Positions 1 through 64,000 of a stretch of DNA of 64,000 nucleotides are shown here, one piece after another. Source of the DNA: Odiellus spinosus (Eukaryota > Arthropoda > Arachnida > Opiliones > Phalangiidae). The stretch lies in contig OY987231.1 of the NCBI GenBank assembly GCA_963920705.1, positions 23,882,200-23,946,199 on the forward strand, given 5' to 3'. Position 1 is the stretch's first letter; each line of letters starts with the position of its first letter. A model generated the notes under the pieces. The model was not told the origin of the DNA and did not search any database. It saw only the letters and a list, made by a program, of their open reading frames with translations. The translations under genes were made by a program, and so were the position numbers.

Positions 1-13
1 ATAGTTAATTATA

Positions 14-1371
14 ATGGCAGAACTGCCTCATTTAGGTACTAATTGCTATTTGAAAGATTGTAATAAATTAGGTAAGGTATTATATTTGTATTTTCATTGT
101 TTAAGATTTTTAGCCAAGGCTTAACGATTGTCAATAAACTGATCATCTGATGTTTTTGGCGAAAGTCATTGACCTTTTTCGTTTGTTTTTTATCCTCCAG
201 ATTTCTTACCATTCGATTGTCAGTTTTGTGGAAATACGTTTTGGTAATTAGTATAATCTTATCATTATCGTAAGCTAAGGAACTTACCCCGGAGTTGCTT
301 AATAATAAATTATTTCAGCCTCGATCATCGTATTCCAACCAGTCATAATTGTGAAAATGTGCCTGATTGTACTCTCGAGAATATACCACCACCGACTGAA
401 AACCCTTTATTTAACCAGTGTCAATACGAAACTTGCTTTAAAGGAGAGATTTTCCCAGTGTTATGTCCAAAATGCGGGCAAAATTATTGCCTCGAACATC
501 GCCACCCCACGGATCATTATTGCGAGGGTCTTCAACGCGAAGAAGAAATGGAAGAAAGCGCCTTTCTAGAAAAACAACTGGAAATTGAGAAAGCGTTACA
601 AGGTAGGCCCTTTTTAAATCTTTTAATATATAAGAAACTTGTTGTAAATGCGTTTTAAAGTTTTTAAGGATCGAAACACGGCAACCGAAGCTCCGAGTTT
701 CGAAAAACCTCAGGGGCGAAAATCAGAGGAAATGGCGGCCAAAGTTGAGATTATGAGGATGAAACTGGAAAGTGGAGCTATTGAGGAACCAGATTTTTAT
801 ACGACTAAACCGATCGGGGATAAAAATTCCGTTAGTAAACCAAACCCTCCAGTCAAACCACCCAGGAAAAAATCCAAGGATATCGCGATGAATGTCAAAT
901 TAATGAAGATGAAAATGAAAGCTGTTGGTCCACCAAATACCCTCGAAAACGAAAAAGTATTCTTTACTATAAAATTACCTCAAAAAGAAGCCAAAACATT
1001 GGAAACCATTATTTATTTTAAAAAGGTATTCCTAATAAATTTTATTATTAATCCTGGATAAGAGTATTTAGAGTTAACCCTAAACTTTACCCATTTTCTG
1101 AGTAGTTGTGGAGCGTTGGCAGATCCGTTGATTGGTTAACGGATCGTGAAAAGATAGTTAACAAAAATAACGTCCCAGGAGCTCGGGTAAATTGAAAAAT
1201 TAGTTTAATTAAACGTATTACTTACTTTTCAATATTTATAATTTACAGAAAATTGCGTTATTTTGGTCCGATTCCACTCTTCCATTATCATCCACTTGGA
1301 ATGAACTTTTATTATCGAACGACGGTTTAGTATCGGGCGAGACTTTGTCCTTACAATACTCTGAACCTTAA
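14..1371 (+). CDS. ZFAND1: AN1-type zinc finger protein 1 (ZFAND1)
   Basis: Six exons: 14-71, 201-243, 319-602, 661-1025, 1106-1186, 1249-1371, all with GT-AG borders and matching phases. The start MAELPHLGTNC and the first finger (DFLPFDCQFCGNTFCLDHR) match the first AN1 finger of ZFAND1; a second AN1 finger follows (CQYETCFKGE..CPKCGQNYCLEHRHPTDHYC). Two lysine-rich repeats of the type K-S-E-E-M-A-A-K-V..M.M.K follow, and the last two exons give the C-terminal ubiquitin-like region (VFFTIKLP..., WSVGRSVDWL). In animals ZFAND1 links the proteasome and p97/VCP to stress granules and helps clear them after arsenite. The neighbour downstream is adenylyl cyclase on the same strand, about 580 bases away; no shared role is evident. 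The protein is slightly shorter than or equal to the family norm. Only 13 bases of upstream sequence are present, so the promoter lies outside. Confidence 0.9.
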
Positions 1372-1952
1372 CGATGTGGTTTTTATTAAAAGATTTAATA
1401 TATAAATGTCAAAATTCCATTTTAAAAGTAGCGAAGTAGGGTTTCCCTCCGATTAGCGTTGACAGTTTTACCTGTTTTTATTTTCAAGTACGAGTATAGT
1501 GGCGTGTGGAGATAACACTTTTCTAGATTAAAACGTACAGTTGTAGATAAGATAGTTAAGAGAAATCCACTCTTTGTATTAATCGACAAATACGTAATGG
1601 TAAATTATAATATTTAGTTTCGAAACTATCAAAAATTATTAAAAGTAAGTGAATTTTTTTAATAAATTGTTTTATATTTTTAAATTAAATTTGTTTATAT
1701 TTAATTAGTTTTGAATTTTTTTAATTCTAAATCTAATTGGATATCAACGCGTTAATTTGAATATATGATTAATCTTTTGAAATTTATATTTAATCATTTT
1801 TAATTTAGGACCTATTAGTCTAGTTTTTTAATTATTGTTTAATTTTTAGATGAGAAAACCATTTCATCGTACATTTTATGCAAAATTGAGCTTTAAAATG
1901 TTTTTAACGATACCAAAGATCTGAATTTGTGTTCAACAAAAAATTAGTCAAG
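1372..1952. other. intergenic, ZFAND1 to adenylyl cyclase
   Basis: AT-rich spacer between two genes on the same strand. It must hold the ZFAND1 3' end and the promoter or 5' UTR of the cyclase. No reading frame with coding character was seen. Confidence 0.5.
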
Positions 1953-4900
1953 ATGAATGCGATGGAAATGCTGATCCGTAACAGTATGACATCCCTCCGT
2001 CACGGGAGCCAGGTGTCATTGATGTTAACGGAAGCGTTTCGAGAAGGAGATGATTTTAGTTGGTCTTGGGGTCATTTAAAAGTAAATATCTTTAAATTAA
2101 TTTTCAAATTTTTTACGATAAATTCTAAGATAATCTTTCATTTTCAGAGTCAGTTTGAGATTAAAAAAGCCGAACATTTATTTCACAAATACCAAGCCCG
2201 ATTGCAACATTCGTTACTGGTTTTAGTTATTTTAATTAATTTGCTTCTAAGTTTAAGTATGCTGATAACGAACTTGGTTCTATCGCAGGTAAGACTGCTA
2301 TGATATCGAGCTAAGCCTTGGCTTATATGATTCCCCATCCAAGCTTCGGCTTATAGTCTTATACTGTAGTAACTGTACCTCCTGCTAAGCCTTGGCTTAT
2401 ATGATACCCTCGCTAAGCCATGGCACATACAATTTCCCCACTAAACCTTGGCTTAGAGAATATCCCCATTAAGCCTTGGTTATATGGTATCCCCGCTAAG
2501 CCTTCAATTATACAGTATTTCACAAGTTCACACTAAGCCTTGGTTTAAGTTACACCCCCGCTAAGCCTTGAAATTAATGCATAACTGGATATATTACTCG
2601 TAAATTTCACAGTGCTATCAAATGAAAAGTCGAATGTCACTGGCACAAAGAAAATATTTCTTAAATTTCAAAACATTGTGCCATGAAGTAATTAAAAATA
2701 TATAAGATTGACTTTTCTAATTTAAATATAAAGATTTTCACGGAAACATCCAGTCTTATATCCAGGAAGCATTAGCTTCATTATTAATCCAAGGTGGCTT
2801 ACTTTCCTGATTTTTTTTTACAGGGGAATGTTGAAAAAGCCAAACTTTCCATAATATTTGCCTCAATTTCATTGATGGTTTACTTCGTTTTATTATCAGT
2901 CGCGCACAAGGAACATTGGTTTCGTACGAACGTAGCTCGAACTGTAGTTTCCATCGTCGTGTTATTTACAATGTGTCTACAAACTCACGGCTCGGCCGTG
3001 ATCACGGGGAAAGATGGAATTCGACCCACGTATTACGTCGTCCTCGTGAATTTTATTATGTTGCCTTATCCGAAACGTTACATTTGTATCATTGCTGGAA
3101 TCGCCGTCATATGCTTAGAATTGATTACAACCGCTCTTACAAGCAAAGTTGATGCAAAATTGGTAATTATTTTTTTTTTTTTCTATAGTTTAAGGTTGAA
3201 GTATTGGTGGAAAATTTGTATATATTTTAATCATCTTAGCTGGCTGCTGAAGGTGTGTTTTACGCAGCTGGAGCCAGTGTTGGATTTTATATTCGTTTCA
3301 TCATGGAAATGATGAATAGAAGAGCTTTTTTGGATCGTCGAGAATGTTTGGAGTCGAAAATAAAGCTGCAATTTGAGAAGCATCAAGAAGAGAGCCTCCT
3401 TAAGAGCGTTTTACCCGACTATTTGGCTGATCAAGTTAAAAATGACATCCGTCAAGTCATCATTCGCATTGAAAGGAGACCTTTTGAAAGAAGACCGTTT
3501 AATGAACTTTATATTGGCGAATATAAGAATGTCAGCATCCTTTACGCCGATATTGTCAACTCCATGAAATTAGCCGCTAGATTAGAAGCCAGGGAGTTGG
3601 TTGAGACTTTGAACGAATTGTTCGCTCGTTTCGACGATAAAGCCGAGGTTCGTAGTAATATACTTTTTGTTGTTGATGTTGAGTAGATGTTTGAGTACTT
3701 CACAATCGAGAAGATGAATACTTGTTAAACATTAAGTTTTTATCATACTCATAGGAGAATCTGAAGTTGATAGAGTACTCAAACAAATACTTGATTTTCT
3801 ACTTAAAGGAGCACTGAAATTAATACTCAAACGAGTACTCGAATCCCTACCTCAAACGAGTACTCGAATCCCTACCTCAAACGAGTACTCGAATCCCTAC
3901 CTCAAACGAGTACTCGAATCCCTACCTCAAACGAGTACTCGAATCCCTACCTCAAACGAGTACTCGAATCCCTACCTCAAACGAGTACTCGAATCACTAT
4001 TCATTTAAGTACTAAAATCAATACTCGTATTCCTTTTGAAATGAGTATTGGCTTTGCTAAAACTTGTGCTAGAACCAGTATTTGTAACATTACTCAAACA
4101 AATACTTGAAACACCACTCGAACTAGTACTTGAAACACTACTCAACCGAATATTTGATTGACTACTCAAAGAGTTGAAACCACTATTCAAATGAGTACTG
4201 TATAAACACTATTCAAATGAGTACTGTATAAACACTATTCAAATGAGTATCTTATAAACACTATTCAAATGAGTACTGTATAAACACTATTCAAAGTGGA
4301 ACTGGGACCTTTTCAAACGAGTACTCGATTGATATAAGTACTAACCCATCCCAAAAAAAATTGTTTCTGACACAATAAATTGACTGTCTGACAGAAAAAT
4401 CATTGTTTGAGGGTGAAACTGCTAGGAGATTGCTATTACTGCGTTTCCGGGGTTCCAAACCCTGATCCCGACCATTCTGACAACACCGTTCAAATGGGAT
4501 TGGATATGATTGAGATTATCTCTACCGTACGCGATGAAAGACAAGTCCCAGTTGATATGAGGATTGGAATTCATACCGGGAGGATTATGTGCGGACTAAT
4601 TGGAAGTCGTAAATGGCAATACGATATCTATTCTAAAGATGCTTTGATCGCGAGTCATATGGAGCATTGCGGCAAATCTGGGTAAGCTAATTCGTTTTAA
4701 AGTTAAAATAAAATTTATAAAGAAGTTTATCAACAGGCATGTTCATATTACTGACGTAACTTACGGAAATTTGAAACGAAAATATCAAATTGAGATTGGG
4801 GAAGCTCATTATAAGGACGCTTTTATTATTAACTCTGACGTTCGATGTACATATTTTATCAGTCCTCCCGTAAGTTTAATACGTAGTTTAATTAAAATGA

Positions 4901-7900
4901 AAAGGGATTTAAATTAAATTAACTTGATTAATATAGTTTGCGAGACGCGAATCGGTTTTTGAATTCCACGAAGGTTATGTCAAAATTGTTGGTCAAGCAA
5001 AAAGAGCTTCGTTCGCGGTCCCAGCTCCTATTACTCGACTTCAATCATCGAAAGCCAAGAAAATATCTTTAGCTCCGGCTAATGATGCGATTATTAGTCG
5101 CAAAAGATTCGTTTTAGACTACAGGTAACTATAAAAGCTTCAGGGTTTACTTCTAAGGCCGATTGAGTATGAAATTTTTTCTTATCACCGCAATTACAGC
5201 TAGAATACTTAGAAATTAAGTGTTTAAAAATAAGTTAGGCCTTGGCTTTCTTAAGCCTTAGCCTTAGATAAATTATTTAATGAGTAATGGATATCAGTAA
5301 AGTAAGGCAGAGTTTTAAAACAGTTTATTTCTCGTTTGAACTAAGTACTCGCTCAGCCTTAGATATAACTAAACAATTCTTTAACGAATATTTCTTTAAC
5401 AGTATTACTCAGTTTCGTACGATGATTAGTAACGTTAACGCTGATATGGAGAAAGCTATTGAAGTTATGGCTCTAAGTAAAAAGGAGTACGTTACTTAAA
5501 TTTGATTATAATAATCTTCGTTAATGGCGCTTAGTTCGTTTTCAATTTTATCAGCCAATGGTGTAATCCCGAGGATATCGAACCAATCTGTCTGACGTTT
5601 TTAACCCCGACATTGGAGAAAAAATACCGTAAACAACCGGATCCCTTGTTTAAATATTATCTTTTATGCATTCTAATTCTCTTCTGTGGAACGTTGGTCA
5701 TTCATTCGTTGGTTATGGATTGGAATAGCGTTTTATCGTATACGGGATATCCTGTAACACTTGGTATCATCGCTTTTGGAAATTTCGCTACCTGGTCTGG
5801 TTATTTATGGCTCAAACATCGGGTAAATAAACTTAATACTGTTTTTCTATCTTAGTCTTTGTCCTCGTGTCCTGACACTTTATATATCGTAGATGAAACG
5901 AACTGACAGTCGCCCGCGTCATTATTCTGAACTTTTAATCACGAGAATCGCGCATTTTATCACGAATCAACTTTCAATAAGAATCATTATTTGGTTTTTA
6001 ACTTCAGCCTTGATGTTGGCCATCGCTATGGCGGGAGTTGTAAGTTTATTTTATTCGTTTAATCTCATTTATAAAACTGATTTTTATCGGATTTCTTAAA
6101 ATCCATTTCAGGAAAACTTGGAATTCAAAACTTGCCTCAAAAATTTTACTTGCTACAATAATACTGAAAACGCAACTGAACGAGAATATTTAATTTATTA
6201 CAGTCCTTGGGTAATTAAATTCATTTTAATATAATTACAAATATAATGGGTGGGCATTTTTAACATTGGAATCAATCTCACCCCAAAATGGTTGCAATTT
6301 GTCGTCTGCTTATTTCGACCAAGGGTTAATTCGCTTTCTTATAATTAATGAGTTTAGAATGTCACAAACTTTAAAAGTCATCACTAAGCAGACTTTTGCC
6401 ACCAATTTACGGTTTTTATTAATACTATGTTATTTAATAACATAATTTCAACAGTATTACACTTTTAACGCCGCATTGGCAATGACGACAACTTCAGTCT
6501 TTTTGAAGATCCACGTCTTCTTGAAGCTTTTTGTACATCTCGGTGGAACTGTTTTGTTTAGCACGATTATATTATATTGGGAATCGGACGTTTTTGAAAA
6601 TGGGAAGGAATACTTCACTGACTGGCAACAATATAATCGAGGACCAGCCATCGGACATTGCTATTATCTGATAATACTCGCCATATTTCTACATATGCTC
6701 GACAGACAGGTAATATTCGTTGTTTTAAATTTTAAATTAAATTAGGCTTTACTTTAGGCTTAATTTAAACACGCTAGTTAATCGTGTAAATATTTTAATG
6801 GATCAACAAAAAAGTGAAAAGTTAAACCTAATACATTATTAGGCTTAACTTTAAGCCTAGTTTAAATTTTTTGACTCCTAGTGGATATATTAGTAATATT
6901 TCGTTATTAAGACTAACTTTAGGCCTAAAATTAATAACCAATGTCAGCAATTTAAATGAACTCTAAAGCAAGCCTGGTGGTATATACGCAATGAGTCAAA
7001 AAATTCAAATTATTTTCCTGTTTAGATAGAATACGTTTGCCGATTAGATTTCATATGGAAACATAAACTTTGGGAAGGTAAAAAATCCATGATTACTAAA
7101 ATTAAACGAATTGTAATTAAATACTTGATTTAATTAGAGAAAGAAGAAGCGCAAATTATGGGTTTGGTCAATCGTATGCTTTTGACTAATATTCTGCCCG
7201 AACACATTGCCAATTATTATTTGACTGAGGAAGCCAAAACGGACGAACTTTATTACGAAGAGTACAATCTGGTAGCGGTCATGTTCGCCTCTATACCCGA
7301 ATTTTCAGAGTTTTACAGCGAAACTGATATGAACGAAGAAGGTCGAAGATGTTTGCAAGTTTTGAATGAAATAATATGCGATTTTGACGAAGTAAATTTA
7401 CTTAAACTTCCATATTTAAATTAAAATTTAAAGTAATTTTAAATTTTAAACGCAATTTAGCTACTCTACGTTCCTTCTTTCACCAAAATTGAGAAAATTA
7501 AAACTATCGGAAGCACGTACATGGCTGCAGCGGGTTTACATCCAGGTAGAGGCTCTCGCGAGGTAATTGGGCATTTAAAATGAGTCAGCTGCCTTCCTAT
7601 TAGTGTAGCTAAAACTTTTCATATTAACCCAGACTTTGTGTTAAAAATTCTGCAGAGTGTTGAAGATGAAGATCCTGAATGGAACGTTATAAATTTAATC
7701 AAATTTGCAACAGCGATGATGGAAAAACTCGCTCAATTAAATAGAGATACTCAACAAGATTTTCGTCTTCGAATTGGTAAGGCGGTTTAATTGTTTTAAA
7801 CTAATAGATTTAATAGTTAAAAATTAAAATATCTAGGAGTGGCGGTGGGATCAATCGTAGCCGGGGTTGTCGGTCAAGGAAAACCACAATATGATATCTG

Positions 7901-8183
7901 GGGAGATACGGTTAATTTAGCTAGTCGAATGGATAGTACAGGAATTGTCGGAAGAATACAGGTATAAAGTTTAAGAAGTTTCAACTTTTATTAGAATTAA
8001 ATTATTTAATCGTACGTAACTTAGATTACAAAAGAAGTTGCGGAGATTTTGAGACAAACTCCCGATACTCCGTACATTTGCGAAAGCAGGGGCGAAATAT
8101 TTGTTAAAGGGAAAGGGATGTTAACGACGTATTTACTTAAAACGGCGTTTGATAGTTCGCACAGTGAAGTGACTAAACTTTAA
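1953..8183 (+). CDS. transmembrane adenylyl cyclase
   Basis: Eighteen exons: 1953-2081, 2148-2288, 2824-3162, 3240-3647, 4395-4681, 4737-4869, 4937-5124, 5403-5486, 5555-5822, 5893-6039, 6112-6210, 6455-6709, 7026-7077, 7138-7391, 7461-7562, 7656-7776, 7837-7961, 8025-8183. Phases agree throughout and give 1096 residues, the usual size for a class III membrane cyclase. It has two blocks of six membrane segments and two catalytic domains. C1a carries both metal aspartates (YADIVNSMK and [11 protein letters not shown]); the usual Gly-Phe-Thr after ADIV is Asn-Ser-Met. C2 keeps the adenine-pocket lysine ([13 protein letters not shown]), the Asp-Asn-Arg set ([18 protein letters not shown]) and the phosphate lysine near FVKGKGML. 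It makes cAMP from ATP at the plasma membrane under G-protein control. The isoform is not assigned; C1 is divergent, C2 is close to consensus. The start ATG is followed by ATG at codon 4. Confidence 0.93.
2300..2580. repeat. degenerate AAGCCTTGG minisatellite in cyclase intron 2
   Basis: About eight diverged copies of a roughly 30-base unit built on GCTAAGCCTTGGCTTATATG and a following CCCC. The core TAAGCC..GGCTTA is close to palindromic. Single copies of the core occur elsewhere in the window (near 5237, 11593, 28246 and 48712). Confidence 0.7.
3831..4005. repeat. 25-bp minisatellite in cyclase intron 4
   Basis: Seven units of 25 bases starting at 3831, 3856, 3881, 3906, 3931, 3956 and 3981; the first six are identical. 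The unit is ACGAGTACTCGAATCCCTAC plus CTCAA and holds the palindrome CGAGTACTCG. Degenerate relatives extend on both sides (about 3690-4330). Confidence 0.95.
4182..4300. repeat. 26-bp minisatellite in cyclase intron 4
   Basis: Units start at 4182, 4208, 4234, 4260 and 4286 with a period of 26 bases (ACTATTCAAATGAGTACTGT plus ATAAAC). They carry the half-palindrome GAGTACT and look like a diverged relative of the neighbouring 25-base array. Confidence 0.9.
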
Positions 8184-8323
8184 TTTAAAATTATATTTTA
8201 AACTGGACTTAATAAAATATAATTTACTATTAAATATGAACAAATTAATTTAAAGCTCTTACAAAACGAATAATTTAATTTTTGATCATTCACGCTTTAA
8301 ACTACATTATAATATAACTATTT

Positions 8324-9532
8324 TTAATCTCGTTCTAACTGAAGATGATTTAAATTTTTACTTATTTCGAGCGCTAAAGGCATACAAGTTGCGCAAATAA
8401 CGCGTCTCGACATGAGATCAAAGGGTCCACCTGGAAAATAGTTTTAATTAGAGCTTATTTTCTATTTGTAAAAGTAAATAGGCTTACCTTCAGGATCAAT
8501 AACAACCCCACCAGCTTCTTGGACGATGATGGCACCCGCTGCCATATCCCAGCTATGAATCCCGTATTCAAAGTAAATTTCAGCTTGTCCCGCAGCTACG
8601 CTACACATATTTAGCGCGGCTGAACCCAAAGAACGAACCCTAATAATAAAAACAAGAGGTTTTTAACATTTAAAACTAAAACAAAATTTAATTAATTTAC
8701 CCGTGAGCTAAGTTTATAGCCGTTGTTAAGTTTGTAACGACGTTATTAATTCGTTCTGGGTTTCTGGCACTCCCTACTTCCATTACAACCAATGATTTTG
8801 ATAAATCTATTTGGAAAAAGTCATGGAAAGTGTAATAAGTTGTGGAGTAACGGAATTAAGGGTGTGAAAATATTTAAAATTGTTCCAAACCTCTTGTTTT
8901 TGAGACTTGAATTTTCTCTCCATTTAGAAAAGCTCCCGAACCCTTTTTGGCAGTATATAATTTATCAAGTAATGGATTGTAGATGACACCAACTACAATC
9001 TATTGTTAAAATTAATTAGAACTTTGCGTTAAGTTAACCCCTTCCGCTTTAAATATGATTTATACCTCTTTATTAATGGCTAACCCAATTGAAACAGCCA
9101 CGAAAGAAAAAGTATGGACAAAATTCATGGTACCATCAACTGGATCGATTATCCACGTACTTTCATCCGTTAATTCATTTTTATCACCAGCCGCGGTACT
9201 TTCTTCCCCGATAAACCTTTTAAAAATCATAATTTTCAATTTAAACCGAGTTTAAATTGAAAGTAAACGTACTTATGGTGAGGAAATTCTTTTTGAAATC
9301 CTGAAAAAAGGAATTTTTCCACCTCCGTATCGGTTTCTGTTACTAAATCGACTGCGCTTGATTTAGTTTCGATGATTTTACTCTTTACAACCGCGTTTCT
9401 TATCATCTAAGAAATTAAATTTGATTAGAATTTCGCGCACAAAAATATTAGGCTTAATATGAACTATACTTGTCCGGCTTCTTTCGCCAGTCTTATAGCT
9501 ACTTCCAAACACAAATCCAAGTCTTCCGACAT
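8324..9532 (-). CDS. inositol monophosphatase
   Basis: Seven exons on the minus strand: 9470-9532, 9273-9406, 9066-9216, 8891-8999, 8701-8806, 8488-8639, 8324-8430; phases agree and give 273 residues (animal IMPA1 is about 277). The protein starts [20 protein letters not shown]. All metal-binding motifs of the family are present: the GEES glutamate pair, DPVDGTMNF, and WDMAAG near the C-terminus. It removes phosphate from inositol monophosphates in the cytosol with magnesium and feeds free inositol back to phosphoinositide signalling. The gene is convergent with adenylyl cyclase (141 bases between stop codons) and lies head-to-tail with CFDP1. Nothing is missing from the catalytic set. Confidence 0.93.
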
Positions 9533-9986
9533 TATTTTTAACTTAATCGGGTATTTAAACTAAATGATTATACTTAATCCGAGTTAATTTAAGTTTAAAT
9601 TAATTCAAAATGGGTGAGAAAGTCGCGAACGTCAAATTAGGCTTAGGACAACAGATATAGGAATGGAACTGATAACAGGGTTGGGGATTATCAACCATGG
9701 ATTAAAAAACCTTAAGGTTATTTAATCCATGATTCAATGGTAAACTATAATCTGATTATATTAATCTGGATAGCGGGCTAATAGGAGTATTAGGCTTAAA
9801 AATTTATAATTTGAAATCTTAGGCCTAACTTAACTTAGAATATGAGAGAATAGACCTTATTAAAAAAAACGTAATAAGATTCATAAATTCCAAATTTTAA
9901 TTTTTTTATTAGTTTGAAAAAAGGAATGAAAGTATTTTTACAAGTTTTAAAAATAAAATGATATTATGATAATGACAATCTATTAA

Positions 9987-11133
9987 TCACGACTTGCGCG
10001 TCCTATTAATCGATCTAATTCTTTTTTCAATCTCAAATTGTCTAAGATCGGTTCTCTGTAAGAATTCCATTTTATCGATATATCCGTCTTTCCCTTTATT
10101 GTGAATTTTTAAATCCTCTTCGATTCCTTCCTCTTTCTTAAACGTATTCCAATCTAGCTTCGTTTTTTCCTAATTTAAATTAAAGTATAATTTAATCAAT
10201 TTTATGTAAAAGAAAATAGAAGAGTTGGATAATATAATCTTATTTACAAGAACGGTAAGTTTATTTTTCTTTCCCCCAATTTGCTGTAGTAAATTTCCAA
10301 GTCCGCCGGATGCTGCGGGTTTTTTAACTTCAGAAGTAGTTTTTGATGTCCCTGAGATTCCAATGGCGTCTTTCGTTTGTTCCGATGTGGAGTCAACTTC
10401 TTTCTTTACTCTGAAAAATGTTATAGTGAAAAGTAAGAAATTAGTTCAATAATGATTAAATTAGTGAGGAGAAAAATTTATTACTCCACAGTTTCCCCGG
10501 CGAAATGGAATAGCTCTGTAACAGTAACTTTTTTAGGCTTCTCTGGAGTTACTTGAGGTTTTTCCTTGGGTGTTTCTACTGTCGGTTTCTTCGCCTGACT
10601 CTCAGAAGCGTCTTTCTTAGTGGGAGTGATTGACTTGACTGTAGGATCGCTGAGAAAATCTGCCCATAACGAATCCATTTTCTTCTTTTCATCTACTTCC
10701 AGTGGCTTCAGTTCCTTCGTCTCTTTCTCATCCTCCGAAGCATCCCTAAAATGATTTTGATTTATAAATTTATTAAAAATATATTACAGTTTGAGATGTA
10801 CCTACTTTTTAGCTTCAAGGCGTCTTCTTTTCTTTCCTTTGACTGATTTAGTCTTACGTTTATGGCCGGGATTAGCTAAGGAAGGATCCTCTTCGTTATC
10901 ATTTTCATGCTCATCATCCGATTGATCTGATATATCTTCGTCTGATACTTCACCTGCGAAAACAACGAATAAATATTCACTTTCGTTTTCTGATTTTGGA
11001 TGTAGGCACATCCTACACCTTATATACAGTATATAACGATAAATACTTAAATTATTAACCTACCATCGGGTGGAACGTATTCTTCGTCTTCTTCATCAGT
11101 ATCCCATTCGTCATCGATATTTCCGTCAGCCAT
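9987..11133 (-). CDS. CFDP1: craniofacial development protein 1 / BCNT (Swc5 family)
   Basis: Five exons: 11064-11133, 10806-10953, 10485-10745, 10248-10410, 9987-10169, with consistent phases; 274 residues. The N-terminus ([20 protein letters not shown]) is acidic, the middle is lysine-rich and disordered, and the last exon is the BCNT-C domain ([45 protein letters not shown]). Family members belong to the SRCAP/SWR1 chromatin-remodelling complex that loads the histone variant H2A.Z. Size is close to the human protein (299). Divergent from vezatin; the shared 5' region is about 1.85 kb. Confidence 0.92.
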
Positions 11134-12985
11134 TTAAAAATATTTATTTTATAATTAATTAATCAAAAAACTTCCTGAGAATAAATAGTTCCCGATTCTC
11201 CAGACTCCAGACCAGACGAGGGGGTATTTCTGATAGTAGATAATGAACTAATAGTAGGAAATCTACTGCCCCCTTTAACCCTTGTCTGAACTGTTAATTC
11301 TTTGGGGTCGTAATTCTAATATAGGATTTTCTACTATATCTTCCTACTGCAGCGTTACCCATAACACCTTTCAGTCTTAAACCAACCATGTTCTTTGTTC
11401 CGTGACTTCCGTCGGCTTCGACACCAATTTTACGACGCTTTTATTTGCAAACATTGTAAGTTTAATTCCTATAATTGTTGTAATATTAATTATATTTTGT
11501 AAAATAGTAACCCTTTATTCTTATTTGTTATCTAACAGGTTTATTTATTGCCGCGAAGAAGGTTGTCTTTAGTCGCGAGATTGTAAGATTTTACGTTAAG
11601 CCTTGGTCAATATCTGAGACTGGCTTTGGCTTGAGGATGAGAGCGGCGGCGCCGCACTAGTTTAAAACCCAAGAGCCACGTGACAAAACTGAACTAAAAC
11701 AGGAATAAACCTAAGCCTGGGCCATCGTCTCTCTACAAATGAATTATTAACTGAACATTTTGGACAAGGAGTGACTGAGACCTGTTTGTGAGTAAATAAT
11801 TTTTTTTTTTTCAATAATAGTGGGAAACCTTTAGTTCAAAAAGTGGCGCCCAATCGTCACAGAATGTGGGGTGATGTTCAGTATAGCAAACACCGTCAGT
11901 GGTAATTTTTGGTCAACAAAAACTGGTGAACCAGGTTTCGAAACATCAGGCTGCACGTGTATTGACACCCTGATCTCTCTTCATTACTGTACTGCGTAAG
12001 TGTAGGCTAACAGCCTATTATCGGGATTTAATTTTGAAAAATGGAGCAAACGACATTGAAATCCAATCATTTGATTTCGTTGAAAGTGGAGATCTGTGAA
12101 ATTTGTCAACACTGACTCTGAGTAGCCCGAGTGAAGCCAATAGTTTCCCACTATTAGTGTTTTAATAAGTGAGCAAAAATGCTTATGCCATTTTGCGCTC
12201 TGTAATTTTGCACAGATGTTTTTGCATGATTTTTATCATATTGGACTTTGCAAAGCGCACATTTTTGTAGTCATGATTCTAAGTATTGTGGTTGCCGTTT
12301 GCTAGTAACCTTTGTTATAATTAGAATTCCTGTTATTTTTGTGCCTTTTGCCGCATTCAAAGAGGGTTTACCCTCTTGGATTCAATAGTATAATTTTTAC
12401 CCATTTACTAACCCTGACATTACGGGTTAGGGAAAGCCATCTGGCGAATTGGGAGTGGGTTTTTGATATGCTTTGATATTTTGGGCTTTTTCCAAAAAAT
12501 GTTGCACTTTTTAAGCGGGATTATTAACTTATCCGGTTCCTGCCTTTTTCTGGCAGCATTAAGAACCTTTCTGGAAGTGCTGGCACTGGCTTTAACACCT
12601 CATAATTTTCACCTGATTTAGCAGCTTGCTCGCTTGCACTGAAATATATATGACCAGAACTTAAGTTCTTGATACGACTAATTTCCTCGCATTATTTGTA
12701 GTATTCATATTCGTACCAATCCTTATAGTTGTAAAGAGTTCGTATAGTACAAACCCTGTTGTAGTAGTTTCGTTCCTTGATATTACATTCCGCACTTTGG
12801 TTTTATGGTTTTTGGATTGTCTTTGCCATTTTGGCTTTGCGATACAATTTTTCATCGCACTTTTCGCAATCATTTAATTTTTTTGGCCATGAATTTTCTA
12901 ATATTTCGTAAGAAAGACTCGATATATTAGTCTTATTTGATTTGATCTTTGTTAATCGTTTCAAAGAATCAGCAAATCCCTCGAA
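11134..12985. other. intergenic, CFDP1/vezatin divergent 5' region
   Basis: Holds the 5' regions of both divergent genes. There is an E-box CCACGTGAC at about 11677, a possible 5' UTR donor CATTGTAAGT near 11455 followed by an acceptor near 11538, and a small inverted-repeat element (11812-12160). The minus frame at 12661-12873 has no coding features and is not accepted. Confidence 0.5.
11812..12160. mobile_element. possible small inverted-repeat element
   Basis: The left edge reads AATAGTGGGAAAC and the right edge carries its reverse complement GTTTCCCACTATT, about 320 bases apart, flanked by T-rich sequence. No protein is encoded. Just inside the left edge is TGGCGCCCAATCG (11844), which resembles a tRNA-Lys primer binding site; that reading is weak. 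A clear target duplication was not found. Confidence 0.4.
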
Positions 12986-15007
12986 ATGGCCGAGGAAGAT
13001 AAAGACAATGACACTGTCTTCTTGGAGGGATCTCCTCTTTACGAACTTTTCAAAAACAACGATATTGGATTAGGCGAATTCGAAACCAGTCGGAAATACG
13101 ACGAAAGTGTTACGCAACCTTTGTTGAATATTGAAACTGACTCTAATCTTACTACGCCTTCGTGGCTGGAATACGTTAAAGATAATGTAAAACGTCTTTT
13201 TCGTTATTTCGTATTAGAAGAACCAATTGATAATTGGCCCATTTACGAAACCGTGACTAATTTATTGATTGAAAGTAAACTTTTACATTCGGAAGATCAG
13301 GCCCTTTTGAAAGGCTTCTTAGAAGAGTATATCTTTAAAAATCGTCCAATTTCTACAGTTAAAAGTAGTTTTTATTATATAAGAAAACGAACAATTAACG
13401 CGTCAATATTTTTCTCATTGCTGATATTATTAACGGTATATTTTCCCTGTTTGGAGAGTTTCTCCGTAATATGGTACTCGCAGGGTCTACTTTTGCTCTT
13501 ATGGATAATGGTCCCTTATTGCTACATGAAGAACCAACGCGAGTTTAGGTACCATCGTCGAATTGATTTTATATCCAAACTCGAATTATTCTTACCTAAT
13601 TTGAAAGAATTTTGGAAAGTGACCCGTAAAAGTTTACGCGTAATACAAGAATCCGAAGTAATTGCTCGCGGTTTGACCTTCGTTTCGGTTCGGAATACGT
13701 CTTTGGAATTAAATTCTGTTTTACCATCGCGTCACCGAGAGAAACAGTGTCCGGAATTGCGTTCTTCGGTATTCAAACATTGTAGTAAACACTTTTTCGC
13801 GTGTCGAGACGCGACTGCTTGTTTGTTAAAAATATTTCCACTGACTGAAGGGTTCGATATGGAATCGCATTATTTATCAAACATGAAATTAGAAGAATTA
13901 GGACCACTGGTTCGGGTTAACGTTGATAGTAAAGAAATGTTAGAAATAACCGAACATTTTTCTACCCCCGCTTTGAAAGCTATGATAGAGTTAACCCGCG
14001 CTCAAGAATCTGAGCTTTTACGACGGATAGCTTTTTGTTTTCTATCCGATAATAATACTATCCGAATTTATGATGAAGTAATTAAACTTACTAACTTAAT
14101 TTTGGTTAATTTAAACTCCGCTAAATCTGGATTAGATAAAATACTACTTTATTACTCTTTATTGGGTAGGAATAACGAATTTAAGCGGGAACCTAGTACC
14201 AAACGCGAAGGAGATGACCCGATTCAATCTTTTAGAACGTCTGTTCGTAGTTTGAGCCTACACCTACAAGCTTCCTTAGTCAGACTTCAAGATTTAGAAA
14301 ATTATTTAGAAGTAAATGAAAACGAAGAATTTTCCGTTTTAAAGGATATAGTAGGAAGTTTAGGAACCCAATACCTGACCGAGGTCAAATCGGAGCTAGA
14401 AGCCGCTACAGTTTGTTACGAAGATAGTTTAGTTAGATCTTTACATATTATCGAAGGAATACCCTTGAAAAACACCACCCCTTCTCCCATAACCGATATG
14501 GATACTGATTTAATAAAGAGTAATAAGTCTTCGATACCACCCATAAATTTACTAGAAATGGGGGATCCCGTAGTCGAAGATCAAGTTTTTGAAGGTTCAG
14601 CCGAATATTCGCCAGATAATGAGGAAAGCTACGATGATTTACTCCCACCTTTATCTAAGAAAGCCCCGAGAATACTTTTAAACGAGCTTAAAACCGTATT
14701 AGCCGTTAAAGCTGAAGAACGTAAAGTTAGGGAAGCTAAAGTCCTAGGAATTGACCCGTCAGAGATACCCGATACCCAAATATTAACCCCGGATAAGCCC
14801 GCAAATACTGTTAATGATTCCCAGTCTCGCGCTAAGACTGAACGAACTCTTCTGTCAAAGGAAACTTTAGAAGAATTGAAAATAAAAGCAACATCGGGTA
14901 GTTCTTCGTTTATGACTTCAATCGCCGCCCAGGCCGCTTTAAGGTCGCAAACCTTTGGTGGTGTTAATTGTAACGAAGATATAATCGCCGATAGTGACTC
15001 GGAATGA
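12986..15007 (+). CDS. VEZT: vezatin
   Basis: One uninterrupted frame of 673 residues. It matches vezatin along its length: N-terminal DTVFLEGSPLYELF, a hydrophobic hairpin at about residues 135-180 (IFFSLLILLTVYF, GLLLLLWIMVPY), the vezatin core with LRVIQESEVIARGLTFV and SLPALK-like FSTPALKAMIEL, the helical segment SVRSLSLHLQASLVRLQDLE, and the conserved C-terminus (SFMTSIAAQAALRSQTFG). Vezatin is a membrane protein of adherens junctions that binds myosin VIIA and catenin complexes; in insects it also works with dynein on endosomes. It is somewhat shorter than the human protein (about 780). The lack of any intron is notable because most neighbours are rich in introns. Convergent with the receptor gene downstream. 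Confidence 0.9.
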   Translation: MAEEDKDNDTVFLEGSPLYELFKNNDIGLGEFETSRKYDESVTQPLLNIETDSNLTTPSWLEYVKDNVKRLFRYFVLEEPIDNWPIYETVTNLLIESKLLHSEDQALLKGFLEEYIFKNRPISTVKSSFYYIRKRTINASIFFSLLILLTVYFPCLESFSVIWYSQGLLLLLWIMVPYCYMKNQREFRYHRRIDFISKLELFLPNLKEFWKVTRKSLRVIQESEVIARGLTFVSVRNTSLELNSVLPSRHREKQCPELRSSVFKHCSKHFFACRDATACLLKIFPLTEGFDMESHYLSNMKLEELGPLVRVNVDSKEMLEITEHFSTPALKAMIELTRAQESELLRRIAFCFLSDNNTIRIYDEVIKLTNLILVNLNSAKSGLDKILLYYSLLGRNNEFKREPSTKREGDDPIQSFRTSVRSLSLHLQASLVRLQDLENYLEVNENEEFSVLKDIVGSLGTQYLTEVKSELEAATVCYEDSLVRSLHIIEGIPLKNTTPSPITDMDTDLIKSNKSSIPPINLLEMGDPVVEDQVFEGSAEYSPDNEESYDDLLPPLSKKAPRILLNELKTVLAVKAEERKVREAKVLGIDPSEIPDTQILTPDKPANTVNDSQSRAKTERTLLSKETLEELKIKATSGSSSFMTSIAAQAALRSQTFGGVNCNEDIIADSDSE

Positions 15008-15055
15008 TCGTGAAATTAGCATTTTAGTTAAAAACGCGTTACGGATTAATTTTAT

Positions 15056-15219
15056 CTTTAAAATGAGTCCAATTACGTCAAAATCGGTTCATAAATAATG
15101 AAGTTGCGAATTTTTTATAAAAAGAAAATTTGACGATGACGTCATGGTGGAGTTTAAAAATTTCTAACTTCGTTGTTTATGGTCCGATTTTGACGCGACT
15201 AGTTTCATTTTAAAGGTGT
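15056..15219. mobile_element. inverted-repeat element, family D copy 1
   Basis: About 160 bases with inverted ends: CTTTAAAATGAGTCC with CGTCAAAATCGG on the left and the complementary CCGATTTTGACG with CATTTTAAAG on the right. Similar elements lie at 20299-20622 and 22040-22200. It sits between the convergent vezatin and receptor genes; a related half-copy continues to about 15370. Confidence 0.65.
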
Positions 15220-15405
15220 AGTCGCGTTCTGTCCGAATTCGTTAACCTTTTGTATCTTTACAAAATAAGCCAACTAACCCAAAGAGCTTACGCCTAAGAT
15301 GACGTCACTGTTTAGTTTAACTTTTTCGTTTATTGTCCAATTTGGACTCGGTTTCTTTCTTTTTAAGGTAGTAGCGATTTGTTAAAAATTATTCAACTAC
15401 TACCG

Positions 15406-18400
15406 TCATATTGTACTTTTATTAATAACAACTGACCAGTAAATAACGTTGAATATGAGAAATAAACTTGGGAAGATAAATCGACATTTTTTATCAATGT
15501 TATTAGCGATATCTTGGGGATTTTTGGGTAACAACCAAGCCAACCCGCAATTTTCTATATTATCAGAGTTTGTCATTGAAACGACCGACGCTTTCCTACT
15601 CGAAGGACTAAAATGACCGTTACCGTTTTTCGCTTCGGGTCCCGGTATATAAAATTTGAAACCTTTACCCGTTTGATAAAGATTTTCGTCCGCGACTGTG
15701 AACTTGCAATCTTTGCCTCTGGCTTCCATGTTATTATTGTTATTCACCTGCAATGATATCCCACTTTAAAGCCACGCATTACCTTCTATTTTAGACCTCA
15801 ACTTGAGTTCTTCCGTGCCAGTTTCGTGGTCCACTTAATTTTTTGCTCGTTCTTCCATGGGTCATCTTTTTTGATACCAAATAGCTAATAGAGCGAGTTA
15901 GAAGGTCCGTTTACTCGGATTGGGACAGGAGGAAGAAACACTTCTCTACTTCAGCGTCAAAACGACACGAATTTGGCAAAAGATTACCGCTATTTAAAGG
16001 GACTATCCGAGATTTTTATATCCCATTTAAAGGCCCTATCTGCTCTGAAAGGTGCCTCTTTAAAATGCTCTTCCCTTAGGCCTAGCTTTGACTGTACAAT
16101 TTGTTTTGTACAACGTCGTCTGCTAAGCCAGAAAAAGTGACTTTAAAGGGGATTGGAAAATAGCGGATGGTCCCTTTAAAGTCACTTTCTTTTCTAGCTT
16201 AGCGGACGACGTTGACCATATCAAATTGTACTGTCAAAGTTAGGATGTTTGCGTAAGGAAAAAACATTTAAAAGGGTGCAATTTCAGAGCAGATAGTCCC
16301 TTTAAAGGCCCTTTAAAATCCTTTTCCCCTTATGGACACATCCTAACTTTGACTGTACAATTGCTTCGTCTGCTAAGCTAGAAAGGGGTTAAGGTTCACC
16401 GAGTGTTGTAGCAGTTGTTCGTGGCTGTTGTAGCAGGAATCAGTTGTAAATTTCGTCGTTTTGACGATGAAGTAGGGGATATTTTCGAAACCCCCTTCTC
16501 CTATATTCCAACCCGAGTAAAATGACCCTGTACCAACCAACCGGCATGGAAGCGTATTTAATTGTTGTTTGGCGTAGTACCATTTGTGAGATATTGAAAA
16601 TACTGGATAAGGAATTTCGACTAGATTTGTTTGAGTAGAGGTCAGCCATGGAACTGTTTCTCGTTAAAGCCCCGTTACTTTTTTTTCGTTTTTCTTTGCA
16701 ATAAATGAAATTGACCACGGCGTATTCGATCAAAGACGCGAATACGAAAGCTAGAACAAAAATATAAACGTATTTGACTTTCACTTGGCTTGACGCGTTT
16801 AAATTCCGCCCTTACCGGTGCAAGCGAAATTCCAAACGTCTAAGGCGCTGATATAAGAATATATCGGCAGTTTTTCCCGAATTGATTTAAAACTAGTGAC
16901 CAGGGTCAACATTGAGGTAATTCCTATGGTCACTCTGGCCGGAGCGGCTTGTATGTCCACGAAGAAAGACGTCCACGATGTAAAGACGAATAGAGCGCTA
17001 GGCATGTACGCTTCCAATAAGAAATGTTCGAATTCTCGGGACAAATGAAATTTTACAGACAAATGACTAAAATTTCCTGTCGGTAGAAATTTTAATCTAT
17101 CGTATCAAAAGAGACGTAACTTCCGGTTTAAAAAACTCGTACCTGTCCTTTCGTATTTTTTGGTTTCGTTGTGTTGAAGTGTGCTGCGAATTAGTTCGAA
17201 TCCAGGCATCTCAAACTCGTCCAACTTAATGGCGTCCTTCCTTGACCAAACTAATTTCACGTTTTCATCCGAAAGAACGTCTAAATTAATTGAACAAGGT
17301 CATTAAGGTATTGTTTGTTCAACGAGTATACCAGGTATTACGAGGCTTTACTCTTTTCAATTTCAACTTTTCGTTATATATATTTGACCGATACTTACTG
17401 CTTTCCAATTCAATAATGCAAGTCTGGACATCCAAGGGATAGTAATGGTACTTCATATTGCACCCTAGTCTAAGTAGCGCCCTGTTTTTGGAGGTTAAAG
17501 TTAGAAATTTCAAACAATAATTGGGGTCCGAATAACGTACCTCATGCTAAGCAAGACATTTCCCGTTTCGCTTATTTGTATTAAAACTGATCCTTTTATG
17601 AAATTATTAAGGGACCCGTGTCCCTTGTCGTTTACGACCGTTATTGATGGTATCCATATCCTTTCGGCGTGCCAGTGGTCACCGACCAATAAGATTTCGT
17701 TATTAGATGATAGAGTCGTAGGCGTTTCTATTTCGCTACCATTGAAAGCCAGTCTGTCATCTTGCCAACGTAATCTTAATAACGTAGTCACTTGATATTC
17801 CTATAAAATACTAAATTGCTTAAAGGAATAATGAAATTGTTTTTTAATCGGTGCCAAATCAAAGGAAAAACTTAAAGATCCGGGAGAAAAATCGTATTTG
17901 CCCAAAATTAATAAGTAGAATTATAATTTCCTTACCTTTCATTTTGATAAAATTTCACAAAATCAAAATCAAATCACGGATAGAAAAAAATTGGTTAGGG
18001 AAATTATTTAGAAATGGTTAGGGAAAACCCGAGAAAGTCAGGGAATCTCGATTTTTGTACGAACGCGTTTGAAAGTGACAGATGTTTTTAATTTGAACTT
18101 TTGAACTTACCGATCTGAGGTCGTCCATCGAAGCTAGCCCGAATAAATATAAACTAACGTTGATTTTAACTGGTCCTAAATAATTAAATATAAGTTATTA
18201 AAATAATTTGTTAAGACTAATTACGTCTTACCATCTTCTTCGATCCGATTAAACGGTCGAATCCGTAGATTATAGATAGATCTGTTGGTTAAACTTAAAA
18301 ATATTTCTTCTTGATTATCCCTTAATTGTTTAGATTCAACTTTCATCCAACTAACGCTGTTAAAGAGAATCGATTAGATTAGATAAATCAATTACGCTTT

Positions 18401-18537
18401 CTCAACACGGAAAGTTGAAAGGTCAAATAAAGCGCGCGATATCCTCCACGGAGAACTGAGGATATATTTACATTTTAGGGTCAATAGAAAACTCCTTACC
18501 ATACGCACGCGATAATGCATGCCAATATTTTGGTCAT
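15406..18537 (-). CDS. Cys-loop ligand-gated anion channel subunit
   Basis: Nine exons: 18500-18537, 18232-18356, 18111-18175, 17541-17800, 17399-17481, 17143-17280, 16816-17076, 16581-16750, 15406-15747; phases agree and give 493 residues. The first exon encodes a signal peptide (MTKILACIIACV). The 15-residue Cys-loop is present (CNMKYHYYPLDVQTC). M2 begins PARVTIGITSMLTLVT; the Pro-Ala-Arg entry marks chloride-selective channels. M3 is ALDVWNFACTAFVFASLIEY and M4 FIFPSLFLIFNVIYW in the last exon. Loop C lacks the second cysteine pair of glutamate- and glycine-gated channels, so the ligand is not assigned. The M3-M4 loop joins two exons; the donor at 16581 is the one phase-0 choice that restores M4. 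Without splicing the frame would stop at 16440. Confidence 0.88.
16002..16390. mobile_element. family A inverted-repeat elements, tandem/nested copies
   Basis: Inside the last intron of the receptor gene. Repeats of the motifs TTTAAAGGGACTATC, CTTAGCAGACGACGTTGACC (or its complement), GTACAGTCAAAGCTAG and CAGATAG.CCTTTAAAGG occur in both orientations, as two or three copies joined head-to-head. See the single copies at 41242, 52403, 59372 and 61526. Confidence 0.85.
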
Positions 18538-19689
18538 CCTCCTTAAGAGGCGAAATTAATATTGCTCGATTTATACCCGATACTTGACTGCGAAATACCA
18601 ATTTACCCTTTTTAAAGTATAAGCGCGTCGAAGATGCTGTAAAATATCATTTAATGATAAGTTGATAACGGGTCGGATATGATATTTAAAAGTACTCGAA
18701 CTTTACGTAATTATGACAATAAACACGAGGGGATGCTGCCTGGTAAAGGTCTTGCCGCGGCTTACTTTACATCTTATCTAAACCCACTCGAAAAACGGTA
18801 ATCCCTAAATTTATACGACTACCCCTAAATCAATTTAAAAAAGAAAAAAATATATTTTTTTATTATACCGATTCGTCTTTAACCGTTTCTAAAGTCATTA
18901 AGATTAATTACTAATTAGCTTCTCATTTCGTAATCTTACTTACGATTACTTTCTAGCCGGATGTTTGTTAGAATGGTGTTTTAGAAACGCTGTTACGTAG
19001 CGAAGTTACTGTCTCGGGTTGGATATTGACCTCTGGGAATAGTTAAGCGAGTTATTGGTAATTTTAATACTTAAACCCTTCAACTGGTTAAGATCAACTC
19101 GTTAGATCTTAGACGAAGGGTATTATCTCGAATAAGTAATTTTATCATTCGAAACGATTAAATTAAGCCCTATTTTGTTGATAACACTGTAATACAGTAA
19201 TAAACAAGATGGTCAAGTCCTTAGTATAACCACACCCCTTGTGACTGTAAATGCCTTAATGGGGTTTGAAGGCCCCAACGGAGGCCCAAGCGTTCACCAA
19301 CGTATATTTGCTAGAGTTGATCAAATTATTCTTATAATTTTTTGGGAGCGCGTTGAAATGAAAAGTAAAACCGACGTCACGCGTATGTAGAAAATAGCCT
19401 CGGCAGTATATTTTTATTTTAAAATCAGTTTTATTTCATAATAAAAAGAAAAATTTTATAATTTTCTTCACCGAAATCAATTTTATCGGAGCAAAAATAT
19501 GTGCGTTCGTTTTTTTTTCTCTTTTGTACAATTTTGTGATATTTTTAAAAATTCCCGTAATAATTTAGCAGTTATTTATAATTAGCTTATTTAATAACAA
19601 TTTTAACTTAATAATATCGTATTATCCAATATCAAAATTCGTAATTTATTTCGGAAAAGTAATTATCACTATCCGCCATTTTTTCACGT

Positions 19690-19906
19690 AAGCTTTCTGA
19701 TTCGTTAGCTTTCAATGGCGTCATAATGGGCCTACTCTTTGTAATTGGCTGTGACGTATTTGTCCTCGTGGTCCGTGATAGTTGAGAAATAGGACTTCGG
19801 CGCGTATTTCTAACCTATCAGGGCCTTTAGGGGCAAATACGTCACCGCCAATTAGAAAACTTAGGAGCGTAATGACGCGATTAAAGGCTAACGAATCAGA
19901 AAGCTT
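19690..19906. mobile_element. 217-bp element with ~70-bp inverted ends
   Basis: Left arm AAGCTTTCTGATTCGTTAGC, then GGCGTCAT, TAATTGGC and GTGACGTATTTG; the right arm is the complement in reverse order, ending GCTAACGAATCAGAAAGCTT. The arms pair for about 70 bases with few mismatches. No coding capacity. Likely a MITE or a foldback element; only one copy was recognised in the window. Confidence 0.8.
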
Positions 19907-20298
19907 GGGACGCTACTAGGCAAAATTACTTTCTGAAAAACGGAAATTCTTTCCCTCGTTTTTATCAATAAAGAGTTTGATAATGGAACGAAGAACGCGT
20001 ACGCCTAATTACCTTTGATAGAACAAATCTAACCACGTGACCAACGCGTCGTAGAAGGTTCGTTCGATTTCAAACTCTTTAAAAACAAAAATACTCCTTA
20101 TCAAATTAGATTACATTTTCCAAAAATAGTTTACAGCATTATCTTTATCATATTCGTTCTTTTAAAAACTTCATTCCCGTCTTTTTCCTAAAATATATTT
20201 ACCCGCATTTGAAAATACTCTTCTTTTAATTCAATTTCATTTGACCCTGCCTCGATGCCGATTAAAACTTAATTTTAACTAATCAATAGAAAAAAATC

Positions 20299-20622
20299 TT
20301 CAAAATGAGATAAATTCTGTCAAAATTGGACCACAAATATCCCAGTTAAAAAATTCTTACTTTTTCTAATTAACAAATAAGAATATTAAAAAAAAAAAAA
20401 AAAACTAGAGGAAAATTTAAAAATCGAATAATTAAATTCATGGAACGATATTTTAAAAATCAATTTTATATTAAAAAATAATAAACTATTAATTTTGTTT
20501 CACAAAATAAATTTTTGGAAAAATATCAAATTAATATAATATTAAAAATAATTTACGTAAAGAATGGAAAATATTTAATTTTTTATTATTGTCCAATTTT
20601 GATGTAATTTGACCGATTTTAA
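20299..20622. mobile_element. inverted-repeat element, family D copy 2
   Basis: Left end CAAAATGAGATAAATTCTGT then CAAAATTGGACCAC; right end GTCCAATTTTGATG then GACCGATTTTAAAG. Ends resemble the copies at 15056 and 22040; the interior is AT-rich and non-coding. Confidence 0.5.
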
Positions 20623-21367
20623 AGCTTAAAACCTTTCCCAGAAAGGTAAATACTACAATTTCTACTTTTCTGGATAGGTTTCGAGCTATTATTAATACTT
20701 AAAACAGATTTAAATAAAACAATCGAATTTAAATATAATTTAAACTTACAAAATAACGATTAATTTTTAATTACGGATTAAGTAACTCCTAATCTTCGTT
20801 CGATTTCTATCAACTTACTAAATTATACGATTGATGTTAAAATAATAATATCCAAAGCTCTAGCCGCGAGGGGTAGATATCACTTCATTTGAGTTTTTAC
20901 AATTAAATCTTATAATCTAATAACGTGGAAGGTAGGGCAATTATTTTTAATCCATTAATTTAATCACGATTTAATCTCGCTGGAGTGACAACTGCCCCTC
21001 GCGCTGCCCAGTACCTTATCTATAATAATTAAAAATTAATAATATTTATAATTATATAATTTCAATTTTAATTGTTTAATATAAAAAATGCGATTTTGTT
21101 CATTTTAGGCTATTTAAATTCCCCCCCAAACCTTCCCATATATAATTTGTAGGTATATTATAAAATGTTTTTGAAATGGTCGATAAATTTCACTTGTTAA
21201 AGAAAAGGGGCCTATAAAACCCCCTCCCACCCTTAAATGTTCTTTATTGTTTATTGCTTTTTAGTTCTGGATTTAGTTCTTTTCGTATCGATCCACCATT
21301 TCGCCTCTAAATACCTCCTTAGACGCTTTTTTTTTTAATATCGAGGTTAAGCCTTTGTTTTGTTTAA

Positions 21368-24300
21368 TCAATGTAAGGCTGGCGTCATCGCTTGAACCTC
21401 TCTCTCGTGAGCGTCACGGGTTAGACGCTTGTTTCTCCTGGCTTGTAATTTTTCTTTTAATCCTTGAGCCATTCTAGCTTGGTTCATGGCTTGAGCCTTA
21501 CTGAATTCTTGCATCTGGCTTTGATGTTCGCGTCTTAGCTCGTCGATTTTACCTACGGAAGGAGGACAACGCGGTTGACCTCATTAATAGTCTAGGATAT
21601 AATTGTAAAAGGGTGGTGAAAAGTAAAGCTTTGTTCGGACGATACAACTAGATGAATGACGAAATTATGGATCGTCAATTAAACAATATTTTTCGTACCG
21701 CAACGAGTTGGATGAACAATTTGAGTTAAATAGTTGTATCATCTCAACAGGCTTTCAAAATGCCCCTCCCCTTTCCATATTTTATATTCCTTGAAATAGT
21801 AATACCCCTTTTCAACCTCCCTTGAAGTTTATTTATTCATTTGAAATTAAATATAGTCTGTGTTGTATCTGGGTTAATTGTAACCTAAAAAAGGGTGAGG
21901 ACCTCATTCGTAGATTTGTACGCTTTTAATAGGATCGCCACGATAGCTATTTGTATGTAGTTGATTTTTTAAACATACACGATTTATTTTTAATTTTTTA
22001 TATTTGGTAGTGACATATAGTTAAAGATCGAAATAAGCTCTTTAAAATGAAGCTAATCGCGTCTAAATCGGCCCATAAACGACAAAGTTAGAAATTTTTC
22101 AAAGATTTTTCCTTGAAAATATTTTCATGGTCAGTTCTTTGAAAATGTTTTAACTTTTTTATTTTCCAGCCGATTTTGACGAGACTGGTTTTATTTTGAA
22201 GCTAGCGTTCGTCTCTGGGGCAAACTTACCGAATATGATTTCGGTGCTGGGCATTGGTGCTAAATCGGACATGGGTAAAGGCGTTGGAAGCGGTACTGGT
22301 CCCATTCTAGATTCGGGCGTAAGCAAGAATCCGGCTTTGCCCCTTAGTCGATCCGCTTCGAAAACTTGAGCCACTTGCTCGTCGGCGAAAACGTCGTCTA
22401 ATTCGCTGTCTATTCTGCTATCTGAAATAGAAATTGTTACCTTAACAAATAGGCAATAGGCACGAGCGAGAGAATCGATCGGGTCTGATCGATTCTTACC
22501 CGTTCGGATATCGACGTCTTTCCCCGTGACTTCTTTGACTTTATGTTTGATCAATTTGATCCTTTCGAATCTTAGTTCCGTCGACTTGTTTTTGACCTGG
22601 TCCGTCAATTCGGCCAAATCTCTGGCTATCGTCGTATTGACCACTTGTTCGAACCATTGTTTTAGAGCTCCCGCCCTCCGATAGGTCGTATGGTAACAAC
22701 CCAACGCGTGATCGTACCTGTCTGTCGATTGTAGATCCGTGAAGATGTACGTGATTGCCTAGAAACAAAAATAACATAGTTTCGTTTTAGACCATGGAGC
22801 ATACCCCGCTGTATTTTGAAATATGTCTATTTTGGTCTACCCGCGAATCTGAGGAGATTTATGTAAGAAGCGAAATCTTTAAGAGCTTTTTTTAGAATAC
22901 AGTTAAGCTTAACTGACTCAAAATAACTAGACACCTTTAGTTAGTTTTATCATAAGTCTATATCTTATCTTCTAGGAAAATAAGTTATAAACGTATGGTT
23001 TTATTGATGTTTGATAAAACATTTCCACCATTTTCCAGTAGACCAAAAATAGACGTATTTATGTTTTTATGAAGGGATATAGGGATTAGCGAGTCCAAAT
23101 TATTAAACGCCATTATGTAATTGTAAGTAATCGATAGGTTAAAAGGAAGATGACCTTTAGTAGAGTTCACGTGGGTAATAAAGTGATCCCGTTCAAAATT
23201 TCGGGTCAAGGGTAATCTTCCCTTAGACGAATGGCTTCGTTTAAATTTATGGGTTTTACTCCGATGATGATGATGATGGTTATAGTTTTTTTTTTTTTTT
23301 TTTGTTCTTGGAGCGTTTAACTCTGGACTCACACTCGATAAATTGTCGCTCTCTTGTTCCGATCGAGCGTATAAGGCTACCTTATCTAATGTTTCCATTT
23401 CTTCGGGAGTGCAATATGGAAAGGCCACGTTCGGAAGGTATCTGTGAGCTCCTTGTAGATTTTGACTCGCCGCCACTAAGTTGTTCCTCGTTTCGGCCGC
23501 GTAATGATATTTCTTTTCTACGTCACTGTATAATATACGTGGAATTTCAATTTTATAATTACTCCCTCGAAAGGAATATTTACTTTTTTTTTAATTTAAG
23601 CGTTGTACCTAGATTCTACCAAGTTCAACGCTTAAAATTAAAAATTTGTAAAAATAAATTGTGTACGCAACTGTTCGGGTATGGTAGCTATCCTTTTCCA
23701 TTTCTGAACGGCGAGTCCCAGTTGCGAGAAGGCTTGTTTAACCATCATTTGAGCTTGTTTCCATTTAAAGTACGCTTGGTCAACGTGCTGTTTTCGTTCT
23801 TGAAGGACATCCAATTCTCTTTCCATTTCGTTCTCTACCTCGCTTCCGTACTCTCCCCCGAAAACTACGTCTGTTAATTAATTAAAACACCTCCGTGTAT
23901 AAACGAACCTTAGTCCCTTAATTAAATGTAAATTAGATGGGTCGGTTAACTTTAAGCCAGTCTCTTCTATTTGAAATAGTTGACGAAATTGTTTTTTAGG
24001 ATTAGTCCGAATTTATCCTACGCTAAAATTCAAACTTAACCCGACTTTAGAATTTAAATTAATCGCTATAAAATGACGTCTAAAAAAAGTTAAATATTAA
24101 TCCACGCGTTTGTTTTAAATAATATTATTCTTCCATGGATTCTAGTTTTAGAAAATTCAACATTAATAATAAAATAATTAACCTAGCCCTCGAATCACCG
24201 CTTTGTACAAACAAATGCGAGTTGAACTTCATTTTGTACTTGGATTCAAACGCTGTTCGTTTTTAAGTTCGTAGTTTTCTCTAACAATTAGTAAAGCCGT

Positions 24301-27300
24301 AAATATTATATAAGTATACATTTAACTTGGGTTGTTTTTCAAAATTTAGTACGTGCTCTCGAGGCAAAAGTCGATTGAATATTATTTAACCAATATTGCG
24401 AGTCGCGTTCGCGATGAAACCGAAGTTAAGTCGGATTAATACGCTTTGTTAAACCCGGTAGCTTAAGAAAGTAGAAGTTTTTGGACAAATCGCTATGGAA
24501 TAGACTAACAATGTAAGGCGTGCGCTCGTTGGAGCCTGAAGGTTATTATATAGCCGAATCGATAATCCTCCGCCTTGACTAAATACCTTTCTAACCTCTA
24601 TCGTTAGGTTTTTAGAAACAAACAAAAATCTATTCTTACAGCGGTTAAAGTGTCTCTATCGAATTGAACATTTGTTTAATTTTGATGCCACGGAGTATAA
24701 ATCCATTTCCCAACTCAATGTTCTAACCCTCTTTTCTCTTTTCGTGAATATTTTAAGTAACTATTGATTTTTGGAACAATCCTTATTTCGTGTAAGGAAC
24801 GGAACGTTAAAGTGACAATGCAACCCAATTTATCGATTCCCTATCGTTTAAAAATTACTAGAAATTAATTTAAAACTTGCCATCAAAATAGGCTTAGCTG
24901 GATTCGTGGAAATTAGCTGAATTTCTTCGCGTTGAAGGGTCAGGGATCAATCGAATGTTATTATAAGTCTCGCGGAGATCTCGCCTTAACGACGGGCCTG
25001 GTTTCATTGGTCGCTGACCCTTCAATGCCGAGAAATTCAGGATCTCCGCTTCAATCCAGCTAAGCCTATTTTCTCGGATAAGTTTTAAACATAGATATAT
25101 GAAAAATGAACTAGATCCACAACCCTACCAAAGTCACGCGCCAAAAATGTCAGGAATAGAAAGTATTTTCACGCGCTAATGTTCGCCTTTGACTCTACAA
25201 ATTTCTCGCGCCATAAATGTCAGGAATAGAAAATATTTTCACGCGCTAATGCTCGCCTTTGACTCTACAAATTTCACGCGCCAGAAGGTGACATGTTTCC
25301 CCGCGTGAAATTTATACAGTCAAAGGCGGGGAAAAAATCTTCTCTATTGTACAAAAGAATTGCGCATCTAGTTCATTTTCATATATCTATGGTTTTAAAT
25401 TGATTTCTAGTTTAATATTTGTTTAGAATTTTTTCTGGTTGCATTCTCCCTTTAATAGAGAATCTTTTTCTGGAATACCTAGTAGTTCGTCCCTCTGTTG
25501 ATATATATGTTGCAGTTTTTCTCCTTCGAGTCCCAGATAAACGACTTCCTTCCGTAAACGATCTCTTTGCGTCATTGTACTTTCCATTTCGCGTTGAATA
25601 ATTTCCTGCAATGAAAAATAGAAATGGAAAAATAAGTAAAAATCTATTCCTTATAGATTAGGCCGCGATTCGCCCGATGGCGGGGAGGTGACGTGTAAGG
25701 GGTATTTGATATTTGGTGGGCGGATATTTATTCGCGGGGCAAACGTAGTATAAACGCGATAAATTACCTGTCTGTTGAGCGCGTCTATGATTTCCTCCTC
25801 TTGCTTGTTAAGTTTGCCCTCGATTTGAATCTTGTCCATTATGTATTGTTTTAAAGATTGCCTGGGCTCCGAACTGGGTTGGAGGTTTCGACTAAAAACA
25901 ATTTTCAAAAAGGCTTTTAAAATCGAACGAATAATTTATGAAACTAGAAAAAAAATGTAGGCCATGCAAATTGGATTAAGTTTTGCCCCTCCCCCCAAAC
26001 GCGTGAGAATTTCATTTCCAAGAATGGGAATGGGGGAGGGAATCAATGGAGGATTTGTGACGTTGGTTTTTCTTTTCGTTTTAGTCGCGCTAAAGATCTA
26101 CGCTGGTGACCCCAAAATTTTATTATTTGACCTTTGGAAAACTGTTGAGAACAGTTTCAAAGTGATATAGTGGCTTTAGTTTGTTAATAGCAATTTAGTT
26201 AATTGAAAGTATCCTATTTATTTCGCAAATAGTTCTATTAAATCATTTTTGGACTTTATCCGTAAATTTTAAGACTAGTCCTTGAATGTAAGGCGTTAAT
26301 AACCTCTCTAGAATAAATTGTGAGCCATGTTTTTACGTCTAAATTGTTTTGCTAAGCAGTTTTTTCTCGAAATTGTGGTTAAAGAGTAGAAAGTCATTAC
26401 ATGTATTCGTCCAATTCTTGCTGCGCCTCCTCTAGTTGTTCGATGGCCATTTCTAACTGTTCCAACTGTTCCGTTTTGACCTGGTACGTCTCTAAGACGT
26501 GTCGTTTCTCGAAGAATTGCACCTCCCTTTCCAAGTCTAAGAAACGGTCTAACGTGTCCGTCGTGACCGTTTTATTCTAAATTTTACGATTTAGATTCAA
26601 TTATACGTTAAAATAGCGGGGAAAAGTGGCCTTTTTTTAAAGATTAAATATTTGTCTAATCGATGTAGGAAGTGTTTTCCACTTTTAGGCTTAGAGGGTA
26701 GATTATCAACTGACCTGAAACGACCCCTTGGTCGTTTTTTCGATGCTTTCGTCGGTTTCTAGATCGAAGCTGTTATTGTTATTGAGTGGGTAGTGACGTC
26801 GATCTAGCGTTCCATTCTTAAAAAACAAAAATAAGTAAAAAAATATAAATTAAAATCGATTTATTATTAAATTGGAAATCGTTCAATCTTGAAAATCATT
26901 TAAATTCGCGTTGGGAAATCGTTTTTTCTATGAAATATTTGAGCCTTTTAAAGATGAAACCATGGAGTATAATATATATATCGATAAAGCGTTACCAAAA
27001 GTAAATTAAGAAATTAAGTATAAGTACGAACGAGGCTTAAATCGATCGTAAGAATATCATCTTGAATAATAATATCGTTTTCCCACGCTACGAAAGGCAA
27101 TTAAACGCGTGATAATTTTCCCCAAGTTGGAATGGCAATTATATTATATAAAATATATGCTGAAACTCTAATTAAATATAATCGTTTGGGAACTTATGTA
27201 TAGTTATAGTTATAGTTTAACTATTAATGTTTAGTTACAGGATCACGAGATACAATTATATTTATAATAAATTTCTCAGCGATATATCCCGCACTATCTT

Positions 27301-29850
27301 TATTAGGATCTCTTTCTCTCCGCCTTTTTCTATATTGTATCTATGTCAGTAGACGAACTTAAATCATTGGCGCTCCGATTAAATAGCGAGTGGGCTAATA
27401 TATAATTTGCGGACACTCGAGATTCATTTTGAAGCTTTTAAGGCTTGTTTTAAGGGAGGGGGCTGGTACTTGATTTTTGGGACTCTTTCTCAAATTCTAA
27501 AGCCTTGATTAGGGGGCCCTGTTTATATTTCTAAGGTGGGCTACAGCCCGCCTTGCCCACCCCACCACCAGGGGATATAGATCTTCCGTAGTTATGGCTC
27601 CATATTCACGATCCAATCTTAAAGTTAACGAATATAGGGAGTAAAGACACCACCACTAATTTTCCTATTCGATTTAGCGCAGTCTAAGGTAGGGTGGTGC
27701 CAATTCAAGGAGGAATTGTTTATAGAGTAAAAAAAACTGTTCTATCTCGAACGTAATATTTTAATAAGCCCTCAAATATTTATCGAAATATGCTAAAAAT
27801 CAGGGTTGGAATCTATAATTCAGAATTACGAAGATAAAATATTGAGGATCATTATTTGGCCAAGAAATCTGCATAATTTATGCAGAGATATATCGGATTC
27901 TAGTTAACGTTCTTGTTCAATAATGTTTTACGTGTGATAGAAAGAATATACTCTTTGCGAAGTATAAAACAAAACCTTTGTCAAGTTCGTAACTCACTAT
28001 TCCCGTAGGTAATGTTAACAAGATCATCAAGCCCATATGAATAGGTACTCCTTTTATGGTTGTATTCGCCTAAAGTCATAAGGGTTTCCAATAATACTAT
28101 TTTGAATGTTTTTATTTGGTATTTTGGACTAGGCTCAAACTGTCTTTGAAAGTTCCGGCCCGGCGAACAAAGCGTAATCGCTTTAGTTACGAACAACAAG
28201 TTTTCGCGTCACCAATGATCAAGATAATAATAAAAACTAATAGTAGCTAAGCCTTGGTCTATAGATCACGCGATCTTAAGCGAACCTCTGAATTATTAAA
28301 TAAGTTTAGCTTTACGACCGATGGAGCCAACTTTCAAAGTTTTCCCGAGATATTGACCGAAAGGCGAGAGTCTGTTCTCTTATTTAGAGGCAGTGACCTT
28401 GTAGAAATCCTCCCTCGTACAACGGGCGTCGCGTTTCTTCGAACCTAACTTTTTCTCTAATGGTTCTAAGGAAGGGTTGGGTGAACGATGTTTATAAGCG
28501 TGGAAAATAGCTTTTCTTTTTGGTTTTTGAAGGGCGAGTAAGCTAGGTCCGGTTCGAGGCAGTCAGATTTATCGTACGCTCGTGTGACTTCGGCAAAATC
28601 ACTCGATGCATTTTTAAATTTTAAAGATTTTTACGCCTATTCTAGAATTTTTCTATTTCAGATTGATTTGCACGAAATATTTATATTGAACGCGATTTCA
28701 ATTCGTTTTCAAATAAGTTAAGCCTCGTTTTCAAATAAGTTAAGCTTCGTTTTCAATCACTGGCTTTTAAGGTTTTGCTTTCTCTTTCCGAGACAAAGTA
28801 TCTCAGTATTTGACTCCAAAATTTTATAATTTAACATTTTCAAAATGTATAAACTTATTTTTAAAGTCTCTAATGCGAACGCGGCTATGGTTGTACGAAA
28901 GATTCGTACAACAACTTGTGAAATTTTAAAATGAACTAATTAATCTAATTTACAACCGCGTGCGTAAGTTATTGATTATGTCATTACGAGTTTTGGCCTG
29001 AAAAATCTTAAATCATATTTCTCGCGTCGCGTGTGACTGGAAACGGTCGATTTAATTGGACGATTCGCGACCACGTGATCCGGAATTTCGTCAGAAATTG
29101 GGTAACTCTTTAGTAATTCCGCTTAGTGCTTGGCCATAGAAATTAAAGCGATGTGGGAGAGATTTGTTTCGACAAGGACTTAAGGGGTCTATAGATTTTA
29201 CGTACTTTTACTTTCGCGACCTTCTTAGACATTTTAATAATTAGGTTTTGTTATATTTTATATCACCAAACTTTACATCTTAATTCATCTAAAAATATGT
29301 ACGAGAAAGGTTCAAATACTACATAGCTTGTAGTTCAATGGACACTCGTACCTGACACTCCTAGTTTAAGCGTACTTGTCAAAAAGGAAAAACAAAATCA
29401 AATAATACACTACTATTCCCTTTTGTTCTAATTCTAATTTAAAAATGTATTTGTTTATAATGTTAGTTCTAGCGAATAATTTGTGTTTTGTTAATAAGGA
29501 ATCGATAGAATGAAGATTCATTCTCCCTTTACTATAAAAGACTAGGGTTTCGAAATTCAATGTATTTTGAATGGCGCCTGTAGAAGTGTTCGAACACTCG
29601 CGCTTTGGTGCTCAGGAAGAAGCTAACATCTAGGATGAAATCGACCCGGGTAAAGACCAAGTTAACCTTCAATGGGGAAGTTTTAAAAATTAAATGGGAG
29701 GTCGGATAATTACCAAAAGTTCATTGGGGGAAATGACCGTAATGATTAATCGCTATAATTATTTTATTTTACGTTAAGGCTATTACGTAGTAAACTTACC
29801 ATTCTGTGTAGTTGTTGGTCGTATTTCGGTTTGGTATTACCACATCCCAT
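21368..29850 (-). CDS. predicted N-myristoylated coiled-coil protein
   Basis: Ten exons: 29800-29850, 26715-26816, 26401-26576, 25768-25891, 25479-25605, 23672-23870, 23381-23525, 22500-22758, 22230-22421, 21368-21552. All junctions keep phase; 519 residues. The first exon reads MGCGNTKPKYDQQLHRM: Gly2 fits N-myristoylation and Cys3 palmitoylation, so membrane anchoring is expected. A second ATG lies directly before this one in frame (29853). Long helical, charged segments follow (for example LDLEREVQFFEKRHVLETYQ and ERELDVLQERKQHVDQAYFK), then a more compact part (YCTPEEMETLDKAITYIFTD, YHTTYRRAGALKQWFEQVV), a proline-rich stretch and a basic helical tail. I do not recognise the family; the even codon use and clean splicing say the gene is real. 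The first intron is 2.98 kb. Confidence 0.8.
22040..22200. mobile_element. inverted-repeat element, family D copy 3
   Basis: In the last intron of the coiled-coil gene. Left end CTTTAAAATGAAGC, then CGTCTAAATCGGCCCATAAA and AAAGTTAGAAATTTTT; right end CCGATTTTGACGAGACTGGT and TTATTTTGAAG. About 160 bases. Confidence 0.65.
24855..25430. mobile_element. family C element interrupted by a family B insertion
   Basis: The outer element has long inverted arms: left CTAGAAATTAATTTAAAAC followed by AAAATAGGCTTAGCTGGATT; right AATCCAGCTAAGCCTATTTT and then, after the insertion, TTTTAAATTGATTTCTAG and TTTAATATTTGTTT. Its right arm is split by the family B element at 25090-25384. A second family C copy lies at 44584-44755 and a right-end fragment at about 61398-61450. 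It sits in the large intron between exons at 25479 and 23870. Confidence 0.75.
25090..25384. mobile_element. family B MITE with 8-bp target duplication
   Basis: Terminal inverted repeats begin CATAGATATATG and end CATATATCTATG, with GAACTAGAT just inside each. The element is flanked on both sides by GTTTTAAA, an 8-base duplication as made by hAT-type transposases. Inside are two units of a 70-base tandem repeat (starting near 25141 and 25211, CACGCGCC...GACTCTACAAATTTC). No coding capacity. Another copy is at 52029-52221. Confidence 0.8.
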
Positions 29851-32106
29851 CATCAAAACGAAATTCTTTCTCGGGTCCAGCTTTATCGAATTGACGCGCG
29901 CTCGCCTCCCAAAAAAGATAATCAGACACCTGTTACCATTAAATATATATTAATGTCAGTTAAATTATTATTTCTTAATAAGTTATATACTTTTATTGGG
30001 CAGTAGTGCTAGGTGGATTACGTGAAAAGGTACAATTACTCGATTATTTTCGGGTAAGATGGACGCGCGAGTAATCGTTGAAAGTAATCGTCAATGAAAT
30101 TTTTTATAGCATCAATTTTGATTAAAAAAATCAATAAACTAGGTTTGTTTTAAAGATAAAAGGCAACCCTATAATTTGGAGTTAGCTAGGATCTATGAAC
30201 ATACCATGTACAGTGCAAAAGTGCATTTACAGATCGAAGTAAACTATCGTAAAGGCGCGTTTTGAATTAAATCATAGATCCAAAAAGTAACCTCGTCGTA
30301 ACTAAGGTAAATTTCTACAGTTACTTTTTGCCCAAAAAATCTTGATTGAAAACGGGGCTTTAAGAGTAGCGTATCTAACGCTCAGTACCCGATTGCCATT
30401 TTACTCTTGAAGCTTAGATTGGAGTATTTAAAAGTTTTTCCTTTTAATAATCCGTTTTCTAGTCTAAATTAAACCCGTCTTAATGATCTAGCGAACCGAG
30501 CGGTTTCTAATTTTAAAACTTCATTTTGAAAAAGTGTATCAGTTTCGAGGCTTAATTAGTATTCTAGACTTGTATCATTATTTGGTAGCGCGCGCGTGAC
30601 TATTGTCCAGACTTTTTGACCCCTCGCAACGAGAACTAAGGTATATATGAAGTCCACCTACTTTGAAACAGTGTCGTTACGAATATCAGAAGTAAACTTA
30701 CTTAGGAAACTTTTAAAAAACACTCTTGTTCAAATTGGTCTACCGTTTAGATTGGTATTTGAAATTTAATTTCATATATATCCTAGGTACATTACGATAT
30801 AATAATAGATAAACTTATAGACCACGCCTTTGATTCGCGTTAGTAATTGAATTGCGTGAAATTTTCACTTTCTATACCGTTTTAATTAATTTTAAATATA
30901 ATACGAAAAACGTGCTCATTACGCGTGCGCCAGTTGTTTTATCAAAGCTATCGGCACCTCGCTTCAAACTTTCAATCGAAATACCATTCTTAAAATGTGT
31001 TTATTGAAAGTGTTGAGCGCGTGTGTATTATAATGGTCCTTTTTTTAGGCGTAAGTAGTTTCGTTTTGTCATTAGTGAGGTACGTGTTAAAGCCTAACTC
31101 CTTAATGTTTTTTTGAGTGTAAAATGATTTTTCCGATTATTGAACGTTAGGCTTAGAGGGAAAGGTATATATTACGTTTTCATAAGGGGGAAAGATTTTC
31201 GCGGTGGCTCTTTTCCGGTACGATATTGTGTAAGGCCAAAATTAGGTTTCCGCTTGACCACCCACGCGTTGGTGTTTTAACTCAACGCCTCTGTGATTTC
31301 CGTTTAAAGATCATTTAGTATTAATTAGGACCCCCTTTTCAACCCTTTTATGGAGCGATAATTTCACGGTTGACATTGATTTATAATATGAAGTACAATT
31401 TGCACCATATTTTCTTCTTGTTCTTGTAGCTTAGTCTAAAACTACTTCACTAAACTCTTACGTAACTTATCTATACTTTCCTGATTTACAAAATGCAGGC
31501 ATATTGTTGAAACTTGAATAACTCTGGTAATTTTTAAACAATTTATGTTCTTTGTATGTTAAAAAAATGATTTTCCAATCAAGCTAGTAAATTCTATATA
31601 TCGTTAAGAGATTTACCACTGTATCAACTTTTGTCCCATACTTTTAAACTCCCGTTTCCCCACGTACACTAAACTGAACCAGTTTCTCGATAATGCAAAG
31701 CTATAGTGTTTAATTGGGACTGAAATGGGAATTTTACGACCGGATTTCCCCTCTTCAGAAACGTTTATTAGCGTAGTTTAATAGAATATAATCTTTTAGG
31801 TATATTTTTGAAACGCACGTCGTCTATATTTCCGTTTTCCAGCGACAGGAACCATGCTTAAAACCTATAGCAACGTATAGCTGGAATAGCTTACCTGGAA
31901 AACGTCCGGAGAAACCGGGTGAATTGTTAATTTCTCGGTCGAAAACATATCGGTACATGAAGTTCTTTATCCATATGCGGCAAATAACAACTTTTTTAGA
32001 CGGTTTTTCAAGTGTTTAATAACATATTTACGGACGATTAGAAATTAAATACGGTTTATTGTATAAGAAAGTTATAAACTTGGGAACGAAGGCGTCTTAC
32101 TACGGG

Positions 32107-32298
32107 CTAGTATAGAACGAAACCCGTGTAGTTTAGCTCGCCGGTGAAAACACGTTCTTGTTTATCGGTTTTTTCCGGAGAATCGATGTAACCATGGTAA
32201 TACGGGCAACTTTGGAAACAACGCTGCAAAAGTGGTGGTAGCGGGAAAAACAGTGTTGGTTTCGTCTTATTGGTTTTTAATACACGCGTCACGGCCAT
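32107..32298 (-). CDS. short secreted-or-first-exon frame (63 residues)
   Basis: An ATG frame beginning MAVTRVLKTNKTKPTLFFPL and ending GFVLY, unlike any family I know. It has no good signal peptide. Support comes from upstream: a TATA box and an initiator at the right spacing put the ATG 46 bases into a transcript. It may be a small single-exon gene or the first coding exon of a longer one; no partner exon with fitting phase was found. An untranslated first exon of the coiled-coil gene is another possibility. Confidence 0.3.
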   Translation of the reverse strand: MAVTRVLKTNKTKPTLFFPLPPLLQRCFQSCPYYHGYIDSPEKTDKQERVFTGELNYTGFVLY

Positions 32299-32343
32299 TG
32301 CTACGTCTCACTATGGTCTCACGATCTCTCCTTCCTTGAACGC

Positions 32344-32375
32344 TGATTTGCCCGCGAGTAATCGCCGTTTATATA
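32344..32375 (-). promoter_or_regulatory. TATA box plus initiator
   Basis: On the minus strand TATATAAA (32375-32368) is followed by AATCAGCG; the initiator A is at 32344, 31 bases after the first T of the TATA box, the canonical arthropod spacing. It points at the frame at 32298. Confidence 0.55.
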
Positions 32376-32895
32376 GCGTAGTGGGAGAGGGGTGTAAAAA
32401 ATAAATCTACATTTACATTTAAATAAGTTTTTTTTCTTAAATATAGTTTGTTGATCCTTAAAGTCCTCATTCTTTGTTTTTGGATGATATTATGTTAATA
32501 AAACATAATTCGGAACGGTTTTTGGGTGTTTTTATGAATTAGGCTTAGAAATTGTATAAAACAAATTTCATGTTTTAAATATGGTTAAATTTTATATTAC
32601 TATAATTTTATAGAAATATAATACGATATATTCACGTATAAAATTAATTTAATTACTTTTGATTACAAAAATTTAAGTTACTGCCATTGAAACTTTCCTT
32701 CACATACATAGTTAGGCTTAATACTTTAAATTTCGCGGACAATATTGCTTAAAAAAATGCCTAGAGGGAGACACCTGCCGGTGTCTCGTAATTTTTAAAT
32801 TTCTTCGTAAACAAATATGGTGGCGAGTGGATTAACAAGTTTCTTGATTATTTCGTGGTTAAATTTATAGTTAAATTGATTTCGTATTATTAAAT

Positions 32896-34023
32896 ATGAC
32901 AAAGCGATCGGCAACTGAATCTAGTTTGAATAGAAGAGGGGAAGTTGGTCTAGGACCTTTGACCTTAGATGATTTAGGGTTAAATTTAGACGAAACGAGT
33001 TCGCGAAACGAGAGTTTACGACAAGACCCAGAAACGACTCGTTTTAATAAAAAAGTAATTATTTTTCGCTTTTAAATATATTAATTTAAATATTTAAGCT
33101 TATAATAATTTATTATAAAGTTCAAAAACTCGCTCGATAGCGACGAGGAGGATGACGAAGTTGAAGTCAAAGTACGCAGGAATGTACTTAACCCTCGCGA
33201 ATTGGAGGGCCAAGAAGAAGGTACGATTGATCACGATGGCGAAATACGAATAACTCCCTTCAATATGAAAGACGAATTGGAAGAAGGTCATTTCGATAAA
33301 GAAGGAACGTTCATTTTCGATAAAACTAATGAAATTAAAGATCACTGGCTTGATAATATTGACTGGATCAAAATTAAGAACCAACCTGTTAAAACCGCTA
33401 ATGATTCAGATAGCGACATGGAAGAGGAACCCGTAAACACCCACGAACTTTACAAAGAAATGTTAACCCTGATGGAACCGAAAGAAACGGTCTTAAAGGC
33501 CATCAAAAGATTAGGTGGCAACCTTAAAACCTCCGCTAGTAGTAAATGGCTTAAAAAGAAAAGTACAACGGAAGAAGAGGATGCCAAAGCTGCGGAAAAC
33601 CATGAGAAAACGTTACAATTAACCGCCCTAGCCGATAAAATTCTGAGCACGGGAAATATGGACGTTTATCAGCAAACGTACGAGAAGTTGAAGTTTCTCG
33701 TCCAATTAAAGGAAAAACCGGATAAAGAAGCCGCTGATATGTTTGGGGATGATTTTGATACGAAAGAAGTTGCCCAATCTGATGCTGAAAAACTAGCAGA
33801 AACAAATGCGGCAATTGAAGCCGCTACTTCTAACGAAGTTTTGTGGGAATTCAAATGGGAAGAAAAAGAAGATGCCCCCGTTTACGGACCTCATTCCTCG
33901 CAAGAAATGTTACGTTGGGTCGAAGAAGGATATTTTAAAGACGGGGTTCTAGTCAGAAAAACAAACGAAGCTAGTTCCTCGTTTTACAGCTCGAAACGAA
34001 TTGATTTTGATCTTTATACCTAA
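32896..34023 (+). CDS. CD2BP2: CD2 antigen cytoplasmic tail-binding protein 2 (U5-52K)
   Basis: Two exons, 32896-33054 and 33121-34023, phase 0 junction; 353 residues (human 341). The second exon starts FKNSLDSDEEDDEVE, followed by the conserved GQEEGTIDHDGEIRITPFNM and LDNIDWIKI. The C-terminus is a GYF domain: VLWEFKWEEKEDAPVYGPHS, MLRWVEEGYFKDGVLVR and the last residues FYSSKRIDFDLYT. The GYF domain binds proline-rich peptides such as those of the spliceosomal SmB protein; the protein is part of the 20S U5 snRNP and leaves before tri-snRNP activation. A polyadenylation signal AATAAAA follows at 34040. Convergent with the fusion gene (218 bases between stops). Confidence 0.95.
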
Positions 34024-34241
34024 AAACTTCATTTGTATTTAATAAAAATTTTGATCCTGTCTTTAATTTGTGTAATTAAAATATCTTAATTATGCGAGAA
34101 TAAACTTATATTAATTTTAAATGAAATTTAATCGCAAGTTACGCATTCTTTAATGACGCAAAAACAAAATGAATACAAAGTCAATATTTAGTCGAAATCT
34201 TAATTTATAGAAGTTTAAATCAAATTTATTTCAAATTGCAA

Positions 34242-37200
34242 TTATTCCATTTTAACTTCGGGTGTTTCTTCGTCATCAACCGGTTCATCAATCTGTTCAT
34301 CAATGTTTTCGTTATTATCTTCGTCCTCATTATCAGGGTTAGTTAAGGATGAAGCGCGAGAACTTCGCGTATTTCTAGCCGGCCCCTTTTTAGGATCAGT
34401 TTTTCCTTCCGTAACCTCTCTGGTTAGTAACGGAGGACAATCTTTGTCCTCGTCTTCGCTATGAGTCGATCTACGTCGAACTAGGCCTAACGCGTCGAGC
34501 ATACTTGGTTTCTCAGCTTCGGAAGCTGAAAATATAAGTTTTAATCTAATCAGAAAAACGCTCTAGTTAGGGCTGAGCGAGTATCATTTTTTTCCTTGTC
34601 GATTTGATTACCAAGTACCAAATCATTTTGTTACCAGTACGGGACGAGTAGTAGTTAGGACTTGGCTCATTCAAGCCTATACTATATTTTTATTTGATAA
34701 GGTTTAAAATTATTAGAGAAAATTTCGAGTATTCAAACGAGTACTCGTAAAAATTTGCCTATTCTGACAAGTACTTACTGCAGCGAGTAAACATTTATAA
34801 TCGGCCAAGGCCTAGTAGATAGTCTATCTACTTTTACGAGTACTCGTTTTAATACTCGAAATTTTCTCTAAAAATTTTAAACCTTATCAAATAAAAATCA
34901 GAAAGATTGTACGACTGATTGAATCAACCACGTACTCGCTCATCCTTATTTCTCGTAGACTTTCTTATTAATAATCTAGAACAAGAAACTGCCTTTATCG
35001 GCTGATTCCTCATTTATTTCTTTACTACCAGCATCCGAATCGATTCTACGACGTTTAGTTGGATTTTCGATTTCTTGCTTTTCAGGTTCGGGGATTTTTG
35101 ATAAAGTTTGATTTACAAACTCCTCTTCATTTTCATCTAAAACGACTAATGGTGGGAAAAAGGCAGAGCCAGTTTCGCAAGGGGAATCTTCCGGTTCTCT
35201 TTTAACCGTAGCGGCTAAAGCGGCCACTGTTGATGGATAAGCGGTTTTGTAACCGCATTGCTTCAAATGTTTAGCTGAAAAAAAAAATCTCAACAAATCA
35301 GAATAAGTTCCTGTAAAGTTTCTTGTTGAGTTAATGCGACGTACCAATTACATTTCCGTCTTTGGTATTAAATCCGCAAATGCAATGCAAGGGAATGTCC
35401 ATTTTCAAGGATTCCGAGATAAAATTCATTTCGCGTTTAGTTTTGGTTACGTTTGAATGTTGGGCAATCATATGATCAACAAAAGCTTTGCCGCAATAAG
35501 TCGAATAGTGACATTTACCGCAAATCATCTTTTTACTGGAAATAAGAGGCAAAATATATGAAGCGAGAACTTGTAAAAAGTTGGGTCAAACTTACGCGTA
35601 GTGAGTACGATCAATTGTGTGTCCACATTCGGCGCAAACGTGATGACCAGTTAAATTATCCACTTTAACGGGTGGTTCCTGATTGAGAGGGGGGTCTCTT
35701 TTGGGCGCGAGGCCTTGAGCCACGTACGGCTCCAATACGGGGATAGGTGATTTAATAGAGCTTTTCTTTACACCGGTACTCGGGCTTCTGGTCATTGTTT
35801 TAGGCCCCGGTTTATTAGTCGGATCAGGAACCAAAATAGGATTGTTCGTATTGATTGGTAATGGAACTACATCTGCAAAAGATTAATTACTTTTAGATAT
35901 TCTCAATGGTTGAATAATTAGTTCTTTGGACCTAGACTTAAAAGAGAAAACAAGTATTTGAGGTAGTATAAAGAGTGGAAAATGAGTACTCGGTAAAATA
36001 GAAAGTGAAAAATGAGTACTCAAAAGTCAAAACTATTACTGGATAAAATAGAAAAGGGGAAAATTGGCACTGTTTTTAGAAGAATGGTGATTTTTTTTTG
36101 GTTAAGAGACTTACCTTTCTTCTTGGCCATGGAAACGTGGTCTTTTTGCCTATGATTCTTCAATTCCATGATATTAACGAAAACCAAGCAACAACTGGAA
36201 CACTTCTTATTGGCCGACTTGATCTGATGTTTGTACAAATGATAATAATAGTTTTGTATCATGCCGACCGCTTCGGGAGTGGAGAATTTGACGTTGTAAG
36301 TCTTCAAGCAATAATGGCAAAGCAATTTGTTGCTTCCATTATGATTTTGTTGAAAATGATCGATGACTTCGCGATGGAACGAAGAGCGATAATTGCAAGC
36401 TTGACATCCGTAAGGAATCTCCGATTGAACGTGGTGATGTTTCATGTGATGAATGAGGGAAGATTTGCTGGCCAGAGCGTGATTACAAATTTTGCAAGCC
36501 AAGTCGTTGGTGCTCAGGTGAACGTTTTCCATGTGGCATTGCATCGAGTAGGGAGTGTCAAAGTCGCGGAAACAATACTTGCATTGAGTCAAGTCGCTAA
36601 GATCCGGGTTGCGTTGACGAGTTTGTTCCAAATGGGCCATTAGATGTTTCATCACCTTAAAAAACCAACAAAAAAGAACATACATTAAACGAATAATAGA
36701 AAGGGAGAGAAACGAGTACTCGATCAATTAAATGGGAGAGAAACGAGTACTCGATCAGTTAAAAGGTTGAGAAATGAAAAAACAACCTTGATATTGTTAT
36801 CCAAGATTTTTCGACAAACCAAGCACTGAAATTAATAATAATTAGCTTCAATCGTGACTTTAAAGCTAATTAAATCGTTACTTTGAAATGATAATTATTG
36901 AGATTTGGGTCAACTACAATTAAACTGGACTCTGGATTTTTGCGGGCGTAGAAGTAATTGTTTAAATCAACGAGTTTAGGCGGTTCTACTGGTTTGGGAG
37001 TTATTTGAACCGTGGGCTTTTTGGGTTGGGTGCTCCAGGTTCCGGAAGGTTTCGAAGTATTATCCAATTGAACGCTGCTGGCGCTATCATCGCTGCTACT
37101 TGAAGAGCCGCTACTCTGAAGAACAACATCATTCGGTACTATTACTATTGAATAAAAAATAATATTTGATTAGTAAAGTTCATCATTAGCTTTTAAAGGG

Positions 37201-40200
37201 AGAATGAAACCCAACAACAAGGGATTTTCTATCAATTCCTTATCATTTAAATTACACATTTTAAGCTGATTGGAAAGTAGGCTTAATAAGCATCCAAAGT
37301 ATTTGAAATTCTTTGTGGTAAACGGGCAAAAGTGTACGCCTCTTAAGCCTAATTTGAAATGTTTTACTGTCATATTAAAGCCAGCCCTTCTCCCTTGATT
37401 GGCCAGAGACTTCTTAATAGAAAGATATTAAATTCTTCTTTATAATTGATCAAATACTCGTTTCTCGCCCCTGTAATTGATCGAATACTCGTTTTTCCCT
37501 TTTTAATTGATCGAATACTCATTTTTTCCCCTTTTCTATTATAATAAGTACTAATTTGCTTCCCTTATGGATCCTTGTTAAGCCTACTTAATGATTAGGG
37601 AATTGACAGAAAATCACTCTCATAGTAGAAGACTCCCTCTAAGGAATGTTTTTTACATTTCCTTCCACTTTGGGAAGCGATATCGCTTATTATATTCCAA
37701 AAAGCCATTCTTGGAGATTGTCCAAAACGAGCTCTCCATTGATATTCATCCAGGAATCCTTGAATGGTTTCCGGTTTCAATTGAGACATTGAAAAAGATC
37801 CAAACATCCGCGTTAACTGAGTTTCCAAGTTTTCAACAGCAGTTTTAACAGTCAAATCCGAATTGAAAGTTTTGGTTTGATCGACGTATTTGTAGGTCAA
37901 AGATGATCTATTCATCGTAGCTAATTTATAATCAGTCGTGATAACGACGGTATGAGGAAACAACCAAAGATCCAAGAGTTTTTGAATGACTTGAGAGAGA
38001 CCCAAAGGTTGATTCTTAGCATCCGTGATAACTTTCATTCGAGTTTGTCTCGTTGATCGATCGTAAACTCCGACTATGATGTGCCAGCCCATTTTGACGG
38101 TAGCCACTTCTACTTTGGAGATGGGACCTCCCAGTTTCTGAGCTTTGGTTTCTAAAGCTTTGCCGCAAACTTCTTGTACGGCCCTCCAGACGGAACGTAC
38201 CATGTAAATATCCACCACGGTATCGTGAATGACGTGAAGAATATCGGATTGGATACTCCAATGAAAGATCAATCTATGCAACTTGTAAAGTTGAGCCCCA
38301 AATCGAGCGAAGAAACTTATCCTGGGAATTTGAACGGTACGCCCGCATTTAGGCGCTCTTTTACATCTCCATAAATATCCGTCCAAGGATAATTTGCAAG
38401 GAGATAATTCCATTTTATCTTTCATACAGAGGCATTTGATCTCGCGATCAATTAAACCCACTTTGGCTAACCAGATTATCGGAGCCGAAAGAAATTTATC
38501 TCGATCCAATTGCTGACCCAATTGGGTAATTTGAAGGTTCCGGACTTTCTTATTGCTATCCTCTATAGGCAATACTCTAATCGAGAGCAACGACTGAGCC
38601 ACTACAGTTTTATTTCCTCCACCAATTACTTTGTTAAAAACGTCAACTTGAGGTAAAGTAGTGGTGGCCCCGCTGACCGAAGTTATTTGAAGCCCAGACG
38701 TGTTTAAAGACGTTGTTTTGGTCGTTGGAATAGAGATGTTTTGGGTCTGGTTCAAAGTAATATCTGTGGAAAATAATTAACTAGATTAAAAAGGGGGCAA
38801 TTTTTCCGTATTGACGAGGAAAAAGAACGAACTCTTATTAGGTTGAAGTAAGGCGGAATCATTGGGAATGGTTCCAACAACTAAACCGGTCCTCGAATCG
38901 ACTAAAACTTTGTAGCTCAATTGATGGGTATTGGTCGAACTAGTCAAGGTATTGGTGGTATTTCCTAAAACGAGCGTCTGCTGGGGCATCATTCCTCTGA
39001 TGATTTGCATTCCTTGCGCAGTTTGAGCCAAAACCATGCCCGGTTGAAGTTGCATCGGTGTTCGAATTTGGTTCATGATCGGAGCTCTCACTTGATTCAT
39101 GGAAAGAGTTTGAGCTAAATTAAAAAAAATCTTGATTATTAGATATCGTACCATTATATTAGTAATTAGCTTAACGTACGTTTATGAGTCACGGTTATGT
39201 TCCTCGTCATTTGTTGTAACGAGGCGTTAGTAGCAATGGGTGAAGTATTAACTGGAGGAACTTCGCTAGTCGTGCAGTAAATAATCCTAGTATCTTTTCC
39301 ATTTTTATAAGACTGTAATTTCTTTTCAAATTGTTCGTTTAATTTCACGGCGTCTTGATAGGCTTTAACTTGAGCTGGTGAGAGAGGGGAGTCAACGCAA
39401 TCCATTTGTAGGTTCATGATATCCGTCCGATCTTTCAAAGGTAGAGGTTTGGAAAGCTCCACCTGGATTTGAGAAAGGCTTGGCGGATTAGCCTGTCCTC
39501 TTATCGGTTTATAAATCATCGTGGTTCCGGCTTTTGTTTGCGAAGGTTGGTTGGGTTTCATCGAGTACGTGATGGGCTGATTTTTTCCAGATGGGATCAT
39601 CATTTTATTCGGAGGAAGACTTATTTTGGTGTTTTGCGGTATTGGAACTTTGTTGGTATAAACTTGGGGTTTACCACCAGGGCCTTGCAATGTTATGGTA
39701 GTTCCTATTGGTAAAGATTTCCTTAGAGGATTGGCCACTGGAGGGGCGAGAAATTGCTTCGGGGCAATATTGGGTGGGGTTGTTTTCCTTTGAACGTTAC
39801 CGTAACTATAACCGGAAGTTGTAGGTTTTGTCTCGTCAAAATTGAACTTGATCTCTGGTCTATGAGGCGGGCTATCTTCTTCATCCTCCATACAATATTT
39901 CTGAACAGTTTTTTGTATTTTCTCAGCAGCCATTCTAGCCGCTCGTCGCGAGGGTCGGCCTTCGGGTGTTGTTTGAACTGGCTCAGGTTCTGGATCCGCC
40001 TTTTTCTTCTCATCCTTTTTCTTTTCCACCACAACCTTAACATCATCATCGGATATTTCGATATCACTGTTATTAAACCCCGAAAAGCCGTCCCCTTTTT
40101 TCCCCAGGTGTAAAGTTGGCACCACATCGGCTTTCACTTTATTGTTACCCTTTATAACTTCCTTCGGTTTAAAATGAGCCGAACATACTCTGCTGTTTTC

Positions 40201-40353
40201 ATTCACGTCGCAATCTTTGATGCCTAAAGAGTCGAACCATTGGTCTCGCAAGAATCCGGGTTTAGGGAGAGGAATCCAAGATAATGGGGGAGAACCTTGA
40301 CCCGGTCTGGAAGTATTGAAGCATGTTGGGCAAGCGCACGTTCTCATAGCCAT
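34242..40353 (-). CDS. THAP - Merlin-transposase-like - POGZ-type zinc-finger fusion protein
   Basis: Ten exons: 39180-40353, 38833-39114, 37657-38763, 36882-37144, 36787-36825, 36115-36655, 35596-35872, 35345-35535, 35029-35274, 34242-34525. All junctions are in phase; 1467 residues. Residues 1-85 form a THAP finger (CACPTC, SRVCSAHF, DVVPTLHL). Residues about 90-570 are disordered and rich in P, Q, T. Residues about 575-840 resemble Merlin/IS1595 transposases: a zinc knuckle (CLCMKDKM, LWRCKRAPKCGRTV), FFARFG, WLFPHTVVITTDYKLATMN, AVENLETQLTRMFG and FLDEYQWRARFG. Residues 855-1300 match POGZ/ZNF280: VDLNNYFYARKN, HFKCLVCRKILDNNIKVMKH, YGCQACNYRSSFHREVIDHF and a Cys finger with YSTYCGKAFVDHM. 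An acidic tail ends it. No pogo DDE is seen. Expected to be a nuclear DNA/chromatin-binding regulator; the function of the fusion is inferred. The exon 3 end is the least certain junction. Confidence 0.88.
34567..34947. mobile_element. 380-bp element with GAGTACTC-bearing inverted arms
   Basis: In the intron between exons 10 and 9 of the fusion gene. Outer ends GGGCTGAGCGAGTA and TACTCGCTCATCC; inner arms of about 65 bases pair closely (TTGATAAGGTTTAAAA, GAGAAAATTTCGAGTATT, ACGAGTACTCGTAAAA against their complements at 34836-34900). No coding capacity. Confidence 0.8.
35970..36030. repeat. GAGTACTC repeat, intron 6 of fusion gene
   Basis: Two units about 30 bases apart (GTGGAAAATGAGTACTCGGT and GTGAAAAATGAGTACTCAAA). 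Confidence 0.7.
36700..36775. repeat. 31-bp GAGTACTC repeat, intron 5 of fusion gene
   Basis: Two units of GAGAGAAACGAGTACTCGAT plus CAATTAAA, 31 bases apart, just upstream of exon 6. Confidence 0.8.
37440..37560. repeat. same 31-bp repeat, opposite orientation, intron 3
   Basis: Three units AATTGATCGAATACTCGTTT with C-rich spacers, starting near 37445, 37476 and 37506; the reverse complement of the unit at 36700. Confidence 0.8.
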
Positions 40354-41241
40354 GATTAACTAAATATATAATTAAGCTATCAATTATTAGAGATTGTATT
40401 CACTTCGAACGTCACCCAGTTCAATTTTTAATTTCATATCGTTTAGTTTTAAACAATGGTTTTTAAAAATTCACGCAAAGATAAAGTTAAAAATCCGTCT
40501 TTCACCCGGTTTTAGAATTGCCGCGAAAAATTTAAATTTTACGTTTAACAGCACCCCTATCGACTCGAATTGTAACTGTAACAGTTAAATTTATTACAAA
40601 TAACTTTTAACCCGCCAAAATTAATTTACTATAGCGTCATTTCGCCACCGTAGTCGGTATAGTTACTACCATTTTCCGCCATTTTGTTGATTTTTGGTAC
40701 CAAAGATGGCCGAACTCCCCGTAGGTAACTCTGAATGATGCTATTGGTTTTTCGCGAAACACGTGATAAGGTGAGGTCAAAAGCCTCGCACCAATTAGAA
40801 GCCGGTCCGACGAGAAACATTTTTGAACAAGTTTAAATTATAAGCCTAAATTTTCAGTTAAATTGTAAATTTTTATTTAAGGCTACTTCAAAATTTAGTA
40901 GTAAAATTTAATGAAAAAGTTTTGTCGCTTACAGTAAATTTGTTACGTGATTTTAATTTGTATAATACGAATATTTCTACTAATAATTAGTCTAATTTAA
41001 TCTTAATTAGGATAGGGTAGTTCAACAAAAGTATATATTAATAACGTTACTTTACTTTTGATCATACTTAATCATAGTATCTGGGAGTGATAGGGACTTT
41101 AAATTATTTACTTTTGATATCATCAAAAGTGTACGATTGATGGAAATTCATATTGAGAAGTTTTCTGGCGTATGAATCCATATATAAACGGATTGAAAAC
41201 TCTTCTTATCGTTTATTTATTATTCTGTTTTTTAACCATGA
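40354..41241. other. 5' region of the fusion gene
   Basis: On the minus strand it carries two YY1-like sites close to each other (AAAATGGCGGAAAATGG near 40683 and AAGATGGCCG near 40709) and the E-box ACACGTGATA near 40760, a plausible promoter. The 63-codon minus frame 40629-40820 overlaps these sites and is not accepted as a gene. Confidence 0.5.
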
Positions 41242-41409
41242 TTTAAAGGGACTATCAGCGATTTTTATAGCCCCTTTAACGTAGCCTTCCTATCTCGCTT
41301 AGCAGACGACGTTGACCATAAGAAATTGTACAGTCAAAGCTAGATTGCGTGTTTAAGGGAAGATGATTTTAAAGGGGCAAATTCTAGAGCAGATAGGGCC
41401 TTTAAGAGG
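41242..41409 (+). mobile_element. family A MITE, copy at 41.2 kb
   Basis: Starts TTTAAAGGGACTATC, contains GCTTAGCAGACGACGTTGAC and TTGTACAGTCAAAGCTAG, and ends AGCAGATAGGGCCTTTAAG. The two ends are inverted repeats of each other (CTTTAAAGG...CTATCTG). Confidence 0.85.
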
Positions 41410-41707
41410 CGTGCGGCCTCCTAAATTAATTTTATAAGTTTATATCCATAGTCAATAAGTTTTGTCTCGTGTAAAGGAACTAAAAATTTCTTAAAACAAT
41501 AAGAAAATTGATGGAAAGTTTTTACTATTCAAAGATTGCCTCTAATCGCGAAATACACTTGACGATGGTTTAACCAAAAATCTTCTGATAAGAGTTATTT
41601 TTTAATCGAAACGTATCAGATGTCCTTTTTTATTCGTTCTTGTAATTAACTCTCACGAGTCACACACCCCCTTATTATTCAAATTAATATAATTTATCTT
41701 TTCTAAA

Positions 41708-41824
41708 ATGTCTAAATATTTTTTCGTCATTCTACTCTTGATGTGCAAATTGTTCTTTCTGGTTTTATCCGAACTGTATTTTCCCGGAGACTTGGGTCAC
41801 GGATTTGTACGATTTGGTCCACAG
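41708..41824 (+). CDS. possible first exon of a small secreted peptide
   Basis: ATG followed by a strong signal-peptide-like stretch (MSKYFFVILLLMCKLFFLVL) and then SELYFPGDLGHGFVRFGPQ up to a donor (CAG/GTCATT) at 41825. A possible second exon starts after the acceptor at about 42219, but two frames are equally open there, so the mature peptide is not given. Not recognised as a known neuropeptide or toxin family. Confidence 0.35.
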
Positions 41825-41956
41825 GTCATTATATTTTTTTATATAAAAGGGAATAAAACCCCGAAAAGTTCCTTTATTAATTTTGGCGCATCTGGCTAGT
41901 GGTTCGTCATCTTTTATACGAACCTGGGATTTTCCATTAAGAAAGCCGAATAGATT

Positions 41957-42038
41957 CTATACCCTACCTGCTCTAAAATTGGCCCCTTGAAAATTATCCT
42001 CCCTAATTCACATTCTAGAGCAGATAAGGTCTTTAATG
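41957..42038. mobile_element. family A fragments
   Basis: Two short inverted pieces (CCTACCTGCTCTAAAATTGG and TCTAGAGCAGATAAGGTCTT) that match the inner right end of family A. Confidence 0.55.
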
Positions 42039-44583
42039 CATTCGACAAGCTCCGATTTAGTAGCTCAAAGGCCTGGCTTATTACTTTTAAATCGCCATAA
42101 TCAAAATCTTGGGTTTTTTTCTTTTAATTTCAAAATTTGAATAATAATTAATTTTTTGGTTTCGTTCCCAAACACCCCGATTGGCGCAGAGGTTCTTGAA
42201 CAGTCATTTAATTCCTAGGGTGAAGCTTGGTTCACCTCCTGGTTATTTCAAGCCACTTTTCCCTCACGAATAAAAATAATAATCAAGAATTGAAGTGCCT
42301 ATAATAATAATATTAAAAGAATACCCTGGAAAAGAAGAGAAAAAACTTGAAATATTGGGGAACGAGAACCTAGAAAACATTTGCCAAATATATACTTTGT
42401 ATTTGAAAACTACGGGATGCCTGATGTACTTTCGCCGCTAAAATATTATTAGGGTCAATGGGTCAACTAATCGTTCTCCCTGACCTTATAACTAAATGGG
42501 GTGCTGAGTATGCTATTGGTCATTGACTTTACGAAACTAGTAATGAGTGTTTGAATTTTAAAATTACCTTTGTTTACTTACTAATGTCGTTGAAATTGGT
42601 TGAAATTACATATTATTTATTTAAACTTTTGGTTTTCAATTTTAGTTCAATTTTATGCTCGTTATTCAAAAGGATCCGAACTATTTTCTTGTCTATGAGG
42701 CTTAACATTGCGTATCAATCAGCCTTAGCTTTCCCCGTTACGTCAACTTCCCTCGAACAGAACCTGAAAGTAAAGTTTAGTTGTTCGAAAACCATATTAC
42801 CATAAGTTGGCGAGAGTTGTGACCATTCCAATTTTGGGTACTTAATATTAACCAAAGAGTCGACTGATTTTAATACCGTAAACATTTTGACCTCTAGACC
42901 TAGAAAATATAAAGAAATCACTTTAAGTTTAACGTGTATAAATTTAGATTTTTTTCCTCCAAGATTTTCACGAAGAAAGTCGGAAAAACATTTAAAAATA
43001 CCCATTTTTTGAGGTCTTTTCGTTAAGAACAAATAATCTTCTTGGATAAAACCGAAAACCGCTTTTGAACTACCTCGTGATTCGCTCATAAACGTTATTT
43101 CTAACAATGACCCTTAATTTAATCATTTTGACAATGAAACTAGTATTTCTACTACCAGACGAGTGAATAGCGTCAAGGGAGATTGAACAGAACGTAAATA
43201 GAGAATGCAACCGACCACAATTCCTTAGGCCTAAAATTAAAAACCAATATTAAGCTGGAAATCTATTTTTAATCTTACTTGGAAAGTAGGCTTAACATCC
43301 CCAGTAGCTATCCCCCTAAATCCGGTAAACGAAAAGCTTTATTTAAGATTCATATTCGATTTGACGCGAAATCTCAATTCTCGGTCAAATCTTGATTGAA
43401 AACGCGTCTTAAGAAAGTCAATGTACCCTAAAAAAATTCAACATTCCGAAAAAGAAATTTCATTAATAAGCGGGATTTGAAATTAGCATTTCGCGCCCTT
43501 TTTTTCGCGGGAAGATAAAATTACGTAATATTCAAACGCGGAATTGATGAAAAGTAAAGTAAATCGGAATTAAGCTTCTCATCTCTTCACGCTGTGACAC
43601 TCTTTCACTCATTTTGCGAATATAATAAATTATCTAAAAATAGGTAGGAGTCATTTTCTTAAATAGGGGTTAATTAAACTTTGAAATACTTGTTTAAGAT
43701 TGTATTTGTTTGTTAGACACGTATGTTTCGTAATGAGTTTTAATTTTAAAGGGGTACTGAAACGCGAGAGGTTGAATTTTACGTCTTTGAGGGTAGTCGC
43801 GGGAGTTAGGCCTAATTTCATTCAACTGAATATTTTCTAGCCTCTTTTAATTAGACTCTCTTAATTATGATATAGTTCGTCTTAATTTTTCAGCGCGTAC
43901 AAAGCTAGGCTCTCCATTGTCTCTAGGAAGTTTTTTAGAAACCTTTTTAAAACTGATTAGTTATTTATCATTTCATTTTCCCTTTAAGGGTATGACGCTC
44001 TATATTCGATATAACTGTTGAAATGTGTATTAATATGTATTTCCGCGTATCCCCGTCGATACGCGAAATATCGTCATCGTATTTGAAACCTATTTAGGCG
44101 TAGAAACTTTCTGATACGTTTGAATGAATTTTCCAGATAAGGTTTTGTCAAACTTATTTTAAGCTTCTATTATCTTAGTTTTAATAGTTACGAGATTTTA
44201 AAGATGATGAAATTCCAATTTTTTTTGGGTTTGTAACGTTCGCCTTTATCTTAGCCCTTGATCTACCATTAATCTTAGATGATAGATTACGACCACGAGA
44301 ACCTAAAATTATTTTTTAATCGTAGTCGATAATCAAAGCCAATGACTTAACCGTTACACTTTTGCTCCCGATTTTATTCTAATATTGAAATTGTAAAATA
44401 ATTCTAACCTTTAAGGAACTTGTGAGAAATCTATGACTTTAATTGGAGAATGAAAGGGAGAAACCACATATTCTTTAAAAATTAAGGGAAATCGCGCTTT
44501 ATTCTCCCTTTAAAGTTAGAGCGCAACCTAATGTCGATTCCTTATCATTTAAATAGGCCTAATCCACTAGTTAAAAAATCTTA
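42039..44583. other. intergenic
   Basis: AT-rich. Apart from the unassigned frame at 42715-43089 no exon-like stretch was seen; short AGGCCTAA/TTAGGCTT motifs are scattered. Confidence 0.4.
42715..43089 (-). CDS. hypothetical protein, 124 residues
   Basis: A single ATG frame starting MSESRGSSKAVFGFIQEDYL and ending EVDVTGKAKAD. It is long for this base composition, but no domain, signal peptide or membrane segment is recognised and no promoter or splice partner was found. Could be a real lineage gene, a pseudogene or chance. Confidence 0.3.
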   Translation of the reverse strand: MSESRGSSKAVFGFIQEDYLFLTKRPQKMGIFKCFSDFLRENLGGKKSKFIHVKLKVISLYFLGLEVKMFTVLKSVDSLVNIKYPKLEWSQLSPTYGNMVFEQLNFTFRFCSREVDVTGKAKAD

Positions 44584-44755
44584 CAAACAAATATTAAACT
44601 AGAAATCAATTCAAAATTTACTATCAAAATAGGCTTAGCGTTGATGAGTCATCGACCAATGAACAACTATCTCTGTAAGACTTCGATTGGCTACTGACCC
44701 TTCAATTCGAAGAAATTCAGCATCTCCATGAATGCTAAGCCTATTTTTCAGATTA
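44584..44755. mobile_element. family C element, second copy
   Basis: Left ACAAATATTAAACTAGAAAT then AAAATAGGCTTAGC; right GCTAAGCCTATTTTT preceded by AAGAAATTCAGCATCTCC. Same layout as the copy at 24855, without the inserted family B element. Confidence 0.75.
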
Positions 44756-44871
44756 ATTCATTTATAACGAATATTTTTCACTTTAATATATATTGGGAGG
44801 TTTCTTGTACCTCATATTTTGACATCCTTTAGTGAAAGCGAAATTCTAATTTAGTTGTAATCTATAATTAC

Positions 44872-45235
44872 CTCTTTGAACGTTCTCGGTATAAATTTGA
44901 CCCACAAAATTATACACTAAAACGGAGATGATATTTTGTTGGCCTAAACTCGCTATTAAACGAAGCCAAGATAATCTTCTCGGATAAGTTCTCTTAAAAA
45001 GTAGTCATACGCGGTAAACCTAAAAATAAACTTTTAACCGAATAATTTCATTCCCCGTTGAGATTTTAGAGACATGATTTTTGATTTGGCTTTGAAATAA
45101 GCCAAGATTTTACGGCGGGTGGCTTCTCCGGTACCATAAACCATGGCGAATACGTAGGAGTCGATATTAGGGTACAGACGCAGAGAAATATAGTAAAGGG
45201 AAGGTGAAAATAAATTTATTCCAAATTTTACACTT
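44872..45235 (-). CDS. unassigned coding-like exons
   Basis: Two minus-strand stretches with clear coding character and good splice edges. The first (45034-45235) reads SLYYISLRLYPNIDSYVFAM, then VYGTGEATRRKILAYFKAKS, with codons much richer in C at third positions than the surroundings. The second (44872-44992) reads TYPRRLSWLRLIASLGQQNI, then ISVLVYNFVGQIYTENVQR, ending in a donor GTAATT. A junction between them was not settled because two frames stay open. No family recognised; an exon remnant of a membrane protein gene or a pseudogene is possible. Confidence 0.35.
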
Positions 45236-46113
45236 CTACAAAATTAAAATTAGAAACATTTAGATTCTTGAACGATAAGTTTCGAATGAAAAGTAGGACT
45301 TTCACAAAAAAGACCGCGTGAAAACGACGGTATATCACGTGCCAGAGAATCTGTAATCTCTAAATTAGCAAGGTAGCCACGTGACTATAGTGATGACGTA
45401 ATATTGCTGCCTAATTGGCTCTCCGCCTTTAATTAAATATATAATCATACTCATTTCACGCTCCCTTTACGATTCAGCCTTTTATTACATTCGTATTAAA
45501 CCCTTGGTTTAAAGATTCGAAAACTTGGCGGGGGTGTCAAGTCCCAGATATTAACTTTCTCGAAATTCCTGGATAACTCCTGTTCGCCACTTTATTTTAA
45601 ACTACTTTCATCCCTACGAGGTTTAACAAGCCGTATTAGTCCGCGTTTAGGTTGGTTACTTTACAACACTCCTCGCGAATGAGGTGAGTTGACCGAGAAA
45701 ATAGGAAGATGGGTCTCTTAAGATCTTTTTACGGTATTTTTAGTTCTTTTGGGTAACTGAATCTAAGGACGCGATGTTAGGGGAGGGATTAAATGGCGGA
45801 TAAACTGTCGTTTTGTTATCCACCCCTCTACAAACCCTTCGCGATGTATTATTTATAACATCTTGGATTAACTAAAAATGGGGAGGGAGGTGAAAAACAA
45901 ACTCCGTATTTAGGAATTATCCCAAGAAGGTGCTGTATATGGGGGAAACATTTTGTCTAAAATGTTTTTAGAAGGAGGGGCCATAACTCGGTAATAAAAG
46001 CCGCGATTCTTCACCTTGTTTCGTTACTTATTCATTGACAGTCATTTAAATCGGTAGACCCATTGAAAGGATTACAAACGTCGCTAGAAATCTAGAAGTT
46101 TTAAGGTCGTAAG
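45236..46113. other. intergenic with E-boxes
   Basis: Two CACGTG sites (about 45350 and 45398) and a TGACGTAA site near 45410 suggest a promoter. No coding frame seen. The final part is the 5' region of the glycine-rich gene. Confidence 0.4.
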
Positions 46114-46802
46114 ATGAGGTCTTACTTGAGTGTAGCGTTAGGCTTAGCTGCCCTATGTGTTTTACTACAATCAGGCGACGCTGTTCTGAAGAAAAAACTA
46201 TTTAAAGCCTTATTACTCAAGGAAATCCTATCCCCCAAGAAGATATTTCTTCCTGTACCACTCATGTTACCGTAAGAATCAAATTTCTTAAAGGAACGTG
46301 ATCCGAAATTAAAACTGGTATTTTGATGGCAAAGACAAGGTAGAAGACTTAATCATCTACCGGTATTTGGTATCCAGAGACCTTGTTAGTAGCTCGGATC
46401 ACTTAAGAATGAAAGGGATCTTTCGAGGGACCCTTTCTCTTAACACTCTGTTTTCCCGCCAAAAATTTCAGAATGAAACAGATGCAACAAACGAAGAAAA
46501 TCGTTGTCCAACAGGATGATCCTTGGGCCATGGGAGGAATGGGAGGTGGCTGGCCGAGTGGTGGCATGATGATGGGTGGATGGCCGTCGGGAGGAGGTGG
46601 TATGGGCGGTGGTTGGCCGAGCGGAGGTATGATGTCCTCCGGTGGATGGCCGAGCGGAGGCAATGATTGGCCCTCTATGAGCGGAGGTGGATGGTCATCT
46701 GGAGGATCTTCGTCGTCCGGTGGATGGTCAAGCGGTGGATCGAGCGGTAAAAGTAGCGGGGGCGGGGGTGGATGGATGATGTCCGGGGGAGGTGGTGATT
46801 AG
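46114..46802 (+). CDS. secreted glycine/tryptophan-rich protein
   Basis: Two exons, 46114-46271 and 46472-46802, phase 2 junction; 162 residues. Exon 1 encodes a signal peptide (MRSYLSVALGLAALCVLLQS) and a basic hydrophobic segment with FKALLLKEILSPKK. Exon 2 gives MKQMQQTKKIVVQQDDPWAM and then about ten imperfect GGWPSGG / GGWSSGG repeats with methionine runs, ending in Gly-Gly-Asp. Such proteins occur in arthropod cuticle, glue and silk-like secretions and in antimicrobial glycine-rich peptides; the exact role is unknown. The opposite strand has an open frame in the repeats, which is a shadow of the repeat. Confidence 0.75.
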
Positions 46803-48609
46803 TTTTAAGAAAACATAGACTTTTTTAATTAATTAAAAGGTGGCAATCGTTGCAATAATTTTTGTTTTTCCAAATCTTAGGATTACTTACTCGTAAGGTA
46901 CCCAGAGTTAATTATTTACTCTGGATTTCATTAGGGTATTCAAATATTTTATTTTTTTAAATTGATTTCAACGGAAATCTACAGGGTAATTTTAATTTTT
47001 TTAAATAATTAACTGTTCGTGATTGTATATTTCGTCTTGATTGTACAGAGTATCCAAAGCTACGCAATATTTGTTTTTACTTAAAGCAAACCCAAAGTTG
47101 TTTCAGTGACCCATTGATTTAACAGCTTTGGGGTCCCTTTAAAAACCAAAAGTTGGAGCTTGTAATTAATTTATATAAATGTAATAGTCTAGCATCGCCC
47201 GTTTTGTCAAATGAAGTTGAAATTGGCTAAAATTTAGTCCCGTAAAAACTAAAATTAGACTTTATTTGTAGTTAAAATTAATAACGTATAATTAGAAATT
47301 TATACCAAATCTTTTGAATTATTTTGACAAATTTAACCCAAATTACGTAGATTTTAATTAACGACTTCAATAGAAAATCGATACTTTTAATATACTTAGT
47401 TTTACAAATTTACAGCCTTAAAAATCATCGTTTCTTACTGAAACTACCGTTTTTCTAGCCGAGTAATGTAGCCTTTCAAGGTTGCGACCAAACCTAAGGA
47501 AATTAGATCAGTATTTAGATATAAATTAATTTTAACGCTAATTATTTCATTTGTTTTTAATATTACGTATTTTATTCTAAATTTAGTGAAATATGTAATT
47601 GTGTGTCGTGATTCGTTAAATTGTTCATAAAATGTTCATGTCCCGTTGTATTTTGTCTATTGTACGTTGTATCGTTAATATGTTGTTTGAATTTATTAAT
47701 CTGAAATTAAATGTTAAATATTTCAACTCATTAGAAACATTTTGCTCCTTTATAAATGATTTTATACCTTCCTTATACTAAGAACCCATGGAATCACGCG
47801 CCTAAATCGAACACGTGGCTTTTTCAGATTTGAACCAAATCATGTCACGTGATACGAAATAGCAGACGATATCCCAAAGTCTTTGGGGTGGATCGCGGAA
47901 ATACAGTTAACTTTTATACTAAACTTTTAGTTATTATATTAGTTATATATTAATTTATAAATAATATTGGGCTATATTTTATTACCTTCAACGTATCCCT
48001 TTAATTTTTGAAGCCTAAGGAAAGAGTTCTTAATACAATTTAGATTAAAGTTTAACCGGGACTCCGCAAAATTTCTTATTGGTTAACGATAGTTTCGATT
48101 GATTTTATCATTTTAATTAAATCTTAGATGATTTTTGTTAAAAAGCTGGTAATAAACTTAATCGTAATTATTTAATTGTATTGTATCGCGTATTTAAAAC
48201 TGATTCGTACCAAAATTATTCGAAATTAAAAAGTGTCATCGGTTTCTCTACTCCTACTGCACGATGGAATCGACCAATCACGCTAATTCAGTTAGAAATA
48301 CCCTTTCCCAAAGTTTGGGTTGTGCCGGTTTATGAACCGGTACGCACCCAAAAAGTGGCTTTCTCTAAATCCCATGTTATTTTATGCAAATTAGCTACGT
48401 ATAACATGAGATTGTAAGAATGGGTATTTTTTGGCGCGTTCCAATACTCATACCAACAAAACCAGGGATTATAAGGCTGGAAATTGTTTTCTGTCGAGTG
48501 ACGACGTAAAAATCGTCTGCTCATCTTATGACGACGGGACGCCCTCGCGTCGTTATCCAAGTTTTTTTTACATAATTAGCATTAATTAAGTTTAATTAAA
48601 GATAATTAG
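46803..48609. other. intergenic
   Basis: 3' region of the glycine-rich gene followed by AT-rich sequence. E-boxes at about 47811 and 47844. At 48313-48352 is a hairpin (TTTGGGT.GTGCCGGTT and its complement). The plus frame at 48181-48270 could be an upstream exon of the small gene that follows (phase fits a donor at about 48241) but lacks an ATG. Confidence 0.4.
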
Positions 48610-49131
48610 GATTGCCGAAAGATAAAATTCGAACAAAAAGGGTAACTTTCCAAGAACCGATAGAATATCCTGAAAAAGAAGAATCAATGCGAGTTCAAAC
48701 TTTGATTACGGTAAGCCTTGGCTTAGATTGGATCATTTTTATATATTTTCGTTTCATCATGATCCATGGCTTCGGGTCTTTGAAGTTCCGGAATTAAAAT
48801 AATCGTTTTGAATTTATTCGGGGCTACTTTTCCGATTTTAATGTTTTCTCTGTAGAGTGTAGAACTGGGCTGTGTAGAGAGTAGAGACTAACGAAGAGAA
48901 AACTTTTCTCTCTCTACATTGCTACAGTGACTACAGTTCTACACTCTACAGAGAAAACATCAAAAGCGGAAAAGCACACTGAATAAATTCAAAACGATTA
49001 AATTAAATTAACTAATTAATTCAAATCGCTCTTAGATTGTTCCGGAACTTCCCAGACCGGGCCCAAAAGAAGCCATGGATGACTTTCAACGAAAAAATAT
49101 ACTTAAACTTAAATTTGGAAAGAACTTGTAA
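48610..49131 (+). CDS. 3' exons of a small gene, unrecognised
   Basis: Exons 48610-48710 and 49036-49131 join in phase 0. They read LPKDKIRTKRVTFQEPIEYP, EKEESMRVQTLIT and then IVPELPRPGPKEAMDDFQRK, NILKLKFGKNL and a stop. KRVTF fits the RVxF docking motif for protein phosphatase 1. The 5' part is not resolved: the entry phase needs one base from an upstream exon, possibly the one ending near 48241. The intron carries the palindromic element at 48801. No family recognised. Confidence 0.5.
48801..49000. mobile_element. 200-bp palindromic element
   Basis: Inverted arms of about 67 bases: AATCGTTTTGAATTTATTC, CTTTTCCG, ATGTTTTCTCTGTAGAGTGT, AGAACTG on the left and the complement on the right. 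The loop holds further GTAGAGA-type inverted repeats. It lies inside an intron. Confidence 0.85.
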
Positions 49132-49435
49132 AGGAATCGCGTTTTTTTAGATTTAATAATAATTTATTTGCCATTTTGTTTAACATATTTGGAATTTAAA
49201 ACTTAATTCTATTGAGAATGTATATTTTAAAGCTTTTCAAAAAGCTCCTTAAATTTGAGCTAATATTCAATTTTTAATATTTTGAGCGTAGTTTTGAGCG
49301 CCTAATCATTTTACATATTTTATTAAACTCGTTTTATGGTAGATATTTCGTGTTTGTGATTTTAATCACCGGATTCTCTCGCTTAGCCCATGACATTATA
49401 GGTTTCAAATAGCATTGTCCAAAGCAGATAACTTT

Positions 49436-50335
49436 TTAAATGACTTTTTTGGGAGTAATATCGATATTATGATGCTTAGTGATATGTTTTCGTACAATTT
49501 TCTTGCTATAAAAATTTGCGTTACAACAACCGCAGCCAAACTTTGGTTTTAAACTTCCAATGATTGCTTTATGTTTCTCTCTTCGATGAATTTCCAATTG
49601 AATTCCGTGTTTGAAGGAAGATCCGCATAATCCGCAACGATATTTGTTAGTCTCTTTGATCAAAGCTCGATTATCTTGAGATTTTTCGATTTCTTCAATC
49701 GGATCATCCATAAAAGTGACCTTTTTAACCCTCGGACTTTGATTACGAGAATTACTTTGACCTCCTTGACTATTTCTTATTTGACTTTTATTCCCAGTTG
49801 GGTTTTGAATAATTTTCTCATTATTCCCTCCATTTCTATCTCTTAGAATAGATTTTACCGGAATATTTTGCTTTTGGTAACTAGCGTTATAACTTTCCGA
49901 CGAAGGGTAGGCATTTTTATCGATTAATATCACCGATATCTGATTGTGACTAGATTGTAGATGCTGACACAACGCGTTAGCGATGCTAAAAGCTAATCCG
50001 CATAAAACGCAACCAAATTTAGCTTTCTTTTGGACTAGATTTAGACATCTCGAATGATTTTTTCGAGCGTGATTAGTCAAACTCTCCAAATCTGCGTAGA
50101 TTAAAGCGCAAAAGGCGCAAGCATAGGGACTCCTACCGTGACTGGAAGTTGCGTGATGCCTCCATTCGTCATTTGACTCTAATTGAAAATCACATTCCTC
50201 GCATTTAGTAATGTTTTCTATAAAGTTTGGCACATTTTCGTAAGGTACGTGACTCCAGGAATGTATATTATATAAAATTGAAGATTCAAACTTAATGCCG
50301 CATAAATCGCAAGCTTCGTTAGACGCATTGGCCAT
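49436..50335 (-). CDS. C2H2 zinc-finger protein
   Basis: One exon, 299 residues, from the ATG that gives MANASNEACDLCG. Six Cys2-His2-type fingers can be seen (CDLC..., CEEC..., CAFC..., CVLC..., then after a basic, Asn/Gln-rich linker CGLC..., CGCC...), spaced irregularly rather than in the tandem linked form of classic DNA-binding arrays. The linker holds VKSILRD and KKVTFMDDPIEE, an RVxF-like phosphatase-1 docking motif followed by acidic residues. Likely nuclear; target unknown. An E-box GTCACGTGAT lies about 80 bases upstream of the ATG. A longer upstream frame exists but without an ATG. Confidence 0.8.
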   Translation of the reverse strand: MANASNEACDLCGIKFESSILYNIHSWSHVPYENVPNFIENITKCEECDFQLESNDEWRHHATSSHGRSPYACAFCALIYADLESLTNHARKNHSRCLNLVQKKAKFGCVLCGLAFSIANALCQHLQSSHNQISVILIDKNAYPSSESYNASYQKQNIPVKSILRDRNGGNNEKIIQNPTGNKSQIRNSQGGQSNSRNQSPRVKKVTFMDDPIEEIEKSQDNRALIKETNKYRCGLCGSSFKHGIQLEIHRREKHKAIIGSLKPKFGCGCCNANFYSKKIVRKHITKHHNIDITPKKVI

Positions 50336-50910
50336 CGTTAAAATATTATAAACTTCCGCCTCAGAATAGAGTAAATAGCGAGCCACTGACCCCGCCCTAG
50401 ATTTGAAATTAGTCACGTGATACGACGCACGCGCGGAATAGACTACTGATAAAGTAAAGGGAAAGTCTTACAAAACATTTTGTTGGTCATAATTTGGATT
50501 ATTTTAAATCAACTGATCAATGGAAAATTTCCATTTTAGTAAATGATATATAGATTAAAACTTGATAATTTCTACGCTTAATATAAAGAATAATTATACG
50601 ATTTAGTTTCTAAAAATTGGTATTTAATTTTTATGTTCTAGTACAAAAGCTTGGATGAAGTTAATATTTATTTTGGTTTAACAGAATTGTTAATTTTTTT
50701 AAACGTATCAGTATGAATTATTTACAAATTTTACACAAATATAATTATTTTTAACAATGAATCATTTAGTCTATTTACAATATTTACACAAAACTTTCTT
50801 GAACTGTGCAAAACTGCAGGCGTTGGTGGCCAACATCTGCTACTCGAAGAAGTAGAGTTTTGCTCTGTGTTCCTAGACAAGTTTTGTTTAGAGCTAAGGA
50901 CCGTAGTGAA

Positions 50911-50996
50911 TCCCCGGGGGATCCTGCTCTGCTGATTAATTATTTTAATTAACCCCCGGGGGATCCTGCTCTGCGGCCGGGGGATCCTGCTCTGCG
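50911..50996. repeat. three direct repeats of an 18-21 bp GC-rich unit
   Basis: CCCCGGGGGATCCTGCTCTG occurs at 50912 and 50953 and a shortened CCGGGGGATCCTGCTCTGC at about 50977. The copies contrast with the AT-rich surroundings; the first two are separated by a TTAATTATTTTAATTAA palindrome. GTTCCTAGAC flanks the block on both sides (50869 and 50996). Confidence 0.85.
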
Positions 50997-52028
50997 TTCC
51001 TAGACCAATTGTCCTGCAAAAAGAAAATAAAAAAAATAAAAGTTTTAAAATTAATATTTAGATTCGAGACCAAATCCCAGGCTTGAAATGATATTTCAAA
51101 CCAATTAAATCAATGTAAATGAAACGTTTAGCGCAGACTTGCCCTTTGAGAGCGAAGCTCTACATGTAGGTGCTTTTGCTTCGTTCTTGGAATCGCTATA
51201 CTCATTTTTAGCCTTAAAAGTTTCGTTTTTCAATGGGTATTTTGGTCCATTCTAAGGTTCAAACTGAGTAAAGCGACCACGAGCGACCGCCGCCATTTTG
51301 CGTCTAGTCAAACATTATCTTAGTAACGACGCCATTTTGAATTTAAAACTTAAAATCTTGTTTTTTTACCCGAACCGTTCGCATTTCGAAAATTTAAATG
51401 ATATTGTAGGAATAACAACAAATTAGAAATTAACAAAGCTAGTCTAAAGCCCGTTTCACACGGTAAATTATTACTTTTGTATCGTTATAAAGGTTTCGGT
51501 GCAGCCGCACCCTAAACTTAAGGCCCATTTACACCGAGCCTTTACATAACCTTAGAACCCCTGAATATTCTCAAAACGGCAAATTAGAGAAGCCCAAAAC
51601 CACCTAATAGTTGATATAATTTAAAAATACTTACTAAGAACGTTTCCATATGTATCATGTGGAAAAGCAGGTTTACATCCCCCGTACCGATCTTTTTAGA
51701 AAAAAGACAAAGTATCGGCTAGGAACACATAGCTCAACTTCATTTTTACTCTTGGCGACCAAAACAGTAGTTTGTTAAATCTAGCTCCATTCATGAACAT
51801 CATTTTCTAGTTAGTTAACGTAAATGGCGTCGTTGACTGCCTTCGGGAAAATTTACGATTAGTCTATTTTTGTCGAGTCAGTTAGGAGACGTCTGATTCC
51901 TTCGAAGGCGAGCTCAAAAAGGACAATCCAAAATGTCGGTATCCTTTCTCTCTCCTAAGAGGATAGGATATATCCTCCTAGCTCTCTCTAGTTAAACGTC
52001 ACAACTATCGTGGGAAAGCGCGTTTCTT

Positions 52029-52221
52029 CCATAGATATATATAAAAATGAACTAGATGCACATCTCTACCAAAGTCACGCGCCGTAAATGTGAAGAATAA
52101 AAAATATTTTCCCCCTCCGGCGCGTGAAATTTGTACAGTCAAAGGCAGGGAAAAAAGCTATATTGTACATGGATGTTAAAAAGAATTGTCGATCTAGATA
52201 ATTTTTCATATATCTGTGGTT
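52029..52221. mobile_element. family B MITE, second copy
   Basis: Begins CATAGATATATATAAAAATG with GAACTAGATGC and ends TTTTTCATATATCTGTG. The inside shares CCAAAGTCACGCGCC and the CGTGAAATTTGTACAGTCAA segment with the 25.1 kb copy. Flanks (GTTTCTTC and GTTTAGCT) match only in part, so the insertion is older. Confidence 0.75.
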
Positions 52222-52402
52222 TAGCTCAAAGGCCCATGATTCCGACTGCCCATTACTCCGCCTAGTCGGGACTTATTAATTTTAATTAATTAATTTCACC
52301 CACCACAGAGAAATTGTTCCCTGTAGAGCGTAAGCTTTTTACAATGAAAGGCGAGCGTAAGAAAATATTTATATTTTTAAATTCATTAATCACAGACCCA
52401 GA

Positions 52403-52570
52403 CCTTTAAAGGGACTATCTGCGATTCTTAAATCCCCTTTAAAGTCGCCTTCTTTTCTAGCTTAGCAGACGACGTTATACAAAACAAATTGTACAGTCAA
52501 AGCTAGGCTGCGTGCGTAAGGGAAGAGCATTTTAAAGGGACAAGTTTCAGAGCAGATGGGGCCTTTAAAG
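52403..52570 (+). mobile_element. family A MITE, copy at 52.4 kb
   Basis: CCTTTAAAGGGACTATCTGC at the left, AGCTTAGCAGACGACGTTAT, TTGTACAGTCAAAGCTAGGC inside, and GAGCAGATGGGGCCTTTAAAG at the right. 168 bases. Confidence 0.85.
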
Positions 52571-52887
52571 AGAACCGCACGTTCATCGATTCAAAAGTCT
52601 CTGGTGCGCGGCGCTGAACGCTCTATTGAAATTTTTAGCTGGCGGTAAAACACGTGATTTTTGTCAACCAATGAGACGTAACGCGGAAAAGATTAGAAGT
52701 AATTTATTTTTCGGATGAAACGCGGAAAGGTCAACGTAAAAAATAATTTCATTTCGCCCTGGAGCGTCTAGAAAACGTACACAAAACATTATTCAACCCC
52801 CTAGGGTGAGGGTACCGACGTGGCTCCCGATTCAATCAAATAACTTTATAATCGCGATTAAATTAAAACAAATTACGCTCGAATAAA

Positions 52888-55800
52888 ATGGCCGAGAAAG
52901 AGACAAAATCATCGGATTTTATGTTAAAATCCTTTTTTGCCGGGGGTAAGTTAGTTTCCTAGTATTATAAGTGAATGTTTTGGGAAATCAAGAGGCAGAT
53001 TTTTAAAGGGACAAATGACAGCTTCAATAATGAGATCTGGAAAATTATAAATCTCCAATATTTATAATTCTGGAATCAATATTAATTCGCTTGATTAATA
53101 GCTTATTCTAATTTGTAATCCATAAAACTGAGTATTAAATTTGGGGGGCACCCAACCAGTCTCAGAATCTGCTGTCACTGTCAAAATAAACAAAATTTTG
53201 TCCGAGTACTTAGAGGATCCTTATTCTTTTCTTTTTTTGACCCTAGGTATAGCGGGAATGTGCGCTAAATCTACAGTGGCGCCTTTAGACCGCATCAAAA
53301 TCTTACTACAAGCTCACAACACTCATTACAAGCATCACGGCGTAGTTAGCGGTTTGAAAGGTATTGTCCAGAAAGAGTCCTTCATAGGCCTGTATAAAGG
53401 AAATGGTGCCCAAATGGTACGCATCTTCCCCTACGGAGCCGTGCAATTCTTGACTTTCGAAGTCTATAAAAAGGTAAGCTGCCTGTTCAAAATCTCGCGA
53501 CGTATCTAAACTTTGAGAATTTTGTTTAAAAGTTAGATCCCATATCTAATTTCGATAGACCCTACCCTGTCAGACTTTGCAATTATCATTTAAATTATAG
53601 CTAATTAAGTGAGTGCGTGGAAAACTAAATTGTGTTAGAAATTTAAGCATTTTTGACCTAAAATTTGAAGTATGACCAAGAATAGATAAATATCTAACGT
53701 AACTTATTTTTTGTCAGTTGTTGAAAAATCATTTTGGTTACAAATCACACGCCAGCAAATTCGTCGCGGGCTCCGCTGCAGGTAGGCTTAAATTTTCATA
53801 TTATAGAGTTATTTCGAAGTAATTGCGTAGTGGTAGTCAGTTTTTAACTTTAATGGCAATTATAGATTAAAATAATTATTTCACCTTTGATATTTTGTTT
53901 ATTACTATGAAAGATTTAACGATTATTAGCTCTAATTACTTTTTTAATTACATTTCTGGGGTAAACTTTGAAATAACAAAATCATTAAAGGGAGCATGAA
54001 GAAGGGAAATGCGTAAGAATTATAAATCTCTATACTAAAGCAAAGTTTCAATGTTTTTCGTCTTAAGGTGTTTCGGCGGTATTGGCTACGTATCCGTTGG
54101 ACGTAATCAGAGCTAGATTAGCCTTCCAAGTGACTGGGGAGCACATCTACACGGGAATAGTTCATACCATGACGTCCATTGTCAGATCTGTAAGTTAAAA
54201 TTAAACGTATCTAGAAGAAACTTCAGTTTTTATAAATAGGGAAGATTCTTTTAGATAGAACTGTACTTGTATTTTATAAGTCTAAACAAGTTTGCCCATA
54301 AATTTACTAACGTTTCTAACTTTCCTTACGATGGAAGATATATAAATAGTGTTTTTCCATAGGAAGGAGGCGTCAGAGCTTTATACAAAGGATTATCTCC
54401 CACTTTAATTGGAATGGTTCCGTACGCTGGTAAATTATTATTATTAAAATTCATAGATTTTTTTTTTTAAAGGAAGTGTCAATACAATAATAAATGCGAA
54501 ACCAAGGTTTTACTTTCGCATTAGAGTGGATAGCGCCTTTTAAAGGCGGGTAAAGAATCGAAAAATTTAGTTTATAGCTTAATACATTGAAAAAGTGTCA
54601 GATTTGCATTTGTAAAGGCCGTATTTATCATTTTTTCATTCCAAAATATTTGAATAGACTGATAAAACAAATCCTACTAATTATTCCCCCATTATTGATT
54701 TTGCGAAAGATGGAAAGCTTTAATACAGGCTTCTAAATTTTCCAACAATGGTCCAAATTACGGGCTTATAAACTGATACTTCATCGCAGGGGGCGAAGTT
54801 AGAAACTCTTTGAGGACTTGGTTTCATTTCCAGCCATGTTTACCGTCAACTGAATAGATGGCGCCAGGAGATGTATGATGCGCCATCTAACCCCAGTTGC
54901 CAGAACCATAAGCCTATTAATTCACCCTAAGTTAGAAACTCTGGTCTTTTAGTGTTAAGCTAATGATTGGCCAATCTTGCTACTTAAATCCATCTAGTGG
55001 TGGTAGCTCGAAACTCTCCCAACGCGTACTAGTTTGAAGAATAATAAAAGATGGCTGGACGAAACATGATTGAAAAATGCTTAAATCCCATCTGAAATCA
55101 AGTTATTTAACTGATTTTGATTTATTTAAATGATTTAGATAGTTAAAAGCAAAATCAAAAAGAATCTCTTATAAATTTTCCTCAATTCAGCCCGCATTTA
55201 AACTAACTGACTCTCAGTATTGAAATTTCCTTTAAAAACCGATTTTCCTCGTAATCTAATTTGAATAGGAAATTAGTTATTTGATAATGGTTATTATTTT
55301 GCGTGGTAGGTCTATCATTTTACTTCTTCGAGCGTTTGAAAGCCTTATGTTTGGAATACTTCCCGACAGTTTTGGGCAAACCTTGCCAGATTAATACCGG
55401 TGGTTTAGTTTTAATCATTCCGGCTAAATTACTGTGCGGTGGACTCGCTGGCGCGATCGCCCAAAGCGTCAGGTAAAAACACTTTCCATTAATAACAATG
55501 ATAAAGTTATACAAAATTTAAGAAAGAAGAATTGGGAGGCAATTTTTATTCAGCTCGTGTACGCGTGCGCTGTACATAAGGGATTGGGTAGGAGTATCAT
55601 TTGGAAATTAATTTATTTAGATTGTCAAATTCATCATTTCTAATATATTTTTGATTATTTACATCCATTCTTAACGTCTTATTTGTATTTTTCAGTTATC
55701 CGATGGACGTGGCCAGGCGCAGAATGCAATTAAGTATGATGTTTCCCGAGACGGAAAAATTTAGGTAAATAATTTTTGAGTTCATCTGGAAGGTTTTTTC

Positions 55801-56137
55801 TTAACGCGCTTTTTTGAAGATAAAATCATAGATGTTTTTAAAAGGGGTCAAATTTTGGTGTAAATGGTCGTACTCTTGATACTCTTAAAGGGATGGGGGA
55901 AAATGGTCCGTAGGATTATCTCTATTAAGTCTTCCCTTCAATATTTGTCCTTTTTTTGTTTTTAGTAAAGGTTTCGTGTCGACTCTGAGCATAGTATTTA
56001 AAGAGAATGGCGTGGTAAAAGGTCTGTACCGCGGTATGAGCATAAACTACTTGCGAGCAATCCCGATGGTGGCCGTCTCTTTCTCCACCTACGAAGTCAC
56101 CAAACAAGTACTAGGACTCGATACCGGGGTTGATTAA
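52888..56137 (+). CDS. SLC25A16: mitochondrial carrier, SLC25A16-like
   Basis: Eight exons: 52888-52945, 53247-53473, 53718-53781, 54068-54189, 54363-54429, 55310-55472, 55696-55764, 55966-56137; in phase, 313 residues (human SLC25A16 332). All three carrier repeats show the signature: STVAPLDRIKILLQ, ATYPLDVIRARLAF and ISYP-like SVSYPMDVARRRMQL. The second half of each repeat is also typical (GLYKGNGAQMVRIFPYGAVQ, ALYKGLSPTLIGMVPYAGLS, GLYRGMSINYLRAIPM). KHHGVVSGLKGIVQKESFIG is close to the Graves-disease carrier protein. The family is tied to coenzyme A transport across the inner mitochondrial membrane (yeast Leu5). An SLC25A42-type carrier is the main alternative. Confidence 0.92.
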
Positions 56138-56587
56138 CCATTACTAGCCTTATAATAATCAAAAACGCGAGCTAGCGCCATATTTTTAGACTTTTGAATA
56201 AACGCGAACGGAGCTAGGGGGGGGGGGGGTTATTTTTCAATTTCTCAGTATGACTCTTGCATTGACAAAACCAACGACGGTTATAAAAAGAGCGTAACTT
56301 CTGGGTATTTCCGCAATTATTAGTTTCTTAGGCAGTCTTAATGGGCTTAACTTTATCAATTGGTTCAAATAATCCAACCGAAGCTAGCTGCCATCTTTTG
56401 ATGGTAAATGGTACGAGTGGTATTACGTTATAACTAAATTTCGTAATAATTGTTTGGAAGGAAATTACCAAAAATTCGTTACAAGCGATATTTTTTTATA
56501 ACGAGGTTTCACTCTATTGGGTAATTAACATCTCTAAAATTAAGAAAGGTCGTCAAAAGCAATATTGAATAAATTTACAATCTACGT
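56138..56587. other. intergenic
   Basis: Between convergent genes. A run of about 13 G bases lies near 56218-56230. No coding frame seen. Confidence 0.4.
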
Positions 56588-56895
56588 TCATCTCTTATAA
56601 ATATAAAAGAGCTTACACCGATTTTCGGGGCGGGTTTTTATCTTCCACCCCAAATTATATTTCACCAGAGGGTTTCTAAAGAACTCTTTAGGCTTAGTTT
56701 TCTCGCGCAATAACTGAATCTGCGATGGTTTTCCCATCTTAAACAAAAACCCTACGCCGAAAGTCACAAAAAAGGACAATAAAACTGATAAAACAATCGG
56801 TGGTATTAATCCCGCTTCTACAATCAAGCTTATGGTGCTTATATAATATATAAAACAAAATATTACAACGCTATTTCGAGCCAGTTCGGGCGCAT
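56588..56895 (-). CDS. small single-pass membrane protein
   Basis: The firm part (56588-56827) reads LIVEAGLIPPIVLSVLLSFF, VTFGVGFLFKMGKPSQIQLL, then REKTKPKEFFRNPLVKYNLG and a basic tail. One membrane helix followed by positive charge resembles small mitochondrial or ER proteins. The frame has no ATG of its own. A plausible first exon lies at 56895-56870 (MRPNWLEIA, phase 2) with an intron of only about 41 bases; this is uncertain. A strong donor GTAAGC near the 3' end could instead extend the gene. Family not recognised. Confidence 0.4.
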
Positions 56896-58320
56896 CCCCT
56901 CCTCTCTAGTGTCTATCATTTAAAATGAAAGAGTACGCATAATTTTCTGAATACTTGTTAGCCAATGGCCGGTTCAAAGGTTTATTTTTCAAAAATTGTA
57001 TTTATTATTTAAATATTTTAAGAAAGTCGTTAATATTTTAAAGAACCCGCGCACGGGACGGAAAATTTAGAGTACACCTAAATTGCGAATGAATTTTATA
57101 GCTTAATTTTAACAATGCTAGAGAAAAAAACCACTTTGAAGCGTTTTTCTTGATGCGAAGAACTTTTTTTTTTATATACTTCTATTCATTTTGTCCACTG
57201 ACACTCTGGCAAACGCAGGTTTTACGCTCAAAGCGGAAAAAATATCAATATATTGAACAAATTCTAGTCCTAAGAATTAACTTGGCTAGTAAGCTACCTT
57301 ATTATTAGATACGCTAATTTAATGAACGGGTTCTCTTTACTCACGCAGTAAGAGCTTAGAACCCGACAAAGGGACTTTAAAATTGGGGACACGGCTTAAT
57401 GGTGGTATAACTTAACTTCCCAATCGCCCTTTAAAAAGGATTAAGCAAATATCAGTCGCTAGAAAAAGTGTGGGTTAAAGTTTAAACCATTTGGTACTTA
57501 TTTTTAAATTGGGGATGTGCGCGGGTTTTGGGAAGAAAAACACACAGTTTAATTGTTAAAAGCGTAATAGTTTAGCGTAATTTAATTTCCCCTAATGGTA
57601 TTTAAAGATGGTTTTTATAGAGAACAAAATACTTGTATATAAAATGTTATATTTTATTATACCATTAAAAATAAAAATAAATATCATTTCATTGTCGATA
57701 TCAAGTCATCAATTAGGCCTATTTGTAGCTAAATAATCTCTAGAAATAAAAACCTTAGTGAACAGGATGCATTTTCCCTTTAGTGTATATTCGCGCAGGG
57801 CGACCACACTTCCTAATTTTCCCTATATTTTCAATGCTTTCCTTAAAAATTCCTATAATTGAAGGGTTTCTCATATATTTTCCAATTTTTACAATTATCA
57901 GGTCATTCATTTTCAAATAAAAGTAGATTTTCAATTTTCCCAAAATAACAAATTTCCAGCGACGGCATCTAGTCAAAAACAGAAGTTGTTTAAGATTTTA
58001 ATGAAAATTAAATGTTATTTATCCTAATTTTCCTATAATTTTAAATTATCAATCCTATTTCCTCCTATAATTCCCCTTTAAATTTCCTAATTTTCCTATA
58101 AAAAACTTTGTTCCTGGTCAACCTGAAACACTCAGTGCTCGGGATGCATTCTCCCTTTAAAATATATTCGTGTCAAGTGTCTTTTCATAAAAATAAGAAC
58201 GAATAATCGAGTTCACATTAGTTTAATTTAACTACAAGAGTTTCCGTACGTATATACAAGTACATTTTAGATTGATCAATACAAATTTTCTAATAATCAT
58301 GATAAAGAGGGTGGTTGAAC
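56896..58320. other. intergenic, low-complexity T/C-rich
   Basis: From about 57760 to 58160 there are repeated ATTTTCCTATAATT-type motifs and a direct repeat around GGATGCATTCTCCCTTTAAA (57764 and 58142). The minus frame at 57755-57976 lies in this low-complexity DNA and is not accepted. Confidence 0.45.
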
Positions 58321-59829
58321 TCAGGAAGCGTTGCCAGTAGCGACCTCTGCAAAACAAAACTCAAATTTAGTTTTAACTCAAAGAGTTCAATTTTATCAAC
58401 TCTTCAAGACCAAACCATTTTTAAAAAAGGTCAAATTCAAAAGTTAAGGAATTTTTTTGAATCAATGTTATTCTCTTCAAGATAATTAGTTTAGAGTTAA
58501 TTTATTAAGGCTAGTTGCGGGTTCTTTCGTAAGACGCTTATCAGGTTTTTTTCTAGTTTCAGGGAATTAAAAGCAATCTTACTAATAGGGTTTGTTAAAT
58601 ATAAATTTCACTGGTTAGATTAATGAATCGCGAAACGCAAAGAGTCATTCAAACAAGTAGTTATTGGATTTTACGAAAACCAGTCTCGATAAATAACAAG
58701 TATAAAACCTTTCAATTTCCAAAAGGAAAGCCCCATTTTAGTCCTTCAAGCCTATTGAGGTGAAAACAATACTGTTTTCAGTACCGGGCAATCACTTGGG
58801 AACTTATAACTAAATATTGCTAATATAGATCGATGAATTATGAAAAAAAAATATTTATACCTCTCCGGTACAATTACAAATTAATTAACCCAGGGGTGAC
58901 TTCCTATTCTTACAAACCTTTATTATTTTCCTAGAATTTTACTGTTAGTTCTCCTATCTGAATTTCCTATATATAAAATTATTTCCTTGATATATTAGAA
59001 ACTAAACTCCACTAATCTTTAACAAAGTATAAAGTTATACGGGCTTTTGTTTCTAGCATTACGAAAATCTAGCTTCAAATTAAGAGAGAGTAATAACAAA
59101 AATTGGTCAACTTACTAACTGCTTTTCCATCTTTCCACAAAGTCTTTTTCATAGTAGACGCGTCTGTCGCTGCCTTCTTAAATTCATTCTTTACCGCGCT
59201 CCTAACAGCATTGGCTGCGATGGTAGAAAACTGCAAATAACTACCAAAAAAATTTTAATCATCAAGTTAGGAAGTCTCAGCTTGGTAATGTTTCGTAAGA
59301 TCAAGGGGGAATAAACCTCACGGGTATTCTAGCCAGTGAATAAACTTTACCTTTAAAAATGGAAACTTAAGCCATATAGGCCCTACCTGCACCCAAATTT
59401 GCCCCCTTAAAATGCATTTCCCTTATAGCACACAGCTGTACGATTTGCTATGGTCAACGTCGTCTGCTAAGCTAAAAAACAGACTTTAAAGGGGCTTTAA
59501 AAATCGCAGATAGTCCCTTTAAGGCTAATTCGCGAGAACTCGCGGAATTCGTAAAACCACTTTTTGAGTGAGAGAAAATTAAATCAATTTTGATTTATAG
59601 GTAAAAGTGTAGGATACTAATTGTATTTTAGTCTTTGACCTCCACCATGACCTAAGGGTCATAAAAAACGGTCTTCCAGCGTTCCCCAGAAAGGGCATTT
59701 CAAAGCCGCCCAAGGCTTAGCTTAGAGTTCTTATTAAAAACAATAATCTCTACTCAATTTGTCCAAAATTAAGATAATTTAAAGTAACCCATATTCTTAC
59801 GTTAAACCAGCTTGTCTCCAGTAAGTCAT
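58321..59829 (-). CDS. ATP5F1E: ATP synthase subunit epsilon, mitochondrial
   Basis: Three small exons: 59801-59829, 59116-59240, 58321-58346; phases 2 and 1 match; 59 residues. The protein starts MTYWRQAGLTYLQFSTIAAN, followed by AVRSAVKNEFKKAATDASTM and KKTLWKDGKAVKVATGNAS. The WRQAGLTY start is diagnostic of the epsilon chain of the F1 central stalk; the C-terminal extension past the vertebrate end (51 residues) is as in insects. It acts in the matrix side of complex V. No start methionine is followed by a presequence, as usual for this subunit. Divergent from CDC123 with 411 bases between the ATGs, so a shared promoter is likely. Confidence 0.9.
59372..59524 (-). mobile_element. family A MITE, minus orientation
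   Basis: In intron 1 of the ATP synthase epsilon gene. Begins CCATATAGGCCCTACCTGC, contains GGTCAACGTCGTCTGCTAAG and ends CGCAGATAGTCCCTTTAAGG. Confidence 0.8.
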
Positions 59830-60240
59830 GATAACAAATTCTAATCCAAAACTTTCGCAATTTGAATGACCTTTACTTCGCCGGGATTATTTTATATATC
59901 AAGGATTCGAGGTACGAGGGTGACTCGGTCAGTCGGGTGAAGACTCAACAGAAGCGTAAATTTCCGTTCAGCGACGAATCTTTTCATTATTTGGTGTTTT
60001 TTCGCTTGTCACTGAACGCTCTGCGCGGTCCAATTACGCGTCGTCTGCTAATATTATTAAATGTCACGCGAGGTAAGGGCTTGGTAAGGGTTGGTCTCTT
60101 TAGTTCTAATCGCTAAATTAAGATAGGAAATTTAAATAAACCTATAAGTATTGTTTACAAATATTGCTGGTCTAGAATTATGCACCGAGAGTAATCTTCT
60201 CGGAATAAATAAATATAGGTACTAGATTAAACGGTTAAGT
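59830..60240. promoter_or_regulatory. divergent promoter region ATP5F1E / CDC123
   Basis: 411 bases between two divergent start codons. No TATA box at a good distance was found. The plus frame that crosses the region (59862-60116) has no ATG and no family features and is not accepted. Confidence 0.5.
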
Positions 60241-61242
60241 ATGAAGGTTAGCCACGTTATGAACTGTAGTTTTCCAGTATGGTATGAAAAATTCAGTAAA
60301 ATCACCGCCGAAAGTATCATTATCGATCTACCACGCGAATTTACCGATTATTTGAAAGCGGACGGCGTCGTTCTTCCCGATTCATTAACACCGAGACCCT
60401 CTGGAATAGCGGTTTCTAATGACAGTGACTCGGATAGTGAAGTGGATTGGGGTTCCGCCGATGAAGAAGCCATGTCAGCTCCAAATTTCCCTGATCTAGA
60501 CGCCAAGATAAAAAAGGCTATAGGTGATTTGGGAGGAAAGATTTACCCGAAATTAAACTGGAGTTCGCCGAAAGACGCTTCCTGGATCGCTATGAACAAA
60601 AGTATCTGTTGTTACGCAGTCCGTGACATTTATCTCCTCCTCAAAAGTTCGGATTTCGTGTCTCACGATTTGACTCAACCCTTCAAAGATTGTTTCGACG
60701 CGGCTGAAAATAATTCTAACGTAGAATACAAGTTAATTCTGAGACAATGGAAAGAGATAGACCCTGCCAGCGAATTTCGTTGTTTCGTCAAAAGAAACAG
60801 ACTGATAGCGGTTAGTCAACGGGATCATACCAGTTTCTATTCCTACATCGAAAAGAGTAGGAAAGATATCATTCGGGATATTTCCTCGTTCTTTAACGAA
60901 CATTTAAAAAATAAGTTTTTCGATGATGATTTTGTTTTTGATGTTTATCGCAAATGCAAGGATGAAGTGAAGCTGATTGATTTTAATCCATTTGGGCCAA
61001 CGACCGACTCACTTTTGTTTGATTGGGGGGAATTGGAAGAAACTGAATTTGCCAGCGCCTTTCCCGAGATTAGATTCGTTAACGTTAACCGAGGGGTTCA
61101 GCCAAGTCCCTTGCGACGGTACGGATTGCCCAGGGACATGCTTGATCTCTCAACGGGACAAGATCCGCATAAACTCATAGATTTATTGTCTTTGGGAAAT
61201 CGAGGCACAAATGCCAATGAATTTTCATCCGATGAAGATTAG
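60241..61242 (+). CDS. CDC123: CDC123 (eIF2 assembly factor)
   Basis: One exon, 333 residues (human 336). The start MKVSHVMNCSFPVWYEKFSK, the acidic linker SDSDSEVDWGS, FPKLNWSSPKDASW-like KLNWSSPKDASWIAMN, EFRCFVKRNRLIAVSQRDHT and the ATP-grasp signature KLIDFNPFGPTTDSLLFDWG are all present, as is the acidic C-terminus EFSSDED. The protein binds eIF2 gamma in the cytosol and is needed to assemble the eIF2 heterotrimer. Like vezatin it has no introns. AATAAAAAATT about 60 bases after the stop is a likely polyadenylation signal. Confidence 0.96.
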   Translation: MKVSHVMNCSFPVWYEKFSKITAESIIIDLPREFTDYLKADGVVLPDSLTPRPSGIAVSNDSDSDSEVDWGSADEEAMSAPNFPDLDAKIKKAIGDLGGKIYPKLNWSSPKDASWIAMNKSICCYAVRDIYLLLKSSDFVSHDLTQPFKDCFDAAENNSNVEYKLILRQWKEIDPASEFRCFVKRNRLIAVSQRDHTSFYSYIEKSRKDIIRDISSFFNEHLKNKFFDDDFVFDVYRKCKDEVKLIDFNPFGPTTDSLLFDWGELEETEFASAFPEIRFVNVNRGVQPSPLRRYGLPRDMLDLSTGQDPHKLIDLLSLGNRGTNANEFSSDED

Positions 61243-62060
61243 AATTAAAATTCATTCATTCCCTTTTATATCTAATGGCTCTGAATAATACAACGTGATT
61301 AAATAAAAAATTTACAAACTCTAAGGTTCAATTTGATGTAAAATTTAAGCTAATAGTAATATTTGCGCAACCGTATCCTTATGTGTAAAATCAAGAAAGA
61401 TAAGCCTATTTTCTGGATAGTTTTTAAATTAATTTATAATTTAATATTGATACATTTTTTACTGGTGGATTAGGCCTATATTAAACGATAAGAAATTAAT
61501 GGATAAAAATCATGTGTTGCATTCTCCCTTTAAAGAGACTACCCCCAAATCCCCAAGATTTAAATTCCCTTTGAAGTCGCCTACTTTTCTAGCTTAGCAG
61601 ACGACGTTAACCATAGAAAATCGTACTACAGTCAAAGCTAGGCTGGTGCCATAAGAGAAGAGCATTTTAAAGGGCACATTTTAGAGCAGATAGGGCCTTT
61701 AACGGTCTAGAGCCTCAATTTATGATAATGTCCCAATTAGCTACAATTAAATTGCTTTTTTTCACCGTTTTATTGAAATGAAATTGTTTTTTTTTTACAT
61801 CGCTCCTCTCTTATTCAAGGTTGGAAAATCTGGCAACCCTGCTCCGCTTAGACCTCATTTCAAACTTCGAACTTCGAAGCCGGTACGTCAGGCGGGAAAT
61901 TTTCGCGGCCTCTGGTAAATTTGCTATTGTCATTTTGTCGAATATTATTTAGCGTTAAAATCAGTCAGAATTATTAAAATAGAACAGCGAGTGGACCGTT
62001 AATGTTATAAACCTAAAAGGGAAACGTGATATTCTTATTAAAGGCTAAGAATCGTCAGTG
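61243..62060. other. intergenic
   Basis: Holds the CDC123 3' end, a family C right-end fragment (about 61398-61450), a family A element and the promoter of the following gene. Confidence 0.45.
61526..61703 (+). mobile_element. family A MITE, copy at 61.5 kb
   Basis: CCCTTTAAAGAGACTACC at the left, AGCTTAGCAGACGACGTTAA and CAGTCAAAGCTAGGCTGG inside, and GAGCAGATAGGGCCTTTAAC at the right. Confidence 0.8.
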
Positions 62061-63281
62061 ATGAACGAGCCGAGGCTTAGTAATAACAATGGTTCAAGTT
62101 CGGGTGTTCGGCAGCTTAAACGCCAGTTTGTTCGTTGGTTAATGAAAAGACAATCGGTATTGTGGACATATCACGAATTGAAGAAGATAACAGTTCATTT
62201 GATGGGCGAGATAGTGGATGTAAAGTGGTCCTACGATGGAAGCCAGGTTCAAGCGGAATTTAATGAAATTTGGTGGTAAGTACACTTCTTAACTTACTTA
62301 AGCGGTACTTACGGGTGCCAGCTTGCTAGCATAACCCAAATAGTTCAAGATTAAAAAGCGTGGGAGGTTAATACTATTCAGCGCAAATTAGATATTCAAA
62401 TTATTGCGTTTAGAACGTTAATTGACACGCCACAATAATGGCAAATCGGAGGGCCACAAATGTAATCTCACTCGCTGGTTCAGACGGGAGATGTTCTTTT
62501 CAATAATGTTTGGTATTGGCAGGCCTAAGTCTCTAGACCCGACAATAAAAATTTTACAGCTGTTTTTCCTCGAGTTTAAGAAAGCTATGAATCGTATAAA
62601 CAGGTATTTAGCTTGAAAATATGGTAATTCTAGTTTCCCTAGCTGCGGTATAAGGAGCTTTAATATTAAGGGAAAGCTTAATGGCTGTCGCAAAACCACC
62701 ATAAATACTCTCAAATACATAAATTGGCTAAAGTTTACGTTTCAAATGTAAATGTAATTCGTAACCAGGAACTCTAGCCCCGCATGCTTTATTTAGTATT
62801 GATTAATGTATCATTTTAACAAGTCAGATCAAAAACGAAACAAGTTGGGGAAAAAAATCTTTTAATTCCTGTAATCAAAATGTATGAGAAGATAACGAGT
62901 GTTTTTATTTAATCTCTTTCCTAAAAATATAATGGACGCGAGTAAAAAATCTCTATTCTACGTAGTTATCACAGGTTATGTAAACCAAGCGCCGATACTA
63001 CCGTAGCGAGACTCGATTCGAATAATCCGCAACCTTCCGTATTAATTTACTTCTCACCCCGCAAAGGTTACTCAATTTTTATCAAATTGTTTGAATTGAT
63101 AAGTGATGATTTCGCTCGATCAATCGTTAGGATTAGAGCGAGTCCCGCCTTGGACGGTATTATTGACGCGTGTCTAAACCAAAAGGCAAGAGACGGTATC
63201 AAAATCAATTTAGCTATTAACGAGCGCGCGCGATACCGATACCAATCGTATCTCGCCCAAAGTAAAATCATAGTACTCTAA
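62061..63281 (+). CDS. unrecognised two-exon protein, 173 residues
   Basis: Exons 62061-62275 and 62975-63281 join in phase 2 through GTAAGT and CACAG. The product starts MNEPRLSNNNGSSSGVRQLK, continues RQFVRWLMKRQSVLWTYHEL and GEIVDVKWSYDGSQVQAEFN, and after the junction reads SVLIYFSPRKGYSIFIKLFE, LISDDFARSIVRIRASPALD and ends in QSYLAQSKIIVL. Both exons look coding and the codon use agrees. I do not recognise the family. It is mixed alpha/beta in appearance with a basic N-terminal half, no signal peptide and no membrane segment. An extra exon between the two cannot be excluded. Confidence 0.6.
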
Positions 63282-64000
63282 ACTAACTCCCTCATTTTTA
63301 AATCTCATCTCCGTCTTCTATCGAAATAAAATAATTAAACTAAGCGCGTCCCTCCCAAAAGAAGAGTCTCAATCGCCTCGAAATATATCCCAAACTGCTT
63401 AAGAACTCCTTTCAATGGAAATAGATACGAAACAATTAGCCGATAAAAGAGAAAATGAAGTTTGTCAATGGCTCCTTTTTTTTTATATATATAAACCATC
63501 CATATCAGTACCCATACTGATCCAGTATCGGCTTGGTTGGGCCCAATACTAATTACAAAATGAATTTTTCTTTGTAAAGAATGTTTCTTAAAGTAGACAC
63601 TCAACTGTTGACTCAATTTGGGCCTTGCCAAATTGATCCCGCGCTCTAATTTAATTGGGAAAAATTTTCCTGGCTGCAATAATGAAAGAAATTTACTTTC
63701 CCAATGAGGAAAAACTGCTCCAAATTGGAAAATCCCCATAGAATCCGAACAATCCAAATAAAATAACCCGAACTTGACGCGAGATCCATTTGGCAATCTG
63801 CCCGAATCGAGTCACTGGTCTACTTCAAACAAAAAATCATCAGCCTTAATATTGGCTCTTTAATGGTGGCTCATTTTTTTATATATATCCAATAGAATCC
63901 GTTAAAAATTTATTTCAAATTGTGACAGATTTATTTTTTTCCGCAATAAGCCAATGAATAAAAACTAACTTCATTTTCTCTTCAATATAAAAGTTTTGGT
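63282..64000. other. 3' flank, no supported gene
   Basis: A minus frame of about 150 codons (63335-63796) is open but lacks an ATG near its start and shows no family features. The stretch also holds two similar motifs (TGGCTCCTTTTTTTTTATAT near 63469 and TGGCTCATTTTTTTATATAT near 63867), which suggests repeats. Confidence 0.4.

What the first reader, a model, noticed from the sequence alone, without database searches (positions are those of the whole stretch)
34242..40353. One gene joins a THAP finger, a Merlin-like transposase domain and POGZ-type zinc fingers
Ten exons on the minus strand stay in phase across all nine junctions and give 1467 residues. The three parts come from different sources: THAP is the DNA-binding domain of P-element transposases, the middle domain resembles Merlin/IS1595 transposases, and the fingers match POGZ/ZNF280. 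Established knowledge: vertebrate POGZ carries a C-terminal pogo-type DDE and no THAP or Merlin part. Here the pogo part is not seen. This would be a new domain arrangement in a chromatin regulator with two independent transposon captures. I know of no described example.
Basis: partly seen in the sequence, partly recalled or inferred. Interest (0 to 1): 0.88.

Follow-up and report, generated by a model that had tools for sequence, protein, structure and literature searches.

The report
Row chromatin gene with dead transposase
This is the arthropod Row gene, a regulator of how DNA is packed, which in relatives of spiders starts with a transposon-type DNA-binding finger and carries in its middle an old jumping-gene enzyme that has lost its cutting site, a part that also turns up in the fruit-fly version of the gene.

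Summary

The gene is not new: it is the chelicerate-type ortholog of Row (relative of woc), Drosophila's HP1c partner. Fly Row has the middle domain too, so its capture probably predates the chelicerate-insect split; 12 lophotrochozoan-type and 3 fish relatives gave no match. THAP occurs in chelicerates, one oyster and one brachiopod. Two of three fish POGZ rows carry pogo instead. One HP1-linked zinc-finger chassis thus took up different DDE transposases in two lineages. Ten text searches showed no paper on the Row domain, but key Row papers were not read.

The parts
39180..40353 (-). exon 1 (aa 1-392): start codon, THAP domain, LxMDC motif
40108..40338 (-). THAP domain (aa 6-82), C2CH type
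   Evidence: 34.4 bits, cut-off 23.9; PDB chains of THAP1 at E 0.0013 and 0.0076, best row (E 1.2e-4) named only hypothetical protein
39319..39420 (-). conserved N-terminal motif around LQMDCVDSPLSPAQ (aa 312-345), shared with fly Row and mollusc relatives
38833..39114 (-). exon 2 (aa 392-486), linker
37657..38763 (-). exon 3 (aa 486-855), holds the whole middle domain
37658..38539 (-). middle domain (aa 561-854): zinc-ribbon remnant, helical linker, RNase H-like DDE core without the first catalytic Asp
   Evidence: fold; profile comparison with IS1595; catalytic columns
36882..37144 (-). exon 4 (aa 855-942), linker
36787..36825 (-). exon 5 (aa 943-955), start of the finger block
36115..36655 (-). 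exon 6 (aa 956-1136), C2H2 finger cluster
35596..35872 (-). exon 7 (aa 1136-1228), start of the zf-POGZ double finger
35345..35535 (-). exon 8 (aa 1228-1292), end of the zf-POGZ double finger
35466..35645 (-). zf-POGZ double zinc finger (aa 1212-1251), interrupted by intron 7; inferred HP1-binding module
   Evidence: 37.2 bits, cut-off 27
35029..35274 (-). exon 9 (aa 1292-1374), end of the last finger and an FPPL stretch
34242..34525 (-). exon 10 (aa 1374-1467) and stop codon; acidic C terminus
34473..34502 (-). MLDALGLVRR motif (aa 1382-1391); the pattern is in 26 of 28 protostome sequences (window included) and 0 of 3 fish

Best explanation
The locus is the chelicerate-type ortholog of Row (relative of woc), a chromatin regulator. 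Shown by computation: one gene with an N-terminal THAP finger, an IS1595-family (Merlin-type) transposase-derived domain without its first catalytic Asp, a C2H2 finger block and a POGZ-type double zinc finger; the middle domain is shared by chelicerates and insects. Inferred: a transposase of this family was captured into a pre-existing POGZ/Row-like gene before chelicerates and insects split, lost catalysis and was kept as a scaffold. Inferred mechanism: THAP and the C2H2 fingers hold DNA, the zf-POGZ finger recruits HP1, and the dead DDE domain serves as a self-association or partner-docking surface (or non-cutting DNA clamp), so that the protein delivers HP1 to promoters as Row does in flies. 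Fly Row lacks THAP and keeps the rest.
Against: Pfam gives no significant IS1595 match (best E 0.02, 2 of 9 sequences); only 2 of 10 single IS1595 sequences reach over 80% in hhalign. Foldseek TM-scores are low (about 0.3 by query length) and rmsd large, because the alignments run over several domains. No eukaryotic Merlin transposase was compared. No expression, binding or knock-out data for this species. Orthology was judged by sequence and motif, without synteny or reciprocal search, and the finger-block tree does not recover arthropods as one clade: two flies and a mayfly sit on very long branches apart from the 23 other rows, and the fork holding the chelicerates is open. Fly Row's HP1 role may not carry over to chelicerates.
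Confidence: 0.8

Rival explanations
1. Two or three neighbouring genes (a THAP gene, a transposase remnant, a zinc-finger gene) have been joined on paper by the reader.
For: Exons 1, 3 and 6 lie in long open frames of their own, and donor choice at exon 9 is not unique.
Against: The same order in one uninterrupted frame of 1452 aa (P0001) and in annotated proteins of horseshoe crabs, a scorpion and ticks.
Confidence: 0.03
2. The middle domain is an RNase H-like domain from another source (for example a retroviral-type integrase or another DDE transposon), not IS1595/Merlin.
For: The best solved-structure matches are integrases, and no Pfam IS1595 match is significant.
Against: Profile comparison selects IS1595 and, with the chelicerate sequences, also covers the zinc-ribbon part. 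A listing led by integrases says only which folds are in that library.
Confidence: 0.08
3. THAP is ancestral to the whole protostome POGZ/Row family and was lost in flies and many molluscs, rather than gained in chelicerates.
For: THAP in Ostrea (aa 6-85, N-terminal as in chelicerates) and Lingula (aa 208-292) together with zf-POGZ; Lingula's THAP scores 48.1 bits against Centruroides, 35% identity.
Against: In Lingula THAP lies after, not before, the LxMEC motif. Lingula's THAP scores alike against Ostrea (47.8 bits) and Centruroides; Ostrea's scores 47.0 against Lingula but 33.1 or less against every chelicerate. Unrelated THAPs were not compared, so such scores may be ordinary. 10 of 12 lophotrochozoan-type rows have no THAP listed (some are single isoforms). 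THAP genes diversified independently in Crassostrea and, less so, Lingula (PMC10027918, passages).
Confidence: 0.4
4. The transposase domain still binds transposon-end-like DNA and silences Merlin-type elements, a self-defence role.
For: A precedent type exists: transposases co-opted for DNA binding and TE repression (PMC8101967, passages).
Against: Untested: no Merlin element of this genome was examined (genome search gave no answer); the domain is far diverged, 13% identity to IS1595.
Confidence: 0.1

Closest known systems
Drosophila Row (relative of woc), HP1c complex
   Same: Finger block, zf-POGZ, N-terminal LxMEC-type motif, middle domain and LGLVRR motif (compared with D. subobscura and Anastrepha proteins).
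   Different: Fly Row has no THAP and carries an insertion in the DDE core; its zinc-ribbon Cys are only partly kept.
Vertebrate POGZ
   Same: C2H2 block and zf-POGZ double finger.
   Different: Esox and Astyanax POGZ carry a C-terminal pogo DDE_1 (none listed for Umbra); no middle-domain match and no LGLVRR motif in 3 of 3 fish; no THAP listed.
IS1595 / Merlin transposases
   Same: Zinc ribbon, linker and DDE-type core in the same order by profile comparison.
   Different: First catalytic Asp lost, fused inside a host gene; no convincing terminal inverted repeats, only two weak AT-rich pairs span the domain.
WOC / ZMYM proteins
   Same: Chromatin zinc-finger proteins with a domesticated transposon enzyme that lost catalytic residues; WOC is Row's partner (PMC3212892, PMC9078007, passages).
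   Different: Theirs is a Crypton tyrosine recombinase (DUF3504), not a DDE transposase.

Membership tests
Row / POGZ-like zinc-finger family | zf-POGZ double zinc finger above the Pfam cut-off | tested here: met
   37.2 bits against 27
Row / POGZ-like zinc-finger family | Same C2H2 finger order with invariant Cys/His | tested here: met
   alignment of 11 sequences
Row / POGZ-like zinc-finger family | LGL[VM][RK][RK] motif of protostome members | tested here: met
   present here; 26 of 28 protostome sequences (window included), 0 of 3 fish
Row / POGZ-like zinc-finger family | Middle domain shared with fly Row | tested here: met
Row / POGZ-like zinc-finger family | Binding of HP1 | not testable with these tools
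   known for fly Row from papers only
Row / POGZ-like zinc-finger family | Orthology by synteny or reciprocal best match | not tested
   no eukaryotic genome was searched
Row / POGZ-like zinc-finger family | Grouping with fly Row in a tree | tested here: inconclusive
   flies on long branches apart from the 23 other rows; window pairs with P0001 (100/100)
Vertebrate POGZ | C-terminal pogo DDE_1 | tested here: not met
   no DDE_1 reported at E 1 or better in 1467 aa; found in Esox
THAP-domain proteins | C2CH finger, Pfam THAP above cut-off | tested here: met
   34.4 bits against 23.9
IS1595/Merlin transposase (descent) | Profile-profile match specific to IS1595 | tested here: met
IS1595/Merlin transposase (descent) | Pfam DDE_Tnp_IS1595 match | tested here: not met
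   none for the window's domain; weak rows for 2 of 9 members, best E 0.02
IS1595/Merlin transposase (descent) | RNase H-like DDE fold | tested here: met
   predicted models only; fly type 103, 107, 108
Active IS1595/Merlin transposase | Intact DDE triad | tested here: not met
   first Asp absent in 40 of 40
Active IS1595/Merlin transposon | Terminal inverted repeats around the transposase | tested here: inconclusive
   of 21 inverted pairs in 34200-40500 two weak AT-rich ones span the domain (24 nt at 75%, 19 nt at 79%); they look like chance, not tested by shuffling
Merlin (eukaryotic branch) in particular | Closer to eukaryotic Merlin than to prokaryotic IS1595 | not tested
   no Merlin sequence was at hand

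The most novel reading that the evidence does not exclude
One HP1-recruiting zinc-finger chassis has taken up unrelated DDE transposases at least twice: an IS1595/Merlin type in the arthropod stem (Row) and a pogo type in vertebrates (POGZ), beside a THAP finger in chelicerates, while Row's partner WOC carries a Crypton recombinase. The dead DDE fold would then be a repeatedly selected dimerisation or docking module of HP1 complexes, and the well-studied fly protein Row would hide an unrecognised, very old domesticated transposase.
Probability: 0.55. Interest if true: 0.8.

Novelty: new variant of a known kind. Interest (0 to 1): 0.64.

Why it matters
Host-transposase fusions are a known route to new regulators, and POGZ, a gene of autism and intellectual disability, is a standard example. 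If arthropod Row carries a different, inactive DDE transposase in the same zinc-finger chassis, the DDE part of POGZ is probably a later gain rather than the founding part, and the question of what these dead transposases do can be tested in flies, where Row, WOC and HP1c are tractable. It would also add an IS1595/Merlin-type domestication about as old as the chelicerate-insect split.

Tried and rejected
Direct Pfam, NCBIfam and PDB sequence scans for the middle domain gave nothing significant; weak rows such as Phage_int_M (E 0.07) are taken as chance. The separate-genes reading was rejected. The readthrough model ending at 34976 (1390 aa) is kept as a possible isoform; relatives carry the exon-10 motif. 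The genome search did not complete, so own-genome Merlin copies and other THAP genes were not looked at. A motif pattern for the MEC region matched nothing and was dropped as badly written, and the HPZ pattern there missed many true cases; neither is used. BFVD again listed mainly retroviral Pol proteins and added nothing. The control transposase sets have only 1-3 members against 10 for IS1595, which is why depth-matched triples were run. The tree warns of long branches, so only the window-P0001 pair (100/100) is relied on. Hermes (hAT) is listed for the fly model and not among the 50 rows for the window model; families not listed there are not excluded.

Full report
Gene model. They join in phase, all nine introns are GT..AG (56 to 512 nt), and the product has 1467 residues. 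The last donor is one of several in-phase candidates; reading on from exon 9 instead would stop at 34976 with 1390 residues. Exon 10 is favoured because it encodes MLDALGLVRR; the pattern is in 26 of 28 protostome sequences examined (window included) and in 0 of 3 fish. An unnamed relative, P0001, carries the same protein as one 1452-residue frame on a 4544-nt contig, which in view of the nine introns here is best read as a transcript (inference). 871 of 1402 aligned residues are identical; six of nine junctions lie in well-aligned stretches, those at aa 392, 486 and 1374 do not.

Known domains. Pfam finds THAP (aa 6-82) and zf-POGZ (aa 1212-1251) above their cut-offs, plus sub-threshold C2H2 fingers; it reports no pogo DDE_1. 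Against PDB sequences the THAP piece matches two THAP1 chains at E 0.0013 and 0.0076 and, best, a chain called hypothetical protein at E 1.2e-4.

What the gene is. A search with residues 580-1300 returned 15 proteins. P0001-P0012 are chelicerate-type: horseshoe crabs, scorpions, ticks and four unnamed rows (P0001, P0007, P0009, P0011) placed by similarity only. 11 of these 12 are listed with THAP; P0002, an isoform, is not. The other three, one unnamed row (P0013) and two flies, are listed without THAP. NCBI calls the Dermacentor protein row and the Amblyomma protein relative of woc. The alignment shows the middle domain in the two flies as well, not in P0013. A profile search with nine middle domains listed 120 of 164 hits; the listed rows that bear an organism name are insects (butterfly, moth, sandfly, dragonfly, mayfly, ant), and the 15 that I read look like Row pieces; 44 hits were not shown. 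A C2CH pattern in the first 400 residues was found only in 12 chelicerate-type rows, Lingula and Ostrea among the fetched proteins, most of which are fragments. So the gene is the Row ortholog of a chelicerate-like arthropod. In a tree of the finger block the window pairs with P0001 (100/100) and lies nearest by path to scorpions and horseshoe crabs; but the chelicerate rows hang on an open fork, and flies and mayfly sit on long branches apart from the 23 other rows, so the tree neither settles the species group nor recovers arthropods as one clade.

Which DDE family. Ten IS1595 transposases were taken from annotated plasmids (alignment). Hhalign gave 97.4% and E 1.4e-11 over 234 columns, including the zinc-ribbon part. 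With 40 middle domains the value is 97.33%; chelicerates alone (14) 96.37%, the other 26 alone 93.95%, the last over 212 columns that begin after the ribbon. Nine other transposase sets (IS701, IS5, IS110, IS6, IS4, IS630, IS21, an integrase core, Tn3; 1-3 members each) gave at most 0.78%, and a reversed query at most 1.34%. Against it: single IS1595 sequences reached over 80% in only 2 of 10 cases. Depth-matched triples reached 50% or more in 27 of 30 draws, reversed triples in 0 of 30. E-values are for single comparisons. No eukaryotic Merlin sequence was available, so 'Merlin' is an inference from that superfamily being the eukaryotic kin of IS1595 (PMC8101967, passages). That paper says described Merlin elements lack the zinc domain, with a few exceptions, so the ribbon remnant here (C-x-C ... 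C-x5-C in the window, C-x2-C ... C-x4-C in Limulus) is notable.

Catalysis. The VE(I)D motif of IS1595 reads VEVA here. In 40 of 40 sequences the first Asp is not present (Ala, Gly or Ser, with one gap). The fold alignment agrees if no gap intervenes: position 64 of the avian sarcoma virus core, the catalytic one (recalled), would face Ala146 of the model (range 141-271 against 59-197). The second Asp is kept in all 26 non-chelicerate sequences and, allowing a one-residue insertion, in 11 of 14 chelicerate ones. The third acidic residue is not in register in the hhalign alignment; a D or E sits close by in many, so that point is inconclusive. The loss of the first Asp suffices to predict no catalysis (inference). 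Of 21 inverted pairs in 34200-40500 two weak AT-rich ones (24 nt at 75%, 19 nt at 79%) span the domain; I take them as chance but did not test it.

Distribution. A search from Limulus residues 380-1120 gave 20 proteins: six chelicerate-type rows, eleven mollusc or brachiopod rows and three fish POGZ rows. None of these 14 non-arthropod rows, nor P0013, matches the middle-domain profile at 1e-3 (15 of 15). Ostrea and Lingula have THAP (54.4 and 65.1 bits), in Ostrea at the N terminus and in Lingula after the LxMEC motif. Esox and Astyanax are listed with pogo DDE_1, Umbra is not (Esox at aa 1138-1263). The simplest history is an old zinc-finger chassis that gained an IS1595-type domain on the arthropod side and a pogo transposase on the vertebrate side; deuterostomes other than three fish, and ecdysozoans other than arthropods, were not seen. 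One paper describes POGZ as a pogo transposase that obtained fingers (PMC7386202, passages); the finger chassis in protostomes without pogo suggests the reverse order. THAP may be ancestral or gained more than once; the pairwise scores do not decide.

Function. In flies Row and WOC bring HP1c to active promoters, Row recruiting HP1c and WOC recruiting Ubiquilin (PMC9078007, passages). PMC2662408 (passages) describes Row as having zinc fingers and HMG-I/Y motifs; the passages I saw name no transposase part. WOC carries a Crypton recombinase domain that lost its catalytic site (PMC3212892, passages). I therefore propose that the dead DDE domain is a self-association or docking part of an HP1-recruiting protein, with DNA contacts from THAP and the fingers. 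That zf-POGZ binds HP1 is recalled from work on vertebrate POGZ and is not tested here. No step of the mechanism is shown experimentally for this species.

Literature. Ten text searches listed nothing whose title or shown start of abstract describes a transposase domain in Row. Of these papers I saw passages of six and only listings of the rest. The paper on ROW and BEAF-32 is not held, and two further Row papers known from reference lists (Font-Burgada 2008, Di Mauro 2020) were not looked up, so this is 'not found', not 'not in print'.

Verdict. Observation confirmed; interpretation partly supported. The gene is an ortholog of a known chromatin factor, but the nature and age of its middle domain appear to be unrecognised in what I could search, and are worth a specialist's attention.

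Noticed in passing
window 3826-3999, 34737-34847, 35982-35992, 36712-36754, 37482-37492: A palindromic unit around ACGAGTACTCG recurs in introns of this gene and in a 7 x 25 bp array elsewhere: 27 matches on both strands with up to one mismatch (the palindrome counts twice at many sites) against 0.41 expected.
   Followed up: partly
window 34686-34898: Intron 9 holds two 67-nt arms, 97% complementary, 79 nt apart: a MITE-like foldback.
   Followed up: no
window 34473-34502: The LGL[VM][RK][RK] motif near the C terminus is kept in 26 of 28 protostome sequences, 0 of 3 fish; its partner is unknown.
   Followed up: partly
window 33109-34023 (+): A GYF-domain gene (resembling CD2BP2, name recalled) ends convergently about 220 bp from this gene's stop.
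   Followed up: no
window 12956-15007 (+), 60226-61242 (+), 49436-50467 (-): Coding frames with vezatin, D123 and C2H2 zinc-finger matches.
   Followed up: no
P0149 (Esox lucius) and P0150 (Astyanax mexicanus) POGZ: Ray-finned fish POGZ carry pogo DDE_1, while PMC7386202 places POGZ's recruitment in lobe-finned fish: the capture may be older.
   Followed up: no
P0142 (Lingula anatina), P0144 (Ostrea edulis): THAP plus zf-POGZ outside arthropods, with THAP in different positions.
   Followed up: partly
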